Assembly (NCBI GenBank): GCA_021738535.1
Contig: JAIPBU010000021.1
Location: forward strand, 1 to 64,000
Length of the DNA: 64,000 nucleotides
Direction: 5' to 3'
Source: Bacteroidales bacterium
GTDB lineage: Bacteria; Bacteroidota; Bacteroidia; Bacteroidales; VadinHA17
Made by a program: the position numbers and the translations under genes. Position 1 is the stretch's first letter, and the number at the start of each line of letters is the position of its first letter. Under the pieces are notes generated by a model. The model made no database searches. It worked only from the letters and a program-made list of their open reading frames with translations, and was not told the origin of the DNA. Of the stretch, positions 1 through 64,000 are shown piece by piece.

Positions 1-93
<93 letters not shown>

Positions 94-106
94 ACTTTAA
101 AACAAG

Positions 107-141
107 AAGCCCTGACACAAGATGTGTCGGGGCTTTTTTTA
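107..141 (+). terminator. Intrinsic terminator of the rRNA operon
   Basis: A 13-bp stem (AAGCCCTGACACA pairing with TGTGTCGGGGCTT, one G-T wobble) with a short loop is followed by a T run. It sits about 14 bases after the 5S rRNA and closes that transcript. Confidence 0.92.
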
Positions 142-172
142 TTCCAGTAATCCAGTAATCCAACATTCCATA
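141..172. repeat. Short intergenic direct repeat (ATTCCAGTAATCCAGTAATCC type)
   Basis: Two to three degenerate copies of an 8-9 base unit (CCAGTAATC / CCAACATTC) lie between the rRNA terminator and the 3' end of ppiD. The same wording recurs at 4798-4960, and a fragment (AATCCATCAATCCAGTG) lies near 2440-2457. No coding or hairpin function is seen. Confidence 0.6.
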
Positions 173-228
173 AAAAAAGCCGCCAGAAAAACTCTGAACG
201 GCTAATAACTGGGATTCTGGTTTATATC

Positions 229-2346
229 CTAGTAAAACCTGTATCTTTTATCTACAATGTTTGCTTCTTCCTTGAGGGCCTCAAATACTTCAAAACTTGC
301 CCGTGCCTGGAATGTTGAGTTGAGCCTGCTTCGAATCATATCGGCATTCTGGTTTTCGTTTACATTAACATTGTTTACAGAAATAATGAAAACACCGTTA
401 TTGCCTTTGACTGGCCCTGAAACAAATCCCTCAGGAGAACCTGAAGCAATAGCAATAACAGCCGGTTCAACACCTGCAGCAGGTAATGAAAATGAATTAA
501 AGTTGATATTAGTTGCTTCGTTTATCCTGAGATCAAGCCTTGAGGCAATATTTTCAATATTTTCTGAATCACCTGCTTCTTCCTTCATGTTTTCAATAAT
601 ACGCTCTGCTTTCTTTTCCTTGAGCACAGCAAAACGAATCTCTGACTCAACAGATTCAAGATCAGCAATCCCTTCTTCTTTGATATCAGTACAGTAGGCA
701 ACTATGAACTTATTACCAATCTCAATCGCAGCCTGCTGATTCTCGGCCAGTATTATACTGTTTTCCTCGGTCTCATAAAGTGCCCTGATCAGTCTCCGTG
801 GCTCTTCAAGGCCGGGGAGAGTTTTTTTCCTGGGAGTTACATCTGTGGCTACCTTTTTATTAAGGCCCTGTTCTGCAACTGCACGGTTAAATTTTTCATA
901 AGTGTTATTTGTTCCGGCAAATTGCCTGGCTTCCGAAAACGTTGCATTATAAGTCTCTGTACTGGGTTGTATCTTCCTGTCGATTATACCCACCAGGTAT
1001 TTTTTGCTGTAACTGCTCTGTTCAAGGATCTCAATAATGTGGTATCCGAAATCTGATTTTACAACTTCTACATCACCCTCCCTGCCTTCAAAGCAGGCAT
1101 TACTAAACTCGGGAACCATCTGTCCTTCCTCAAACCATCCAAGATCGCCACCAAGCTGCGCCGATCCCTGGTCATCTGAGAATTCAGTTGCCAGGCTTTC
1201 AAAGCTCTGGCCTGATTCGATCAACTGACGAAGGCTGTCCGCCTCATTCTTTGCAGCAGCTGCGTTACGATAGGCATTAGATGAAATAAGAATATGCCTT
1301 GCATGTACGGAGTCGGGCCTGTTTGCGACATCAATAAGACGTGCTATTTTGTAGATCTCATTTTCAAGGTAGGGGCCGTAAATATCTTCCGTATTTTCTT
1401 CTTCTGCAAAATCCCTTATCATTTCCGGAACGTCACGGAGAGACATATAATATGAATTGTGCCTGGTATCAGCTGAGAGGTTAATAAATTGCTCGGGAGT
1501 TTCCGTAAGCCTGAAATCTTCAATGAGGTCAGTAATTCCGTCTTCTGTATTTTCTATGTCTTTTTCACTGGGCAAAACTTCGAACTCAACATATTCCATG
1601 CTTCGCATAGCAGTCTGTTTAAACTCTCCCTTGTGGTCGTTATAATATTTCTGCAGGTCAGACCTGTTAATTGTAATTGCCGTATCAGGCATCGTGGAAT
1701 AAAGTTTCATTACAAAACTGAAATCAACAGTATTGGAAGTAATATTGTTTTCAAACTCCGCCTGCTTTGATGTTACATAAAGACCTTTGGCAATAAGGTT
1801 GTTGAATTTTGTATTAAGTTTTTCTGTAACAATCTCATCCTCAAAAAACAACCAGTATGCTTTAGCCTGTGGATCAAATTCAGTACTCTTTAAGAAATTT
1901 ACCAGAAAAGATTTGTCGAGCACTCCTGTTTCCCTGTTTGCAAATAATTGCTGAACAATAGGATGCGGCTCGTCGCCAAGAACCATTGATTCTACTTCGT
2001 CAGAGCTTACGCCCAGTCCGAGGGCACTGTACTCTTCCCCAAGTACTTCTTCCATCAGTATTTTATTCCATATATCTTCCCTCATGGATTCTGTCATCTC
2101 TTCTGTGATATTGGTGGTGCCGGATAATTTATATATCTCGGCCAGGTTCTGAAGCCTGTTGTCAAATTCCTGGTAAGAGATTGATTTATTTTTGATCTCA
2201 GCTATCTCGAACTGATCCTGAACCCTTTTGCCTTGGCCGCTTCCGCCTCCTAGGAAATCGCCGAGAATGAAAATTATCAGCGATGCGCCTATTACCACCG
2301 CCAATAAAATTCCACCCTTCTCTCGTAATGTTTGTAGTACTGACAT
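229..2346 (-). CDS. ppiD: Membrane-anchored periplasmic peptidyl-prolyl isomerase (SurA/PpiD type)
   Basis: This 705-residue protein begins with a short cytoplasmic tail and one membrane segment (about residues 12-33, LLAVVIGASLIIFILGDFLG), the PpiD arrangement. A SurA-like N-terminal chaperone region follows (about 40-240). A well-conserved parvulin (PpiC) domain lies at about 345-445, recognisable by HARHILISS, LGGDLGWFEEGQMVPEF and FGYHIIEILE. The C-terminal ~250 residues resemble the degenerate second half seen in Bacteroidota homologues. The expected role is folding of outer membrane and exported proteins at the inner membrane. It is the only gene on this strand between the rRNA terminator and glnN, so it is probably monocistronic. 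Family call is secure; the symbol is by analogy with E. coli PpiD. Confidence 0.88.
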   Translation of the reverse strand: MSVLQTLREKGGILLAVVIGASLIIFILGDFLGGGSGQGKRVQDQFEIAEIKNKSISYQEFDNRLQNLAEIYKLSGTTNITEEMTESMREDIWNKILMEEVLGEEYSALGLGVSSDEVESMVLGDEPHPIVQQLFANRETGVLDKSFLVNFLKSTEFDPQAKAYWLFFEDEIVTEKLNTKFNNLIAKGLYVTSKQAEFENNITSNTVDFSFVMKLYSTMPDTAITINRSDLQKYYNDHKGEFKQTAMRSMEYVEFEVLPSEKDIENTEDGITDLIEDFRLTETPEQFINLSADTRHNSYYMSLRDVPEMIRDFAEEENTEDIYGPYLENEIYKIARLIDVANRPDSVHARHILISSNAYRNAAAAKNEADSLRQLIESGQSFESLATEFSDDQGSAQLGGDLGWFEEGQMVPEFSNACFEGREGDVEVVKSDFGYHIIEILEQSSYSKKYLVGIIDRKIQPSTETYNATFSEARQFAGTNNTYEKFNRAVAEQGLNKKVATDVTPRKKTLPGLEEPRRLIRALYETEENSIILAENQQAAIEIGNKFIVAYCTDIKEEGIADLESVESEIRFAVLKEKKAERIIENMKEEAGDSENIENIASRLDLRINEATNINFNSFSLPAAGVEPAVIAIASGSPEGFVSGPVKGNNGVFIISVNNVNVNENQNADMIRSRLNSTFQARASFEVFEALKEEANIVDKRYRFY

Positions 2347-2392
2347 TTATAAAAATATTTAGTTTTTCCTGTTAAGAATTTTTTTCAGGCGA

Positions 2393-2400
2393 CAAATATA
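2393..2400 (-). promoter_or_regulatory. -7 box of ppiD (TATATTTG)
   Basis: On the minus strand TATATTTG matches the Bacteroidota TAnnTTTG element exactly and lies 46 bases before the ppiD ATG. No clear -33 TTTG is visible at the usual distance, so this is a candidate. Confidence 0.55.
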
Positions 2401-2583
2401 CTAAAAACGAACGAAAAGGATGAAACATGCCGGTTCAAATAATCCATCAATCCAGTGCTAATTTATTTCAGAAATAATAAAAATATATCACATACCCCTG
2501 TAAAAATAAGGGTAACAACTTAAAATGATGATAAAATGTTGAAAACACCCCTGAAAAATCAGAGGTATATGGTAATAATATAC

Positions 2584-2591
2584 TATATTTG
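2584..2591 (+). promoter_or_regulatory. -7 box of glnN (TATATTTG)
   Basis: An exact TAnnTTTG element lies 18 bases before the glnN ATG at 2610. This implies a very short leader and excludes the in-frame TTG at 2589 as a start, because that codon sits inside the box. The 263-base spacer 2347-2609 also holds the ppiD promoter and a fragment of the intergenic repeat, but no gene. Confidence 0.6.
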
Positions 2592-2609
2592 CCAGAAAAA
2601 CACTTAAAA

Positions 2610-4799
2610 ATGGCAGAATTAAGATTTAGTGCATTAAGAGAATTATTTTCAAGAGAGGCTATAAAAGCAGAGATACCGGGCAAGAAAATATCAGAATATT
2701 TTGGAGTTAACGTATTCGACTTGCCAAAGATGGAGAGATATTTGCCGAAGGAGACATATGAAGCGGTAAAGAAAGCAATTGACAGGGGTACACAGATAAG
2801 CAGGGAGGTGGCCGACAAAGTTGCAACAGGGATGAAGGCCTGGGCAATAGAGAAAGGAGTTACACATTATACTCACTGGTTTCATCCTTTAACAGATGCA
2901 ACAGCAGAGAAGCATGATGCTTTTGTTGAGAGAAATGATTTTGGTGGTTTGGTAGAGGCTTTTTCCGGTGAGTTACTGGTGCAGCAGGAGCCTGATGCCT
3001 CGAGTTTTCCGAGCGGGGGAATAAGGAATACATTTGAGGCAAGGGGGTATACTGCCTGGGACGTCTCATCTCCTGCTTTTATAATTGGACATACCCTATG
3101 TATACCCACGGTATTTGTATCATATACTGGTGATGCCCTGGATTATAAAACACCCCTCCTGAAAACACTGAATGCACTGGATAAAGCTGCAGTAGAAGTA
3201 TGCCGGTATTTTGATAAGGATGTTGACAAGGTTATTGCAACCCTTGGCTGGGAGCAGGAGTATTTCCTGATAGATGAAGCCTTATATTATGCAAGGCCCG
3301 ACCTGATGCTGGCCGACCGTACTCTTATGGGGCACCAGTCGTCTAAAGACCAGCAGCTGGCCGACCATTATTTCGGTTCTATTCCAGACAGGGTGATGGC
3401 CTTCATGGAAGAGTTTGAGATGGAGGCATACACGCTGGGAATACCTGTGAAGACACGCCATAATGAAGTAGCTCCTAACCAGTTTGAGTGTGCACCCCTG
3501 TTTGAAGAAGCTAATCTCTCGGTTGATCATAACCAGCTTATTATGGATGTAATGAAGAAGGTTGCACGTAAACATAAATTCCGTGTACTTCTCCATGAAA
3601 AACCTTTTGCCGGAATAAACGGATCAGGTAAACACAATAACTGGTCTATGGCAACAAATACCGGGGTTAACCTGCTTTCACCTGCAAATAAGCCAAAGGG
3701 CAACCTGCAGTTTCTAACCTTCCTGGTAAATGTAATAAAAGCAGTTAATGACAACCAGGATCTTCTCAGGGCCAGTGTGCTGACAGAAAGTAATTCTTAC
3801 AGGCTGGGAGGGAATGAAGCACCCCCGGCAATTATGTCGGTATTCCTGGGATCTTACCTGAGCGGCATGCTGGATGATATTGTCGAAAAGGTGACCGGAG
3901 AGAAAATGACCCCGGCAGAAAAGACAGAATTAAAGCTTGGCATTGGTAAAATTCCTGAAATCCTGCTTGATAACACTGACAGAAACCGAACATCACCTTT
4001 TGCCTTCACCGGTAATCGTTTTGAATTCAGGGCGGTTGGATCATCATCCAGTTGTGCCCCTGCAATGATCGTTCTTAATGCCGTTGTAGCTGATACACTC
4101 CGGACATTCAAGAAAGATGTTGACTCGCTGATTGATAAAAACATTAAAAAAGACGAGGCAATATTCCAGGTGCTGAAAAAATATATTGTCGAATCAGGCC
4201 GTATAAGATTTGAAGGCGATGGCTATTCATTAAAATGGGAGAAAGAGGCACTGAAAAGGGGACTGACTAACATACAGAGTGTTCCTGAATCTTTAAATCA
4301 TTATCTTACTGATCAATCGAAGAAAGTGCTTATCAGCGGGGGGATTTTTTCAGAAAGAGAACTCGAAGGAAGGGTTGGTGTTGAACTGGAAAAATATACC
4401 AAGAAAGTGCAGATAGAAGCCAGGGTGCTTGGTGACCTGGCCATTAATCACATTATTCCAACAGCAATAAGGTATATGACCCAGCTTCTGGATAATGTAA
4501 AATCGCTCGGGATGGTATTCGGTGAAATTGAATATGAGAGACTGGCCGGTGCAAGAAAAGAAATGATTATGAATATCTCCGATCATATATCATCAATAAA
4601 GAAGCTTGTACAGGATATGATTGAAGAAAGAAAAAAGGCTAATGTGGTGGAAGATATGAACAAGAAAGCATTTATGTATGAAAAGAATGTTAAACCATAT
4701 CTTGAAGAAATAAGATATCATATTGATAAACTTGAGCTCACGGTCGATAATGAAATATGGCCCCTGCCTAAGTATCGAGAATTGCTTTTTACCAGGTAA
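2610..4799 (+). CDS. glnN: Glutamine synthetase type III
   Basis: The product (729 residues from the ATG at 2610) makes glutamine from glutamate, ammonia and ATP in the cytoplasm. Its length and landmarks are those of GSIII, the large dodecameric class common in Bacteroidota: VTHYTHWFHPLT near the N-terminus, GWEQEYFLID, TRHNEVAPNQFE, the nucleotide-site segment INGSGKHNNWS, and the C-terminal catalytic stretch NRTSPFAFTGNRFEFRAVGS. I chose MAELRFSALREL as the start because the longer reading begins with TTG inside the predicted promoter box. No PII-like or amtB gene adjoins it, so nitrogen control cannot be read from context. It ends directly in a repeat-rich spacer. Confidence 0.96.
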   Translation: MAELRFSALRELFSREAIKAEIPGKKISEYFGVNVFDLPKMERYLPKETYEAVKKAIDRGTQISREVADKVATGMKAWAIEKGVTHYTHWFHPLTDATAEKHDAFVERNDFGGLVEAFSGELLVQQEPDASSFPSGGIRNTFEARGYTAWDVSSPAFIIGHTLCIPTVFVSYTGDALDYKTPLLKTLNALDKAAVEVCRYFDKDVDKVIATLGWEQEYFLIDEALYYARPDLMLADRTLMGHQSSKDQQLADHYFGSIPDRVMAFMEEFEMEAYTLGIPVKTRHNEVAPNQFECAPLFEEANLSVDHNQLIMDVMKKVARKHKFRVLLHEKPFAGINGSGKHNNWSMATNTGVNLLSPANKPKGNLQFLTFLVNVIKAVNDNQDLLRASVLTESNSYRLGGNEAPPAIMSVFLGSYLSGMLDDIVEKVTGEKMTPAEKTELKLGIGKIPEILLDNTDRNRTSPFAFTGNRFEFRAVGSSSSCAPAMIVLNAVVADTLRTFKKDVDSLIDKNIKKDEAIFQVLKKYIVESGRIRFEGDGYSLKWEKEALKRGLTNIQSVPESLNHYLTDQSKKVLISGGIFSERELEGRVGVELEKYTKKVQIEARVLGDLAINHIIPTAIRYMTQLLDNVKSLGMVFGEIEYERLAGARKEMIMNISDHISSIKKLVQDMIEERKKANVVEDMNKKAFMYEKNVKPYLEEIRYHIDKLELTVDNEIWPLPKYRELLFTR

Positions 4800-4960
4800 T
4801 GGAATACTGGATTAATGGAATACTGGAATAATCCAACAATGCTCGCTCCCACGGGCCACAATCACCAGCCGCTCGCGAGCTCGCAGGACTCACTTGCATT
4901 CAGCAAGCTCGCCCTGCTCGGTTCCAACAATCCAACAATCCAACAATCCAATAATCCATA
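4798..4960. repeat. Composite intergenic repeat region after glnN
   Basis: The region starts with two 13-base copies of AATGGAATACTGG at a 16-base period, then a GC-rich stretch with CTCGCNNGCTCG-like wording (4839-4918), then four copies of an 8-9 base CCAACAAT/CCAATAAT unit (about 4922-4957). A 66-codon open frame crosses it but has no protein-like composition. The rest of the spacer up to 5065 is AT-rich and holds AATATTTG near 4978-4985, a possible imperfect -7 element for the next gene. Confidence 0.75.
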
Positions 4961-5065
4961 CCTTCCTTTTTTGCATAATATTTGCTATAAATATCCCGTT
5001 AATCAATTAAATTAAGATGCTTGAGGATTAAAAATCATTATTTTTACGGAAATTAAGGAAGGATT

Positions 5066-7033
5066 ATGGCGAGAATCACGATAGTATTATTGCTTATACT
5101 TATACCGCTGGGAGCTTTCTCACAGAAAAGAAAGGCTCAGAAAGCCTTTGATGCATGGGAAGCCGGGGAATATTACGAGGCAATTGATTATTTTAAGGAT
5201 GCTTATTCCAAAACAAGAGACAGGGATGAGAAATCTGAATATGTTTTCATGGTAGCACAGTGTTACCGCCTTACAAACAATCCACGCAGTGCTGCCTCAT
5301 GGTACAGGAAAATTGCCGGAAAGGATAATGCAAGACCTGAAGCCGCTTACTGGTATGCACAGGTTCAGAAAATGAATGGACGATATGAAGATGCTATTGA
5401 AGCATTTGAAGAATACAGTAAGCTGGTTCCCTCTGACTCCAGGGCTGATATAGGTATAAGATCATGTGAACTGGCAATGCAGTGGATGGCATCTCCCTTG
5501 CCTTATGAGGTTGATGATATAAGAGACCTTAATTCGAGAGGCTCCGATTATGCCCCGGCTTTTGCAAGGGATGATTACGGTATGGTATACATTACCTCGT
5601 CAAGGGAGGAAGCTGCGGGTAAAAATGAACACGGAGCAACAGGAGAAAATTTTGCTGACATCTTTGAAAGCAGGCTGGACAAAAAAGGGAGATGGAGTAC
5701 TCCGCTGCCTGTTACAGATCTGAATACTGAGTTTGAAGACGGGGCGGTAAGCTTCAGTTCAGACTTCAGGACAGTCTATTATACACTGTGCGAGATGGGT
5801 AAGAGAGAAAACAGGGGCTGTGTAATAATGAAAGCTGATCGCAGTCAGGACGGCTGGAGCCAGCCTGAGCGTCTTGATATTCTCAGCGATTCACTTGTTG
5901 CAGCTCACCCTGCTATTGCACCTGATGGACTGACTCTTTACTTCGTTTCCACTCTGCCTGATGGCTATGGAGGTAAAGATATTTATTATGTGGCGCGATC
6001 ATCAGCAGGAGTCAGCTGGTCTCAACCAAGGAACCTGGGTCCGGATATCAATACTCCCGGAGATGAAGTATTTCCCTATGTAAGATCAGACAATACTTTA
6101 TATTTTGCCTCAAACGGTCATATCGGTATGGGCGGTCTGGATATATTCAGGGCCGAAGCCCAACCTGACGGCAAGTGGCTTGTAGACAATATGAGATACC
6201 CGATAAATACCAGTGCCGATGATTTTGGAATAGTATTTAAGGGTGATGATGAGGAAGGTTTATTCAGTTCCACCAGGAAAGGAAGGTCGAATGATGAGAT
6301 CTATTTCTTTAAACTGCCTCCGCTGAAATTCAACGTCACAGGACTGGTTAAAGACGAGGAAACAGGTGAACCCATTTATGATGCCGTGGTTCAGTTAATA
6401 GCCAGTGATGGTACAACAATAAGAACCAATACCGGTGATGCAGGTGATTTCCGTTTTATGTTAAAGGAGGATGTTGACTATATTTTCCTAGCTTCAAAAG
6501 ACGGATATCTGAATGGTAAGGAAAAAGAAACAACAAGGGGGCAGGATAAGAGCAAGGAATTTCTAACTACTATCCTGATGACCTCAATTGACAAACCCAT
6601 TGAATTGCCTAATATTTTTTATGATTTCAATAAATGGGATTTGCGACCGGAATCAATGGTATCTCTGGACAAACTGGTAGAAACTCTTAATGACAATCCC
6701 AATGTGACAATTGAGCTTATGTCACATACAGACTCCCGTGACACTGAAGAATACAATATTGAGCTATCACAGAAAAGGGCACAGTCGGTTGTTGACTACC
6801 TGATTGAAAAAGGTATAGATCCTGAGCGTCTTTCGGCCAAAGGCTATGGTGAGTCGAGTCCCAAGATGGTTGATGAAGAGCTTGCCTCAGAGTATCCTTT
6901 CCTGAAAGAAGGATTTATTCTTAATGAGCAATTTATTGATCAGCTGCCCAATGATGAGCAGAAAGAGATTGCACACCAGATAAACAGGAGAACTGAATTC
7001 AGGGTACTTTCAACTGATTACCAGTCAGACTGA
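5066..7033 (+). CDS. PorE-like protein: TPR, beta-propeller, CarboxypepD_reg and OmpA domains
   Basis: The 655-residue product has a cleavable signal peptide (MARITIVLLLILIPLGAFSQ). TPR-type helices follow (about 25-135), then WD40-like PD40 propeller blades (about 150-415; repeats such as DYAPAFARDD, GLTLYFVSTLPDGYGGKDIY, NTLYFASNGHIGMGGLDIF). A carboxypeptidase-regulatory/CNA-B-like fold comes next (about 422-495), then a C-terminal OmpA peptidoglycan-binding domain (NIFYDFNKWDLRPES, VTIELMSHTDSR, LSQKRAQSVVDYLIEKGI). This order and length match PorE of the type IX secretion system. Bacteroidota carry several paralogues with this architecture, so the exact identity is uncertain. The predicted place is the periplasm, linking outer membrane machinery to peptidoglycan. 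PorQ is encoded at 39-40 kb. Confidence 0.8.
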   Translation: MARITIVLLLILIPLGAFSQKRKAQKAFDAWEAGEYYEAIDYFKDAYSKTRDRDEKSEYVFMVAQCYRLTNNPRSAASWYRKIAGKDNARPEAAYWYAQVQKMNGRYEDAIEAFEEYSKLVPSDSRADIGIRSCELAMQWMASPLPYEVDDIRDLNSRGSDYAPAFARDDYGMVYITSSREEAAGKNEHGATGENFADIFESRLDKKGRWSTPLPVTDLNTEFEDGAVSFSSDFRTVYYTLCEMGKRENRGCVIMKADRSQDGWSQPERLDILSDSLVAAHPAIAPDGLTLYFVSTLPDGYGGKDIYYVARSSAGVSWSQPRNLGPDINTPGDEVFPYVRSDNTLYFASNGHIGMGGLDIFRAEAQPDGKWLVDNMRYPINTSADDFGIVFKGDDEEGLFSSTRKGRSNDEIYFFKLPPLKFNVTGLVKDEETGEPIYDAVVQLIASDGTTIRTNTGDAGDFRFMLKEDVDYIFLASKDGYLNGKEKETTRGQDKSKEFLTTILMTSIDKPIELPNIFYDFNKWDLRPESMVSLDKLVETLNDNPNVTIELMSHTDSRDTEEYNIELSQKRAQSVVDYLIEKGIDPERLSAKGYGESSPKMVDEELASEYPFLKEGFILNEQFIDQLPNDEQKEIAHQINRRTEFRVLSTDYQSD

Positions 7034-7055
7034 GTTTATTATTAACTCACCTCTC

Positions 7056-9143
7056 TTAATCAGTTTCCACATACTCCAACTCATCAAGAATCTTGATGGT
7101 ATTCACGACATCGCTGAGTCGGGTTGCTCCCCTTTTCATCTGTGCATCAAGGAGCATTTTAATTTCCAGGATATTATGCTCACCGTTGCAAAGCCTCAGG
7201 ATTTCGTTTATATCCATCCTGCCCTGTACAGGATACTTATCGAGCAGGTCACCTGCTTCTCTCATGGCATAACGACCTGCCCCGTATCCTCCGTCTTCAG
7301 GCTTTGAAGTTGTAATGGGTATAATTTTTTCTGCATCCTTTTCTTTTCCTGTAAGATGATAATCCGGCTTGTCCAGGCCCCTTTCATCAGCAACATTGTC
7401 AGCATACCACTGATAAGACCCAAGCAATGATTTTTTCATATTGTCGAGAACGGATTTATTTTTCTTTGCAAATTCCGCGGGATCAGATAATCCCAGTTCA
7501 GAGATTGAATTCAATGTGGCTTTTTCATTCAGGAGAGCTGCACAAATAAAGTTATAACCTTTTTTATATGCACTTTCGAATCCGGCATCATCTGATTCAT
7601 GTAAAATATCAACGGCTCTTCTTAGCTGAGCACCTGTTCTGTCGAATGCATTACCCATAACTTCACCCCCGATTTTTAGTGCCATATCATTTCCTGCACC
7701 GGCGATTGTATAGGCTGCTGCTGCTGTGATAACGCATACTCTTTTCATCTGGGTGGGATCACATTTGTCAGCTCTGTCCTGCGAGGTATGATAGTATAGA
7801 TCGGGCCAGGTTATCATCATTATCCCGGGCACTCCGATGGCAGGATCATTAAACACTTCATGGTCTGATGCTCCGTAATGGTCATCAACTGCGAAATAAA
7901 AAGGCTGATCTGAACCGCTCGGGGCCACAATTCTCTTGAGGAAACCTCCTCTTCCATTCAGGGCCAGGGCAGTCCTGTTCGTTATACCAACATATTCATA
8001 ATAGTTTTCCATTACATCATTTACATAATGAGCATTTCCGTAGGTTGTTCTTTGCATACAAAGGAAGGATTTGCTCTCGGCCAATTTCAATCCAACCATA
8101 TCGAGATTCAGGTTACACAATGTTTTCTGCATTTCTTCCATGTGTGCATTAACCCATGGTATTGTTCCCGAAAACTCCGGGACCCAGAGAAAACGTATAC
8201 TGCGTTCAGGTCTTTCTATTATCCCGTCATCTATCATTGATTTTAGCATCCTGGCAACTTCAAGGATAGCCGCTGAGCCTGATATGTTATCATTGGCTCC
8301 CTGCTTTACATAGCCTTCAAAAAGATGGGCCGTGAGGATTATTTCACCGGCATCGGGGTTTGTTCCCCTGATCTGACATTCAGGCACTTCCATTTGGTAG
8401 TCGACCGACTGTGATTCGACCCTGGCATGTACCCTTATTTCTTCACCTCTGAGTAACCTGTCGCGTAATATATGACCTTCTCTCGGGGGAAGAAGGAATC
8501 CAAAACTTGTATCTTCATCTGACGATCTTCTGCCGGTAATACCGGTAATGGGAATGGCAAGGTTCACCTGCAGAGGCCTTGGTGAATAGAAACTGACAAT
8601 TCCGACAGCACCATGTTTCATCGCATTGCTGTGTACCATTCGGGGTGATCCTGATGACAGAACAATTTTACCTTCTGCACCGGTTTTCATAATCTCCTCT
8701 TCAGTTCCTTTTCCTACCCATACCAGTTCTGCTTCAACATCAGAATCAGTGCTCCCGGATGCCAGCATAGCCGTAAGGTCACGGTAGTCAGCAATCTTTG
8801 ACAGACCGGGGCTGACCTCCCATAGTTCGCCGCTGATCCCGTCCCAGTATTTGCCACCGGGATACCTGTTTACCTTTATTCCTTCCAGCCCGTAATCCCT
8901 GAGCCGTGAAATAACATAGTCTGTTTCGAAGAAGTTGCCGCTGTATTCAGAGGCCGGCCGGTTATGGTTATAAGCTCCCATCTCGATGATATGCATAAGA
9001 GCTGTTTCACCGGAAGCTTCCCCAATTATTTCATCCATGATCTTTTCAGGCAGAAGACTCCTGTATTGAGAATTCTGTGCACTGGCGGTGAAAAGAAAAT
9101 TCAGGATTGTGAAAATTGTCAGAAAAGAAATCTTTTTATACAT
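7056..9143 (-). CDS. Secreted M28-family zinc peptidase with PA-like insert
   Basis: The 695-residue protein has a signal peptide (MYKKISFLTIFTILNFLFTASAQ). The middle shows a protease-associated-like region (about 120-240; EGKIVLSSGSPRMV, HGAVGIVSFYS), then an M28 aminopeptidase core: ILTAHLFEG supplies the first His ligand, GANDNISGSAAILEVAR the bridging Asp, FLWVPEFSGT an acidic residue, NLDMVG an Asp, and GASDHEVF the final His. Its likely role is release of N-terminal amino acids from peptides outside the inner membrane. It converges on the PorE-like gene with a 22-base gap. The C-terminal ~200 residues have no family I recognise. No T9SS C-terminal sorting domain is evident. Confidence 0.82.
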   Translation of the reverse strand: MYKKISFLTIFTILNFLFTASAQNSQYRSLLPEKIMDEIIGEASGETALMHIIEMGAYNHNRPASEYSGNFFETDYVISRLRDYGLEGIKVNRYPGGKYWDGISGELWEVSPGLSKIADYRDLTAMLASGSTDSDVEAELVWVGKGTEEEIMKTGAEGKIVLSSGSPRMVHSNAMKHGAVGIVSFYSPRPLQVNLAIPITGITGRRSSDEDTSFGFLLPPREGHILRDRLLRGEEIRVHARVESQSVDYQMEVPECQIRGTNPDAGEIILTAHLFEGYVKQGANDNISGSAAILEVARMLKSMIDDGIIERPERSIRFLWVPEFSGTIPWVNAHMEEMQKTLCNLNLDMVGLKLAESKSFLCMQRTTYGNAHYVNDVMENYYEYVGITNRTALALNGRGGFLKRIVAPSGSDQPFYFAVDDHYGASDHEVFNDPAIGVPGIMMITWPDLYYHTSQDRADKCDPTQMKRVCVITAAAAYTIAGAGNDMALKIGGEVMGNAFDRTGAQLRRAVDILHESDDAGFESAYKKGYNFICAALLNEKATLNSISELGLSDPAEFAKKNKSVLDNMKKSLLGSYQWYADNVADERGLDKPDYHLTGKEKDAEKIIPITTSKPEDGGYGAGRYAMREAGDLLDKYPVQGRMDINEILRLCNGEHNILEIKMLLDAQMKRGATRLSDVVNTIKILDELEYVETD

Positions 9144-9317
9144 TATGTGTATTTTTTAGTAAAGTTATACAACATTTGTCCTGCAGAATAGCGAATTAAT
9201 AAATTTTGACAATATTTAACATTCCGGTTTTGATGGAACAGACTGGAACAGGTCCGGGAATAATCTCTCTTTTCCTGCACACAGCAAAAGAATCACCTGA
9301 AAAACAAAATTGTTTGC

Positions 9318-9325
9318 TAAATTTG
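9318..9325 (+). promoter_or_regulatory. -7 box of purM (TAAATTTG)
   Basis: An exact TAnnTTTG match lies 24 bases before the chosen purM ATG at 9350. Its position supports that start and argues against a longer open frame beginning at 9206. Confidence 0.5.
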
Positions 9326-9349
9326 CATCCTGAAGCAAGTAAGGACAGG

Positions 9350-10513
9350 ATGAAATCAAGATATGAAAGAAGGGGAGTTTCCGCTTCCAAGGAGGATGTG
9401 CATAATGCAATAAAGGATATTGACAGTGGTTTGTATCCTAATGCGTTCTGTAAGGTGCTGCCTGATATACTGGGTGGCGACCCGGATTATTGCAATATTA
9501 TGCATGCTGATGGAGCCGGTACAAAATCCTCCCTTGCATATATGTACTGGAAAGAAACAGGTGATCTGTCAGTGTGGAAAGGGATAGCCCAGGATGCCGT
9601 GGTAATGAATACCGATGACCTGCTTTGCACCGGGGTAACGGACAATGTACTGCTTTCATCAACTATCGGGAGGAATAAGAATAAGATACCCGGCGAAGTA
9701 GTCAGGGCTATAATAACAGGTACAGAGGAAGTGCTGGAAAACTTGCGAAAGATGGGAGTTAATGTCTTTCTTACCGGTGGCGAAACAGCTGATGTGGGGG
9801 ATCTTGTGAGAACTGTAATTGTTGATTCAACCGTTACTGCTCGTCTTAAAAGATCAGATATTATTACCTGTGATAAAATATCAGCCGGAGATGTGATCGT
9901 TGGTCTTTCTTCATCGGGACAGACTACATATGAAGATGAATATAACGGGGGCATGGGCTCAAACGGGCTTACCTCTGCAAGGCATGATGTCTTTGGCAAA
10001 TACCTTGCCGAAAGGTACCCTGAGAGCTTTGACCCGGAGACAGGTGATGACCTGGTGTATACAGGTAATTACAGTCTGACCGATAAAATAGAAGAACTGG
10101 GAATTGATGCAGGTAAGCTGGTACTATCACCTACACGCTCATATGCCCCTGTAATTCAAGAAGTGTTGTCGGAGATGCGCGGTGATATACATGGTATGAT
10201 CCACTGCTCAGGGGGGGCACAGACCAAGGTGCTTAACTTCATTGATAAACTGCATGTTATTAAGGATAATATGTTCACCGTACCACCGCTGTTTAATATT
10301 ATAAGGGAGCAGTCGGGTACAGAATGGAAGGAGATGTACAGGGTGTTCAATATGGGACATCGTTTTGAAATATATACCCGGGAAGAAAATGCTGCACGCA
10401 TTATTGATATTGCTTCAGGCTATAACCTGGATGCGCAAATTATAGGTCGCTGTCAACCCGCTTCCTCGAAAAAGCTGACCATAAAAAGTATGGCAGGTGA
10501 GTTTAATTATTAA
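9350..10513 (+). CDS. purM: Phosphoribosylformylglycinamidine cyclo-ligase (AIR synthetase)
   Basis: PurM closes the imidazole ring of purines (FGAM plus ATP to AIR). The protein (387 residues from the ATG at 9350) shows PurM landmarks: the N-terminal [13 protein letters not shown], the substrate and ATP region [57 protein letters not shown], and the C-terminal [10 protein letters not shown]. It is longer than E. coli PurM, as is usual in Bacteroidota. The gene is 11 bases before prfA, and prfA is 11 bases before pyrF, so the three probably form one transcript joining purine synthesis, translation termination and pyrimidine synthesis. The 48 extra codons upstream have no PurM-like sequence and cross the promoter. 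Confidence 0.93.
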
Positions 10514-10524
10514 AAATATTTTCT

Positions 10525-11610
10525 ATGGCTAATAATATGATCCTTGAGAAGCTCCTGGGAGTCAAGGAAAGGTTTGAAGAGGTAGGAAGGCTTATTACTG
10601 AGCCTGATATCATTGCCGACATGAAGAAATATGTCAGGCTGAACAAGGAATACAAAGAACTGGAGCCAATAGTTGAAGCATATAAGAATTATAAGAATGT
10701 AATATCGAATATCGATTCGGCCCGCGAGATACTATCATCAGAAAAAGACCCTGAAATGCGTGAAATGGCCAAGGCAGAGCTTGATGAACTTACTGATAAG
10801 CTGCCGGCCATGGAAGAAGAGATAAAGATGCTGTTACTTCCGACCGATCCGGAAGACGAAAAAAATGCAATTGTAGAGATAAGGGCGGGTACAGGGGGTG
10901 ATGAGGCCAGTATTTTTGCAGGTGATCTTTTCAGGATGTATTCAAAGTATTGTGATGACAAGAAATGGAAAGTAGAAGTAAATACAGTTACTGAAGGCAC
11001 TGTTGGCGGATACAAGGAGATAGTTTTTACCATCAGCGGTGCAGGTGTATATGGTATCATGAAATATGAATCAGGTGTGCACCGTGTGCAGAGGGTTCCA
11101 CAGACGGAGACCCAGGGCAGGGTTCATACATCCGCAGCCACTGTGGCTGTGTTGCCCGAGGCAGACGAGTTTGACGTGGAAGTCAAGCAGGAGGATATAA
11201 GGAAAGATACTTATTGTTCTTCCGGCCCTGGCGGACAATCGGTAAATACAACCTATTCAGCAATCAGGCTCACACATATCCCATCAGGTATCGTGGTAAC
11301 ATGCCAGGATGAAAAGTCACAGCTAAAAAACCTGGACAGGGCCATGAAGGAACTGAGAACAAGGCTTTATAACCTTGAATACCAGAAATACCTTGATGAA
11401 ATTTCCTCAAAGAGAAAAACGATGGTTTCTACCGGTGACAGGTCGGCCAAAATACGTACATATAATTATCCGCAGGGCAGGGTAACTGATCACAGGATTA
11501 ATCTTACCATGTACAACCTTGAGTCTGTGATAAACGGAAACATACAGGAATTGATTGACAAGTTGCAAATGGCAGAAAATGCCGAGCGACTCAAGGAAAG
11601 TAATCTCTAA
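10525..11610 (+). CDS. prfA: Peptide chain release factor 1
   Basis: The 361-residue product reads UAA and UAG stop codons and triggers peptide release. The GGQ catalytic motif is at about residues 236-238 within [20 protein letters not shown], and the release-factor domain entry [20 protein letters not shown] lies near 118-137. RF1-specific wording ([17 protein letters not shown]) precedes the GGQ domain. The residues around GGQ (Pro before it, Ser after) differ from the common AGGQH wording but are, from memory, usual in Bacteroidota RF1. It is the middle gene of purM-prfA-pyrF. Confidence 0.96.
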
Positions 11611-11621
11611 ACCCACTAATT

Positions 11622-12449
11622 ATGACTAAAGAAAACCTCTTTGACAATATCCGAAGAAAGAGATCATTCCTGTGCATCGGGCTAGACTCTGACATTAAGA
11701 AACTGCCTGAGCACCTGCTTGATAATGAAGATCCGGTTTTTGAATTCAACAGGACCATAGTTGATTATACAAACAAATATGCGGTGGCATATAAACCAAA
11801 CATAGCATTTTACGAATCCCTGGGAGCAGAAGGGTGGATCTCACTTCAAAAAACGGTTGATTACATAAGAGAGAAATATCCTGATATTTTTTTAATTGCC
11901 GATGCAAAAAGGGGTGATATAGGAAACACTTCCAGGCTGTATGCCAGGGCCTTTTTCGAAAATATGGATTTTGATGCAGTAACCGTAGCGCCTTACATGG
12001 GTGAGGATTCTGTTGGGCCGTTCCTGGAATATGAGGATAAATGGGTAATATTACTTGCACTTACTTCAAATAGGGGGGCTGATGATTTCCAGTATTACCC
12101 GGGCTCAGGCAGGAGCCTTTACACTGAGGTTATCAATAAATCCGCCTCCTGGGCAGGCAGCGACAGTATGATGTATGTTGTGGGTGCAACAAGAGCCGAG
12201 ATGCTTGCAGGTATAAGAGAATCAGTACCCGGTCATTTCCTGCTTATTCCCGGTGTGGGAGCACAGGGAGGAAGCCTTGATGAAGTGGTGAAATACGGTA
12301 TGAATGATAAATGCGGATTGCTTGTTAATTCATCCAGGGGGATAATTTTTGCTTCCTCAGACAGGCAGTTTGGTGAGGCTGCTGCTGAAAAGGCAGCTGT
12401 CATACAAAAGCAGATGGAAACCCACCTTGTGACCCGAGGGCTTGTGTAA
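11622..12449 (+). CDS. pyrF: Orotidine 5'-phosphate decarboxylase
   Basis: PyrF converts OMP to UMP, the last step of UMP synthesis. The 275-residue length fits the longer, type 2 subfamily. The catalytic Asp-Lys-Asp stretch is [14 protein letters not shown], with the proton-donating Lys at about residue 96. [16 protein letters not shown] marks the first beta strand with the substrate Asp, and [12 protein letters not shown] the phosphate-binding loop. It follows prfA by 11 bases. Confidence 0.95.
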
Positions 12450-12521
12450 TATTATCCTGAGCTGCTGTTTTTTCTGTTTCATATTTCTTATCTTTATTCT
12501 TTCGCTGTATTATTATGAAAT

Positions 12522-13859
12522 ATGAAGGAAGAATTTATCCATTTCATATGGAAAAACAGTCTTTACGATGAAGACAACAGTTGTACTGAATCCGGTACTG
12601 AGGTTTATGTGATTGACCCCGGTGCCTACAACCGGGATTCAGGACCGGACTTTTTCAATTCACGTATAAGAATTGGAGGCACCGAGTGGGCTGGCAACGT
12701 GGAGATACATATCAATGCCTCAGACTGGTACAGGCATAAACACAACCTTGACCACAGCTATGATAACACCATACTGCATGTAGTGGTAAATAACGACAGG
12801 GAAGTAAAAACAGCTTCGGGACACAAACCCGAAACCTTTATAATTAGCTGGGATATGCTTATAGAGCAGAGGTATAATGATTTCCTTGTTAATCCTGATG
12901 TAATTGCCTGCGGGAGTTATCTGTACCTGCTGCCGGCCTTTGTGAAAAAGCACTGGATGAGCAGGATGGCCGTTGAAAGGCTTGAAGCAAAACTGGATAA
13001 ACTGGGTGAGGTGCTTGCACAAACCGGCAATGACTGGGATGAGACTTTTTACAGGCTGCTTTCGAGGTATTTTGGTTTAAAAACCAATGCAGAACCTTTC
13101 TATTTACTGGCATGTCAGTTGCCTTTAAAGATTGTAAGAAAGCATGCTGATAACAGGGAGCAGGTTGAGGCTCTTTTATTCGGGCAGGCGGGAATGCTTG
13201 AACCCGGGGCATTTGAATCTGAGATATATGATGAATATTTTATAAGACTTTTAAAAGAGTACCGGGTATTGCGTCAGAAATACAGCCTCAAACCTATAGA
13301 CCACTGGATGTGGAAATATCACAGGTTGAGACCTGTCAACTTTCCCACTATACGTATATCCCAGCTTGCCGGATTACTTACCTCTGGACGATCCTTATTT
13401 TCCGGACTTAAGTCATGCAGCAGTGTTGATGAGCTTGAAAAGCTGTTCAGTTGCACGGCATCACCTTACTGGAATAATCATTATACCTTCGGTAAGTATA
13501 AAAGAGGAAAAGAAAAGCGAAGCGGCAAAATAATTTCAGACCTCCTCCTTATAAACACCCTGATCCCCTTGCTCTTTCTTTACGGCAGGTATACCGGTAA
13601 AGATAAATACTGCAACAGGGCTGTGGGTTTGCTTGACAGTATATCACCGGAGAACAATCGTATTACCAGGCAATGGAAAGATGCCGGTATAAGTGCGTCA
13701 TCGGCACTTGAATCGCAGGGACTGATACATCTGCGAAACGAATACTGTAAAAATAGACGATGCCTTGATTGCCAGTATGGAAGTAAATTAATATGTTTGG
13801 GAAGAGATATTGATCCCGGTAAACAATATTTACTAGAAGAGCCCGGTGTTAAAGACTGA
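12522..13859 (+). CDS. DUF2851 family protein
   Basis: This 445-residue protein matches the DUF2851 family of Bacteroidota by its N-terminal pattern: FIHFIWKNSLYD, NRDSGPDFFNSRIRIGGTEW, GNVEIHINASDWYRHKH and YDNTILHVVV. The family has no established function. The C-terminus carries a compact cysteine cluster, CKNRRCLDCQYGSKLIC (C-x4-C-x2-C-x6-C), which could bind zinc or an Fe-S cluster. No signal peptide is seen, so it is probably cytoplasmic. The gene is 72 bases after pyrF and 5 bases before the potassium channel gene, with which it is probably co-transcribed. Confidence 0.85.
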   Translation: MKEEFIHFIWKNSLYDEDNSCTESGTEVYVIDPGAYNRDSGPDFFNSRIRIGGTEWAGNVEIHINASDWYRHKHNLDHSYDNTILHVVVNNDREVKTASGHKPETFIISWDMLIEQRYNDFLVNPDVIACGSYLYLLPAFVKKHWMSRMAVERLEAKLDKLGEVLAQTGNDWDETFYRLLSRYFGLKTNAEPFYLLACQLPLKIVRKHADNREQVEALLFGQAGMLEPGAFESEIYDEYFIRLLKEYRVLRQKYSLKPIDHWMWKYHRLRPVNFPTIRISQLAGLLTSGRSLFSGLKSCSSVDELEKLFSCTASPYWNNHYTFGKYKRGKEKRSGKIISDLLLINTLIPLLFLYGRYTGKDKYCNRAVGLLDSISPENNRITRQWKDAGISASSALESQGLIHLRNEYCKNRRCLDCQYGSKLICLGRDIDPGKQYLLEEPGVKD

Positions 13860-13864
13860 TTACA

Positions 13865-14902
13865 ATGCGAAAACGCAGAATCGAGCATAAGACGGCGCCA
13901 TTGATAAGGTCTGCCGTAACGGGGTTGACACTAATCCTGTTAATCCTGGTCATTGGTATGGTAGGTTACATGATTATTGAAAATCTGAACCCGCTGGATG
14001 CATTATATATGACCGTTATTACCATGTCAACGGTTGGGTTCAGAGAGGTAGCGGACTTCCATGATGCCGGTAAGTTTTTTACAATTTTACTCATACTGGG
14101 CAGTTTTGGTATATTTGGATATGTGGTTACCATGATTACCCGTTATGTCGTGGATGGTGTATTTACTCATTATTATAAAGACAACAAGGTGAAGAAAAAA
14201 AATGACAAACTGAGTGGCCATGTTATTGTATGCGGTTTTGGCCGTAATGGCAAGCAGGCAGCAGCCGACCTGGAAGATCATAACAGGGACTTCCTGATTA
14301 TTGAGAAGGATCCCGCAATTGTAGAATATCTCAGGAGATCAACCGATTATCTTTATATTGAAGGAGATGCTACCCAGGAGGAAACCCTTGAAGCAGCAAG
14401 TATAGAAACCGCCAGGGCACTGATAACCACGTTGCCTGTTGATGCTGACAACCTCTTCGTTGTCCTTACTGCCAGGCAGATGCATCCGGATATACTTATT
14501 ATCAGCCGGGCCTCGGATGATAACTCAGATACAAAACTTAAAAGAGCGGGGGCAACCAATGTGATTATGCCGGATAAGATAGGAGGCACACGCATGGCAA
14601 GGCTGGTGATAGACCCTGATGTTGTTGAGTTTATTGATACGGTTTTGCTGCAGCCCTCCGGTGTGAGAATAGAAGAACTTTCTTGTAAGGGACTGGCAGC
14701 CTGTTTTTCCGAAAGGTCTATCAAAGACCTGGATATACATAATAAGACAGGTGCCAATATTATAGGGTTGAGAGATAAAAACAAAGAGTATATCGTTAAC
14801 CCTCCTTCAGACACAATACTATCTCCTGACGACCAGTTGTTTGTCCTTGGTACCGATGAGGATCTTGAGAGCCTGAGAGAGTTAATGAAGAAAGGAGTGT
14901 GA
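13865..14902 (+). CDS. Two-TM potassium channel with RCK (TrkA-N/TrkA-C) domains
   Basis: The 345-residue protein has a membrane helix at about 18-38, a pore helix and filter (YMTVITMSTVGFREV, about 48-62), and a second helix (about 71-93). A cytoplasmic RCK module follows: a Rossmann domain opening with HVIVCGFGRNGKQAA (about 119-133) and a TrkA-C-like domain at the end (EELSCKGLAACF ... DQLFVLGTDEDLESL). The filter reads TVGFRE rather than TVGYGD. F in place of Y is common in such channels, but the residue after it, usually Gly, is Arg. The role inferred is ligand-gated K+ flux. Confidence 0.87.
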   Translation: MRKRRIEHKTAPLIRSAVTGLTLILLILVIGMVGYMIIENLNPLDALYMTVITMSTVGFREVADFHDAGKFFTILLILGSFGIFGYVVTMITRYVVDGVFTHYYKDNKVKKKNDKLSGHVIVCGFGRNGKQAAADLEDHNRDFLIIEKDPAIVEYLRRSTDYLYIEGDATQEETLEAASIETARALITTLPVDADNLFVVLTARQMHPDILIISRASDDNSDTKLKRAGATNVIMPDKIGGTRMARLVIDPDVVEFIDTVLLQPSGVRIEELSCKGLAACFSERSIKDLDIHNKTGANIIGLRDKNKEYIVNPPSDTILSPDDQLFVLGTDEDLESLRELMKKGV

Positions 14903-14905
14903 TCC

Positions 14906-14934
14906 TGTTTGACCAATCATCGAAAATGTTTGAC
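14906..14934. repeat. Two TGTTTGAC direct repeats 21 bases apart
   Basis: TGTTTGACCAAT and TGTTTGACGAAT start at 14906 and 14927, exactly 21 bases apart (two helical turns), just after the channel stop codon. The second copy is followed by GGTCAAA, which also pairs partly with the first copy. There is no T run, so this is not a plus-strand terminator. It could be an operator, but nothing shows what binds. Confidence 0.35.
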
Positions 14935-15107
14935 GAATGGTCAAAAAAAACTTTTCTGCCACGCAACTCCCGGCATGATTTATGCATCTTTAATGAAAGA
15001 GCTTTCTCACAATAATTATAAGTGATAATCTCTTCTGAATATTTACTATCATTTTGGAAACTGCCTGTGAAAATGATTTTAAACAATATTCATTTTTTTG
15101 GTTTATG

Positions 15108-15140
15108 TTTGAATATATTGAGAAAAAAGTTTTATCTTTG
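15108..15140 (+). promoter_or_regulatory. Promoter of rpsO (TTTG-N21-TATCTTTG)
   Basis: TTTG at 15108-15111 and TATCTTTG at 15133-15140 are separated by 21 bases, a good Bacteroidota sigma-ABfr-type arrangement. The start of transcription should fall near 15146, giving a leader of about 50 bases before rpsO. Confidence 0.72.
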
Positions 15141-15194
15141 CGTTCCAAATTCAGGGATGTAATCCTTAGGAGTAATAATATTTATTTGACAGAT

Positions 15195-15464
15195 ATGTAC
15201 TTAACAACAGATAAGAAGCAGGAATTATTTAATCAATTTGGCGAATCTGAGATGGATACAGGTAGTGCTGAGGGTCAGATTGCCTTATTTTCATACCGTA
15301 TTGCTCACCTTACAGAGCATCTTAAAAAGAATAAGAAGGACTTCAGTACGCAGCGTGCATTGGTTAGGCTGGTTGGCAAACGCCGCAGGCTGCTCGATTA
15401 TCTGAAAGGCAAGGATATCGAACGATATCGTGAAATTATAAAGGCTTTAAAGCTGCGTAAATAA
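15195..15464 (+). CDS. rpsO: 30S ribosomal protein S15
   Basis: The 89-residue product is the normal length for S15, which binds the central domain of 16S rRNA. Recognisable parts are the N-terminal helix and loop (FGESEMDTGSAEGQIALFSY), the rRNA-binding region (IAHLTEHLKKNKKDFSTQRA) and the basic C-terminus (LVGKRRRLLDYLKGKDIERY). The open frame extends 47 codons upstream, but that part crosses the promoter and has no S15 similarity, so the ATG at 15195 is the start. rpsO followed by pnp is a widely conserved order; here a terminator and a new promoter separate them. Confidence 0.95.
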   Translation: MYLTTDKKQELFNQFGESEMDTGSAEGQIALFSYRIAHLTEHLKKNKKDFSTQRALVRLVGKRRRLLDYLKGKDIERYREIIKALKLRK

Positions 15465-15473
15465 GCAAATGGC

Positions 15474-15507
15474 AAAAAAGGCAATTTCAGATTGCCTTTT
15501 TTTATTT
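15474..15507 (+). terminator. Terminator between rpsO and pnp
   Basis: AAAAAGGCAAT pairs with ATTGCCTTTTT around a short loop and is followed by a T-rich tract. It lies about 10 bases after the rpsO stop. Confidence 0.85.
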
Positions 15508-15523
15508 TATTTGCGTAATTTCG
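15492..15523 (+). promoter_or_regulatory. Candidate pnp promoter (TTG-N21-TAATTTCG)
   Basis: TAATTTCG (15516-15523) matches the TAnnTTTG element at all but one fixed position, with a TTG at 15492-15494 about 21 bases upstream. The pnp ATG lies 25 bases after it. The upstream element overlaps the rpsO terminator. Confidence 0.45.
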
Positions 15524-15547
15524 ACACCTTAATAACAAGGAAATAAA

Positions 15548-17779
15548 ATGTATAAATTAATTGAAAAGACTATCGATCTTGGGGATGGCCGGTCGATCAC
15601 ACTTGAAACGGGAAAGCTTGCAAAGCAGGCTGACGGATCCGTTTTATTAAAATCAGGAAACACAATGTTGCTTGCAACGGTTGTTTCCGCAAAGGAGGCA
15701 AAGGAAGATGTTGATTTTATGCCTCTGTCAGTAGACTACAAAGAAAAATATGCATCACTGGGCCGTTTCCCGGGAGGTTTTCTCAAACGGGAAGCCAGGC
15801 CTTCTGATTATGAAGTTTTGATTGCCAGGCTTGTTGACCGTGCTCTCAGGCCCTTGTTCCCGGAAGACTATCATGCAGACACTTTTGTTACAATCAATCT
15901 TGTATCGGCAGATAGTGAGACTATGCCTGATGCACTTGCCGGACTGGCAGCATCAGCTGCTCTGGCCGTTTCTGATGTGCCTTTTGCAGGTCCCATATCA
16001 GAGGTGAGAGTGGCAAGAATTGGTGGAGATTTCAAGATCAACCCTACAATTTCAGAACTTGAAGATGCTGATCTTGACATGATAGTAGCTGCCACTTATG
16101 ATAATATTCTTATGGTGGAAGGCGAAATGCGTGAGGTTGCTGAAGAGGTTATGCTTAAAGCTATAGAGTTTGCCCACGAAGAGATCAGGAAGCATTGCAA
16201 AGTGCAGATGGAACTTGCTGAGGAGGTGGGTGCAACGGTAAAGCGTGAATATGACCACGAAGAGAAAGATGAAGAGCTGAAGAAAAAGGTCTGGGATGAA
16301 ACTTATGACAAGATTTACAAAGTTGTTTCTGAGAAGATAGCTGATAAGAAAGTTCGTTCAGAAAAGGTAGATATTATCAAGGAAGAATTTATGTCCCAGT
16401 ACACCGAAGAAGATGAGGTTAACGAGGCACTGGTCAATAAGTACTTTCATGATACACATAAAGAAGCCGCACGAAGATTGGTGCTGGATGAGAAAGTAAG
16501 GCTGGATGGCAGGAAAACAGATGAAATAAGACCAATATGGTGTGAAGTGGATCCACTGCCTGCAGCTCACGGTTCGGCCATTTTCACAAGAGGTGAAACA
16601 CAATCGCTTACAACAGTAACCCTGGGCACCAAGCTGGATCAGAAAATGATTGATGAGGTTCTTTTCCAGGGCACTGAGAAGTTTGTCCTTCATTATAACT
16701 TCCCGCCATTCTCCACCGGAGATGCAAGACCTGCAAGGGGAACAAGCAGAAGGGAAGTCGGACATGGTAAACTGGCTCACAGGGCGATGAAGAATATGAT
16801 GCCTGATGAAGAACACAATCCATATGCAATAAGAGTGGTTTCTGATATACTCGAGTCAAACGGCTCATCATCAATGGCTACGGTCTGTGCAGGCACACTG
16901 GCACTGATGGATGCAGGGATAAAAATAAGTAAGCCCGTTTCAGGTATCGCTATGGGTCTTATCACGGATAAGGACAGCGACAAGTATGCTGTATTGTCTG
17001 ATATACTGGGTGATGAAGACCACCTTGGCGATATGGATTTTAAAGTAACCGGAACAAAGGATGGTATCACCGCCACACAGATGGATATAAAAGTGGACGG
17101 ACTGCCTTACGAAGTACTTGCTGAAGCGCTCGAACAGGCACGCCAGGGCAGACTGCATATACTCTCAAAAATGGAAGAAGTTATTGCTGAACCGGCTGCT
17201 GATCTTAAGCCACATGCACCTAGAATTGAAAAGATTATTGTTGCAAAGGATATGATAGGTGCGATAATCGGGCCGGGAGGAAAAGTGATACAGGAGATAC
17301 AGGCCGAAACAGAAACCACAATAGTGGTTGAAGAAGTTAACGGAATGGGCGTGGTTGATATATTCGGCGAAAATCTCGAAGGGATTACCAAGGCTCTGAA
17401 CTGGATAAACAAAATAATTGAAGTACCTGAAATAGGTAAAACATACAAAGGTAAAGTAGTATCAGTTGTTAATTTCGGTGCTTTCGTGGAAATATTACCC
17501 GGGAAGGAAGGCCTGCTGCACATCTCAGAAATTGAGTGGCGCAAGATAAATGCCGTGGAAGATGTCCTTAAAGAAGGTGATGAAGTCGAGGTGAAACTGC
17601 TTGATATAGATCCTAAATCAGGTAAGTTCAAATTGTCTCGCAAGGCACTGCTGCCTAAACCGGAAGGATACCAGGAACCACCACCAAGACATTCCGGCGG
17701 AGACAGGAGAAGCGACAGGGGTGATAGGCGTCACGACCGGGGCGACAACCGTAACAGGGGAAGGAAACCCGGAAGGTAG
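15548..17779 (+). CDS. pnp: Polyribonucleotide nucleotidyltransferase (PNPase)
   Basis: PNPase degrades RNA 3' to 5' by phosphorolysis and can add tails. The 743-residue protein has the full set of domains. The first RNase PH core runs from about 10 to 230 ([19 protein letters not shown]). An all-helical linker follows. The second, catalytic RNase PH core spans about 320-545 ([41 protein letters not shown]). A KH domain lies at about 555-615 with [15 protein letters not shown], and an S1 domain at about 622-690 ([20 protein letters not shown]). An Arg-Asp-Gly-rich tail ([20 protein letters not shown]) ends the protein and is probably an RNA- or partner-binding extension. Confidence 0.97.
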
Positions 17780-18089
17780 TCTGGTGAAGATACAAGTATA
17801 AAGACTCAAGTAGTGATATAATTGTAGATGCGGCATGTGTTATCAGCCATAGCTTCAGCGAAGGCGGGCTTGCCGCATAAATATTACAAGCAGAGAAGAG
17901 AGAAGAGAGAGGAGAGAGGAGAGGTGAGTCCTTCGGCTCGCAGGGCTCGCTCAGGGCAAGATGTGATAGAGAACGCTGAACGCTAAACCCTTAACCAGCA
18001 TCCCCGATCCCTGATTTTAGCACCTCTCACTTGTATCTTGAGACTTGTATCTTGTATCTTTTTACACGTATTTTGCATTACAAACCTCT
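17780..18089. repeat. 310-base non-coding spacer with composite repeats
   Basis: No gene is seen between pnp and the kinase. From left to right the spacer holds a GAAGATACAAGTATAAAGAC stretch (17786-17805, an inverted copy of the TTGTATCTT family), a purine-rich GAGAAGAGAGAAGAGAGAGG tract (about 17893-17924), a GCTCGCAGGGCTCGCTC stretch like one near glnN, an AACGCTGAACGCTAAACCC stretch, and a TTGTATCTT array (18028-18062). The array nearly repeats those at 20674-20710 and 61447-61483. Confidence 0.75.
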
Positions 18090-18731
18090 GTGAACCACAA
18101 TTACAAATATATCGTCATTGAAGGCAACATCGGTGCCGGTAAGACAAGCCTCGCACAAAAGATTGCAGAGAGTTACAATGCCAGACTGATACTGGAAAAG
18201 TTTGCAGATAATCCTTTTCTTCCGAGATTTTATAAAGATCCGGAAAGGTTTTCCTTTCCACTGGAACTGTCGTTCCTGGCAGACAGGTACATGCAGCTTA
18301 AAAATGAGATTGGCAATATGGATATTTTCAGTCCGTTCACTGTGGCTGATTTTTATTTTATGAAGTCAATTGTTTTTGCCTCGGCAACACTGGAGAGTGA
18401 TGAATTCAAGCTTTACAGGCAGTTGTTTAATATAATATACCAGTCCCTTCCGCGTCCCGATCTTTATGTCTATCTTCATGTAGACCCCTCACGCCTCCTG
18501 CAGAACATTGACATAAGGGGAAGGGATTATGAAAAATCAATAGATGAAGAGTACCTTCTGAAAATTCAACGCAGTTATTTCAGCTGGTTCAGGCAAAATC
18601 CGGATAATGCCTATCTGATCATTGATGCAAGCAATATTGATTTTGTTCATAATGAAAGAGATTACGAAAAAGTGACTGATGTTATATTCGGTCAAAGCCA
18701 TGAACAAGGCATGAACAGGACTATTTTATAA
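18090..18731 (+). CDS. Deoxynucleoside kinase (dNK/dGK family)
   Basis: The protein (213 residues from GTG at 18090) phosphorylates deoxynucleosides for salvage. The P-loop is YIVIEGNIGAGKTSLA near the N-terminus. The catalytic LILEKFADNPFLPRFYKDP and the SFLADRYMQL helix follow. FTVADFYFMKS resembles the dNK substrate loop, and IDIRGRDYEKSI carries the lid arginines. The base specificity cannot be read with confidence. I chose GTG because the P-loop strand begins immediately after it, and the 15 codons upstream lie inside the repeat array and come from a TTG. A further gene for base-specific salvage is not nearby. Confidence 0.85.
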   Translation: MNHNYKYIVIEGNIGAGKTSLAQKIAESYNARLILEKFADNPFLPRFYKDPERFSFPLELSFLADRYMQLKNEIGNMDIFSPFTVADFYFMKSIVFASATLESDEFKLYRQLFNIIYQSLPRPDLYVYLHVDPSRLLQNIDIRGRDYEKSIDEEYLLKIQRSYFSWFRQNPDNAYLIIDASNIDFVHNERDYEKVTDVIFGQSHEQGMNRTIL

Positions 18732-18774
18732 TAATTTTAAACCTGCGTTAATCTATATTCTGTATTTTTTTTAT

Positions 18775-18782
18775 TAGATTTG
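18775..18782 (+). promoter_or_regulatory. -7 box of the TPR lipoprotein gene (TAGATTTG)
   Basis: An exact TAnnTTTG match lies 55 bases before the ATG at 18838. No clear TTTG is seen at the -33 distance. Confidence 0.5.
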
Positions 18783-18837
18783 CAATATTGTGCTTGTTAA
18801 TACTTGATCAACAATTAAATAATTAATATTTGTTACC

Positions 18838-20553
18838 ATGAAAAAAATCAGAAGCTATTTTATTCTCATTATTGCTGCTGCCCTTATATCAGGCTGTAGT
18901 GGTTTGAATAAGATGAAAGACAATGCCGACCAGGTCAGGTACGACGTAATTCCCGAAGTTCTTGAGACACATGCAGGGGATGTAGATCTGACCATAGAGG
19001 GAACTTTCCCGGAAAAATATTTTGATAAAAATACAATCCTGGAAGCCACCCCGGTACTTGTTTACTCAGGTGGTGAAACACAATTCGAAAAAGTTGCGCT
19101 ACAGGGAGAAAATGTTCAGGCTAATAATGAGGTTATTCAGAACTCAGGAGGGAATTTTTCCTATAAGAGTACTGTTCCTTACGATGAGGCAATGCATAAA
19201 TCAGAATTAGTGTTGAGAGTGACAGCCACCAGGAAGGGAAAATCAGTTGATTTTGATCCCGTTAAACTGGCCGATGGTGTGATAGCCACATCAACACTTG
19301 TCAGCAAGGACCCGATGCCTGTGATTATGCCTGACAACTTTAAGCGCATCATCCCTGAAGATAAAATGGCTGACATACATTACCTGATTAATATGGCCAA
19401 TATCAGGAATACTGAGCTTAAGTCAGAAGACATTGCGGCTCTTAAGGAATATCTGTCGCTTGTTAACACTGAGGAAGATCTCGAATTTGTGGATATGCTA
19501 GTAAGTGCTTATGCTTCGCCGGATGGAGAACTCGATTTTAACGAGGAGCTTTCAGGTAAGAGGCTACAGTCTGCCAGCAAGTATATTAAGCGTGAGTTCG
19601 AAAAATCAGAGATCAGCCAGATTGAAAAAGAGGGCTTTGTAAAAAACGAAAAAACTGCTGAGGACTGGGAAGGATTCAAAGAGGAAGTTAATAAGTCGAA
19701 TATTGAAGAAAAAGACCTTATCCTTCGTGTACTTTCAATGTACTCAGACCCGGTTGTGCGTGAGCAGGAGATAAGAAATATGTCAACTGCCTTTGAAGTA
19801 CTGAAAGAAGATATTCTTCCAAAACTGAGAAGGTCAAAACTTATTGTTAATGTAAACAAGATCGGTCGCAGCGACCAGGAGATACTGGAGCAAATCAATT
19901 CTGATCCTTCAGAGCTGAACATAGAAGAATTGCTGTATGCAGCAACACTTACTGATGATGCCAAAGAACAGCTTAAGTATTACCAGATAGCAGCCAAACA
20001 GGTGCCCAAGTGTATGAGGGCTCATAATAATGCTGGTGCTCTCCAGCTCAGGTTGGGTAACGTTGCCAAAGCAAAAGCTGCTTTTGAAAAGGCTAAAGCT
20101 CTTAAGAATAATGACGTTGTGAAAAACAATCTCGGCTTTGTTGCCCTTATGGAAGGTAACAATGAGGAAGCTGAAGACCTTTTCAACTCAATGACAAGCT
20201 CTACTACCCAGTCAAAATACGGACTCGGTACTATAGCTATTATGCACGGTGAATATGACAAGGCTGTTAATTACTTTGATAATGAGCCTGTCTATAATAA
20301 CGCACTGGCGCACCTCCTCAAGGGAGATATGAGTAAAGCCAAAAACATGCTCGATAATATGGAGATGTGTGAATCAGGAACACCATCATATCTTAAAGCC
20401 GTTATTGGTGCAAGGATGGATAACAGGGATTACATGCTGAATAATCTCCGTGAAGCAATTGAGTATAATGCTGACTGGAAAGAATTTGCAGCTGAAGACG
20501 TGGAGTTTGCCAAGTTCTTTACTGACAGTGAATTTACATCTCTTGTAGAGTAG
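18838..20553 (+). CDS. TPR-containing lipoprotein with an OmpA-like segment
   Basis: The 571-residue protein has a lipoprotein signal (MKKIRSYFILIIAAALISGC; lipidated Cys20). A beta-rich region at about 40-165 lies next. The stretch at about 220-260 (VSAYASPDGELDFNEELS, GKRLQSASKYIKREF) reads like part of an OmpA C-terminal domain, where YASPEG...N..LS..RA is typical. TPR repeats fill about 355-560 (MRAHNNAGALQLRLGNVAKA, VKNNLGFVALMEGNNEEAED). I do not know a named function. It probably sits in the outer membrane facing the periplasm and acts as a scaffold or peptidoglycan contact. The gene has its own promoter and terminator, so it is monocistronic. Confidence 0.75.
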   Translation: MKKIRSYFILIIAAALISGCSGLNKMKDNADQVRYDVIPEVLETHAGDVDLTIEGTFPEKYFDKNTILEATPVLVYSGGETQFEKVALQGENVQANNEVIQNSGGNFSYKSTVPYDEAMHKSELVLRVTATRKGKSVDFDPVKLADGVIATSTLVSKDPMPVIMPDNFKRIIPEDKMADIHYLINMANIRNTELKSEDIAALKEYLSLVNTEEDLEFVDMLVSAYASPDGELDFNEELSGKRLQSASKYIKREFEKSEISQIEKEGFVKNEKTAEDWEGFKEEVNKSNIEEKDLILRVLSMYSDPVVREQEIRNMSTAFEVLKEDILPKLRRSKLIVNVNKIGRSDQEILEQINSDPSELNIEELLYAATLTDDAKEQLKYYQIAAKQVPKCMRAHNNAGALQLRLGNVAKAKAAFEKAKALKNNDVVKNNLGFVALMEGNNEEAEDLFNSMTSSTTQSKYGLGTIAIMHGEYDKAVNYFDNEPVYNNALAHLLKGDMSKAKNMLDNMEMCESGTPSYLKAVIGARMDNRDYMLNNLREAIEYNADWKEFAAEDVEFAKFFTDSEFTSLVE

Positions 20554-20576
20554 TATTACATTACATACTGAAACAA

Positions 20577-20608
20577 AAAAGAGGCTGCCCGCAGCCTCTT
20601 TTTTTTAT
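20577..20608 (+). terminator. Terminator after the TPR lipoprotein gene
   Basis: AAAAGAGGCTGC and GCAGCCTCTTTT form a strong stem with a tiny loop followed by T residues, about 24 bases after the stop codon. Confidence 0.9.
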
Positions 20609-20710
20609 ACCTGCCCCCTGCTTCCTGCCCCCTGCCACATAAACGAGCACCTATCATAAACACAGGCATCACCCACTTGTATCTTCCGTACTTGTATCCT
20701 GTATCTTCTC
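20608..20710. repeat. Composite intergenic repeat (CTGCCCC and TTGTATCTT types)
   Basis: CCTGCCCCCTGCTTCCTGCC wording (about 20610-20637) is followed by a 37-base array at 20674-20710. By eye the array differs at a single position from the array at 61447-61483, 40.8 kb away. The region lies between a terminator and the 3' end of the SpoU gene and codes for nothing visible. Confidence 0.75.
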
Positions 20711-20712
20711 CC

Positions 20713-21246
20713 TCAGCGGTAGTATAGTTTTGAAAACAGGTCCCATAACACTATGCCAGCTGAAACTGAGATATTAAATGAATGTTTGGTCCCGAATTGG
20801 GGTATCTCGAGGCAGGCATCTGCCATATCCAGTACATCCTGCTGAACACCTTTTACCTCATGCCCGAAGACAAGGGCATACTTATTTTTATTATCCGGGT
20901 TGAAATCCTGCAGCTTAACGGAGCCCTGAGCCTGTTCGAGAGCTAATATGCGGTAGCCATACTTTTTAAGTTCAGCAATTGCCTCTGTGGTATTCTTATA
21001 GTAATGCCAGTCTACTGATTCCGTGGCACCTAGTGCTGTTTTGTGTATATCGCGGTGAGGGGGCGTGGCTGTTATACCACAAAGGTACACTGCCTCAGCC
21101 TTCAGGCAGTCAGCTGTCCTGAAAACAGAACCTGTGTTATTGAGGCTGCGTATATTGTCAAGTACTATGATAAAAGGGCTTTTATCGGATTTCCTGAATT
21201 CCTCAACTGTCTTTCTGTTCAATTCCGACATTTTTAGTTTGCGCAT
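20713..21246 (-). CDS. SpoU-family RNA 2'-O-methyltransferase (TrmH-like)
   Basis: The 177-residue protein carries the three SpoU motifs of SAM-dependent ribose methyltransferases with a trefoil knot: motif 1 LDNIRSLNNTGSVFRTAD, motif 2 KYALVFGHEVKGVQQDVL and motif 3 IPQFGTKHSFNISVSAGIVL. The substrate is a tRNA or rRNA ribose and cannot be specified. A second in-frame ATG five codons in (21231) is an equally good start. It is a stand-alone gene divergent from sucC. Confidence 0.88.
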   Translation of the reverse strand: MRKLKMSELNRKTVEEFRKSDKSPFIIVLDNIRSLNNTGSVFRTADCLKAEAVYLCGITATPPHRDIHKTALGATESVDWHYYKNTTEAIAELKKYGYRILALEQAQGSVKLQDFNPDNKNKYALVFGHEVKGVQQDVLDMADACLEIPQFGTKHSFNISVSAGIVLWDLFSKLYYR

Positions 21247-21347
21247 AACATCTCCATTTTTTACTAAAATAGAGAAAAAAAATGTAATTTGGCTCTCGCT
21301 TTTTAAGGGATAAAAAAAGCAGGTTTTCTAATTATAAAGTACAGTTT

Positions 21348-22538
21348 ATGAATTTACATGAATACCAGGGCAAATCGATACTTAAGAATAATGATGTGGC
21401 CATACAGGAAGGTTTTGTGGCTGAAACGGCTGACCAGGCCGTTATGATAGCTGAGCAGCTGAATAAAAAGTTTAACTCGGAATTCTTTGTTATCAAAGCT
21501 CAGATACATGCCGGTGGAAGAGGCAAGGGTGGAGGCGTTAAGCTTGCAAAATCAATTGAGGAGGTAAGGGAGACAGCAGGCAAAATAATTGGTATGCAAC
21601 TGGTAACTCCCCAAACAGGTGAAGAAGGTAAAAAAGTAAATAAGGTTCTGGTTGCCCAGGACGTATATTACCCGGGTGAAGAGGAACCCGAGGAGTATTA
21701 TATAAGCCTGTTACTTGACAGGAATACGGGCAGGCATGTGTTGATGTATTCGCCTGAAGGAGGAATGGATATAGAACAGGTAGCTGAAAAAACCCCGCAC
21801 CTGATATTCAGGGAATATATTGATCCGGGGCTGGGACTGCAATCGTTCCAGTCGCGCCGGGTGGCTTTCAACCTTGGGTTGAAGGGAGCCGGTTTTAAGT
21901 CGATGCAGCTATTTCTCAGGGGTTTATATGAAGCATTTATAAGCAGCGATACTCAATTGCTGGAGATTAACCCGGTGCTTAAGACAAGCGACAGTAAGAT
22001 ACTTGCCGTTGACTGTAAGTTCAGCATTGATGACAGCGGACTGTTTCGTCATAAGGATATACAGGCCATGCGTGATCTTACCGAGGAAGATCCTACAGAA
22101 GTTGAGGCAGGCAGGCATAATCTTAATTTCATTAAGCTGGATGGTAATGTGGGTTGCATGGTAAACGGGGCAGGCCTTGCCATGGCTACAATGGATCTGA
22201 TCAAGCTTTCAGGAGGCAGTCCGGCTAACTTCCTTGATGTGGGAGGCACTGCAAGTGCTGAAACCGTTGAGGCAGGCTTCAGGATTATATTACAGGATCC
22301 CAGTGTTAAAGCAATACTGATAAATATTTTTGGTGGCATTGTACGGTGCGACAGGGTTGCAAACGGGGTTGTGGAGGCCTGCAAAGCTTTTGGATCGCTG
22401 CCGGTACCTGTTATTGTTCGTTTACAGGGCACCAATGCTGAAGAAGCACGTGAGATAATTGATAATTCCGGGCTGGAAGTGTTTTCAGCCGGATCTTTTG
22501 AGGATGCTGCAGAGAAGGTTAAAGAAGTACTTGCTTAA
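21348..22538 (+). CDS. sucC: Succinate-CoA ligase (ADP-forming) beta subunit
   Basis: SucC provides the ATP-grasp and nucleotide part of the enzyme that couples succinyl-CoA cleavage to ATP synthesis. The protein has 396 residues, opens with MNLHEYQGKSIL, contains the ATP-grasp segment VIKAQIHAGGRGKGGGVKLA, and ends with the alpha-beta interface region INIFGGIVRCDRVANGVVEA. The alpha subunit gene sucD is not adjacent: the next gene is arcA on the other strand, one base beyond the sucC stop. Confidence 0.93.
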   Translation: MNLHEYQGKSILKNNDVAIQEGFVAETADQAVMIAEQLNKKFNSEFFVIKAQIHAGGRGKGGGVKLAKSIEEVRETAGKIIGMQLVTPQTGEEGKKVNKVLVAQDVYYPGEEEPEEYYISLLLDRNTGRHVLMYSPEGGMDIEQVAEKTPHLIFREYIDPGLGLQSFQSRRVAFNLGLKGAGFKSMQLFLRGLYEAFISSDTQLLEINPVLKTSDSKILAVDCKFSIDDSGLFRHKDIQAMRDLTEEDPTEVEAGRHNLNFIKLDGNVGCMVNGAGLAMATMDLIKLSGGSPANFLDVGGTASAETVEAGFRIILQDPSVKAILINIFGGIVRCDRVANGVVEACKAFGSLPVPVIVRLQGTNAEEAREIIDNSGLEVFSAGSFEDAAEKVKEVLA

Positions 22539-22539
22539 G

Positions 22540-23787
22540 CTACCAGTTAACTTCCTGTCTTTTCAGGGGCATAGTCATACACCTGGCTCCGCCACCACCA
22601 CGGGCCAGTTCAGAGCCTTCAATGCCTATTATACACCTGTTGCAGTCATTAATGTTGACTTTGTCTTCAATCACATCCCTGGCTGTTATGATCTCGAAGC
22701 CTTTGGAAGATAGTTCTTCAAGAGTGTGGTTGTTTCGTAAATAACCAATGGCTTTACCAGGTGCCACGGCAAAAAAGTTTGCTCCGCTGTGCCATTGTTC
22801 TCTTTCCTGTGTCCATGGATCATTTATTCCACCGCATATAGCCGGTTCAAGATCCATTCCAAGATCACGCAGGGCAGAAGGGATGTTCTCTACCTCCCTG
22901 ATGGAGCTTACCTGCCGGTTGTCCATTGTTATCATGACAGTCTGATACTTATTATTTTTGTGTATTATTGGGTCATAGGCCATGTATAGATCTTTATCCA
23001 GCAGGGTAAAAACCATATCCAGGTGGATAAATGACTCGGGCGATTCAGGTAGCTCCTGCACAATAATATGGTATTTGCCCCTTGCAAACTTTTTGGATTC
23101 TTCAATAAGACTGTCAATTCCTTTGGTGCTTGTTCTGCAACCGTTGCCAATCAGCATGATATCATCCCGGGCCACCAGTATGTCTCCTCCCTCATATATA
23201 TGATGAGAGGGATGAACATCATTTATTACAGGGTTTATTACCCTGGTACCGAAATTACTGTGCCAGGTAAAGATAGTATTCATTATCTCTGCCTCCCTGC
23301 GTCTTACATGGTTAGCCATCCGGCCAATCAGCATAGAACTTCCTATGGCAACTGATGAATCACGGGTAAAAAAGAAATTATGCAGTGGTCTCAGTTCAAA
23401 TCTTTCCTTGCTTAAGAATTTGGTAAGGTTGTTTCGTTCAATGGGGAGACCCTCGATCAGGGCAGATGCCAGCTCAGGGCCGGGCAGAGCATGTAATTTT
23501 TCAGCCAGCAGAGGATTGTCAGCTGCTACTTTACCAATCAGATTTTCCCTGGCCTCCGGTTTTTCAAGGCTCCCGGTCAGCAGTGCTTTGACCTCAAAAG
23601 TCCGGGTGATCTTGTTGAGCACACCTTTAAACTGCTTGTACTCATCTCCCGCCACTGCAAGGTTGAGGATATCACTGTAGAGTGCTCTCTCAGCATTCTG
23701 TGGTGTCATATTTTCCACTTCCGTTCCTGGGGTATGGATAATAACTCCATCCAGTATACCTATTTCTGAATTGATATTTATATTCAT
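22540..23787 (-). CDS. arcA: Arginine deiminase
   Basis: The 415-residue protein belongs to the guanidino-group-modifying enzyme family and should hydrolyse arginine to citrulline and ammonia. The catalytic set is present: FFTRDSS (Asp), YEGGDI (Glu), HLDMVF (His) and the nucleophilic Cys in ARGGGGARCMTMPL. The residues and length fit ArcA. No arcB, arcC or arcD adjoins it, so whether it runs the energy-yielding pathway, acid protection or another role is open. It converges on sucC with a 1-base gap and probably depends on its own promoter in 23788-23829. Confidence 0.9.
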   Translation of the reverse strand: MNININSEIGILDGVIIHTPGTEVENMTPQNAERALYSDILNLAVAGDEYKQFKGVLNKITRTFEVKALLTGSLEKPEARENLIGKVAADNPLLAEKLHALPGPELASALIEGLPIERNNLTKFLSKERFELRPLHNFFFTRDSSVAIGSSMLIGRMANHVRRREAEIMNTIFTWHSNFGTRVINPVINDVHPSHHIYEGGDILVARDDIMLIGNGCRTSTKGIDSLIEESKKFARGKYHIIVQELPESPESFIHLDMVFTLLDKDLYMAYDPIIHKNNKYQTVMITMDNRQVSSIREVENIPSALRDLGMDLEPAICGGINDPWTQEREQWHSGANFFAVAPGKAIGYLRNNHTLEELSSKGFEIITARDVIEDKVNINDCNRCIIGIEGSELARGGGGARCMTMPLKRQEVNW

Positions 23788-23829
23788 GGCGGTTTTTTAA
23801 AAAATTGTCTTTTGTATCCAGGGCGTGGC

Positions 23830-24012
23830 TTATTTTTTATGTGATCCGTCACAGAAAGGTTTCCTGGATGATTTTCCACACCTGCAAAGCCATACTTCTG
23901 ATCCGGATTCAAGGGGAAACCTGTTTTCTTTCAACAGGGTAAAATCGCCGCTAACCTTAAGGGGCCCGTCTTTTATGATTGTTATAACAGGAATATTCTT
24001 TTTCCCTTCCAT
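23830..24012 (-). CDS. Small CDGSH iron-sulfur protein
   Basis: This 60-residue protein is a single CDGSH domain of the mitoNEET type. The signature WLCRCGKSSRKPFCDGSH gives the three Cys and one His ligands of a redox-active [2Fe-2S] cluster. It has no signal or membrane anchor and should be cytoplasmic. It starts 7 bases after the stop of the next upstream CDGSH gene, so the two form a transcript and could form a mixed complex. The biochemical role is unknown. Confidence 0.88.
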   Translation of the reverse strand: MEGKKNIPVITIIKDGPLKVSGDFTLLKENRFPLESGSEVWLCRCGKSSRKPFCDGSHKK

Positions 24013-24019
24013 CGCGCTT

Positions 24020-24514
24020 TTATTTTGACTTAAAATTAATTGATCTGTGTGAACCGTCGCAGAATGGTTTTAGTTTACTTGCCCCGCAGCGGCATAGGGA
24101 AACTGTACCGCTGAACTTGGAGCGTGAACCATTTTCCCTTTCAAGAAGAAAGCCACCATTAACAACAAAGGGGCCGTCATCCATAATATCTATGGCTGTA
24201 TCCTGTTTGGGATCAAGGTTGTCCTTTTCGAGCAATGCCTTTCTGCGATTCTTAATGTGGTTAGAGTGTTCACTGCCTACTTCCTTGTTTTTGCTTTCAT
24301 CATTCCATTTCCATGTCAGGGCATCAACCGGGCACTTATCAACAACATCTATGATTTTTGAAGTATTTGATCCCTCCATTTTGACCCATGGACGCTCATC
24401 CGGATTAAACACTTCGGGAAGCTCATTTGTGCATGCCGAAGCATGAATGCATGAAGAAGGCTTCCAGTATACTGTTATTTCCTTGTTTTTGTATTTTCTT
24501 TCTCCTGAATCCAT
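24020..24514 (-). CDS. Fer4_19 plus CDGSH double-domain iron-sulfur protein
   Basis: The 164-residue protein joins two cluster-binding modules. The N-terminal ~70 residues match the divergent 4Fe-4S monocluster domain Fer4_19 (VYWKPSSCIHASACTNELPE, VDKCPVDALTWKW). The C-terminal part is a CDGSH domain (LCRCGASKLKPFCDGSH). A polar linker rich in Lys and Asn joins them. With the next gene this gives two CDGSH domains and one ferredoxin-like cluster in one operon. Function is unknown; electron transfer or cluster handling is the reasonable guess. Confidence 0.88.
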   Translation of the reverse strand: MDSGERKYKNKEITVYWKPSSCIHASACTNELPEVFNPDERPWVKMEGSNTSKIIDVVDKCPVDALTWKWNDESKNKEVGSEHSNHIKNRRKALLEKDNLDPKQDTAIDIMDDGPFVVNGGFLLERENGSRSKFSGTVSLCRCGASKLKPFCDGSHRSINFKSK

Positions 24515-24781
24515 TCCACTCTTTTGTTTTTATAATCTTATTTAGTTGTTTAACAATTATTAGGTTTATTGGTTTTGTAAATCCGGATTTATTGATAATT
24601 TTAAAAAAGTTTTTGTAAATTACTTATTCAATAGTCAGATCACAAAAGTACTATTTATTTGTTAAATAACATCTGTCTGGGTTTTGCAATACTATAGGGT
24701 GATAAGAGATACTGAGATATTAATTTTTCATTATCTGTTCAGGCCAGGACCTGGATTGAAGTAAATTTATTCTTGGAGGGG
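24515..24781. other. Intergenic spacer with divergent promoters, no gene
   Basis: This 267-base AT-rich spacer separates the divergent CDGSH operon and the hybrid kinase gene. I see no exact TAnnTTTG element at a suitable place and no open frame of interest. GGAGGGG directly before the ATG at 24782 is purine-rich but too close for a normal ribosome binding site for that codon. Confidence 0.4.
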
Positions 24782-26602
24782 ATGACTGCAATTATAATAC
24801 CGAAAACAATAATACAAGCAAACATTGTATCGCTGGCAGATTTGTTTGAATCTCTTCACGGGGAAGTTCTCACTCTTATACTAACCCTTATTAGTATATC
24901 TGTTGTTTTGCTTACCCTGGTAATAATTGTTGTTGTCAGGAGAAGGAAAATGGCAGAGGAGATGGAATTGCAAAGGAAGGAAAACGATCTTTCAAATGCT
25001 GAGTTGGAAAAGCTTAACAGGGATCTTCAGGATCAGAAAGCCCGCATTGAAGAGGAGCTTGCAGAGTCTGAAATGCTTTACAGGATCATGCTGGCATCAG
25101 CAGGTGATGGTATAATATTTTATAACACGGATTGGTCGGTTAAGTTTGCTAACCCGGCGGTATATAATATGGTAGGTTATGATTATAATGCGGAAGATAC
25201 ACCCGACATTATTCGGGATAGTGAGCTGTTACACCCGGACCATCAGAATTTCCATGCAGAGCGTTCCAGAGCTATCAGTGAAGAAGGAAGCTATGAAACC
25301 GAGCTTAAGCTGAAGCATACAAACGGGAAATATATTGTGCTGTCAACCAAGATGGTTGAAGCAAAAGGTTCCTCTGACAATACCCTGGGTATACTGATGA
25401 TAGCACGTGATATTACCTCCCTGAAGTACACTCAGAGCCAGCTGATAACAGCAAAAGAGAAAGCTGAGGAGAGCAACAGGCTTAAGTCTACTTTCCTGGC
25501 AAATATATCTCACGAGATACGTACGCCTCTTAACAGCATTGTGGGCTTTGCCAACCTGCTGAATGACGATGGCTCTGATTCTGCCATGCGGGAGGAATAT
25601 ATTGGATACCTGAATCAGAATACTGAGAAATTACTCCAGGTGATCACTGATATAATAGATCTCAGCAGGCTGGAGAATAATGAGATTGAGATAAAGTACA
25701 AGCCGGTAAGGATAAATTCTGTTCTTGATTTTGCTGACAAATACACCAGTGACCTTATTTCCCGCTGTGACAAGAAAATAGATTTTGTGTTGAGAAAAGG
25801 GCTTGCTGATGACAGGGATATCGTTTATTCTGACGAAGTTTGGTTAAAAAGGGTGCTCAGGCATATGCTTGACAACGCTGTGAAGTTTACCAGGTCGGGG
25901 ACTGTTGAGCTAAGTGCTGCGCTTGCGGGTTCATCAATCATGTTTACCGTTAAGGATACGGGGATAGGTATCAGCAAGGAGAACCTGAAGAATATATTTG
26001 AACAGTTCAGGCAGGAAGAGATAGGCCATCACAGGACGTTTGAGGGATTGGGTATTGGTCTTACCATGGCCCGCAAGGTAGTGGACAACATGGATGGCTA
26101 CCTCTGGGTAGAGTCAGAAAAAGGTAAAGGATCAGAGTTTTTCTTTACCATACCGTACAGGCCTGTTGATAAATCTTCCTACAATGGTGCTACTGAAAAG
26201 AAGAAGCCTGAGGTGCTTATTAAACAGGATTGGTCTGAAAAAACAATACTGGTTGCTGACGACAATATAGATATACTCCGTTATCTCAACAGGGTTCTTT
26301 CAAATACCGGGGTTAATGTAATACAGGCAAGGTCAGGGTTGGAGGCAATAGATATAGTCAGAGACACCCGGAATGTAGATCTCGTTTTACTGGATATGCA
26401 AATGCCGGAGATGAACGGGCTTGAAGCGCTGGGCGAGATACGGAAGATAAAAGCCGGAATGCCTATTGTTGCACAAACAGCCTTTATTTTTGAGGAGGAG
26501 CAGGATGATCTGCTAAAGGCCGGATGTGATGCCTGTCTTATTAAGCCTATCAGCCGGGATCAGTTACTGTCTGTTATTTCCGCTTACCTTAATACCAATT
26601 GA
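24782..26602 (+). CDS. Membrane hybrid sensor histidine kinase (TM-PAS-HisKA-HATPase-REC)
   Basis: The 606-residue protein has one membrane helix (about 32-53), a coiled coil, a PAS domain (about 97-215), a HisKA dimerisation domain with phospho-acceptor His at about 244 (ANISHEIRTPLNS), an HATPase domain (LDNAVKFTRSGT, VKDTGIGISKENL, EGLGIGLTMARKV), and a C-terminal receiver (LVADDNIDILRYL; phospho-acceptor Asp in LVLLDMQMPEMNG). No DNA-binding output domain is fused. It is flanked by unrelated genes, so the signal and target are unknown. The ATG at 24782 is preferred over a TTG three codons upstream. Confidence 0.9.
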   Translation: MTAIIIPKTIIQANIVSLADLFESLHGEVLTLILTLISISVVLLTLVIIVVVRRRKMAEEMELQRKENDLSNAELEKLNRDLQDQKARIEEELAESEMLYRIMLASAGDGIIFYNTDWSVKFANPAVYNMVGYDYNAEDTPDIIRDSELLHPDHQNFHAERSRAISEEGSYETELKLKHTNGKYIVLSTKMVEAKGSSDNTLGILMIARDITSLKYTQSQLITAKEKAEESNRLKSTFLANISHEIRTPLNSIVGFANLLNDDGSDSAMREEYIGYLNQNTEKLLQVITDIIDLSRLENNEIEIKYKPVRINSVLDFADKYTSDLISRCDKKIDFVLRKGLADDRDIVYSDEVWLKRVLRHMLDNAVKFTRSGTVELSAALAGSSIMFTVKDTGIGISKENLKNIFEQFRQEEIGHHRTFEGLGIGLTMARKVVDNMDGYLWVESEKGKGSEFFFTIPYRPVDKSSYNGATEKKKPEVLIKQDWSEKTILVADDNIDILRYLNRVLSNTGVNVIQARSGLEAIDIVRDTRNVDLVLLDMQMPEMNGLEALGEIRKIKAGMPIVAQTAFIFEEEQDDLLKAGCDACLIKPISRDQLLSVISAYLNTN

Positions 26603-26684
26603 TTTATATCTTATACCGGCCTGCCTGCAGGATTGTTCTATCAGACATTTATTGACTATTTTTAAGTGATCAAGCAATAGCACA

Positions 26685-28961
26685 ATGCAGGACGAAAAAT
26701 ATGCAGATGTAATATTACCACTTGCCGTGAGAGGGCTTTACACCTACAGGGTGCCCGGGGAGATGCATGGAATGCTTTCCGCCGGAATGGCTGTCATAGT
26801 ACCTTTTGGGAGAAATAAGAAGTATACAGGTATTATTAAGAACCTGCATAATAACAGGCCTTCTGTGGGTAGGCTGAAAGATATAGGGCAAATAAAGGGA
26901 AAAAGTACTCTTATCACTGAAAACCAGCTTGATCTGTGGCACTGGCTAGGTTCATATTATCACTGCAGCCAGGGAGAAATAATGAATGCCGCCATACCCT
27001 CAGCCTTGCTTGCAACAGGTGGAGCCCATGCTTACAGGCAGAAGACCAGTACTTATATCAGTCTCGTGAATGATCCCGGTGAGAAAGCCATGAATAAGTT
27101 GATTGACGGGCTTGCTAAAACACCAGCACGTCAGAAGATACTGATGACCTTCCTTGAGATGACCGGCTATGGCAGTGGTGATTGTACCATGGAAGTACCC
27201 CGCAGCAGTTTATTAGAAGAGTCGGGAGCATCTGCGCCTGCGCTTTTGAAGATGATAGAAGCCGGTATTTTCAGGGCAAACGAAAAGCAGGTCTCAAGAT
27301 TTGATTCGTCGCAGTATGAAACAGGAAGCCTGAAGAAGCTGAGTGTTGCCCAGAAGGAGGCTTTCGATCAGATTAAAACCGGGTTCAGTAAGAGAAAAGC
27401 TGTTTTACTGCATGGTGTTACATCCAGTGGTAAAACGGAAATTTATATTCATCTTATGAGGGAGGCTGTTGCTGAAGGTAAGAAAGTGCTGTACCTCCTT
27501 CCCGAGATAGCCCTTACAACGCAGATAATTAACAGGCTGAGGCATTATTTCGGCAATAGTGTGGGTGTTTATCATTCAGGGCTTAATAACAATGAGAAAG
27601 CCGAGGTATATAACAGGATAAGCGGACGTTCATCCCTTCGTGAATACAGCATACTACTTGGCGTCAGGTCCTCTGTATTTTTACCGGTAAATGATCTGGG
27701 CCTTATAATAATTGATGAGGAACATGACAGTTCTTATAAACAATTCGACCCATCACCACGATATAATGCGAGGGATACTGCAATAATGAGGGCTCATATG
27801 GTTAAGGCCCGGGTTTTGATGGGCTCAGCCACGCCCTCAGTTGAATCAATGTATAATGCAAAGAGTGGTAAATATGAATATGTTTACCTTGGCAGCAGGT
27901 TTGGTGATATCAATATGCCTGAGATAATTCTTTCTGATTTTAAGGAGGCTTACCGGAAAAAAGCAATGATATCTCATTTTACGCCTGTTCTTATTGATGC
28001 AATAGACAAGGCATTAGCAAACGGAGAGCAGGTAGTGCTTTTCAGGAACAGGAGAGGCTTCTCACACTATATTATTTGTGCAGATTGCGGGTGGACCCCG
28101 GTTTGCCCCAATTGCTCGGTAAATTATACATATCATAAGAATCCTGACAGGCTGCATTGCCATTATTGCGGGTCAAGGGCCTACATGCCTGTGCGCTGCG
28201 AAAGCTGTTCATCAACGAATATACGCCTGAAAGGATTTGGTACTGAAAAGGTGGAAGATGAAATTTCGATTCTGTTCCCGGATGCGAAGGTGGAGAGGAT
28301 GGATTATGATACAACACGGAAAAGAGGTTCCGTGGAGGGGCTGATAAAAAATCTTGAGACAGGGAAAACAGATATACTCATTGGAACACAGATGATATCC
28401 AAGGGCCTTGACATAGAGAACCTTACTGTGGTAGGGATATTAAACATAGACGGTATGCTTTTTTCATCTGATTTCAGGGCATATGAAAGGTGTTTTCAGC
28501 TTGCCTCGCAGGTGAGCGGAAGGGCAGGAAGGCGGAATACAAGGGGTAAAGTGATTATCCAGACAGCTGACCCGCAGCACCCGGTGATGAAGCAAATACT
28601 CGATAATGACTATTTTAGCATGTATAATAACCAGGTGGAAGAGCGGAAAGAATTTAACTATCCTCCTTTTTCCAGACTGGTGAGAATTTACCTTAAGCAC
28701 AGAGAGCTTGGCGTGGTTAATGAAGCTGCTGAAATACTGGGCAAGAACCTGCGCCTTACTTTTAATATGAATGTACTGGGGCCTGAATTTCCTCCCCGGT
28801 CAAGGCTGCAGAATCTTTATATTAAATCAATCCTGCTGAAGACATCCAGGCATATGTCCTCTGCATATCTTGGAGAGGTTCTGAGCAGGAACTTTGATGC
28901 TGTCAGGGCCAGGAAGGAATACTCTGCACTCAGGATTTATTCAGATGTTGATCCACAGTAG
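26685..28961 (+). CDS. priA: Primosomal protein N' (replication restart helicase PriA)
   Basis: PriA reloads the replisome at collapsed forks. The 758-residue protein has the N-terminal 3'-DNA-binding domain (ADVILPLAVRGLYTYRVP), the helicase Walker A LLHGVTSSGKTEIYIH, Walker B IIIDEEHDSSYKQ, and the motif PRYNARDTAIMRA. A zinc-binding insert with eight cysteines follows (ICADCGWTPVCPNCSVNY, HCHYCGSRAYMPVRCESC), then the C-terminal helicase motifs (ILIGTQMISKGLDIENL, QVSGRAGR). Confidence 0.96.
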   Translation: MQDEKYADVILPLAVRGLYTYRVPGEMHGMLSAGMAVIVPFGRNKKYTGIIKNLHNNRPSVGRLKDIGQIKGKSTLITENQLDLWHWLGSYYHCSQGEIMNAAIPSALLATGGAHAYRQKTSTYISLVNDPGEKAMNKLIDGLAKTPARQKILMTFLEMTGYGSGDCTMEVPRSSLLEESGASAPALLKMIEAGIFRANEKQVSRFDSSQYETGSLKKLSVAQKEAFDQIKTGFSKRKAVLLHGVTSSGKTEIYIHLMREAVAEGKKVLYLLPEIALTTQIINRLRHYFGNSVGVYHSGLNNNEKAEVYNRISGRSSLREYSILLGVRSSVFLPVNDLGLIIIDEEHDSSYKQFDPSPRYNARDTAIMRAHMVKARVLMGSATPSVESMYNAKSGKYEYVYLGSRFGDINMPEIILSDFKEAYRKKAMISHFTPVLIDAIDKALANGEQVVLFRNRRGFSHYIICADCGWTPVCPNCSVNYTYHKNPDRLHCHYCGSRAYMPVRCESCSSTNIRLKGFGTEKVEDEISILFPDAKVERMDYDTTRKRGSVEGLIKNLETGKTDILIGTQMISKGLDIENLTVVGILNIDGMLFSSDFRAYERCFQLASQVSGRAGRRNTRGKVIIQTADPQHPVMKQILDNDYFSMYNNQVEERKEFNYPPFSRLVRIYLKHRELGVVNEAAEILGKNLRLTFNMNVLGPEFPPRSRLQNLYIKSILLKTSRHMSSAYLGEVLSRNFDAVRARKEYSALRIYSDVDPQ

Positions 28962-29018
28962 CAGAGATGATTATAAATTGGTAAATTTGCATCGGTAAAA
29001 ATGAAAACTATAAGCTGA

Positions 29019-29393
29019 ATGAAAATAGAAGTATCAAATGGTGAGATTATAGATAAGCTTACCATAATTGAAATCAAGCTGGAAAGGATAAAAGACCTTA
29101 ATAAACTGTCGAACCTGAGTAAAGAGTTCAAGGTCCTGGATGAGGTTGCAGGAGGAATTATCAGCAGGGAGGATGCGCTTTACAGGGAGCTTTACGAAGT
29201 TAATACCAGGTTATGGGATATTGAAGACAGGATCCGTGACCTGGAGAAAAGCAAGGACTTCGGTGCTGAGTTTATTGAGACCGCCAGGTCAGTATATTTC
29301 ACCAATGACCGGAGGGCTGAGCTGAAGCGATTGATCAACGAGCAAACAGGTTCTGACCTGAGGGAAGAAAAATCTTACAAGGATTATAAATAA
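29019..29393 (+). CDS. DUF6165 family protein
   Basis: This 124-residue, highly charged and largely helical protein begins MKIEVSNGEIIDKLTIIEIK, the wording of the DUF6165 family as I remember it. It has no signal peptide or membrane segment. It ends three bases before the glycosyltransferase start, so the two are almost certainly translated from one message. Homologues often lie by glycan genes, which suggests, but does not show, a link to surface polysaccharide synthesis. Confidence 0.6.
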   Translation: MKIEVSNGEIIDKLTIIEIKLERIKDLNKLSNLSKEFKVLDEVAGGIISREDALYRELYEVNTRLWDIEDRIRDLEKSKDFGAEFIETARSVYFTNDRRAELKRLINEQTGSDLREEKSYKDYK

Positions 29394-29396
29394 TAA

Positions 29397-30464
29397 ATGG
29401 CCCGGACTGAATGCATACTTGTGATCAGGTTATCTGCCATGGGAGATGTTGCTCTTACGGTACCTGTGCTGCGTGGCCTCAACCCGGGAGATAAAAAGAT
29501 AGTAGTGCTCACCCGTCCTGTATTTGAGAAGTTCTTTTTTGGAATTGATAATACAGAAACCTACACTGTTGATCTGAAAGGAAAGCACAGGGGAGTGGCC
29601 GGTTTATTCCGTTTAGCAAAAGATATATCACGTAATTTCAATGTTGTATCCGTTATTGACCTTCACAGCGTCATCCGCAGCTGGGTGCTGGGTTTTTTGT
29701 TGTCAGTACGCGGCTCAGTGGTATACAGGATAAAAAAAGGACGGAGAGAAAAGAAGGCCTTTATCAAAACACATACAGCCGGTGATCTGCCACATACAAC
29801 AAAGAGGTACAGGGATGTTTTTATAAAGGCGGGAATAGAGGCAGGCGGATTGATAGTACCATCGTTTCATACGGATGAAGATGCTGCAAATGAAGCCGTT
29901 GCCCTGATGCAGGAGGTAGCCCGACCCGGTACTTTAGCAATAGGGATCTCGCCTTTTGCAATGCACAGTACAAAATCCTGGGATACGCGGAAGACCCTGG
30001 CTCTTATGAAACTGCTGGACAGGGAGAAGGATGTTTTCTACTTTTTATTTGGAGGGAAGGAAGAAGCAGGCAGGCTGGCAGAGCTTTACGGGGGGATTAA
30101 AAACAGCTATATTGTTGCCGGCAGGCATAATATATCTACTGAGCTGGCACTGATATCAAGGCTGGGCTTTATGGTGAGTATGGATTCTGCAAATATGCAC
30201 CTGGCCGCTCTTTCGGGTACCAGGACAGTAAGTATATGGGGTGCAACACATCCGGCAATGGGATTTGCTCCTGCAGGAAGGCAGCAGCATATTATCATAC
30301 AGACACCCGGCAGTGAGCTGGGATGCCGGCCTTGCTCTGTTTATGGTGCCAGGCAGTGTATCCGCAAAGATGTTAAAAATAAATGCCTGGAGATGATAAG
30401 CCCGGAAAGGGTGGTATCTGAAATAAAAAAAGCAGGTTTCCTTGACGGTCAGTCAAGAGAGTGA
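29397..30464 (+). CDS. Glycosyltransferase family 9 (heptosyltransferase-like)
   Basis: The 355-residue protein has the GT9 fold markers: ILVIRLSAMGDVALTVPVLR at the N-terminus, a central linker, and the nucleotide-sugar-binding C-terminal half (IGISPFAMHSTKSWD, MVSMDSANMHLAALSGTRTV, WGATHPAMGFAP). GT9 includes the heptosyltransferases of LPS core. The adjacent convergent operon makes an activated heptose, so a heptosyl donor is a fair inference. Its last 16 bases overlap the last 16 bases of gmhB on the opposite strand. Confidence 0.88.
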   Translation: MARTECILVIRLSAMGDVALTVPVLRGLNPGDKKIVVLTRPVFEKFFFGIDNTETYTVDLKGKHRGVAGLFRLAKDISRNFNVVSVIDLHSVIRSWVLGFLLSVRGSVVYRIKKGRREKKAFIKTHTAGDLPHTTKRYRDVFIKAGIEAGGLIVPSFHTDEDAANEAVALMQEVARPGTLAIGISPFAMHSTKSWDTRKTLALMKLLDREKDVFYFLFGGKEEAGRLAELYGGIKNSYIVAGRHNISTELALISRLGFMVSMDSANMHLAALSGTRTVSIWGATHPAMGFAPAGRQQHIIIQTPGSELGCRPCSVYGARQCIRKDVKNKCLEMISPERVVSEIKKAGFLDGQSRE

Positions 30465-30994
30465 GCAAAATCCAGGAGATTATTGTAGCGATAATCAAAA
30501 AGGCTTTTGTCTGTGATTATCCCGGGGTTGATGAGCACATTAAGCATACCTGCCTTTCGGCCAAAAAGCATATCTGTAAGTGAGTCGCCTGCCATAACCG
30601 ATTTTTCCAGGTCTGCAGAGGGGTATTTCCCGGCAGCATCCATGGCCATGCCTGTTCCGGGCTTCCTGTATGGGTTTTTATCCTCCTCAAGTGAGGGGGC
30701 AACAAAAATGTCTGTTATATTGCCTCCTGCCTCTTTTACTTTTTCGGCCAGGTAATTATGTATTTTATCTACTTCTGCATGAGTGATAAGCCCTTTTCCG
30801 ATACACTGCTGGTTTGTAACAATGAAGATATGCCTGAATTTGCCGGTGAGAATGCTTATGGCTTCCAGTGCACCCGGGATAAAATCAAGATCATAAACAG
30901 ACAGTACATATCCGTTATTGATTTTTTTGTTGATCACTCCATCACGGTCAAGAAAAAGGCACCAGTCCCTATTTATGTTTCTTTCAGAATTCAT
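30449..30994 (-). CDS. gmhB: Heptose 1,7-bisphosphate phosphatase (HAD family)
   Basis: The 181-residue protein is a HAD-IIIA phosphatase: catalytic WCLFLDRDGVINKK, the Thr motif HIFIVTNQQCIGKG, the Lys region NPYRKPGTGMAMDA, and the acidic motif SVMAGDSLTDMLFG. Context (gmhA, hddA, hddC) makes it the phosphatase that removes the 7-phosphate from D-glycero-alpha-D-manno-heptose 1,7-bisphosphate. The zinc-loop cysteines of E. coli GmhB are absent; the loop reads IFVAPSLEEDKNPYRKP. It is the last gene of the operon, overlaps hddC by 11 bases and overlaps the GT9 gene tail to tail. Confidence 0.85.
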   Translation of the reverse strand: MNSERNINRDWCLFLDRDGVINKKINNGYVLSVYDLDFIPGALEAISILTGKFRHIFIVTNQQCIGKGLITHAEVDKIHNYLAEKVKEAGGNITDIFVAPSLEEDKNPYRKPGTGMAMDAAGKYPSADLEKSVMAGDSLTDMLFGRKAGMLNVLINPGIITDKSLFDYRYNNLLDFAHSLD

Positions 30995-31676
30995 TCTGTG
31001 CTTTTTTGTAATCTCCGGGTGTTCCTATATCAATAAAATATGCATTGTCAGTGTATCCCTGGACCTTTGCTTTCCCGGGCAGTACCGGGAACAGATCTTT
31101 TTCTGTTGAGAACACCTCGGGCAGGTTGAGTGATTCCAGCAGGGATTTATTAATAAGGTAAATACCTGCATTAATCAACCCGGCTGATTTTTTTTTAGTT
31201 TTCTCTGAAAAGGCCGTTATCCTGTTGTTGTTATCTACTATTATGTTTCCATACCTGCTCACGTCTTCCATCATTCTCAGTGCTATTGTTATATCAGCAT
31301 TACCGGAGTGGTGCCGGCGTGACATATCTTCCAGGGATGTTTTAAAAAGGGTGTCACCGTTCAATACAAAAAAACTTTTTCCCTTAACAAGCTTTGTTGC
31401 CAGTGCCAGGGCACCCCCTGTACCCAGGGGTTTTTTCTCTTCCGAATACCTGATATTAATATTGCCGAAATCATCTCCCAGGTGATCTTTTATTACAGAG
31501 GAGAGGTGGCCTGTGGACATTATTACCTCGCTTATACCTGATCTTTGGAGGTATTCCAGCAGGAATTCTATAAAAGGTCTGCCTTTTACAGGAGCCATTG
31601 CCTTGGGTATATCCCTGATCGTTCCTTTTAACCGGGTACCCAGTCCGCCTGCAAGAACTATTGCTTCACTTACCAT
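30984..31676 (-). CDS. hddC: D-glycero-alpha-D-manno-heptose 1-phosphate nucleotidyltransferase
   Basis: The 230-residue protein has the NTP-transferase fold: AIVLAGGLGTRLKGTIRDIP with the nucleotide loop, MAPVKGRPFIEFLLEYL, the metal-binding FFVLNGDTLF, GLINAGIYLI and a C-terminal YFIDIGTPGDYKKAQ. In the setting of gmhA, a GHMP kinase and gmhB it fits HddC, which makes GDP-D-glycero-alpha-D-manno-heptose. The nucleotide could instead be another NTP. It overlaps both neighbours by 11 bases, which suggests translational coupling. Confidence 0.85.
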   Translation of the reverse strand: MVSEAIVLAGGLGTRLKGTIRDIPKAMAPVKGRPFIEFLLEYLQRSGISEVIMSTGHLSSVIKDHLGDDFGNINIRYSEEKKPLGTGGALALATKLVKGKSFFVLNGDTLFKTSLEDMSRRHHSGNADITIALRMMEDVSRYGNIIVDNNNRITAFSEKTKKKSAGLINAGIYLINKSLLESLNLPEVFSTEKDLFPVLPGKAKVQGYTDNAYFIDIGTPGDYKKAQNEF

Positions 31677-32256
31677 CAGGGAATAATGTTTCTTCCACTA
31701 ACTGGCAGATAATATGTCCCAGGGTGATATGCATCTCCTGAATTCTTGGTGTATCACTGGAGGGAATATTCAGGTTCAGATGTGACAACTTTTTTAATTT
31801 GCCTCCCTTGTTACCAGTAAGAGAGATGATGTTCATCCCTTTTTTTTCGGCTCTTTCTGCTGCACGGAGAATATTTTCTGAATTGCCGCTGGTTGAAAGA
31901 GCAAAAAGAATATCACCTTTTCTGCCTTTAGCTTCTATCATTCTTGCAAATACTTCACTGTAGGCAATGTCATTTGCAACTGCTGTAAGATAAGAAGTGT
32001 TAACGTGTAATGCTTCGGCATACAGGGCTTTTCTGTCATAGTAGAATTTACCCGACAGCTCGGCTGCCAGGTGTTGTGCATCGGCAGCACTGCCCCCGTT
32101 ACCGCAGAACAGCACTTTACCGTTCTTCCTGTACGAAGCAGTTACAGACTCAGCAGCCAGCATGCAGTTTTCAGTTATTTCATCTGATTCAAGCATGTAC
32201 CTGCACAGCTCAAACTTATCTTTGAGAATGTTTTTTATGAGTTTTTTACAGTCCAT
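31666..32256 (-). CDS. gmhA: Sedoheptulose 7-phosphate isomerase
   Basis: GmhA converts sedoheptulose 7-phosphate into D-glycero-D-manno-heptose 7-phosphate, the entry step of heptose nucleotide synthesis. The 196-residue SIS-domain protein has VLFCGNGGSAADAQHLAAEL, LFALSTSGNSENILRAAE and the C-terminal metal and substrate His segment IQEMHITLGHIICQLVEE. Its start overlaps the end of hddA by 22 bases. Confidence 0.92.
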   Translation of the reverse strand: MDCKKLIKNILKDKFELCRYMLESDEITENCMLAAESVTASYRKNGKVLFCGNGGSAADAQHLAAELSGKFYYDRKALYAEALHVNTSYLTAVANDIAYSEVFARMIEAKGRKGDILFALSTSGNSENILRAAERAEKKGMNIISLTGNKGGKLKKLSHLNLNIPSSDTPRIQEMHITLGHIICQLVEETLFPDGK

Positions 32257-33263
32257 GTCTCAAGTCCTTTTTCAGTGAATTCAAATGGTTCTATATGTCC
32301 TTTATATGCGGAGAGAGCATTATTCATTTTATACCTGGTAACCCCGGGGCAATAAAAGACCAGGTAACCTCCTCCCCCTGCACCTGTTATTTTGCCTCCT
32401 GCAGCCCCATTTTTTATTGCAGCATCATAGATCAGGTCGATCCCTTTATTTGATATACCGCCGGCCATATCTTTCTTATATTTCCACCCGAAGTCAAGAG
32501 ACGGGCCTATCTCATCAAACTCACCCTTCAGAATAATTTCTTTCATTAACCCGGCCTGCTCTTTAAGCCTGTGCATAGCCTCAATGGGCTTGCGGGAGCT
32601 ATTCCTGACATTCTCAGACTGTTCGGATATTATTCTCGATGACAGCCTGCTTGTCCCCGTATAATAAAGAAGAAAGTTATGTGACAGCTCATCCATCAGC
32701 ATATGTTTTATTCTCAGAGGGTTAACTATAACGTTCCCGTTGTTGAATTCCATATAGTTAAATCCACCGAAAGTGGCAGCATACTGATCCTGTTTACCAC
32801 CTTCCATAGAGAGGTCTTTCCTTTCAATTTCCCAGGCCAGCTTAGCAATATCGTATTCTCCCAATGGCAATTTGAGCCATTCAACAAAGGCTCCCAGTAC
32901 GGTTACAAGCAGTGTGCTTGATGTTCCCAGGCCCGTTCCGGGAGGAGCATCAACAAAGAGTATAAGGTCAAAGCTCAGTGGAGTGCCGGTAAAGTCCTTT
33001 ACTATGCGGTTATAAACTCCAGCCGGTATACTATCTTCCTTAGCGGTATCGATAGTTGATGATGCATCATAATGAAAGGCTAGGGATTTATTAATTAACT
33101 CTATATTTATCCTGCCATCATTCCTTGGAATAAGGGTAGCATAGGCATACAGGTTGATGGTGGCATTCAGAACAGCACCTCCGTAAAGGTCAGAATATGG
33201 GGCAACATCAGTTCCCCCACCTGCGAGACCCAGTCGGAGCGGAGCTTTGCTTCTTATTATCAT
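32235..33263 (-). CDS. hddA: D-glycero-alpha-D-manno-heptose 7-phosphate kinase (GHMP)
   Basis: The 342-residue GHMP kinase begins IIRSKAPLRLGLAGGGTDVA, has the ATP loop DAPPGTGLGTSSTLLVTVLG, the KQDQYAATFGGFN segment and the C-terminal GGKITGAGGGGYLVFY. It should phosphorylate C1 of heptose 7-phosphate with alpha configuration, which distinguishes the GDP-heptose route from the bifunctional HldE route used for LPS-core ADP-L-glycero-heptose. Its first four bases overlap the stop of the upstream glycosyltransferase gene. Confidence 0.9.
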   Translation of the reverse strand: MIIRSKAPLRLGLAGGGTDVAPYSDLYGGAVLNATINLYAYATLIPRNDGRINIELINKSLAFHYDASSTIDTAKEDSIPAGVYNRIVKDFTGTPLSFDLILFVDAPPGTGLGTSSTLLVTVLGAFVEWLKLPLGEYDIAKLAWEIERKDLSMEGGKQDQYAATFGGFNYMEFNNGNVIVNPLRIKHMLMDELSHNFLLYYTGTSRLSSRIISEQSENVRNSSRKPIEAMHRLKEQAGLMKEIILKGEFDEIGPSLDFGWKYKKDMAGGISNKGIDLIYDAAIKNGAAGGKITGAGGGGYLVFYCPGVTRYKMNNALSAYKGHIEPFEFTEKGLETWTVKNS

Positions 33264-34402
33264 GAGGATCTGATTTGTTCTGATAACAAATATACATTCT
33301 TTACCATTGTTTTCCAGCTGTATTTTCTTTTTTCTGACCTGATACCCGCGGTGAATTCGTCATGCCTGTTGTTGGTAAAAAAATCATAAAGTGCTTTTGT
33401 TACTTCAGCAGCCACAGGGTTTACTACATAACCCCCTATGCCATGCGGGATAATCTCGGACAATCCTCCCACATTGCTTACGAGCATAGGCTTGTTAAAG
33501 TGATAGCCTATTTGGGTTACTCCGCTCTGTGTTGCTGTTTTATAAGGCTGAGCAACTATATCAGATGCACAGAACCATTTTGCCACCTCATTGTCAGGGA
33601 TAAAACCGGGATGCATAATTATATTTTCTTCAAGGTTCAGGTCCCGGATCTGTTTTTTATAAGGTTCAGGTGATGTATAGAATTCGCCTGCAACAATAAG
33701 TTTCAGGTTTTTAATTTCGCGCCTGGCTCCCGCAAATGCTTCAATCATAATATCCAGCCCCTTATATTCCCTTACAAGGCCGAAAAACAATATATACCTG
33801 TAGCCCGGATCAAGATCAAGTTTTTCAAGTGCTTCATCCCTGCTTATTGGCTGTCCGAAATTATCGAAGACGGGATGGGGAGAAAAGAGACGTGGTTTAT
33901 CACTGTCAAAAATATTCAGGTCATCCAACACGGATGCAGACATACCAATAAAGCCATCTATTGGCTTGACAAAATACCGTGTAAGTAATTTGTCGCCCGG
34001 ACGGCCTTCATGGGGTACAATGTTATCAAGTATGGTAATTATCTGAGTGTGCCTGTTTTTTTTAATTATTCGTGCAATTGATCCGAAGCATGGAGCCATC
34101 AGTGGCAGCCAGTATTTAAATATTACAATGTCAGGTTTTTCGTTTTTTATCCTGTTTGCAACCCTTAACCAGTTAGGCGGCCAGACGGAATTTATTGTGC
34201 GTATAATGTTCAGATTGCCCGGGGGTGCCCAGTTTGCATACTGCGTTTTTCCCGGGAAAAGGATGTTAGGATACTGCAAGGTGAATGTTTCAATCCTGAC
34301 ATTGTCATTGCCGTTTTGAAATTCGGCAGCCAGTCTTTCGTTAAAAGCGGCCAGACCACCCCTGTAGGGATGTGCCGTGCCCATGATTATTATCCTTCTC
34401 AT
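33260..34402 (-). CDS. Glycosyltransferase family 4
   Basis: The protein (380 residues from the ATG at 34402) is a GT-B enzyme: an N-terminal acceptor domain (MGTAHPYRGGLAAFNERLA) and a C-terminal donor domain (ILFFGLVREYKGLDIMIEAF, SDIVAQPYKTATQSGVTQIG, GGLSEIIPHGIGGYVV). The spaced acidic motif of retaining GT4 enzymes is replaced by QSGVTQIG-type wording, as in some family members. It is the first gene of the heptose operon. The longer reading starts with TTG inside the promoter box, so the ATG seven codons later is preferred. Acceptor and donor are not known; a link with the heptose made by its operon is an inference. Confidence 0.85.
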   Translation of the reverse strand: MRRIIIMGTAHPYRGGLAAFNERLAAEFQNGNDNVRIETFTLQYPNILFPGKTQYANWAPPGNLNIIRTINSVWPPNWLRVANRIKNEKPDIVIFKYWLPLMAPCFGSIARIIKKNRHTQIITILDNIVPHEGRPGDKLLTRYFVKPIDGFIGMSASVLDDLNIFDSDKPRLFSPHPVFDNFGQPISRDEALEKLDLDPGYRYILFFGLVREYKGLDIMIEAFAGARREIKNLKLIVAGEFYTSPEPYKKQIRDLNLEENIIMHPGFIPDNEVAKWFCASDIVAQPYKTATQSGVTQIGYHFNKPMLVSNVGGLSEIIPHGIGGYVVNPVAAEVTKALYDFFTNNRHDEFTAGIRSEKRKYSWKTMVKNVYLLSEQIRSS

Positions 34403-34420
34403 AGATGATCTTTTCTGTGT

Positions 34421-34428
34421 CAAAGATA
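34421..34428 (-). promoter_or_regulatory. -7 box of the heptose operon (TATCTTTG)
   Basis: An exact TAnnTTTG element on the minus strand lies 18 bases before the ATG at 34402, the same geometry as at glnN. A -33 TTTG is not evident. The spacer to the divergent kinase gene (34429-34545) is AT-rich and holds nothing else I can name. Confidence 0.55.
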
Positions 34429-34545
34429 AACAACTTAGAGTTCCTTTTCCATAAGGGCATCAATGAAAAAAAATAATTGTAGTGATCTATAGACTATTAT
34501 ATATATAATTGTAAATTAGTAGCCAGGCATGCATATAATATCTCT

Positions 34546-36513
34546 ATGAAAAAGGGTAGCGTGAACAGGAATAAAAAAGACGGAATGATTCTGTCGGATT
34601 ATGATTACAGGGTGTTGTTTGAGTCAGCTGCGGGCCCTCTTGTGGTTTATGATCCCGGGATAAATAGAGTGATTATGTGTAATCATGCTGCCTGTAAACT
34701 ATTCGGGTATGATAAAAAAGAAGAATTACTGGAACAGACTCCTTTTAGTTTGTCTGCAGATTACCAGCCTGATGGAAATCACTCTTCACAGGCATTGAAT
34801 GGGATAATAGACCGGTTAAAGAGAGAAAAGCATGTGCGGGGCAGGTGGATGTATAAAACAAAGGATAAGAGGAATCTCCTGGCTGATGTACAACTTTCAT
34901 ATATCAAGCTGAGCGGGAGACAGGTTGTCTTTGTTTACCTGAATGATATAACCAGGGAAATTGAGGAGGAAAAAAGCCTGAGGGATTCGGTTTTCAGTCT
35001 TGATGCTGCCGTAAATGGTACCGGTGTCGGTTTATGGGATTGGGATATTGAGAACGACAATCTCACCCTGAATGATAACTGGTTTGATATGCTTGGTTTT
35101 ACGAGAACGGATTTTGAGAAGAAGTATGATAGTTTCGGTTATAACACTTTTGCTGATTCAGTCCATCCTGATGATATTGATAAAATGAAAAAGGTGCTGG
35201 AGGAGCACTTTAACCATCTTACGGATTATTACCGTGTAGAAATCAGGATGAGGACTGCTGATGAAAAATGGAAATGGATCCTTGCTGCAGGGAAAGTGTG
35301 GGTCTGGAAGGATGATAAGCCCAAGCGAATGGTTGGCATACATACTGACATAGACTACCGTTTCAGGATGGAGGAGAAACTTAAGAAGGCTAAAAGCAGG
35401 GCAGAGGAAGGAGAAAGATTAAAATCAGCTTTCCTTGCCAATATGTCGCATGAGATACGTACTCCAATGAACGGTATTATTGGTTTTATGGATCTGATGG
35501 AGAACCCGGATACAACAGAAGAGCAGAGTAAGCAGTACAGATCTATTATCAGGAAGAGTGTTCAACAATTGCTCGAGATTGTGAATGAGGTAATGGATAT
35601 GAGCAAGATAGAAGCCGGCCAGATTGAGTTTTTTGAAACACAGACTGACCTGCAGGATGTTCTGAATGACGTGAGAAACCAGTTTTCAGCAGCTATACCT
35701 GATGGTGTCGATTTTATTATTGACAGGGAGGACAGACCGGTTAATAACATTATCATGGTTGATCGTTCAAAGCTCAGGCAAATATTTTCCAACCTCCTTT
35801 CGAATGCAATAAGGTTTACATCTTCCGGGGAAATTCGTGTTGGTTACAGCCACGATGATGATATGTTAAGGTTTTATGTTAAGGATACAGGCGAAGGGAT
35901 TGCAAAGGAACACTATGAAATTGTTTTTGAGAGATTCCGCCAGATTGATAACAATCCCGGTGGCATAAAAGGCGGAACAGGCCTGGGCTTGTCAATCTGC
36001 AAAGCCTACGTTGAGAAGATGGGTGGTAAGATCTGGCTCGAATCTGAAAAAGGCAAAGGCAGTAGTTTTTATTTTACCATTCCTTATAAAGCTGCGCTCA
36101 GAGAGAGTAAATCGCGGGACAGCAAAGATGGAGGGAAAAGTTCTGAAGAAGATAGCCTGATACTTGTCGTTGAGGATGAATTGTATAATTACCTGTTTGT
36201 AGAGCATGTGTTAAAAAGCAAGGGCTTCAGGGTCATGCATGCGGAAACGGGGAGCCAGGCCATTGAGTATGTAAGTTTATACCCCGATACCAGGCTTGTT
36301 TTTATGGATATCCGCTTGCCGGATATTACAGGTTACAAGGCAACTGCTGAAATTAAAAAGATCAAGCCTTCTTTACCTGTTATAGCACTTACAGCACTGG
36401 CATTGTCGGGCGACCGTGAAACGGCTATCAAGGCCGGTTGCGACGATTATCTTAAAAAGCCGATAACGAGGGATAAGCTACTGGCTACAGCCACATATTT
36501 TCTTGACAAGTAA
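34546..36513 (+). CDS. Soluble hybrid histidine kinase (PAS-PAS-HisKA-HATPase-REC)
   Basis: The 655-residue protein has no signal peptide or membrane segment and should be cytoplasmic. PAS domain 1 spans about 20-140 and PAS domain 2 about 150-275 (GLWDWDIENDNLTLNDNWF, PAC-type end). HisKA follows with His at about 302 (FLANMSHEIRTPMNG), then HATPase (LLSNAIRFTSSGEIR, VKDTGEGIAKEH, GGTGLGLSICKAYVEK). A receiver completes it with phospho-acceptor Asp in LVFMDIRLPDITG. No output domain is present. The input is probably a small ligand or a redox change sensed by the PAS pair. It lies between the heptose operon and pfkA without clear functional linkage. Confidence 0.9.
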   Translation: MKKGSVNRNKKDGMILSDYDYRVLFESAAGPLVVYDPGINRVIMCNHAACKLFGYDKKEELLEQTPFSLSADYQPDGNHSSQALNGIIDRLKREKHVRGRWMYKTKDKRNLLADVQLSYIKLSGRQVVFVYLNDITREIEEEKSLRDSVFSLDAAVNGTGVGLWDWDIENDNLTLNDNWFDMLGFTRTDFEKKYDSFGYNTFADSVHPDDIDKMKKVLEEHFNHLTDYYRVEIRMRTADEKWKWILAAGKVWVWKDDKPKRMVGIHTDIDYRFRMEEKLKKAKSRAEEGERLKSAFLANMSHEIRTPMNGIIGFMDLMENPDTTEEQSKQYRSIIRKSVQQLLEIVNEVMDMSKIEAGQIEFFETQTDLQDVLNDVRNQFSAAIPDGVDFIIDREDRPVNNIIMVDRSKLRQIFSNLLSNAIRFTSSGEIRVGYSHDDDMLRFYVKDTGEGIAKEHYEIVFERFRQIDNNPGGIKGGTGLGLSICKAYVEKMGGKIWLESEKGKGSSFYFTIPYKAALRESKSRDSKDGGKSSEEDSLILVVEDELYNYLFVEHVLKSKGFRVMHAETGSQAIEYVSLYPDTRLVFMDIRLPDITGYKATAEIKKIKPSLPVIALTALALSGDRETAIKAGCDDYLKKPITRDKLLATATYFLDK

Positions 36514-36535
36514 AACCGGTTAATCAGTTTTTGTG

Positions 36536-37513
36536 TCAGGTAGCAAGTACCTGTGCTATTTCAAGCAAATCACGGTTTACACTCTTATGTAGTTTTATGG
36601 CTTTCCTGAAAGGCACGAGTACGATTTCATTGTTTTGGATACCTACCATTGCGCTTTTCTGGTCATCCATAAGCGCTTCAACTGCTGCATAACCAAGCCT
36701 GCTGGCAGTGACCCTGTCGAAGGCTGAAGGAGAGCCTCCTCTCTGCAGATGCCCAAGTACGGTGATTCTTATATCATAACTGGGGTAATGTTCCTTGACC
36801 TTGTTTGCCAGGGTGTATGCTCCACCTTCTTTATCGCCTTCAGCAACAATAACTATATTGCTTGCCTTCTGCCTTCTGCCGCTTTCCAGTAATTTATTCA
36901 GTTTTTCCACCTCATCACTTACTTCAGGTATTACTATGGCCTCCGCGCCTGCAGCTATACCACTCCGTAAAGCAATAAAACCGGCTTCAGCACCCATAAC
37001 TTCAACAAAGAACATCCGGTTATGTGCACTTGCCGTATCTCGTATCTTGTCCACTGCCTCAACAACTGTGTTCAGGGCGGTATCATAACCAATAGTATAA
37101 TCAGTTCCGTAAAGATCATTGTCGATAGTTCCGGGGATACCAACCAGTGGGATATCAAATTCTTCGTTAAAGATCCTGGCGCCTGTGAAAGTACCATCAC
37201 CGCCAATTACAACAACGCCGTGTACGCCTATTTCCCTGAGGTTGTTATATGCTATCTGTCTGCCTTCCTCTGTTTTAAACTCCATGCACCTGGCTGTCTT
37301 AAGCAGAGTGCCTCCACGCTGTATGATGTCACTTACATCGTGACTCCAGAGTGGAGTGAATTTTTTCTCTATCATTCCCCTGTATCCTTCCTTGATTCCA
37401 ATAACTTCAAGTCCGTTGTATATAGCAGTCCGTGTAACAGCACGTATTGCGGCGTTCATGCCCGGAGCATCTCCACCTGATGTAAGAATAGCAATCTTTT
37501 TTAAACGTGTCAT
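36536..37513 (-). CDS. pfkA: ATP-dependent 6-phosphofructokinase
   Basis: PfkA makes fructose 1,6-bisphosphate in glycolysis. The 325-residue protein has IAILTSGGDAPGMNAAIRAV, the ATP-type GGDGTFTGARIF (Gly rather than Asp after GGD, against pyrophosphate use), the catalytic PGTIDNDLYGTDYTIGYDT, and the allosteric/substrate segment TVLGHLQRGGSPSAFDRVTA. It has its own -7 box in the 54-base gap after ispH. Confidence 0.96.
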   Translation of the reverse strand: MTRLKKIAILTSGGDAPGMNAAIRAVTRTAIYNGLEVIGIKEGYRGMIEKKFTPLWSHDVSDIIQRGGTLLKTARCMEFKTEEGRQIAYNNLREIGVHGVVVIGGDGTFTGARIFNEEFDIPLVGIPGTIDNDLYGTDYTIGYDTALNTVVEAVDKIRDTASAHNRMFFVEVMGAEAGFIALRSGIAAGAEAIVIPEVSDEVEKLNKLLESGRRQKASNIVIVAEGDKEGGAYTLANKVKEHYPSYDIRITVLGHLQRGGSPSAFDRVTASRLGYAAVEALMDDQKSAMVGIQNNEIVLVPFRKAIKLHKSVNRDLLEIAQVLAT

Positions 37514-37537
37514 TTCCTATAATTTTTTAAGAAGCTG

Positions 37538-37545
37538 CAAATGTA
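37538..37545 (-). promoter_or_regulatory. -7 box of pfkA (TACATTTG)
   Basis: An exact TAnnTTTG match on the minus strand lies 24 bases before the pfkA ATG. Confidence 0.5.
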
Positions 37546-37567
37546 GCTTTTTTTTATTACTTAAAAG

Positions 37568-38452
37568 TTAAATATTCTGAGGCTTAATCCGGTCTATTTT
37601 ATCAGCCACCTCTTTTATCAGCCATTTTGGTGTTGAGGTCGCCCCGCAAACACCAACTGTTGATATTCCTTCAAACCATGATTCCTTTATCTCAGAGCTG
37701 TCAGAGACGAAATAGGCATTTTTATTAACATTCTCACATACTCCATAGAGCATTTTGCCATTTGAGCTGCTTTTACCACTGACAAATATTATTATCTCAT
37801 GTTCACTGCAAAACTTTTTCAGACGTGGTTCACGGTTAGCTACCTGTCCGCATATTGTATTATGTACCCTGAGCATTTCTTTCCCGTCATAACCTTTTGC
37901 TTCGTAACCTTCTCTGATTTTCCTTATCAACTCCCTGTATTTTTCCCTGCTTCTTGTTGTCTGGGAGAAAATTTCTGCGGGTTTATCAAAATCTATTTTA
38001 TGTATATCCTCCTGTGATGATAAAAGGACGGACCTCCCTGCTGTCTGACCAATGAGGCCTTTTACCTCAGCATGTTCTTTTTTACCAAAGATAAGGCTTT
38101 GTACTGCGGCTCCGTTCTTATCAAAATTTTGTTTCACCCGGTTCTGTATATTTCTGACTATCGGGCAGGTGGCTTCTATTATTTCCAGGTTATTTCTCCT
38201 GGCTGTTTCATATATTTCCGGTGGTTCGCCGTGGGCTCTTATAACAACCTTACTGTCTTTTAAGTTTTGAAACTCATCACTGCTGAGAGTTACCATTCCA
38301 AGCTTTTCAAGACGTTCAACCTCTGCTTCGTTATGTACAATATGCCCGAGGCAATATATTGTTTCACCTGATTTAAGTGCCTCTTCAGTTTTTTTAATTG
38401 CGTTCTGTACACCAAAACAAAATCCTGAATACTGCTCAATCTCTACCTTCAT
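37568..38452 (-). CDS. ispH: 4-hydroxy-3-methylbut-2-enyl diphosphate reductase
   Basis: IspH is the last enzyme of the MEP isoprenoid pathway and makes IPP and DMAPP. The 294-residue protein has the three cluster cysteines in SGFCFGVQNAI, IEATCPIVRN and HNTICGQVANREP, and the diphosphate-binding motifs CLGHIVHNEAEVERL and FGKKEHAEVKGLIGQ. The usual Ala-Thr after the third Cys region is replaced by Gln-Val. The ATG overlaps the cmk stop by 4 bases, so the two are translationally coupled. Confidence 0.94.
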   Translation of the reverse strand: MKVEIEQYSGFCFGVQNAIKKTEEALKSGETIYCLGHIVHNEAEVERLEKLGMVTLSSDEFQNLKDSKVVIRAHGEPPEIYETARRNNLEIIEATCPIVRNIQNRVKQNFDKNGAAVQSLIFGKKEHAEVKGLIGQTAGRSVLLSSQEDIHKIDFDKPAEIFSQTTRSREKYRELIRKIREGYEAKGYDGKEMLRVHNTICGQVANREPRLKKFCSEHEIIIFVSGKSSSNGKMLYGVCENVNKNAYFVSDSSEIKESWFEGISTVGVCGATSTPKWLIKEVADKIDRIKPQNI

Positions 38453-39144
38453 TTGTTTTCCGTCTTATTTTTCAATAATTCCCTGAACCAATCCATCTGC
38501 TCCTCTACCGTCATCTCTGAATTATCCAGTATATGTGCATCAGGTGCTTTCCTGAGGGGGCTGATACTGCGACCTGAATCTATGCGGTCCCTGTCTGCTA
38601 TATTTGCATGAATGTCATTATAATCCACATCCAGCCCTTTCTCTTTTAACTCACTGAACCTTCTTTCAGCCCTTACTTTTTCACCTGCAGTCATAAATAT
38701 CTTTATATCGGCATCGGGAAAGACAACAGTCCCTATATCTCTTCCATCCATTACTATTCCCTTAAACATCCCTATCTCTCTTTGCAATTGAACAAGTCTC
38801 TCGCGCACTTTACCGATTTTACTGATTACGCTTACTATGGAAGAAACTTCGATTCTCCTTATTTCTTCTTCTACATTTTCACCATTCAGATATGTCTCAT
38901 GTCTTTCCAGGTCGGGGTTATAACTGAAACGGATGTTTATATCTTGTATCCTGTTTATTATTTCATTTTCGTGAAGATGGGATCCGGAGACCAGGCCTTC
39001 CCTGATACAGTACAGTGTAACAGCCCTGTACATTGCTCCGCTGTCAATGTAAAGGTAATCCATTTCATTTGCAATGGCTTTTGCAAAAGTACTTTTACCG
39101 CTTGATGAATGGCCGTCAACTGCAATGATCATTTTATGCTTCAT
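38449..39144 (-). CDS. cmk: (d)CMP kinase
   Basis: Cmk phosphorylates CMP and dCMP. The 231-residue protein shows the P-loop IIAVDGHSSSGKSTFAKAIA, the substrate region YIDSGAMYRAVTLYC, MDGRDIGTVVFPDADIKIFM and the lid arginines in AERRFSELKEKG and DRDRIDSGRSISPLRKAPDA. It is the first gene of cmk-ispH and lies downstream of porQ in the same direction. Confidence 0.94.
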   Translation of the reverse strand: MKHKMIIAVDGHSSSGKSTFAKAIANEMDYLYIDSGAMYRAVTLYCIREGLVSGSHLHENEIINRIQDINIRFSYNPDLERHETYLNGENVEEEIRRIEVSSIVSVISKIGKVRERLVQLQREIGMFKGIVMDGRDIGTVVFPDADIKIFMTAGEKVRAERRFSELKEKGLDVDYNDIHANIADRDRIDSGRSISPLRKAPDAHILDNSEMTVEEQMDWFRELLKNKTENK

Positions 39145-39163
39145 GTAATAAGAATTTAATTCT

Positions 39164-39171
39164 CAAAGTTA
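39164..39171 (-). promoter_or_regulatory. -7 box of cmk-ispH (TAACTTTG)
   Basis: An exact TAnnTTTG match on the minus strand lies 19 bases before the cmk ATG, in the 38-base gap after porQ. Confidence 0.55.
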
Positions 39172-39182
39172 CGAAATTCATC

Positions 39183-40199
39183 CTATTTCATCCTATTAAA
39201 CAGAGAGGGCTTGAGGATAATTGAAAATGTTGTTGAGGAACCTGCGAGGTGATATCGGGCTCTGCTTATTGTAATATCCACGGCTGATGTTTTGATACCT
39301 GCACCAAGGCTGAAACCAACGGTAGACATCCTGGCGTCATACGCCAGTTCTCTGCGGCGCTGGTAGTTAAACCCGGCTGCCGCAAAAAAGTTATCTGAAG
39401 GAATTATTTCCACACCAAAGATGAAATGGCGCATAATGTTTTCCGCTATCTTTTCTAAGTATGTGTAATCGTACTTTTCCTCACCGGTATAATTAAAGAT
39501 GAGATTATATCTTTCAAGGTGACGACCAGTCAGGCTGAAGCGGAAAGGTGCATGTCTGAGTTTTGTACTTATTCCTGCCATAATCTCGAAGGGCAATTTT
39601 TCCCCGGACTCATGGTACCTGATGATCTGGAATCCGATATTTCTTGCAGTAATACCTGCCGTCAGCAGTCCGTCTCTGCTTTTGTATGCAGCACCTATAT
39701 CAAAAGATATCCCCAGAGATATATAAGATTCAAGCTGGGAGAGAACAGGTTTTATATTTATTCCTGCACTAAAGAGCGAATCAATTTCTCTTGTATATAT
39801 CAGGTTAAAAGCATATTCGGCCGCAGAGAACCTTCCATTCTTATTCCCGGAGTCGTCTGTACGGTCAAACCTGCCGTAGTTTAAATAATTAATACCCCCG
39901 GTGAATATGCCTGAACTGTCTGTACTGTGAGTGTACATAATGGTACCATAATTAATGCCTGCAAGGTAGTTTACATAATTCAGGGCCAGGTTGCCTCCGG
40001 CAAGTCTGTTCCCGAGAGCTGGATTCACTGATGCCATGGCCGGATCATTGTTGTGCAGTGTAAGGTTGTAGGCTCCCAGTGCAGCTGAGTAAGCATTAGG
40101 GCTAAGGTTCAGGAACTCATAGATATTGTCGCCCCCGGTCTGAGAATGAGCATTCAGTAAACTGAATGATAATAATACTATTACCGGTATCTTTTTCAT
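39183..40199 (-). CDS. porQ: Type IX secretion system protein PorQ
   Basis: The protein (338 residues from the ATG at 40199) has a signal peptide (MKKIPVIVLLSFSLLNAHSQ). The PorQ opening is GGDNIYEFLNLSPNAYSAAL, followed by NDPAMASVNPALGN. The rest is alternating beta strands of an outer membrane barrel of the PorV/FadL type, ending TFSIILKPSLF. PorQ works with PorU, PorV and PorZ in the attachment complex that anchors T9SS cargo to anionic LPS. The longer reading starts with TTG inside the promoter box, so the ATG before KKIPVIVL is chosen. Confidence 0.9.
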   Translation of the reverse strand: MKKIPVIVLLSFSLLNAHSQTGGDNIYEFLNLSPNAYSAALGAYNLTLHNNDPAMASVNPALGNRLAGGNLALNYVNYLAGINYGTIMYTHSTDSSGIFTGGINYLNYGRFDRTDDSGNKNGRFSAAEYAFNLIYTREIDSLFSAGINIKPVLSQLESYISLGISFDIGAAYKSRDGLLTAGITARNIGFQIIRYHESGEKLPFEIMAGISTKLRHAPFRFSLTGRHLERYNLIFNYTGEEKYDYTYLEKIAENIMRHFIFGVEIIPSDNFFAAAGFNYQRRRELAYDARMSTVGFSLGAGIKTSAVDITISRARYHLAGSSTTFSIILKPSLFNRMK

Positions 40200-40238
40200 A
40201 TGCTTATTTAAGAGGCAACTTATTAATGAAACGTTGCT

Positions 40239-40246
40239 CAAAAATA
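40239..40246 (-). promoter_or_regulatory. -7 box of porQ (TATTTTTG)
   Basis: An exact TAnnTTTG match on the minus strand lies 39 bases before the chosen porQ ATG. The in-frame TTG at 40241 sits within this element. Confidence 0.5.
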
Positions 40247-40274
40247 AATATTATTAATTGAAGCCAGGATATTT

Positions 40275-41696
40275 TTACTGACTGGTGATCCCTCTCTGGT
40301 TAATTGTGCTTATCAGCGCATAAATTATAACAGAAGCAGTAATGCCGAAGATTATGGGATCAAGCTCCATTGGCAGCTTCATTCCTGATACAATGAGTAA
40401 AAAGGTTACAGAACCTCCTGTTATCATTGACCACAGGGATGCCTGTTTATCGGGTCGCTTTGTAAAAAGGGCTGCCACTACGGGAATAATCATGCCGGAG
40501 ACCATAAATGAGTATGAGTGCAGCATGAGTTCCAGTACATTTGGCATTTTCATGGCCAGGAACAGTGCTGTAACACCCACTATTGCTGTAAATATCTGAG
40601 ACAGCCTCAGGCTGTTTTTTGATTCATGCTTCCTTAATATGTCAGTAATTATGTTTCCTGAGGATGCCATAAGACAACTGTCAGCTGTTGACATTATTGC
40701 TGAGAAATATGCTGAAAGTACTATACCCATTAAGCCTACCGGAAGAATTGTTCTCAGGAGGGCCGGCAGTCCCATTTCCGGGTCAAGGGTTCCGCCGTTT
40801 GTAAAGTCTGCAAGTATACCTGCGTCAAGTGCTACACGGGAGAAAAGTCCGAGTAGTACACCGGTAAAAGCCATTATGGGGTACTCGAAAAAGCCGGCTA
40901 TGAACCATGCTCTTTTAGCTGTTTTTGTATCTTTTGCAGCATATATTCTCTGGTAGAGGGTCATTCCAATGAACCATATTGGAATAATTGTAAATGCCCA
41001 GTTCAGAATTTGTTGCCATGAAACATTGGAGAGTTTAAGGAATTCGGGACCAACTGTTTCCCTGATAACCGCAAAACCTCCCAGTTTGATGTAGCTGACC
41101 GGTATTGCTACGAATATCAGCCCTGCGAGCAGTACTATCCACTGAATTGTATCTGTGTATATTACAGCTTTTAACCCACCAACAACCGTATATACTACTG
41201 CAATTACTCCCATCACAAGCAGAGCCTGGTTAAGGCTAAGGTCTATAAAAGTGGCTGAAGCAAGTTTTGCCCCTGCCAGTATCTGTGAACTGGTAAACCC
41301 CAGGTATCCAATTGCTGATATTACCCCGGCAATAATGGCAACTCTTTTATCATAGACAGCTTCCAGAAACTGGGGAAATGACAGTAAACCATCACGCCTT
41401 GCCATGTCTGATACTTTAGGGACGAGCAGCACGGCACTCAGCCATGCTCCAATCAGCCCGGTAAATAGCAGCCAGCTGCCTGATATTCCCATAACAAATC
41501 CCAGGCCTCCCAGTCCTATAGAAAAGCCACCTCCCACGTCGGTAGCCACTACAGACAGACCTATATGCAGACTGCTCATCTGGCGTCCGCCAACATAATA
41601 GTCATCTGTTGTTTTGTTTCTTTTTAAGAAGTAAAAACCCACTCCCAGTACAGCGGTCAGGTAGATTACGAAAATGCTCAGATCTATCCAGTGCAT
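40275..41696 (-). CDS. Sodium:solute symporter (SSS family)
   Basis: The 473-residue protein has about 13 membrane helices and SSS wording: DYYVGGRQMSSLHIGLSVVA in the first loop and helix, SSQILAGAKL, VYTVVGGLKAVIYTDTIQW in the core, and ILSAYFSAIMSTADSCLMAS near helix 8, where Na+ ligands lie. It is 25 bases after ablB and in the same direction as ablA-ablB, so it is probably the third gene of the osmolyte operon. An osmolyte, amino acid or betaine substrate is inferred from that position only. Confidence 0.87.
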   Translation of the reverse strand: MHWIDLSIFVIYLTAVLGVGFYFLKRNKTTDDYYVGGRQMSSLHIGLSVVATDVGGGFSIGLGGLGFVMGISGSWLLFTGLIGAWLSAVLLVPKVSDMARRDGLLSFPQFLEAVYDKRVAIIAGVISAIGYLGFTSSQILAGAKLASATFIDLSLNQALLVMGVIAVVYTVVGGLKAVIYTDTIQWIVLLAGLIFVAIPVSYIKLGGFAVIRETVGPEFLKLSNVSWQQILNWAFTIIPIWFIGMTLYQRIYAAKDTKTAKRAWFIAGFFEYPIMAFTGVLLGLFSRVALDAGILADFTNGGTLDPEMGLPALLRTILPVGLMGIVLSAYFSAIMSTADSCLMASSGNIITDILRKHESKNSLRLSQIFTAIVGVTALFLAMKMPNVLELMLHSYSFMVSGMIIPVVAALFTKRPDKQASLWSMITGGSVTFLLIVSGMKLPMELDPIIFGITASVIIYALISTINQRGITSQ

Positions 41697-41721
41697 ATAT
41701 TACGATTGTTCTTAATGGTTA

Positions 41722-42567
41722 CTAAACAATTGATTTATATAGTACATTCATGCTCTCAATATTTCCGGAGATATTTGTATTTTTTATCAATGTGCCGGTA
41801 TACCTGTAGCCCATACGAAGGAAAGTCTTATTCATAGGTGGAGAATTAAGCCTTGCAATTGTATACAGGGTTTTCATATTTATTTCCTTCATATGCTCTT
41901 CCATTCTCTTCAGAAGTGCGACAGAAAATTTTTTCCCTCTTTCAGATTCAAGTACGGCAAAGTCAGTCATCTCGGCGTTCAGGTTTTCAGTATCAACCTC
42001 GGAGGAAGAAACCGCCCTGAACTCACCGCTTTGTTCATCCCTTATACCAAAATATACGGTATTATCCCTCATCGACTTAATAATAAAATCAGGATCATGT
42101 ATGGGAAAGGGATAGCTTTTAAACACTTTTTTGAAAATATTTGTCAGCCTGCCGGCATCATCTTCTTTAAGTACTTCAATATCGTAGTTAGGAATTTTAT
42201 TGCCGGTGTATTTTTTAATCCTGCTGCCCTGCAATATTTTACTCATGCCTTCCAGTTTTTCTGTTTCTATGCCGGTCAGCCTGTCTGATGAGAGGAATTT
42301 GGAAACGAAATGAATATCCTGTTCGCCTTTAATAAAGCGGGGGATGTAAGCCTCTGTAATATATCCATCGGATTTAAAGAAAGGTACCGCCCACAGGGGC
42401 ACTTTGGCAAAGATCTTACCATAGTTATTTTCCCGTGCAAGCTTATTCAGTTCTTCAAGAATTGATGGGAGATCATTTTCATCAAGCTTCATCAGGAATA
42501 TACGGTCATTATATTTCCCGTGTTGTATTACAGATTTATTTGAGGTCTGGATAATTTGATCCTTCAT
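41722..42567 (-). CDS. ablB: Beta-lysine N6-acetyltransferase
   Basis: AblB acetylates beta-lysine on its N6 atom to give the compatible solute N-epsilon-acetyl-beta-lysine. The protein (281 residues from the ATG at 42567) has an N-terminal domain with a conserved-looking KIFAKVPLWAVPFFKSDGY and a C-terminal GNAT domain (MTDFAVLESERGKKFSVALL for the acetyl-CoA loop region, YTIARLNSPPMNKTFLRMGY). The ATG four bases after the ablA stop fits operon spacing; a longer frame starting at 42603 would overlap ablA by 32 bases and lacks homology. The adjacent ablA makes the call strong. Confidence 0.9.
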   Translation of the reverse strand: MKDQIIQTSNKSVIQHGKYNDRIFLMKLDENDLPSILEELNKLARENNYGKIFAKVPLWAVPFFKSDGYITEAYIPRFIKGEQDIHFVSKFLSSDRLTGIETEKLEGMSKILQGSRIKKYTGNKIPNYDIEVLKEDDAGRLTNIFKKVFKSYPFPIHDPDFIIKSMRDNTVYFGIRDEQSGEFRAVSSSEVDTENLNAEMTDFAVLESERGKKFSVALLKRMEEHMKEINMKTLYTIARLNSPPMNKTFLRMGYRYTGTLIKNTNISGNIESMNVLYKSIV

Positions 42568-42571
42568 CTTT

Positions 42572-43879
42572 CTAATCCCTTTTTTTGTAACGTTCATTAT
42601 CACCAGGAATCAGTGAAATAGTATCATCCTCATCCGACAGGAGTTTTTCGATACCTAAAGAGGCTGCCTCATCAGCATCTCCAAGCTGGAGCTCGAGGTT
42701 GCATTCTTCGCAATTCCTGTCGCAGAATTTTGATTCATATGATTCGGGCTCACGATAGGTTGTTATAACACCCTCATAATTTCTCAAAACAACCTTATTG
42801 GTTGACCATGAGATAATATAGTTTGGCATTACCGGTATTTTACCACCTCCGCCGGGAGCATCAATGACATAGGTGGGGACTGCAAACCCGGTGGTATGTC
42901 CTATCAGGCTTTCCATAATTTCTATTCCCTTACCAACCGGTGTTCTGAAATGAGATAATCCTTCTGAGAGATCGCACTGGTACATGTAATAAGGTCTGAC
43001 CCTGTTTTGTACCAGTTTATGAACCAGTGCCTTCATAACCCTTGGGCAGTCGTTGACTTCAGCAAGCAGAACCGACTGGTTGCCAAGGGGAAAACCTCCG
43101 TCGGCCAGCATTGCAAGAGCTTCTCTTGATGATGAAGTTATTTCCCTGGGGTGATTAAAATGAGTGTTTATCCAGAGTGGCTGATGTTTCTTTAATACTG
43201 ATATCAGCTCATCGGTTATCCTGTATGGTAATACCACCGGCATCCTGGTTCCTATCCTGATGATCTCAACATGTTTAATTGCTCTTAGTTCGCCCAGCAG
43301 CCAGTCAAGATGATCATCATTAAGCATCAGGGGATCGCCGCCTGACAGCAGTACGTCCCTTACGGCCGGTGTTTTTTTAATATACTCTATCCCTTTACTT
43401 AATTGTTCTTTCGATGGAATAAAATCTATGTCGCCTACCTTCCTTTTTCGCGTACAATGCCTGCAATACATTGAACATATATTGCTTACGTGGAATAAGA
43501 CACGGTCGGGGTAACGGTGAGTGATGCCCTCCACAGGGCTGTCTTTATCTTCTGCAAGAGGGTCCTTGAATTCAGATTTATGAACTGTAAGTTCTTCAAC
43601 TCCCCCGAATGATTGTTTAAATACAGGGTCATACCTGTAGTTATCAGTGTTGATAAGCGATAAATAATACGGGGTGATGGATAAAGGAAATTTTGAAAAA
43701 GTCTTTTCCAGCTCATCCCTTTCACTGCCCTTGAAGTCAATGCCTGTCAAATGCTCAAATTTTTCAATAGACTTTATGGAATGCTTAAGTTGCCACCTCC
43801 AGTCTTTCCACTTCGAAATATTGGTGTCCTGCTCTATCTTATTTGCAATTGATTGTTGTCCTTTGTTGAAAATTGACAT
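42572..43879 (-). CDS. ablA: Lysine 2,3-aminomutase
   Basis: AblA/KamA interconverts L-alpha-lysine and L-beta-lysine with SAM, a [4Fe-4S] cluster and PLP. The 435-residue protein carries the radical-SAM motif in [16 protein letters not shown], the SAM segment [12 protein letters not shown], and the PLP-binding Lys region [19 protein letters not shown]-terminal cysteines ([14 protein letters not shown]) match the zinc-type ligands of the family. With ablB 4 bases downstream, the purpose is osmolyte synthesis rather than lysine fermentation. It has one of the best promoters in the window. Confidence 0.95.
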
Positions 43880-43906
43880 TGTAATATATAATAGTTAATA
43901 CCTGTG

Positions 43907-43937
43907 CAAAAGTAGCCATATAATAAGAAAAACCAAA
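43907..43937 (-). promoter_or_regulatory. Promoter of ablA-ablB-symporter (TTTG-N19-TACTTTTG)
   Basis: On the minus strand TTTG (43934-43937) and TACTTTTG (43907-43914) are separated by 19 bases, the Bacteroidota consensus. The transcript should begin about 20 bases before the ablA ATG. The rest of the spacer (43938-44042) has no gene. Confidence 0.78.
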
Positions 43938-44042
43938 GTTGACCGGGCCGGCTCCCCTTATATAGACAGAAGTAAATTGTTGCATGTAAGTGCATTGGGT
44001 TCGACTGATCCGGGTAGCTGTTTTCTTCAGAGCAGGAAGCTT

Positions 44043-44966
44043 TTAGTCCGGGAACCCACCTGGTACGGTGCCCCCTCCCTTTGCCCTGGCTTTTTTTCTT
44101 ATCTGGGCCATGTAAAGACCGGATATCATAATTATAATGCCAACGAATTTTTCAATTGTTATTATCTCTCCAATTGAGTAGAACGCAAAAACAGCAGTAA
44201 GTACAGGTATTATATTTGCAAAAAGGTTTGCTCTTGTAACCCCGATGACTCTGACTGTATACCCGAATAAGATGAAAGCACCACAGGACCCGAAGATGGC
44301 GAGTTGTATGACTGCTACAAGGGCATCCCCATCAGGTTTCATTTCAGGAATGTATTTACCCTCGGAAATGAGAAAGACCGGAAGGTAAAGTACCAGGCCT
44401 ATAATGTTCTGTACATTTACAATATACACAGGCCTGTAATTAAATGCCAGTTTTCGTAAAAGAAGAGAATAACCGGTTGCACACAGCACCGCGCAGAACA
44501 TGAGAATAATCCCTCTTATGTCAAAAGACAGGTTGCTCTTTCCGGCAACTATGAAAATCAGGATACCTGTAAAAGATACAACTACTCCCAGGTAATTAAA
44601 CCTGCTGAGCTTTTCCTTAAACAATATAAGCGCTCCAATTGCTGTAAATATCGGTATTGTTGATACAATTACCGATGCTACTGTAGATGAAACATATGTA
44701 AGCCCATGACTCTCAAATATGAAATACAGGAAGGGTTCAAAAGTTGCAATAAGAAAAAAATATTTCCTGTCTTCTTTCCGGATTTTCTCAAAGCGTCCTG
44801 TGATCAGCAGGAAAAGACTTAGCAGTACAACAGATATGGCAAGCCTGAAAAACACGATGGTAATTGGCCTGTATGCTTCGTTGGCTACTTTAAACCAAAC
44901 GTAGGAGAAGGCAAAGAATGCCATCGAAAATATTATCGATATATAAGCCTTGACAAGTTTGTTCAC
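44043..44966 (-). CDS. EamA/DMT-family transporter
   Basis: The 307-residue protein has ten predicted membrane helices in two five-helix halves, as in EamA metabolite exporters. VKAYISIIFSMAFFAFSYVW opens the first half and the second is introduced by GIILMFCAVLCATGYSLLLR. The start is GTG. The tail is short and basic (AQIRKKARAKGGG). Substrates of EamA proteins vary and cannot be told from sequence. It lies upstream of ablA but is separated by the ablA promoter. Confidence 0.85.
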   Translation of the reverse strand: MNKLVKAYISIIFSMAFFAFSYVWFKVANEAYRPITIVFFRLAISVVLLSLFLLITGRFEKIRKEDRKYFFLIATFEPFLYFIFESHGLTYVSSTVASVIVSTIPIFTAIGALILFKEKLSRFNYLGVVVSFTGILIFIVAGKSNLSFDIRGIILMFCAVLCATGYSLLLRKLAFNYRPVYIVNVQNIIGLVLYLPVFLISEGKYIPEMKPDGDALVAVIQLAIFGSCGAFILFGYTVRVIGVTRANLFANIIPVLTAVFAFYSIGEIITIEKFVGIIIMISGLYMAQIRKKARAKGGGTVPGGFPD

Positions 44967-45298
44967 CTTTATTTCTTAAATCAGGATGCGAAAATAGAAA
45001 TTTTATCCGGTATATAAACCTTTTATCGCTCATACCAGTGCTGCCTGACATGGTTATAATTTTCGAACATAATATGTTCAGGCAGAGATTAAGATGTGTA
45101 AGTTGTTTCATGTCAATATTATAATAATTATAATTGTTTCGAATGCCTGGTTTGTTCTGTACTTTTCCATATTTGCCAGTCCTTATAAATTTTATATATT
45201 TGTTCGCTCAAAAGGTTAGATATGAGAGGGTTAATTTTTTATGTTTAACCGGGTAAATAGCTATAAAACACAACTTTAAAATCAAAATTTAAATATCG
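44967..45298. other. Divergent promoter region between eamA-like and etfB
   Basis: This 332-base AT-rich spacer holds no gene. TATTTTCG on the minus strand (44989-44996) is a one-mismatch -7 candidate for the transporter gene. A canonical plus-strand promoter lies at 45172-45202, and the remaining 96 bases before etfB would be its leader. The leader shows no strong hairpin. Confidence 0.5.
45172..45202 (+). promoter_or_regulatory. Promoter of the etf operon (TTTG-N19-TATATTTG)
   Basis: TTTG at 45172-45175 and TATATTTG at 45195-45202 are 19 bases apart, an exact match to the Bacteroidota promoter pattern. Transcription should start near 45209. Confidence 0.78.
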
Positions 45299-46045
45299 AT
45301 GAAAATCCTTGTGTGCATCAGTAATGTTCCAGACACAACAACCAAAATCAAATTTACCGGTGACAATGAGTTAGACACAACCGGTATACAATGGGTAATC
45401 AACCCCTGGGACGAGTTATCTCTTACACGTGCTCTTGAATTGAAGGACAGCAATCCCGGTTTAATTGAATCGGTTACTGTTGCTCATGCAGGACCTGCTT
45501 CTTCAGAGCCTACAATTCGCAAGGCACTGGCCATTGGGGCCGACAGTGCAATACGTGTGAACGCAGAGCCTCTGGATGCCTTTTTTGTTGCAGCACAGCT
45601 GGAAAAGGTAATTACAGAGGAGAACTTTGATATTGTTCTTTGCGGAATTGAATCAAGTGACTTCAACGGGTCAACGGTTGGTGGCATGCTGGCCGAATTT
45701 CTTGGATATCCTTCTGTTTCTGCTGTTTCGGGTATTAATATTGAAAATGAAGATATTGTTATTAAGCGCGAAATAGATGGTGGCAGTGAGCTTGTATCAG
45801 TACCTGTGCCATTTGTTGCCATAGTGCAGAAAGGAATTGCAATTGAACCAAGAATTGCCGCCATGCGGGGTATTATGATGGCAAGGAAAAAACCAATTAA
45901 GGTTGTTGAGCCTGCAGATGTAAATGCACTCACTGAGGTCAGTTCCTATGAGATGCCGCCGGAGAAGGAGGCCTGTAAATTTATTGATCCTGATAACCCG
46001 GAAGAACTGATTGATATACTGCAGAACAAAGAAAAACTCATCTAA
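45299..46045 (+). CDS. etfB: Electron transfer flavoprotein beta subunit
   Basis: The 248-residue protein is EtfB: MKILVCISNVPDTTTKIKFT at the N-terminus, INPWDELSLTRALELKD, and the nucleotide-binding VLCGIESSDFNGSTVGGMLA. It binds AMP (or FAD in bifurcating types) and partners EtfA. It takes electrons from acyl-CoA dehydrogenase, encoded at the end of this five-gene operon, and hands them to the membrane Fe-S oxidoreductase encoded next to it. Confidence 0.94.
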   Translation: MKILVCISNVPDTTTKIKFTGDNELDTTGIQWVINPWDELSLTRALELKDSNPGLIESVTVAHAGPASSEPTIRKALAIGADSAIRVNAEPLDAFFVAAQLEKVITEENFDIVLCGIESSDFNGSTVGGMLAEFLGYPSVSAVSGINIENEDIVIKREIDGGSELVSVPVPFVAIVQKGIAIEPRIAAMRGIMMARKKPIKVVEPADVNALTEVSSYEMPPEKEACKFIDPDNPEELIDILQNKEKLI

Positions 46046-46076
46046 TTTATTAAAGCATAATAAAAAACGAAATAAA

Positions 46077-47048
46077 ATGTCAGTATTAGTATATACAGAA
46101 AACTGGGACGGTAAATTCAAGAAATTATCATTTGAACTGGTCTCATATGCATATGGTGTAGCTTCAATGATTGATACAGACGTAGTTGCAGTTTCCATAG
46201 GTGATGTTGACGACGGTGAACTTGAAAAGCTTGGTAATTACGGAGCTAAAAAAGTGATCTCAGTAAATAAGGAAGAATTGAAGGGTCTTGACAGCCAGGC
46301 TTATGCTGCAGTAATTAGTGAAATTGCAGGAAGAGAAGAAGCCGCCGTGCTTGTACTGTCAAACAACAATACCGGTAAGGCAGTTGCGCCGAGGCTTTCT
46401 GTGAAACTGAATGCCGGTGTTGGTGCAGGTGTAAGTAAGCTGCCTTCATCAACGGATCCTTTTACGGTTTATAAAAGGGTTTACTCAGGTAATGCTTATG
46501 CAAACATTGTAATTAAGTCGGATATTAAAATATTAACCCTTGAACAGAATTCTTTTGAAGTTAATGAGACGGGAGGAAATGCTGAGATTGAGCAGATGGA
46601 TTATGACCTGGATGAGTCACTGGTAAAGACAGAGATAAGGGATGTAAGCAAGCAGACGGGAAAACTTCTTCTTACCGATGCCGAAATAGTTGTATCCGGT
46701 GGAAGAGGAATGAAATCGCCCGACAACTGGCAACCCCTTGTTGAACTGGCTGAGCTTCTTGGCGGGGCAACAGCATGCTCAAGGCCTGTTTCAGATGAAG
46801 GGTGGAGACCACATGAAGAGCATACAGGGCAGACCGGGAAAATAATTGCTCCTAATCTTTACATAGCAGTAGGTATCTCAGGAGCTACCCAGCATATTGC
46901 AGGTGTTAGCTCATCTAAATGTATTGTTGCGGTTAACAATGACAAGGATGCTCCTGTTTTTGAGTCTGCCAAATACGGTATTGTAGGTGATGCCATGAAG
47001 GTATTGCCCGGGCTTATAGAAGCTGTAAAGAATACCAGGACCAGCTAG
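46077..47048 (+). CDS. etfA: Electron transfer flavoprotein alpha subunit
   Basis: The protein (323 residues from the ATG at 46077) has the EtfA FAD-binding C-terminal domain: IVVSGGRGMKSPDNWQPLVE, LGGATACSRPVSDEGWRPHE, TGKIIAPNLYIAVGISGATQ and CIVAVNNDKDAPVFESAKYG. The open frame extends upstream into etfB, but the ATG 31 bases after the etfB stop is where EtfA similarity begins. Confidence 0.94.
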   Translation: MSVLVYTENWDGKFKKLSFELVSYAYGVASMIDTDVVAVSIGDVDDGELEKLGNYGAKKVISVNKEELKGLDSQAYAAVISEIAGREEAAVLVLSNNNTGKAVAPRLSVKLNAGVGAGVSKLPSSTDPFTVYKRVYSGNAYANIVIKSDIKILTLEQNSFEVNETGGNAEIEQMDYDLDESLVKTEIRDVSKQTGKLLLTDAEIVVSGGRGMKSPDNWQPLVELAELLGGATACSRPVSDEGWRPHEEHTGQTGKIIAPNLYIAVGISGATQHIAGVSSSKCIVAVNNDKDAPVFESAKYGIVGDAMKVLPGLIEAVKNTRTS

Positions 47049-47069
47049 TTCCACTTCAAACTTCGCAAT

Positions 47070-48398
47070 ATGCAAAAGCAGATAATATTCTTAATAGTCC
47101 TTTTACTGACGCTTGGTGTATTTACCTATACATCAATCAGAATTGCGCGGTTTTTCAGGCTTACAAAACCGGCCTTTCGGGTAAGGAATACAGGGAAGAG
47201 AATATCTGAAACAATGAAGGTGGCATTTGGCCAGTCCAAGATGTTCAGATTACCCGTGGTTGGGACAATGCATGCCCTTGTATTCTGGGGTTTCTGTGTT
47301 ATACTGATAGGAAGTGTTGAAATGATCATCGATGGCCTGGCAGGTACTGAGAGAGTACTGAAAGTACTGGGTGTTGTCTATGATATCATTATTGCTTCAG
47401 GAGATATTTTTGCCCTGGTGGTTGCAGTTTTTATTATTGCATTTCTTGTGCGCAGACTCTTCCTTCATATTCAAAGGTTTGAAGGTTCAGAGATGAAAAG
47501 GGCATCACATATTGATGCAAACATAGCACTGACGCTTATTCTTTTGTTAATGCTAAGCCTCCTGGGAATGAATACTGCTTATTATGCTTCTGTTGAAGTA
47601 AAGGGCGCTGAACTGGCAGGAATATATCCTGTAAGCTCGCTTATAGCTCCCGTTTATGCAGACTCTTCACCGGAAACAATCCACTTACAGCATGAGATAT
47701 ACTGGTGGTTGCATATAGTGCTTATTTTTATTTTTGCCAATATACTGCCTTACAGTAAGCACTTCCATGTATTTATGTCAATTCCGAATGTTTTCCTGAG
47801 CAGGCTGTGGCCATTGGGAAAAATGATTAACATGGACAATATCACCAGGGAAGTGAAGATGATGATGGACCCTGAGACTGCCTTCAGTGAGGCAACTGAT
47901 GAGGCTCCAATTGAAAGATTCGGTGTTAAGGATATTGAAGATATAACATGGAAGAATTATCTTGACTCTCTCTCATGTACTCAGTGTGGAAGATGCACGG
48001 CCGTATGTCCTGCAAATATTACGGGCAAGAAACTATCGCCCCGTAAAATTATTATGGATATGCGTTCAAGAATGAATGATAAGGGACCGGGTCTGGTCAG
48101 GAACGGTAGTGAGTATAACGACTCAAAGAGTCTCCTGAATGATTATATAAGCAAAGAAGAATTATGGGCCTGTACAACCTGCAATGCCTGTGCAAAAGAA
48201 TGTCCCATAAATATTAATCATCCCGAGGTGATACTCGGAATGCGCAGGTATATGGTTATGGAAGAGGGAGATGCGCCCGGTGAAGTTAAGGCAGTTTTTA
48301 ATAATATTGAAAATAATGGTGCACCATGGCAGTATTCATCTGAAGACCGCTTGCTGTGGGCTGATAATATTGAGGTTTCAATCAACGAGCAGGAATAG
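47070..48398 (+). CDS. Membrane Fe-S oxidoreductase subunit (EMO/HdrE-D-like)
   Basis: The 442-residue protein joins a nitrate-reductase-gamma-like membrane domain (helices at about 5-25, 65-90, 105-130, 150-175 and 205-225; His in GTMHALVFWGF and LQHEIYWWLHIVLIF as possible b-haem ligands) to a cytoplasmic domain with two 4Fe-4S motifs (CTQCGRCTAVCPANITGKKL, CTTCNACAKECPININHPEV). Together with the CCG-domain protein that follows, it has all the parts of the one-piece ETF:menaquinone oxidoreductase known from other anaerobes. The inferred role is moving electrons between ETF and menaquinone. Confidence 0.85.
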   Translation: MQKQIIFLIVLLLTLGVFTYTSIRIARFFRLTKPAFRVRNTGKRISETMKVAFGQSKMFRLPVVGTMHALVFWGFCVILIGSVEMIIDGLAGTERVLKVLGVVYDIIIASGDIFALVVAVFIIAFLVRRLFLHIQRFEGSEMKRASHIDANIALTLILLLMLSLLGMNTAYYASVEVKGAELAGIYPVSSLIAPVYADSSPETIHLQHEIYWWLHIVLIFIFANILPYSKHFHVFMSIPNVFLSRLWPLGKMINMDNITREVKMMMDPETAFSEATDEAPIERFGVKDIEDITWKNYLDSLSCTQCGRCTAVCPANITGKKLSPRKIIMDMRSRMNDKGPGLVRNGSEYNDSKSLLNDYISKEELWACTTCNACAKECPININHPEVILGMRRYMVMEEGDAPGEVKAVFNNIENNGAPWQYSSEDRLLWADNIEVSINEQE

Positions 48399-48406
48399 TT
48401 TCTCCT

Positions 48407-49201
48407 ATGGAAAAAAAGAAAATAGATGTACCGGTAATGGCTGAGCTGTTCAGCAAGGGTAAAAAACCCGAATACCTTTTCTGGGTAGGCTGTGCCGGCG
48501 CTTTTGACGACCGTTATAAGAAAGTTGCGGCTGCATTTGCTAAAATACTTAAGCACCTGGATATAAGTTATGCCGTACTTGGTAAGGAAGAAACCTGTAC
48601 CGGCGACCCGGCCAGGAGGGCAGGCAACGAAATGGTTTACCAGATGCAGGCCCTGCAGAATATTGAACTTTTTAAGACATATGAAATAAAAAAAGTTATA
48701 ACAATATGTCCGCACTGCTATAATATATTTAAGAATGAATACCCGGATCTCGGAGCCGATTTTGAGGTTATTAATTATCTAAGTTTCCTGGCAGACATGC
48801 TGCATGAAAAGAAACTGAAACTTGATAACAGTGTACTTCATGACAGGATTATTACTTATCATGACCCGTGTTACCTGGGCCGTGGGAATGACATTTATGA
48901 TGAACCCCGAGAGTTGCTTGCAACAATGACCCCGGCACTAAGGGAAATGAAGCGTAACAGGAGTAATGCACTTTGCTGCGGTGCGGGAGGAGCACAAATG
49001 TTTAAGGAAGCGGAAAAAGGAGATAAGGAAGTATTTATTGAACGCACCGAGGATGCAATAGATACAGGTGCTGATATTATTGCAAGTGCGTGTCCCTTTT
49101 GTATGACCATGATGACGGATGGAATAAAGTACAAAAACAGGGAAGATGAAATGCATAACCTTGATATTGCCGAACTTATTGTAAAAGCATTAAAAATATA
49201 G
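48407..49201 (+). CDS. CCG-domain Fe-S protein (HdrB/D-like) of the ETF oxidoreductase
   Basis: The 264-residue protein contains two cysteine-rich CCG domains: CAGAFDDRYKK with GKEETCTGD and VITICPHCYNIFKNEYPD, then YHDPCYLGRGNDIYDEP with NALCCGAGGAQMFKEAEKG and ACPFCMTMMTDG. Such domains bind non-cubane or 4Fe-4S clusters in HdrB, GlpC and LldE relatives. The gene starts 8 bases after the membrane subunit gene and 25 bases before the dehydrogenase gene. Confidence 0.88.
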   Translation: MEKKKIDVPVMAELFSKGKKPEYLFWVGCAGAFDDRYKKVAAAFAKILKHLDISYAVLGKEETCTGDPARRAGNEMVYQMQALQNIELFKTYEIKKVITICPHCYNIFKNEYPDLGADFEVINYLSFLADMLHEKKLKLDNSVLHDRIITYHDPCYLGRGNDIYDEPRELLATMTPALREMKRNRSNALCCGAGGAQMFKEAEKGDKEVFIERTEDAIDTGADIIASACPFCMTMMTDGIKYKNREDEMHNLDIAELIVKALKI

Positions 49202-49226
49202 ATTATTAATCAAAGAATTATATAAA

Positions 49227-51002
49227 ATGGAAAACACAGAACTCCTGAAAAGTGGAGAATTCCTTGTACGGGAAGTAGATCCGGCTGATGTTTTTATCCC
49301 GGAAGAGTATGATGAAGAGCAGATTATGATAGCTCAGACCTGCAAGGATTTCCTGGAAGCCGAGGTATATCCAAAGCTTGAAGACCTTGATAAAGGTGAC
49401 AGGGAACTGATGAAAGAATTACTTAAAAAATCAGGTGATCTTGGACTGATGGGAATATCAGTGAGTGAAGAATATGGTGGGTTTGGCCAGTCTTTTGTTA
49501 CCCAGATGCTTGCAGCAGAGACAATTGGTGCAGCTTATTCATTTTCAGTGGCCTTTATGGCTCACTGCGGCATAGGTACATTACCTATTATGTACTATGG
49601 AAATGAAGACCAGAGACAACGTTATGTGACCAAACAGGCAACAGGAGAACTCCTGGGAGCATATTGCCTTACTGAACCGGGGGCCGGTAGTGATGCCAAT
49701 TCAGGTAAAACAAATGCTGTTCCCTCTGAGGATGGCAGTCATTATATCCTTAACGGTCAAAAAATGTGGATCACCAATGGTGGTTTTGCAGATACACAGA
49801 CTGTTTTTGCAAAGATTGAAAATGACAGGGTTCTAAGTGCCTTTATTGTTGATACAGACAGTGAGGGTGTTGTGGTAGGACCTGATGAGCATAAAATGGG
49901 GATTAAAGGTTCTTCAACCACGCAGATCTATTATAACGATGTAAAGGTGCCTGCTGAAAACCTCCTGGGCCAGAGGGGACAGGGCTTCAGGATAGCCCTT
50001 AGTATTTTGCATATGGGAAGGATTAAGCTGGGTGCCAATGTGCTGGGAGCATCAAAAAAGGCGATAACCGATTCAGTGCGTTATGCCAATGAAAGAAAGC
50101 AGTTTGGTACACAAATAGCAAATTTCGGAGCTATCAAACATAAGCTGGCCGAAATGGTTATCCGCACCTTTGCAGCTGAATCTTCAATATACAGGGTGAG
50201 TAAAGATATTGACTGCCTTATAGAAAAATATGTTGCAGAAGGATGTGATAAAGGGAAGGCCTCAATTGACGCTATTGCCCATTATGCCGTTGAAGCGGCT
50301 ATATTAAAAGTCTATGGATCTGAAATGCTTGATTATGTCGTTGATGAGGCCGTACAGGTTCACGGCGGAATGGGTTATTCTTCTGAAATGGATATCGAAA
50401 GAGGCTACCGCGATTCACGTATAAACAGGATATTTGAAGGGACCAACGAAATAAACAGGATCCTGGTGGTTGATACAGCCATGAAAAGAGCTAAAAAAGG
50501 AGAGTACGGATTGTTTGAGGAGGCAGAAAAACTTGCAGGTAATATTGCTGGGATTGATGTGTACAAAGGTGGCGATGATGACTTCTTTACTGAAAAATCA
50601 GGCTACATAAAGAATATGAAAAGGACTGCCCTGCTGCTTCTAAATGCAGCTTCAACTGCCTACGGCCGCAAACTGGTGCATGAACAGGAGATTCTTAATA
50701 ATATTTCTGATATAATAATGGAAATATATGTAGCAGAGTCTACTGCACTCAGGGTTAAGAAAATTGAAAGCCTTAAAGGAGACGCAGGTATATTCAGGGA
50801 CATCCTCGATGTCTATGTATACAATGCCGTGCAGGACGTCAGAAGATCGGCGCTTGATGCAGTTTACTCGCTTGACGCTGATAATAAGGATGAACTGGTA
50901 AAGGCTGTAAGTGATCTTTCAGAAGCAGCGGGAGTAAATGTGAAAGCTTGCCGCAGGCGGATAGCTGATAAACTGATTGAAGACAACGAATATAAGTTTT
51001 AG
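49227..51002 (+). CDS. Acyl-CoA dehydrogenase
   Basis: The 591-residue flavoenzyme introduces the alpha-beta double bond into acyl-CoA. It has the ACAD signatures GAYCLTEPGAGSDANSGKTN, GQKMWITNGGFADTQTVFAK, RKQFGTQIANFGAIKHKLAE and VQVHGGMGYSSEMDIERGYR, with the catalytic Glu expected in IFEGTNEINRILV. A ~170-residue extra C-terminal helical domain makes it like VLCAD/ACAD9-type enzymes. Substrate length is unknown. As the last gene of etfB-etfA-oxidoreductase-CCG it is the natural ETF electron donor. Confidence 0.93.
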   Translation: MENTELLKSGEFLVREVDPADVFIPEEYDEEQIMIAQTCKDFLEAEVYPKLEDLDKGDRELMKELLKKSGDLGLMGISVSEEYGGFGQSFVTQMLAAETIGAAYSFSVAFMAHCGIGTLPIMYYGNEDQRQRYVTKQATGELLGAYCLTEPGAGSDANSGKTNAVPSEDGSHYILNGQKMWITNGGFADTQTVFAKIENDRVLSAFIVDTDSEGVVVGPDEHKMGIKGSSTTQIYYNDVKVPAENLLGQRGQGFRIALSILHMGRIKLGANVLGASKKAITDSVRYANERKQFGTQIANFGAIKHKLAEMVIRTFAAESSIYRVSKDIDCLIEKYVAEGCDKGKASIDAIAHYAVEAAILKVYGSEMLDYVVDEAVQVHGGMGYSSEMDIERGYRDSRINRIFEGTNEINRILVVDTAMKRAKKGEYGLFEEAEKLAGNIAGIDVYKGGDDDFFTEKSGYIKNMKRTALLLLNAASTAYGRKLVHEQEILNNISDIIMEIYVAESTALRVKKIESLKGDAGIFRDILDVYVYNAVQDVRRSALDAVYSLDADNKDELVKAVSDLSEAAGVNVKACRRRIADKLIEDNEYKF

Positions 51003-51009
51003 CAGAATA

Positions 51010-51975
51010 CTATTTTCTGCCTGTCTCTTTTAATATTGCATCCATAAGGCTGTAAGGTGAAGAAAGATCTACATCCTGGGACAGTTCCCAGGCCATTATG
51101 CCCCCAATGCCGTTTTTAATCAGGAAGGATGTTTTTTCCCTGATAAGATACCTGCCGTTGAAGCTGTACCTTCCGTAATTATTTGATGCAGGAGGAGGAT
51201 AGGCCATTTCCACTATAGTGGCATATGTATATGATCTTGGTGAAATATCTCCTTCAAGATAAGGGCGTTTGGCATAAAAAGGAACACCCATGATTAATTT
51301 GTCAGGTGGTATCCCCGCATCAAGGTGCAGGTTTGTATAGTCTTTAAACATCCACAATGGTACCTGGTTGCCTTCATCATCAAAAAAACCGTAACTCATA
51401 ACATTGATATAGTCAACCAGGTTAATGACAGAGGCAGAGAAAGTAGCATTGGAGGGAGCCATTGCAATAGAGAATAAAAGTCCGTTCGCGCGAAGCGACT
51501 GTGATAGCATATTTATTAATACACTGTGATCCTGGGGCCTTACAGTAAGGGGATATGATTCCCAGTCAAGGTCAACACCGTTAATCCCATTGTCAAGACA
51601 GAAGCTTGTAAGGCGGTCAACATAATCCTGGCGCAGAGAAGGATCTTCAAACATTGTAAAGATAGTTTCGGATTCGTACCAGCCACCAAGAACAAGAAAT
51701 AATAATGTTTCTGTTCCTTCTGTATATGTTTTAATTAATTCAATGTCTTCGGTCATCCCTTCGGGAATAAAAAATTCACCCTGCTGATCCGGCGCAATTG
51801 AGAAATAATACAGGTGATCAAGGTATGGCAGGACGGTCATATCAGCATTGTCTATTCCCCAATGGGGCAGATAAGCTGCTACGAGGATATCATTCTCCGG
51901 TATGCCTGTCTTTTTATCGGTGCAAGCGGAAAGCAAGACAAATATACCCATCCAGAAAAAAAAACGTATTTTCAT
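51010..51975 (-). CDS. GH18 lipoprotein (chitinase or endo-N-acetylglucosaminidase-like)
   Basis: The protein (321 residues from the ATG at 51975) has a lipoprotein signal (MKIRFFFWMGIFVLLSAC; Cys18) and a GH18 barrel. The catalytic motif DGxDxDxE reads NGVDLDWE at about 132-139: the first Asp is Asn, but the two later Asp and the catalytic Glu139 are kept. Other strand motifs are LVAAYLPHWGI, LLFLVLGGWY, YINVMSYGFFD and GIGGIMAWELSQD. It lies head to head with a GH92 alpha-mannosidase, so glycan or N-glycan breakdown is a fair inference. A longer frame to 52029 lacks a signal-like start and is rejected. Confidence 0.85.
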   Translation of the reverse strand: MKIRFFFWMGIFVLLSACTDKKTGIPENDILVAAYLPHWGIDNADMTVLPYLDHLYYFSIAPDQQGEFFIPEGMTEDIELIKTYTEGTETLLFLVLGGWYESETIFTMFEDPSLRQDYVDRLTSFCLDNGINGVDLDWESYPLTVRPQDHSVLINMLSQSLRANGLLFSIAMAPSNATFSASVINLVDYINVMSYGFFDDEGNQVPLWMFKDYTNLHLDAGIPPDKLIMGVPFYAKRPYLEGDISPRSYTYATIVEMAYPPPASNNYGRYSFNGRYLIREKTSFLIKNGIGGIMAWELSQDVDLSSPYSLMDAILKETGRK

Positions 51976-52046
51976 TATTAACTGGTTAGAGAGAATAAAG
52001 ATATTATTTTTGAGTAATAGATTAAACAAAAACTGGGAGGTCTCCT

Positions 52047-54428
52047 ATGAAAACAGTAAATCTGATAATCATTGCCATTTTTTCTTTACTGGTGTCCTGT
52101 GAAAGTACTGAAAAATTCAGGCCAGTTGATTATGTTGATCCGCAAATTGGCTCCGTGCATGGCAGGTGGTTCTTTTATACCCCCGCTGCAAGACCTTTCG
52201 GAATGGCTAAGCTGGCTCCTCATACCAATGCCTGGGGAAGCATGGGGAGCTGGCTTCCCTGTGGATATGATGACAGGCACAGATCAATTGAAGGATTTGG
52301 CCATTTCCATGAATTCCAGGTTGGGGGCCTGGTATTTATGCCGGTTACGGGTGAAATAAAAACTGTTCCCGGAACACTGGATAATCCTGATGCAGGCTAC
52401 AGGTCTCGTTTTTCCAGGGATACAGAAATCTCAAAGCCCGGGTATTATTCTGTTGTGTTGTCTGATTATGATATTAAAGCCGAAATAACATCTACTAAAA
52501 GGGTTGGTTATCACAGGTATACATACCCGGAGACAGAAAGTGCTGCTTTAATTATTGATATAGGTCATAAACAGGGCGAAAGTAGTGATGTAACAGAAGC
52601 TTTTATAGAAAAAGTGTCTGATACTGAGCTTGAAGGATACATTGAAACAAACCCTGAGTATATCAAGTTTTGTGATGCGGGTAACAGGGTGAAGATGTAT
52701 TTTTATATTAAGCTGGACAGGGAACCTGATTCATGGGGAATATTCGAAGGGGATACAGTGATTGCCGGGATTGATAAAACCAGGGCTGTTGCAAATGGCA
52801 TGTTTGTCAGGTTCAATGACTCAGGAGGTGAGCAAGTGCTTATAAGAAGCGGTTTATCTTATACTTCTGTAGAAAATGCAAGGCTTAATTATGAATCTGA
52901 AGCGCGTACTAAAAGCTTTGACCAGGTTGTGGATGATTCGCAAAATGCCTGGAACAATATGCTTTCAGTTATCATGGTTGAGGGTGGCAACAATGAGGAT
53001 AAGATCAAGTTTTACACAGGTCTTTACCATGCATTGCTGGGCCGCGGACTGGCAAGTGATGTTAACGGTATGTATCCCCGCAATGACGGAAGTGCAGGCA
53101 GGGTACCCCTGGATGACAATGGTGAGCCTTTATATAATCATTATAATACAGACGGCATATGGGGCGGATTCTGGAACCTGGGACAGCTATGGGCCCTGGC
53201 ATACCCGTGGTACCTTAGTGAATATATGCAATCAAACCTGGATTTCAGCGATGAAACAGGGTGGCTGCATGATGGGGTAGCTGCAGGTGCTTATGCCAAC
53301 GGAGTGCAGACCAATTATAATGGTCTTATGCTGGCAGCTGCTTATAACTGCGGTATCAGGGATTTTGATATCGAAAAAGCCTATGCAGCAGCATTAAAAA
53401 ATGAAACTGAATACAGTGGCAGGGATTTTGGTTCAGGTAAATATGATTTGCATTACTTTGTTAATAACGGATATATACCGTCCTATGACACAACCCTTTC
53501 GAATGGATGGGTTTTCAATTTCGGTGCATCACATACACTTGAGTTTTGCTTCAGTTCGTTTGCCGTGGCTGAATTTGCAAAAGCACTGGGCAGGGTAGAT
53601 GACTATGAAAAACTCATGAGCCAGGCCATAGCCTATAAAAGGATTTTTGACCCTGAAACAAAATTTGTCAGGCCCAGGAACGAGGATGGTTCCTTTATTG
53701 ATAATTTTGACCCCATGGAGCCCTGGAGAGGGTTCCAGGAAGGGAATGCGTTTCAGTATACCTGGTACGTTCCACATGATCCTGCGGGAATAATTGAACT
53801 TGTGGGAGAAGACCTTTTTAATGAGCGCCTGGAGAAAATGTTTACCGATGCACGGAAATCCGTTTTTGGAGGAGGAGAAGAGATTGACAGTTTCTCAGGA
53901 CTTGAAAAATTATATAACCATGGTAACCAGCCATGCCTGCACAATGCATGGTTGTTTAATTATTCCGGTAAGCCATGGCTTACACAGAAATGGGTGAGGC
54001 TGATCTGTGATGAATTTTACGGAACAGAACCTTTGCACGGCTATGGTTACGGTCAGGATGAGGACCAGGGCCAGCTGGGTGCCTGGTACGTGATGGCTTC
54101 ATTAGGTCTTTTTGATGTTTCCGGGCATGCTTTCAGTGAACCTGTTTATCAAATTGGAAGCCCTCTTTTTGACAGGGTTACAATAAAACTTGATCCGGAA
54201 TACTACCCGGGGAAAGAGCTTGTTATTACTACTGAAAACAATGTTCCGGGTAATAAATATGTGAAGGAGATTCAATTTAATGGACAGAAACTGGATAAAT
54301 ATTGGATTAAAAGAGCAGAGCTGCTAAATGGCGGAATATTGAAAATACGCCTTGTCAGTGAACCATCTAAGGATGACCGTCGCTTAAACCTTCCTCCTTC
54401 AATGAGCACAAAAACCGGCAGAGAATAG
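52047..54428 (+). CDS. GH92 alpha-mannosidase lipoprotein
   Basis: The 793-residue protein has a lipoprotein signal (MKTVNLIIIAIFSLLVSC; Cys18). The GH92 N-terminal beta domain follows (VDYVDPQIGSVHGRWFF, RPFGMAKLAPHTNAWGS, IEGFGHFHEFQVG), then the (alpha/alpha)6 domain (YHALLGRGLASDVNGMYPR, FQEGNAFQYTWYVPHD, GYGYGQDEDQGQLGAWYVMA). GH92 enzymes are calcium-dependent exo-alpha-mannosidases, often alpha-1,2. GGGAGGT lies 6-12 bases before the ATG, a strong Shine-Dalgarno sequence that is unusual for this phylum. No SusC/SusD pair is adjacent, so this is not a full polysaccharide utilisation locus. Confidence 0.93.
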   Translation: MKTVNLIIIAIFSLLVSCESTEKFRPVDYVDPQIGSVHGRWFFYTPAARPFGMAKLAPHTNAWGSMGSWLPCGYDDRHRSIEGFGHFHEFQVGGLVFMPVTGEIKTVPGTLDNPDAGYRSRFSRDTEISKPGYYSVVLSDYDIKAEITSTKRVGYHRYTYPETESAALIIDIGHKQGESSDVTEAFIEKVSDTELEGYIETNPEYIKFCDAGNRVKMYFYIKLDREPDSWGIFEGDTVIAGIDKTRAVANGMFVRFNDSGGEQVLIRSGLSYTSVENARLNYESEARTKSFDQVVDDSQNAWNNMLSVIMVEGGNNEDKIKFYTGLYHALLGRGLASDVNGMYPRNDGSAGRVPLDDNGEPLYNHYNTDGIWGGFWNLGQLWALAYPWYLSEYMQSNLDFSDETGWLHDGVAAGAYANGVQTNYNGLMLAAAYNCGIRDFDIEKAYAAALKNETEYSGRDFGSGKYDLHYFVNNGYIPSYDTTLSNGWVFNFGASHTLEFCFSSFAVAEFAKALGRVDDYEKLMSQAIAYKRIFDPETKFVRPRNEDGSFIDNFDPMEPWRGFQEGNAFQYTWYVPHDPAGIIELVGEDLFNERLEKMFTDARKSVFGGGEEIDSFSGLEKLYNHGNQPCLHNAWLFNYSGKPWLTQKWVRLICDEFYGTEPLHGYGYGQDEDQGQLGAWYVMASLGLFDVSGHAFSEPVYQIGSPLFDRVTIKLDPEYYPGKELVITTENNVPGNKYVKEIQFNGQKLDKYWIKRAELLNGGILKIRLVSEPSKDDRRLNLPPSMSTKTGRE

Positions 54429-54436
54429 TAAAAAAG

Positions 54437-54450
54437 TTGATTTAAATCAA
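54437..54450. promoter_or_regulatory. Perfect FNR-type palindrome TTGATTTAAATCAA
   Basis: TTGAT-TTAA-ATCAA matches the E. coli FNR consensus TTGAT-N4-ATCAA at all ten fixed positions. It starts 9 bases after the GH92 stop and is 131 bases before the first gene of the respiratory cluster. It is centred about 55-60 bases upstream of the start predicted from the TATATTTG box at 54488. An Fnr-type regulator is encoded at 63013. Binding is inferred. Confidence 0.75.
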
Positions 54451-54487
54451 TAAAAAACTCCATTAAGATCAGTTATTTACATGTGAA

Positions 54488-54495
54488 TATATTTG
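54488..54495 (+). promoter_or_regulatory. -7 box of the respiratory cluster (TATATTTG)
   Basis: An exact TAnnTTTG element lies 86 bases before the first ATG (54582). No TTTG is found at the -33 distance, which would fit a promoter needing an activator at the upstream FNR site. A perfect 7-base-arm inverted repeat (CTCATCT-TT-AGATGAG, 54513-54528) lies in the predicted leader. Confidence 0.55.
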
Positions 54496-54581
54496 CTGCC
54501 CGATATATGCACTCATCTTTAGATGAGATATATTTACCACATTATTAATACTTGGTTAATTATTCAGTAATCATACAGAAC

Positions 54582-54974
54582 ATGAGCAAAATAAGAGAGG
54601 GAGCCGTAGCAAATATTTGCTTTACATTATTTGTTTTGGCTTTAATAGGCTTGACCGCATGTGAAAAATACAGCTATGATCCACCAGTTTATGAACCTCC
54701 TGAAGCTGGTGAAGTGGTTTATTACGGACAGCAAATAGCCCCGTTGTTTGAAGAATACAACTGCACAGGTTGTCATGGCGGAGGTATTAGCCCGGACCTA
54801 AGACCGGCCAATTCATTTAAGGAGCTTACTGAAGGTGGTTACATTAATCTTGATGAACCTGAAGAAAGCGGTGTTGTAAAGAATTGTATTGATTATGAGC
54901 ATGGAGAAGAATGGGCTACAGATGATGTATGGCTTTTGCTTGACTGGATATACCTGGGAGCATCTGATAATTAA
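54582..54974 (+). CDS. Mono-haem c-type cytochrome lipoprotein
   Basis: The protein (130 residues from the ATG at 54582) has a signal with lipobox (FVLALIGLTAC) and one haem site, YNCTGCHGGGISPDLRP. The fold after the haem resembles small Bacteroidota cytochrome lipoproteins, but the usual Met axial ligand is missing; the region reads CIDYEHGEEWATDDVWLLL, where a His could replace it. It is the first gene of the respiratory cluster and probably outer-membrane bound. The 10 codons before this ATG are not signal-like. Its partner is unknown. Confidence 0.75.
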   Translation: MSKIREGAVANICFTLFVLALIGLTACEKYSYDPPVYEPPEAGEVVYYGQQIAPLFEEYNCTGCHGGGISPDLRPANSFKELTEGGYINLDEPEESGVVKNCIDYEHGEEWATDDVWLLLDWIYLGASDN

Positions 54975-55003
54975 AATTGTTAAAACAAAATAAACCGACT
55001 GCA

Positions 55004-55870
55004 ATGAAAAAAATACTCTCATTACTATTTCTGGCATTACTTACCCTGCCTTTGTTATCACAGGATGAAGAGGAAGATTACCCGGTAATGTATACTTTTG
55101 AAACGGGAATGCTAGCCGATAACCAGACTGTTATGACCCCTTACAAAGGGATGATAGAGTTTCAAATCCAACACCGTTTCGGCCTGGTGACAAACGGTCA
55201 TCAATCATTATACGGTATTTACTCTCCTTCAAATATAAGGCTGGGTCTGAATTACGGTGTCACAGACAGATTAATGCTGGGAGCCGGAGCAACCAAGGAC
55301 CTTAATTTCTGGGACCTGAGTGGTAAGTACGCCATTTTACAACAAACCGAATCGGGAGCAATGCCTGTATCACTTACTTATTATGGTAATATTGGTGTTG
55401 AAGCAAGAGCTGATAATAATTTTGGTCCGCCCGAAGAATTCAAGTTTTATCATAAGTACTCCTATTTTAACCAGCTTATTGTGGCAAGGAAATTTTCAGA
55501 AACTATTTCTTTACAGCTGGCTCCTACCTTTATATGGTTTAATGCTGTTGAAACAGGATATAACAATGCCAATTTCGGATTGCACGCAGGGGGTAAATGG
55601 ACCTTTGTTCCTACTCATTCACTGATTTTTGAATATGACTACCTGTTTACACCTCCCGATACAGATCCTGACGGTGATGGCACAGATAATTTTGAGAGGA
55701 CGCTTCCCCAGATTGTAGTGGGATGGGAAAAAGGAACAGCTACCCATGCTTTCCAGCTTTTCTTTGCAAACTATAAAGCCATTATCGGGCAAAGGAATTT
55801 TGTTTATAACAAGAATGATTTCTGGGAAGGAGAATTTCTTGTTGGTATGAATGTTACAGTAAGATTCTAA
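55004..55870 (+). CDS. DUF5777-type outer membrane beta-barrel protein
   Basis: The protein (288 residues from the ATG at 55004) has a signal peptide (MKKILSLLFLALLTLPLLSQ). Amphipathic strands typical of a barrel follow, with IEFQIQHRFGLVTNGHQSLY, SNIRLGLNYGVTDRLMLGAG and a C-terminal strand ending in Phe (MNVTVRF). This is the pattern of the DUF5777 family, whose genes sit beside c-type cytochromes in Bacteroidota. A pore or sheath for an electron-transfer protein is possible but unproven. It lies 29 bases after the mono-haem lipoprotein gene and 12 before the multihaem gene. Confidence 0.75.
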   Translation: MKKILSLLFLALLTLPLLSQDEEEDYPVMYTFETGMLADNQTVMTPYKGMIEFQIQHRFGLVTNGHQSLYGIYSPSNIRLGLNYGVTDRLMLGAGATKDLNFWDLSGKYAILQQTESGAMPVSLTYYGNIGVEARADNNFGPPEEFKFYHKYSYFNQLIVARKFSETISLQLAPTFIWFNAVETGYNNANFGLHAGGKWTFVPTHSLIFEYDYLFTPPDTDPDGDGTDNFERTLPQIVVGWEKGTATHAFQLFFANYKAIIGQRNFVYNKNDFWEGEFLVGMNVTVRF

Positions 55871-55882
55871 AGAACTATTTAT

Positions 55883-56866
55883 ATGAAAATTGCACTAACA
55901 TCATTAATTGTGGCACTTATTTCTGTTATCTCATTAACAGATAAACATGCCCCTGTGCTGCAGGAGCCACAGGATGAATACCAGGTGGAAAAGGGCAGGG
56001 AGAATAATATTTTTGCCGAGGATAATGAGAATTGCCTCGTTTGTCATGGGGAGGAATATTATCAACTTTCGGATACAGCCCAGGACAAATCAGAAAGAAG
56101 GATTATGCCTTCCAATTATTATGTCGACAGGGATGAATATTACCAATCCAATCACTGGAGCTTTGGTTGCCTGGATTGTCATCCCTACGATTTCGAAAAG
56201 TTTCCCCATCCAACCTCGGCACGGCTTGAAGAGCCTTTTCATTGTAATGACTGCCATGGCTTTGATGAACAGTATGCGCATTATCATTTTGATGAAATAA
56301 CAGAGGAATATAACGAGAGTGTTCATGATGACATTGAAGGTTTCTCATGCTGGAAGTGCCATGACCCTCACAGCTATGAGATTACAATACGAACTTCAGA
56401 GAATCTTGAAGAAACTATACTCTACGACAATAATATATGCCTGGAATGTCATGCAAATTATGATAAGTTTCAGCTATTGAGTAGCAGGGATGAGATAAGG
56501 ATAGTATCGAGCCACGACTGGCTTCCGAACCAGGCGGCCCATTTTAAATCTGTGCGATGCATAGAGTGCCATACCGAGATCAGCGACAGCTTGCTTGTGG
56601 CACACAAATTGCGTCCTGCCGATAAGGCTGTAAAACGCTGTACAGAGTGTCATACATCAAATTCACGTTTACTGGCTACTCTTTATAAATTTCAAAGTAA
56701 AAAAATCAGGAATGATGCCGGTTTTGTTAATGGTGTTATACTGAATCAGTCATATGTAATAGGAGCAAACAGAAACCCTGCAATTAATATGCTGAGCTTT
56801 ATTATTTTCGGTGGGGTCGTACTGGTTATTATATTTCACATATTCATGAGGCTAATAAAAAAATAA
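55883..56866 (+). CDS. Seven-haem c-type cytochrome with C-terminal membrane anchor
   Basis: The 327-residue protein has an N-terminal signal sequence, seven CxxCH sites (CLVCH, CLDCH, CNDCH, CWKCH, CLECH, CIECH, CTECH) and a single hydrophobic helix near the C-terminus (MLSFIIFGGVVLVIIFHIF) followed by a basic tail. The topology is periplasmic haems on a C-terminal tail anchor. Free histidines between the motifs (for example NHWSFG, AHYHFDE, AAHFKS) fit bis-His ligation. The next gene (7-base gap) is a b-type cytochrome, so it probably takes electrons from quinol through that partner and NrfD. No catalytic reductase signature is seen. Confidence 0.88.
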   Translation: MKIALTSLIVALISVISLTDKHAPVLQEPQDEYQVEKGRENNIFAEDNENCLVCHGEEYYQLSDTAQDKSERRIMPSNYYVDRDEYYQSNHWSFGCLDCHPYDFEKFPHPTSARLEEPFHCNDCHGFDEQYAHYHFDEITEEYNESVHDDIEGFSCWKCHDPHSYEITIRTSENLEETILYDNNICLECHANYDKFQLLSSRDEIRIVSSHDWLPNQAAHFKSVRCIECHTEISDSLLVAHKLRPADKAVKRCTECHTSNSRLLATLYKFQSKKIRNDAGFVNGVILNQSYVIGANRNPAINMLSFIIFGGVVLVIIFHIFMRLIKK

Positions 56867-56872
56867 AATAAA

Positions 56873-57499
56873 ATGTCAAATCGTATCTATTTATACCCTG
56901 TGTGGATCAGAATATGGCACATAATAAATGCCATCCTGTTCCTTGTTCTTATTTTTACAGGTATTGCACTTCGGTTTGCCGGACAGGAAAATGCTGTTTC
57001 ACTGATCAGGTTTGATCAGGCTGTAGCATGGCATAATGTAGCTGCTATTATACTTACAGCATCCTATGTCATTTTTGTCATTGGCAACGCAATTTCCCGT
57101 AATGGCCGCTATTACAGAATTAAAAAGGAGAATTTCTGGACTGAACTGATAGCGCAGTTCAAGTTTTATGCCTTTGGTATGTTCAGAAAAGAAAAGCATC
57201 CTTTTCCTGTGAATGAGGAAAGAAAATTCAATCCCCTGCAAAAGATATCTTATGTGCTGGCAATGTATGCAGGAATGCCTGTTCTGATCATTACAGGTTT
57301 CGGATTGCTTTTTCCGGAAATTCTTATACAGCAGTTTTTTGGGATCAGCGGACTTTTAATTACAGATGTATTGCATTTTAGTATAGGATTCATATTGTCG
57401 GTTTTCCTGATTGTGCATGTATATACCTGCACATTGGGACAAAAGCCGGGAACATTATTTAAGAGTATGATGAACGGGTATCATGAAGAACATGATTAA
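56873..57499 (+). CDS. Cytochrome b561-like quinol-linked membrane subunit
   Basis: The 208-residue protein has four main membrane helices and histidines placed as haem b ligands: RIWHIINAILF (helix 1), AVAWHNVAAI (helix 2), DVLHFSIGFIL (helix 3-4) and LIVHVYTCTLG (last helix). The overall form is that of formate dehydrogenase gamma and Ni-Fe hydrogenase b subunits. It sits between the seven-haem cytochrome and the Tat-exported ferredoxin, so it should pass electrons between the menaquinone pool and the periplasmic haems. Confidence 0.87.
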   Translation: MSNRIYLYPVWIRIWHIINAILFLVLIFTGIALRFAGQENAVSLIRFDQAVAWHNVAAIILTASYVIFVIGNAISRNGRYYRIKKENFWTELIAQFKFYAFGMFRKEKHPFPVNEERKFNPLQKISYVLAMYAGMPVLIITGFGLLFPEILIQQFFGISGLLITDVLHFSIGFILSVFLIVHVYTCTLGQKPGTLFKSMMNGYHEEHD

Positions 57500-57513
57500 G
57501 ATAAAGACCATTT

Positions 57514-58473
57514 ATGAGTGACCATGATAATAAAAAATCGAGAAGAAAATTCCTTAAAAACGTAGGTGCCGGTCTGGGTGCCCTGTCACTTTCAGGAGCA
57601 GGGGCAATAGCCGGAAATAAGATTACTGAGGCCCCGGGCGGCAAAGTAAAGGTGCTGACTGCTGAGGGTAAACTGGTGGAAGTGTCCAGGGATGCTCTGA
57701 AAGACGTTAAAAGGGTAACAAATGAGAAAAGAGAAACAGCCAGGGAGGGTCTTCCCAACAGGAAGTTCATAATGGTTATTGATCTTGCCAAATGCGCAAA
57801 TGCCAGGAAATGCATTGATGCATGCCAGGAAGGTCATATGCTTCCAAAAACACATGAATGGATCCAGTTGTATTCAATACAGGAGGCTGAACATACAGCT
57901 CCTTACTGGATGCCCAGACCCTGTTTTCACTGTGACAACCCTTTATGTGTCAGTGTATGCCCGGTTGGAGCAACATATAAAAGAGATGATGGTATTGTGC
58001 TCGTAGACAGCAACAGGTGCATTGGTTGCAAATTTTGCATGACAGGCTGTCCATATTCTGCCAGGTCATTTCACTGGAAGGATCCTGAAGCAGAAGTCCC
58101 GGAAGATCACGTGTATGATCCGGAGCTTAATATTCCACCTGTTGAGGGTACAGTAGGTAAATGCGTGTTTTGTGCCGATAAATTGAGGAATAATGAATTG
58201 CCTCGTTGTGTGTCTGCCTGCCCGATGGGAGCACTGTATTTTGGTGATATGGTGGAAGATGCAATAACTAACGGACAGGAAACGTTAAGGTTTTCCAGGG
58301 TTATGGAGGAAAAGCATGGATACAGGTACATGGAGGAGCTGGGTACACATCCAAGTGTATATTATCTGCCACCTGTAGACCGACTATTCGATTATGACAG
58401 CGGGATGGAGGGTCTGAGTGAACAGGACAAGAAAAGATATAAGAAAACAGGCCCCAGGGGTAAGAAAAAATAA
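57514..58473 (+). CDS. Tat-exported NrfC/HybA-like four-cluster ferredoxin
   Basis: The 319-residue protein starts with a twin-arginine signal (KKSRRKFLKNVGAGLGALSL) and so folds before export. The core has four cluster motifs: CANARKCIDAC (94-104), CFHCDNPLCVSVCPVGA, CIGCKFCMTGCPYSA and CVFCADKLRNNELPRCVSAC. The first motif has Ala97 where the second Cys normally stands, leaving three cysteines. Partners of this type carry electrons between NrfD-like quinol sites and periplasmic enzymes; here nrfD follows by 15 bases. No molybdopterin subunit is next to it. Confidence 0.9.
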   Translation: MSDHDNKKSRRKFLKNVGAGLGALSLSGAGAIAGNKITEAPGGKVKVLTAEGKLVEVSRDALKDVKRVTNEKRETAREGLPNRKFIMVIDLAKCANARKCIDACQEGHMLPKTHEWIQLYSIQEAEHTAPYWMPRPCFHCDNPLCVSVCPVGATYKRDDGIVLVDSNRCIGCKFCMTGCPYSARSFHWKDPEAEVPEDHVYDPELNIPPVEGTVGKCVFCADKLRNNELPRCVSACPMGALYFGDMVEDAITNGQETLRFSRVMEEKHGYRYMEELGTHPSVYYLPPVDRLFDYDSGMEGLSEQDKKRYKKTGPRGKKK

Positions 58474-58488
58474 AATACACTTATTATT

Positions 58489-59811
58489 ATGGAAATAAGG
58501 AATAAGAGCCTTCTAAAAGATTTTACTTCGGAGATTGTAACTACATCAAGAAAATGGTACCTGCTCTTTGGTTTTTTTGTGATAATCTGGGCATTGGGAG
58601 TATATGCCCTTGTCCTTCAGATCGACAAAGGGCATGTAGTTACCGGTATGAGAGATAATGTAGTCTGGGGAGTATATATAGTAAACTTTATCTTCTTTAT
58701 GGGACTGAGTTATGCCGGGGCGCTGATTTCCGGGGTACTGCACCTTTTTAAATCCCCCTGGCGGGCTCCCGTAATTAGATTCGCAGAGCTTATAACAGTT
58801 ATATCCCTGTGTGTGGGGCCATTCTTTATATTTTTCTGTATTGGCAGACTGGACCGGCTGCCTTTTTTGTTCGCATATCCACGTATACAATCTCCAATTA
58901 CCTGGGATGTCATTGCAATATGCACTGACCTTATAGGATGTTTTATATTTCTATATCTCTCACTTATAGAGGATTTTGCTATCCTGCGAGATACAAAAGA
59001 TATTAGCTTCAAACCATGGAAAAGAAAGTTGTATGAAGTACTGGCGCTGGGATACCAGGGTACGGAGAAACAATATAAATTACTTTCAAGAGCAAAGAAT
59101 ATCATGGCTGCAATGATCATTGCAATTGCCATAATTGTATATTCAGTACTGGCATGGATTTTCGGAGTTACATTGCAACCTGGCTGGCATAGTACCATAT
59201 TTGGTCCCTATTTTGTGATCGCCGCCGTTTTTTCAGGTACGGGACTGCTGATCATACTGATGCAGATATTCCGTAAGATATACAGGCTTGAAAAGTATAT
59301 TACAAAGAAACATTTCGTAAATGTAGGCGTATTGTTGCTGATTATAGCTGCTTTCTATGGCTACTTTACATTTAGTGACTATCTTACCAAGTGGTATGGC
59401 TCGGTGAAAATGGACAAATTACTTATTGATAAATTGTTCGAGGATTACTACTTCCTGTTTATTTTCGCAAATTACCTGGGTATCCTTATTCCAATTATAA
59501 TAGTAGGAATACCGAAGTTCAGAAACATCAGGAATATTGTTATAGCTGCTGTTATAGCGCTTCTTGGTTTGTGGATAAACCGTTATATTATTGTGGTACC
59601 TACCCTGGAAACCCCTTTTCTGCCAATACAGGATTACAGGCCGGATTTTATTAAGTATTCACCTACCTGGGTTGAATGGGCCTTAACAGCTGCAGGGGTA
59701 GCCGTCTTTGGAATTTTTATGATGCTGGTATCCAAGATAGCCCCTCTGGTTTCAATCTCGGAAATGAAAAGCACAGAGAACAATAAAATAACTTTAACAC
59801 CGGAAGTATGA
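58489..59811 (+). CDS. nrfD: NrfD-family polysulfide reductase-like membrane subunit
   Basis: The 440-residue protein has about ten membrane helices. It begins with a cytoplasmic tail and the NrfD wording VVTGMRDNVVWGVYIVNFIF, continuing FMGLSYAGALISGVLHLFKS and FAYPRIQSPITWDVIAICTD. NrfD proteins oxidise or reduce quinol without bound haem and, in some complexes, may move protons. It pairs with the ferredoxin gene before it. Its last four bases overlap the next gene, so the 291-residue protein is translationally coupled to it. Confidence 0.92.
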   Translation: MEIRNKSLLKDFTSEIVTTSRKWYLLFGFFVIIWALGVYALVLQIDKGHVVTGMRDNVVWGVYIVNFIFFMGLSYAGALISGVLHLFKSPWRAPVIRFAELITVISLCVGPFFIFFCIGRLDRLPFLFAYPRIQSPITWDVIAICTDLIGCFIFLYLSLIEDFAILRDTKDISFKPWKRKLYEVLALGYQGTEKQYKLLSRAKNIMAAMIIAIAIIVYSVLAWIFGVTLQPGWHSTIFGPYFVIAAVFSGTGLLIILMQIFRKIYRLEKYITKKHFVNVGVLLLIIAAFYGYFTFSDYLTKWYGSVKMDKLLIDKLFEDYYFLFIFANYLGILIPIIIVGIPKFRNIRNIVIAAVIALLGLWINRYIIVVPTLETPFLPIQDYRPDFIKYSPTWVEWALTAAGVAVFGIFMMLVSKIAPLVSISEMKSTENNKITLTPEV

Positions 59812-60683
59812 AAAAATTGTTCATCAATATAATAACAGTTCTCATTCTCTTTACAGCGGCAGCCTTGGAACAGGGCCACTCACAAACAGGTAAGGAACAG
59901 GAAGTGCTGGTTCCATATATGGAATTTAAATACCTTAAGAATACCGATAATCAACGCATTCTTGAAGCCAAAGTTTCTCTTCCGGGAGACCTGGGCCTGG
60001 AGCCAATTGAAGGGCTGACAGTGAAATTCTTTACCAATATGGATAACCCCGTCCCAATGGGTGAAGCAATTACCGATTCCAAAGGAATAGCAAAGTATAT
60101 TATTCCTGATGATTATGCCATACCTGTTGATGAGGAAGGCTATTGGTGGTTTTACGCGGAATCTGAAGCTGATGATAAGTATGATATATCCATGGCAGAA
60201 GTTACTGTCCGGGATGTTACGCTTGACATGGCCCTTAATGAAGGAGAAGAGGGAAAAAAGGTAATCCTTAAGGCATACACAATAGTTGATGGGGAGAAGG
60301 TACCTGTTAGTGATGAAGATATTTTTGTCTACGTCCCGAGAATGTTTAGCCTGTTACCTGTTGCCGAAGGATATTTTATTGATGGTGTGGCAGAAGTTGA
60401 ATTCCCGGAGGATGTTCCGGGCGACGATGAGGGTAACATTACTGTAATAGGACGATTTAATGACCACTGGCAGTATGGTAATGTTGAACAAAGAGTCGCT
60501 ACAAAATGGGGGATACCTGCATCACATGAAGTCGCAGAGACACATCGTACATTGTGGACCCAGATAGCACCCCGCTGGATGATAGTCACATTGACAATTA
60601 TGCTGGCTGGTGTTTGGGGGCACTACGTGTTCGCAATAATTAGTATGGTACGGATAAAAAGGACCACGAAGAAGATGAAATAA
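59808..60683 (+). CDS. Unrecognised periplasmic protein with C-terminal membrane anchor
   Basis: I do not recognise this 291-residue protein. It has a signal peptide (MKKLFINIITVLILFTAAAL), a long acidic beta-rich region that may hold two Ig-like or carboxypeptidase-regulatory-like folds (about 40-120, LTVKFFTNMDNPVPMGEA ... GIAKYIIPDDYA; and about 130-225), and a C-terminal membrane helix (WMIVTLTIMLAGVWGHYVFA) with a basic tail. No cysteines or haem motifs are visible in the folded part. Start-stop overlap (ATGA) with nrfD implies a fixed ratio to that subunit, so an accessory or assembly part of the same membrane complex is the best guess. Confidence 0.7.
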   Translation: MKKLFINIITVLILFTAAALEQGHSQTGKEQEVLVPYMEFKYLKNTDNQRILEAKVSLPGDLGLEPIEGLTVKFFTNMDNPVPMGEAITDSKGIAKYIIPDDYAIPVDEEGYWWFYAESEADDKYDISMAEVTVRDVTLDMALNEGEEGKKVILKAYTIVDGEKVPVSDEDIFVYVPRMFSLLPVAEGYFIDGVAEVEFPEDVPGDDEGNITVIGRFNDHWQYGNVEQRVATKWGIPASHEVAETHRTLWTQIAPRWMIVTLTIMLAGVWGHYVFAIISMVRIKRTTKKMK

Positions 60684-60731
60684 TTTTAGCATGATAATTG
60701 TACTATTAATAATGAATTAAAAATTTATGTT

Positions 60732-61148
60732 ATGAAAACACTTAAAATTTTTACAATGGGACTGTTACTAACAGGATTTGGATTAGCATTAGTCTCAATG
60801 ACTCCCCAGAGGCAGAAGATGCCTGAACCATGGGAAGTGCCCGCTAAGTATAAGAATATGGAAAATCCTGTGGAGGCAAATGATGCAAGTATTAAGAAAG
60901 GTGCATCAATGTATAAGCGCTTTTGCGCATCCTGCCATGGCAGAGAGGGCCTTGGTGATGGTCCAAAGGCCAGAGTGCTGAAGACTTTTCCCGGTGACTT
61001 CTCCGGTGATCAATACCAGGATCAGACCGATGGTGAGCATTTCTATAAAACCAAATTCGGACGAGGAGAAATGCCTGCTTATAAAAGGATAGCTGATGAA
61101 GATATCTGGAATATTGTTAACTACATGCGTACTTTTAAAGCAGAATAG
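60732..61148 (+). CDS. Mono-haem cytochrome c
   Basis: The 138-residue protein has a signal or anchor helix (MKTLKIFTMGLLLTGFGLAL) and one class I cytochrome c domain. The haem site is FCASCHGREGLGDGPKA and the axial Met lies in GRGEMPAYKRI, followed by the closing helix IWNIVNYMRTF. It is a good soluble or tethered electron carrier for the upstream complex. It lies 48 bases after the previous gene and is followed by a terminator, so it ends the cluster. Confidence 0.9.
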   Translation: MKTLKIFTMGLLLTGFGLALVSMTPQRQKMPEPWEVPAKYKNMENPVEANDASIKKGASMYKRFCASCHGREGLGDGPKARVLKTFPGDFSGDQYQDQTDGEHFYKTKFGRGEMPAYKRIADEDIWNIVNYMRTFKAE

Positions 61149-61253
61149 CCGAACAGGAAAACATAAACCCCTTACAGGGGTGAATACTGCAAAACAGGTT
61201 ATGACCATTGGTCAATTCCGGTTTTGAACAGATTAAAATGATTAATACAAAAG

Positions 61254-61285
61254 AGGTGTGGGTTTAAGTACCCGCACCTTTTTTA
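61254..61285 (+). terminator. Terminator of the respiratory cluster
   Basis: AGGTGTGGGT pairs with ACCCGCACCT (one wobble) around TTAAGT, followed by six T residues. It is about 105 bases after the cytochrome c stop. Confidence 0.88.
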
Positions 61286-61310
61286 TTGCACGCTTTGGTT
61301 GATGAGGGAA

Positions 61311-61500
61311 GGCTGAGGCTGAGGCTAAGGATAAGGTTATGCAAGGAGGTTATTAGCTGCATATTTATCGAGTTTGAGTGAGTTTGAATGAGTTTGAGTG
61401 AGTTTAAATGAGTTTAATATGCAGATAGTTACATCCCTGCACAACTCACTTGTATCTTCCGTACTTGTATCTTGTATCTTCTCTCTGCTCCCTGCCCCAG
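61311..61500. repeat. Non-coding spacer of tandem and dispersed repeats
   Basis: No gene lies in 61149-61626. This part holds GGCTGA hexamers (61311-61330), five degenerate copies of a 10-base unit AGTTTGAGTG in exact 10-base register (61371-61420), the TTGTATCTT array at 61447-61483, and CTGCTCCCTGCCCC wording. The array nearly repeats 20674-20710. A further 60 bases (61501-61560) are AT-rich without features. Confidence 0.8.
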
Positions 61501-61565
61501 GGTTACGGTAGCCGGAGGGAGATCAACATTAACATAAGCATATTATCTATAGTTAATTATAAATA

Positions 61566-61596
61566 AAAAGGGGCTCCTTGTGGGAGCCCTTTTTTA
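61566..61596. terminator. Bidirectional terminator between cytochrome genes
   Basis: GGGCTCC and GGAGCCC form a stem with a 5-base loop flanked by A5-6 on the left and T6 on the right, so it can work for either strand. It lies about 30 bases past the stop codon of the minus-strand hexahaem gene. Confidence 0.88.
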
Positions 61597-61626
61597 TTTG
61601 GCTTTGTATTTCAGAAACTATGTTGA

Positions 61627-62766
61627 TTAGTATGTTACAGAGAATACTGTTTCAAGGGTGTTAAGTAAAACTGCCTCGGTGTAACCGGGGTTATGCATTC
61701 CCATGCTCCTGTCTTCCTCTATTGCCTGCCAGTTTATGTATGCTGCTACGTGCTCCTGTGTTTGTGAGCTGGTAACAGGGTGTCCGGAGGCATCAATCAC
61801 TCCTGCATTAAGGAGTTCTGTTTCCAGGTCAGCAAGGTAGGTTTCAATATTTGTCTGTACGGCTGCTGCTTTAGTGTCCAGTGTGGCTGCGTCTGTATGG
61901 CATTCAAGGCATGCAGCAGGCCAGTTATTAACAGATGAACCGTGGTAGGAGTATGAAAATTTCCATGTGTGTCCTCCTGCCTGTGTTCCGTATGCATCAT
62001 TCATATGGCATGTAACACATCCGTCAGCTGCAGCCGGAACCATAGTTGATGTAGTCCCATGATTTCCACCAGGTGTGGGAATAGTTGCAGAACCTGAGAA
62101 TTCAAACAATCCTTCACCTACGAAAATATTATACTGTGGGCCGTGGTGCAGTCCCCAGTATGGAGATGGAGGAGTATATGTTGCTGTACCGCCGTCATCC
62201 CAGTTATCAAGTGTTCCAATTGATCTTGCCTGGTGACATCCTGTACACATGTTTCCTGCACCTATGTCTGTAGATGTCACTGTTGATCCGTCTGTACTGT
62301 GCCATGCATTTGTTGCTGCTGTCTTGGTAAGGTTCCAGTCGTCTGTCGTGTAAGTGTTGTGAATGTCGTGACAGGTGTAACAGTTGGGTTGTGTAGGATT
62401 ATCAATTGCCGCATCCAATTCCTTGTTACCTAGTGTAGATTCAAAATGACCGGCTGCATTGGCTTCAGAAAAACCCTGGCTGGTGTGACAAATAGAACAA
62501 TCAGCATCATTTCTTTCTGCATTACCTCCTGTGGCATGCACTGATGCTTCCCACTGTGCTGATACAGCTGTAATGACCTGGCTGTTGTCGTGGCACTCAA
62601 TACATCCTGCTGTTCCGGCCGGACCGGTTGGTCCCTGCGGACCAACATCTCCTGTGTCTCCTTTTGGTCCCTGCGGGCCTTCAGGTCCCTGGGGCCCCTC
62701 ACAGGCAGTAAATGTAAAGGCCAGCGCCGCTACAATCATAAATAATAGACTTGATAGTTTCTTCAT
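61627..62766 (-). CDS. Hexahaem lipoprotein with collagen-like Gly-X-Y stalk
   Basis: The 379-residue protein has a lipoprotein signal (MKKLSSLLFMIVAALAFTFT, then Ala-Cys22). Ten collagen-type Gly-X-Y triplets follow (24-53; GPQGPEGPQGPKGDTGDVGP and onward), running directly into a region with six CxxCH haem sites (CIECH at 55-59, CSICH, CYTCH, CTGCH, CVTCH, CLECH). Further His and Met residues lie between the sites (WHSTDG, LHHGPQY, GGHTWKF, YHGSSV). The last ~90 residues have no haem motif. A rod-like spacer between the lipid anchor and the haem domain fits a protein that holds haems away from the outer membrane surface. No catalytic motif is recognised. It is transcribed away from the regulator gene. 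Confidence 0.88.
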   Translation of the reverse strand: MKKLSSLLFMIVAALAFTFTACEGPQGPEGPQGPKGDTGDVGPQGPTGPAGTAGCIECHDNSQVITAVSAQWEASVHATGGNAERNDADCSICHTSQGFSEANAAGHFESTLGNKELDAAIDNPTQPNCYTCHDIHNTYTTDDWNLTKTAATNAWHSTDGSTVTSTDIGAGNMCTGCHQARSIGTLDNWDDGGTATYTPPSPYWGLHHGPQYNIFVGEGLFEFSGSATIPTPGGNHGTTSTMVPAAADGCVTCHMNDAYGTQAGGHTWKFSYSYHGSSVNNWPAACLECHTDAATLDTKAAAVQTNIETYLADLETELLNAGVIDASGHPVTSSQTQEHVAAYINWQAIEEDRSMGMHNPGYTEAVLLNTLETVFSVTY

Positions 62767-62910
62767 GGTTTTAAATTTTAAGTATCAATAAAAAATAATA
62801 TGTTTATCTCCAATTTTAACTTCTGCAATGTAGCTTTTTTTTTGAATTGTTTGCTGAATAACAGTATTGATCTTCTCCTTTGCGATTCACGATAGTTTCT
62901 CGTATATTTA
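62767..62910. other. Upstream region of the hexahaem lipoprotein gene
   Basis: An AT-rich stretch with no gene. On the minus strand TACATTGC (62825-62832) is a weak -7 candidate about 59 bases before the hexahaem start. The FNR palindrome at 62911 lies further upstream and could act on this gene as well as on the regulator. Confidence 0.35.
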
Positions 62911-62924
62911 TTGATAAATATCAA
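62911..62924. promoter_or_regulatory. Perfect FNR-type palindrome TTGATAAATATCAA
   Basis: TTGAT-AAAT-ATCAA matches the FNR consensus at all ten fixed positions. It lies between the divergent hexahaem and regulator genes, 88 bases before the regulator ATG. A compressed version without spacer (TTGATATCAA) follows at 62955-62964, close to the presumed core promoter. Confidence 0.75.
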
Positions 62925-62954
62925 TGCAGCAGATGTTTTTCAACACTAAGGAGA

Positions 62955-62979
62955 TTGATATCAAAATGTGCTATTGTTG
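62955..62979 (+). promoter_or_regulatory. Compressed palindrome and candidate -7 box of the regulator gene
   Basis: TTGATATCAA (62955-62964) is followed 7 bases later by TATTGTTG (62972-62979), which matches TAnnTTTG at all but one position. A protein bound at the palindrome would overlap the -33 region and could repress. The regulator ATG is 33 bases after the box. Confidence 0.4.
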
Positions 62980-63012
62980 TATTATTATGTTCTCTAACTG
63001 AGGGGTAAATCT

Positions 63013-63705
63013 ATGACAAAAGAAAATATTTGCAATTGTGTCGACTGTGAAGAAGGATGGTTGAATTTCAAGGTTTTATCAAGGGATGAGCTTGAGATTC
63101 TTGAGGAAAACAGGTATGAAGCTGATTTCAGGGCAGGAGAAACAATACTCAAGCAATCATCTCCCGCCTCAAATGCTGTCTTTTTGCGATCAGGAATGGC
63201 AAAAATCTACCTTGAAGGCCAGGGTAGTAAGAACCTTATTGTCAGTATAGCAAAGCCGGGTATAATGATCGTGGGTCCCGGTATCTATACTGACAACAGG
63301 CATTCTTTTTCTGTTTCAAGTATTAACTCGGTAAAGGCATGCTTCATTAGAATTGAGGTAATAAAAAAATTGTTCGGGCAAAACAGGAAGTTTGCTGAAG
63401 GGGTGATCAGGGAAATGAGCCGTATGTCGCACTGGTACCTTGATAAATTAATGAGCATGACACAGAAAAAGATGCCGGGCAGGGTAGCTGAAGTATTGCT
63501 TTACCTCTCAGGGGAAGTATACGGAGCCGGGGAGTTTAATCCTTTGCTGACGCGACAGGAACTGGCTGATATGGCAGGGATGGCGAAGGAGAGTTTTGTC
63601 AGGATACTGAAAGAATTTTCAGATGAAGGAATAATATGTTCTGACTGCCCTGACATTAAGATAATGCAAAAAGAAAAATTACAAATGATATCAGATAACG
63701 GATAA
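63013..63705 (+). CDS. Crp/Fnr-family regulator with FNR-like cysteine set
   Basis: The 230-residue protein has a cyclic-nucleotide-binding-type sensor domain (RAGETILKQSSPASNAVFLR) and a C-terminal winged helix (LLTRQELADMAGMAKESFVR as HTH). Three cysteines sit at the very N-terminus (Cys7, Cys9, Cys12 in ICNCVDCEEGW) and a fourth at 110 in VKACFIRIE, at the place equivalent to Cys122 of E. coli FNR. This suggests an oxygen-sensitive [4Fe-4S] cluster. The recognition helix keeps the Glu and Arg that read TGA half-sites (KESFVRIL). Two perfect FNR boxes in its own promoter region and before the respiratory cluster fit an oxygen-responsive, autoregulated activator. It is followed by the haem-attachment gene after 8 bases. 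Confidence 0.88.
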   Translation: MTKENICNCVDCEEGWLNFKVLSRDELEILEENRYEADFRAGETILKQSSPASNAVFLRSGMAKIYLEGQGSKNLIVSIAKPGIMIVGPGIYTDNRHSFSVSSINSVKACFIRIEVIKKLFGQNRKFAEGVIREMSRMSHWYLDKLMSMTQKKMPGRVAEVLLYLSGEVYGAGEFNPLLTRQELADMAGMAKESFVRILKEFSDEGIICSDCPDIKIMQKEKLQMISDNG

Positions 63706-63713
63706 TAAACCAT

Positions 63714-64000
63714 ATGAAAATCAACTTTAAATCACTTTTTTCACCCGTATTCACGGGTGTTTTATTTGGCATTTTTGCCCTTGCAATGGCAGTTGCAACT
63801 TTTATTGAGAATGATTTTGGTGCGGCCTCGGCACGCCAGATAGTATATAACAGTAGCTGGTTTGAGCTTGTCTTCCTGCTGATGGTGATCAACCTCAGCG
63901 GTCAGATATTTACCTTTAAACTTTACAAGAAGAAGAAACTGACAGTAATGTTATTCCACGTGGCATTTATTGTTATTATTATCGGTGCGGCCATTACAAG
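63714..64000 (+). CDS. ResB/CcsA-type cytochrome c maturation protein, 5' part
   Basis: The reading frame from the ATG at 63714 stays open to the window edge (95 codons). The product has a first membrane helix (FTGVLFGIFALAMAVATFIE), a loop with ENDFGAASARQIVYNSSWFE and a second and third helix (LVFLLMVINLSG, VMLFHVAFIVIIIGAAIT). This is the start of the Bacteroidota fused CcsB-CcsA (NrfI-like) haem lyase that exports haem and attaches it to CxxCH sites. It would mature the 15 haem sites encoded in this region. The rest lies outside. Confidence 0.82.
   Translation, partial: MKINFKSLFSPVFTGVLFGIFALAMAVATFIENDFGAASARQIVYNSSWFELVFLLMVINLSGQIFTFKLYKKKKLTVMLFHVAFIVIIIGAAIT

Follow-up and report, generated by a model that had tools for sequence, protein, structure and literature searches.

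The 64,000-nucleotide stretch of DNA analysed here (the window) holds an operon of eight genes, A to H, which together with its neighbours we read, with a probability of about 0.6, as an FNR-regulated electron-transfer chain. The chain would run from menaquinol through the periplasm to a multihaem lipoprotein of the outer membrane, with its acceptor at or beyond that membrane. The nearest known systems are alternative complex III (ACIII), CbcL and OcwA, and not Nrf. The computed evidence consists of gene content, conservation, homologies, FNR boxes and the pattern of haem ligands.

A–H is a real, single, conserved operon. All eight genes are co-oriented on the plus strand in the open-reading-frame listing of the window, and the gaps from A to H are 29, 12, 6, 14, 15, −4 and 48 bp, in keeping with the mostly short gaps of the initial annotation. 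A neighbourhood search across Bacteroidota found the set, with its order kept, in tens of other genomes. This recurrence is more than chance. At the 50 intact loci, defined as those with complete surroundings, A, B and E are present at all 50, G at 49, H at 48, C at 46 and D at 45 (range for genes C to H: 45–50). The functional block reaches past position 61148. It includes X on the minus strand, the FNR-like regulator R and a ResB/CcsA-type cytochrome c assembly gene, all of them kept in relatives (R at 43 and X at 42 of the intact loci). The assembly gene starts on the plus strand (63714–64000) and runs off the window; the protein of this type at locus L038 has 1029 residues and scores 144 bits for Cytochrom_C_asm and 68 bits for ResB. 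A strong bidirectional terminator-like hairpin (61560–61600), with a 19-pair stem on the plus strand and a matching stem on the minus strand, sits between the A–H operon and X. A plasmid search gave no match. Elsewhere the window contains ordinary heterotrophic genes, for example for an acyl-CoA dehydrogenase and an electron-transfer flavoprotein.

The set had been taken to begin at 54437. No gene starts there, but the position opens a perfect FNR box upstream of A (TTGATTTAAATCAA, 54437–54450, 0 mismatches), and A is best read from the ATG at 54582. A second perfect box (TTGATAAATATCAA, 62911–62924, 0 mismatches) lies between the divergent genes X and R. We searched for the box as TTGAT-N4-ATCAA at 80 loci. 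Of 39 perfect boxes, 27 are upstream of A, X or R and none is upstream of unrelated neighbours; permuted palindromes, used as a control, give 0–3. R (63013–63705, plus strand) is a Crp/FNR-family regulator (Pfam HTH_Crp_2 and cNMP_binding). Three Cys residues, aligned to Cys20, Cys23 and Cys122 of FNR, are invariant in 58 of 58 sequences. Cys16 and Cys29 of FNR are without counterpart, and the candidate fourth cluster ligand is variable. The predicted boxes and the FNR-like character of R would tie the module to low oxygen.

That A–H is a quinol-handling envelope electron-transfer operon without a molybdopterin, NrfA or oxidase subunit was already proposed in the initial annotation and is borne out, as are its families: DUF5777 for B, seven CXXCH motifs in C, cytochrome b for D, ferredoxin for E, NrfD for F, class I cytochrome c for H, and none for G. 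E (57514–58473, plus strand) is a Tat-signal 4Fe-4S ferredoxin subunit with 15 invariant Cys residues, kept in 82–83 of 83 homologues. A set of one 3Fe-4S and three 4Fe-4S clusters, such as ActB and QrcC carry, is expected to need fifteen. In the PDB, E matches PsrB and ActB. F (58489–59811, plus strand; NrfD, 102 bits) is an NrfD-family quinol subunit of the ActC type. It scores 261–286 bits against four ActC chains in the PDB, with no match to PsrC. Among solved structures it is closest to ActC, and it is set apart from E. coli NrfD in a tree, so that “NrfBCD-like” does not describe its closest kin. Residue 117 of F is Cys in 82 of 82 sequences; the same site is Asp in 16 of 16 clade-2 paralogues and His in both ActC rows. 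Membership in the Dsr system was rejected, as both subunits fall under the curated NCBIfam cut-offs (E 188 bits for DsrO, cut-off 200; F 76 bits for DsrP, cut-off 350). F scores 48 bits for QrcD, for which the cut-off is 570.

G (59808–60683, plus strand) has two Ig-like domains and a C-terminal membrane helix and belongs to no named family, with no match in Pfam or NCBIfam. Its AlphaFold2 model (pLDDT 91.5) finds only generic Ig-like matches in Foldseek, at TM values under 0.35. H (60732–61148, plus strand) is a His/Met-ligated class I cytochrome c by Pfam, in which the CXXCH motif and Met114 are present in 85 of 85 homologues.

The same genome has a paralogous ferredoxin–NrfD–G' set (E'F'G') ahead of SCO and a cytochrome oxidase. 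G' matches H in its N-terminal cytochrome domain and is homologous to G in its C-terminal part. Neither bc1 nor ACIII was found in the genome, and ActD is absent genome-wide. Among 117 genomes of the family, full-length G' occurs in 16 and ActD in 21, with an overlap of 0 (p about 0.03), and each shares contigs with A-type COX1. Given the position of E'F'G' before the oxidase, the lack of bc1 and ActD, and the mutual exclusion of G' and ActD, it is plausible that E-F-G units hand electrons from quinol to cytochrome c. We tentatively propose, at slightly less than even odds, that Bacteroidota may have in E-F-G(-H) an undescribed compact class of quinol:cytochrome c oxidoreductase built on NrfD. 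One of its branches, with Asp at the quinone site and a cytochrome fused to G, would replace ACIII and bc1 before the A-type oxidase. The other, with an invariant Cys there and a separate H, would be FNR-controlled. Along with a unit resembling CbcL, it would be connected to the hexahaem lipoprotein on its collagen-like stalk and serve extracellular respiration. The NrfA of the genome is on contig C44 with its own NrfH adjoining, and the module is disfavoured as electron donor of NrfA since NrfH stands beside it.

C (55883–56866, plus strand) is a tail-anchored heptahaem cytochrome c recognised by Pfam. All 65 homologues have seven CXXCH motifs. Seven further periplasmic His residues are invariant (bis-His), and one more invariant His lies in the C-terminal helix. 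D (56873–57499, plus strand) is a cytochrome b of the Ni_hydr_CYTB/b561 type (Pfam, 88.6 bits; 188 bits for a PhsC-type NCBIfam model). Its four conserved residues, His16, His54, His168 and His182 (64–65 of 65 homologues), lead us to expect two haems b. Two loci, L061 and L108, encode C and D as one fused protein, at 41–45% identity to the window proteins. CbcL, MtoC and MtrH have this architecture, in which a cytochrome b is linked to a multihaem c domain, and the likeness of C–D to CbcL is drawn from this domain architecture as described in PMC6295460.

A (54582–54974, plus strand) is an open reading frame for a mono-haem c lipoprotein, with its lipid Cys (lipobox) and CXXCH conserved in 22 homologues. 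It adjoins B at every intact locus. B (55004–55870, plus strand) is a DUF5777 outer-membrane β-barrel (Pfam PF19089, 222 bits). Its AlphaFold2 model (pLDDT 87) has 12 barrel strands, and its fold matches OmpG, NanC, FapF and other porin-type barrels in Foldseek. An MtrAB-like conduit is ruled out by the 12-strand barrel and the single haem: B falls well short of an MtrB-type porin in size and A binds a single haem, which leaves the pair unable to carry electrons across the outer membrane in that way. A Cyc2-like porin-cytochrome is weakened by the wide occurrence of such pairs. They accompany YceI-like proteins in many other Bacteroidota, and A–B is therefore not specific to the process served by the module.

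The statement that a terminal reductase is absent holds inside A–H; it overlooked X, a hexahaem lipoprotein of the OcwA/NrfA superfamily encoded 479 bp downstream. X (61627–62766, minus strand) is of the outer-membrane type, and in 50 of 53 homologues the lipid Cys is followed by a collagen-like (Gxx)n stalk. Its closest solved relative is OcwA (6I5B, E 2.6e-15), followed by octahaem nitrite reductase and 6QVM; for Cytochrom_C552 it scores 19 bits, under the cut-off. The superfamily of NrfA, octahaem nitrite reductase and OcwA includes nitrite and hydroxylamine enzymes. X has no CXXCK motif, and its six haem motifs are paired with six invariant His residues outside CXXCH, so that no open haem site is obvious. 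A nitrite reductase is disfavoured by the lack of CXXCK and by these six candidate distal ligands. OcwA is a cell-surface terminal reductase (PMC6703420). Judged by its sequence, X is probably the terminal reductase of the module, an outer-membrane cytochrome. Some relatives have A-B-E-F-G-H with an EB_dh lipoprotein, unrelated to X, in its place, and others have neither.

In the proposed chain, two quinol dehydrogenases, E–F and C–D, would feed electrons outward. E–F, an ActC-type NrfD with its ferredoxin, would be scaffolded by G and pass electrons to mono-haem H. C–D would act as a split CbcL-like cytochrome b with a heptahaem wire. H, C or both would then reduce an outer-membrane assembly of A, the barrel B and the stalked X, from which electrons may reach Fe(III), humics, an electrode or a partner cell. 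We infer quinol oxidation as the direction, the order of the carriers and the terminal place of X, and likewise its exposure at the surface and the way in which electrons cross the outer membrane. Against this reading stand the small barrel B and the single haem of A, which do not allow an MtrAB-type crossing of the outer membrane, the lack of process specificity of A–B, the nitrite and hydroxylamine enzymes among the superfamily of X, the bidirectionality of CbcL relatives, and the replacement or absence of X in some relatives.

The module could instead respire a soluble acceptor in the periplasm, such as an oxyanion of nitrogen or sulfur, and X would then be the enzyme that reduces it. We consider this unlikely, although X falls within the NrfA/octahaem nitrite reductase/OcwA superfamily, OcwA itself reduces nitrite slowly (PMC6703420), and soluble substrates are usual for ferredoxin–NrfD modules (PMC8076601). 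The haem ligation of X (no CXXCK, six haems matched by six invariant non-CXXCH His) and its lipid anchor on a long flexible stalk argue against it, as do the NrfHA already in the genome and the unrelated EB_dh lipoprotein that substitutes for X in some relatives. An inward chain is rated slightly lower still. Here Fe(II), a mineral or a partner cell would be the electron source for X or an associated outer-membrane partner, and C–D, E–F or both would reduce menaquinone. For CbcL, MtoC and MtrH both directions of flow are implicated and no feature tells them apart (PMC6295460), the ferredoxin–NrfD complexes Qrc and Nhc reduce menaquinone (PMC8076601, PMC13059093), and two quinone modules could serve one direction each. 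The nearest relatives of F, namely ActC and the oxidase-linked paralogue, are however on the quinol-oxidising side, and the acyl-CoA dehydrogenase and electron-transfer flavoprotein of the window are those of an ordinary heterotroph. H also speaks against inward flow as a His/Met cytochrome; such cytochromes are usually of high potential.

It is improbable that H simply supplies a cytochrome oxidase or peroxidase whose genes lie elsewhere, with C, A, B and X as accessories. The homology of H to the cytochrome domain in the oxidase-linked G' and the cytochrome oxidase operon of the genome speak for this reading, but that oxidase comes with an E'F'G' set of its own, R and the FNR boxes point to low oxygen, and the locus conserves X, A and B.

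The initial annotation did not recognise the combination, and we found no prior description of the gene order in the openly accessible journal papers searched. In anoxic sediments and stratified lakes, Bacteroidota are plentiful as degraders of polymers, and to our knowledge few routes of extracellular respiration have been described in them. Our results suggest that many uncultured members can respire extracellular substances by a previously undescribed route. If this is true, extracellular respiration in Bacteroidota would be predictable from genomes through an FNR-controlled chain whose last member is a lipoprotein related to OcwA, and an ACIII-derived quinol module would have been reused for an outer-membrane acceptor. 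A reduced form of the gene set, X-A-B-E-F-G-H with C and D missing, occurs in the cultured species Lutibacter flavus and L. oceani, which opens the chain to test.

Among known systems, NrfABCD and the Qrc, Nhc and Dsr modules also combine a Tat ferredoxin and NrfD with a multihaem c subunit, but the present operon is without NrfA or a molybdopterin-like subunit. The NrfD catalogue of PMC8076601 has no counterpart of G or X. ACIII (ActABCDEF) is closer: F is nearest to ActC (286 bits), the Cys count of E fits the Fe-S part of ActB, and ActE has its parallel in the mono-haem cytochrome H, or in G' for the paralogous set. Unlike ACIII, the operon is without the pentahaem ActA, the large ActB, ActD and the second NrfD (ActF), it has a unique Ig-like subunit, G, and F has Cys where the quinone site of ActC has His139. 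The place of ACIII before the cytochrome oxidase is taken in this genome by E'F'G'.

CbcL, MtoC and MtrH share with C–D a multihaem c domain and a HydC/FdnI-type cytochrome b, fused in two of the Bacteroidota loci. C and D are usually separate genes, have seven haems and not nine, and are always next to the NrfD module. MtrCAB and other porin-cytochrome conduits likewise place a barrel gene beside a surface-type multihaem lipoprotein and periplasmic cytochromes; here, in contrast, the barrel B is 12-stranded and A binds a single haem, and no large porin holds a multihaem wire. OcwA of Thermincola (6I5B) and the multihaem cytochrome 6QVM, the best structural-database relatives of X, have a C-terminal helix signature in common with it. 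X differs from them in being smaller, hexahaem and lipid-anchored on a collagen-like stalk, with six conserved candidate distal His residues.

The initial annotation placed eight co-oriented genes here, and their positions are borne out: A-H are on the plus strand, with intergenic gaps of -4 to 48 bp. The start it proposed, 54437, is a perfect FNR box and not a gene start; A is best placed from 54582. The genes encode a mono-haem lipoprotein (A), a DUF5777 protein (B), a seven-haem cytochrome c (C, 55883-56866), a b561-type cytochrome b (D), a Tat ferredoxin (E), an NrfD protein (F), a protein with no family assignment (G), and a class I cytochrome c (H). Downstream of H, the minus strand carries X (61627-62766), a lipoprotein that has a collagen-like linker (CEGPQGPEGPQGPKG) and six CXXCH motifs. 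Between H and X there is a hairpin (61560-61600) that resembles a bidirectional terminator. The gene for an FNR-like regulator, R (63013-63705), is divergent from X, and a ResB/CcsA cytochrome c assembly gene (Ccs) follows.

A search with F against 84,980 species genomes gave 212 relatives, of which the best 80 loci, nearly all from metagenome assemblies, were annotated; F is present in each by construction. At the 50 loci with F away from contig ends, A, B and E were found in 50, G in 49, H in 48, C in 46, D in 45, R in 43, and X in 42. The block A-H, X, R, Ccs is seen again in relatives from the organism's own family. All annotated records but one are labelled Bacteroidota; the exception (L114, Alphaproteobacteria) is probably mis-binned, since its layout closely matches that of L105. 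C-D is absent at the locus of three Lutibacter isolates, which have X-A-B-E-F-G-H. Adjoining the module at L103:12301-13794 is a six-haem protein of ~500 aa with a NapC/NirT-type N-terminal region, possibly a third type of quinol dehydrogenase; similar ORFs occur in L059, L076, L082, L092, L095, L097, L104, and L108. At L041:10339-13149, and also in L049, L050, and L054, another ferredoxin-NrfD pair stands between H and X, together with a four-haem cytochrome.

The NrfBCD likeness suggested in the initial annotation was not supported as the nearest kinship, and membership tests ruled out Nrf, Dsr, ACIII, and Mtr for the module. F scores 261-286 bits with ActC of ACIII and weakly with ActF; the same search gave no PsrC match. 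In the tree, two clades lie near ActC and F belongs to one of them, at a distance from E. coli NrfD, HybB, and the organism's own PsrC-like protein, with long branches that make the deeper joins unsure. The ActC quinone-site residues, His139 among them, are listed in PMC8076601. Counterparts of Ser164, Asp169, and Arg395 are present in F; at the His139 position, all 82 window-type sequences have Cys (Cys117), whereas 16 from clade 2 have Asp and two from ACIII have His. The 15 invariant Cys of E would fit one 3Fe-4S and three 4Fe-4S clusters (for the cluster contents of ActB and QrcC, see PMC8076601). G is made up of two Ig-like domains plus a membrane helix (AlphaFold2 pLDDT 91.5). On a separate contig of this genome (L037, C32), glycine-cleavage-H-like proteins flank a ferredoxin-NrfD pair, followed by a two-component system.

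In this same genome a paralogous set, E'-F'-G', is followed immediately by SCO and a cytochrome oxidase operon (L035, contig C11, 132000-151000). G' joins a cytochrome c to a G-like domain and helix in one protein; H matches its cytochrome domain and keeps Met114 in 85/85 sequences. Neither bc1 cytochrome b nor ActD was found in the organism's genome, and E'F'G' is possibly a new ACIII substitute. Among 117 family genomes, full-length G' occurs in 16 (one from a partial match), ActD in 21, and both in 0 (p about 0.03 in a hypergeometric test without correction for kinship). By comparison of contig names, strong COX1 matches sit on one contig with G' or with ActD, roughly a dozen in each case. 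This non-co-occurrence and the contigs common with COX1 lend support, short of proof, to the view that E-F-G units take electrons from quinol and pass them to cytochrome c.

C has a candidate distal His for each of its seven haems, and D has four conserved His. The two form a single fused protein in L061 and L108; a multihaem c fused to a cytochrome b is the layout of CbcL/MtoC/MtrH (PMC6295460). An invariant His319 of C (65/65), within the C-terminal membrane helix, is a possible haem or quinone ligand.

The top profile match of X is OcwA (6I5B, E 2.6e-15), the cell-surface terminal reductase of Thermincola (PMC6703420), followed by octahaem nitrite reductase, 6QVM, and NrfA. X has six haem motifs, of which the last is sometimes CX4CH, as well as six invariant His outside CXXCH and a Gxx stalk (50/53 sequences), a pattern that suits an electron-transfer protein better than a substrate enzyme. 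B is a predicted 12-strand barrel, too small to hold an MtrA-like wire. Pairs resembling A-B are also found elsewhere with YceI-like proteins; DUF5777 occurs in 115/296 Bacteroidota genomes, usually beside a mono-haem lipoprotein and a YceI-like-looking secreted protein of roughly 180 aa (L156-L185). EB_dh-type lipoproteins with CX3CH adjoin A-B in some relatives, replacing X or alongside it (L189:2053-3288, L047:4176-5402, L187:13204-14595, L190:12440-13777). A separate cluster in the same genome (L211, contig C55, 67000-86000) resembles a porin-cytochrome conduit: its cytochromes have 11, 10, 5, and 4 haems, and it also encodes two NHL propellers and a probable barrel, a 649-aa protein without family.

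The 64-kb window holds two perfect TTGAT-N4-ATCAA boxes, one upstream of A (54437) and one between X and R. The 80 loci together have 39 perfect boxes; 27 of these are upstream of A, X, or R, whereas the 64 kb upstream of unrelated neighbours holds none. The 19 permuted palindromes gave 0-3 in the same regions. If one mismatch is tolerated, a box is present upstream of A, X, or R at 47/67 loci versus 9/74 control loci. Three invariant Cys of R align in 58/58 sequences to Cys20, Cys23, and Cys122 of E. coli FNR; Cys16 and Cys29 of FNR lack counterparts in R, and any fourth ligand would be variable.

We propose that at low oxygen R would activate the A-H and X promoters. Menaquinol would be oxidised at F/E, with electrons passing to H, and also at D/C, with electrons passing to C; from H and C they would pass through an A-B-X assembly to a putative external acceptor. 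The weakest link in this chain is how electrons would get across the outer membrane. Delivery to a soluble acceptor instead is unlikely, electron uptake by the module slightly more so, and a role as an accessory to oxygen respiration is improbable.

As the initial annotation had indicated, the combination is unfamiliar: the NrfD catalogue (PMC8076601) has no entry for a complex of the A-H type, and full-text searches of the literature found no published description of one. By analogy, the module may combine the workings of a compact ACIII with those of a quinol dehydrogenase of CbcL type and a terminal cytochrome of OcwA type. The likeness to ACIII lies in F, nearest to ActC among solved structures, and in the Cys count of E, which fits the clusters of ActB; C-D is likened to CbcL/MtoC/MtrH by architecture, through the fused layout; and the likeness to OcwA lies in the profile of X.
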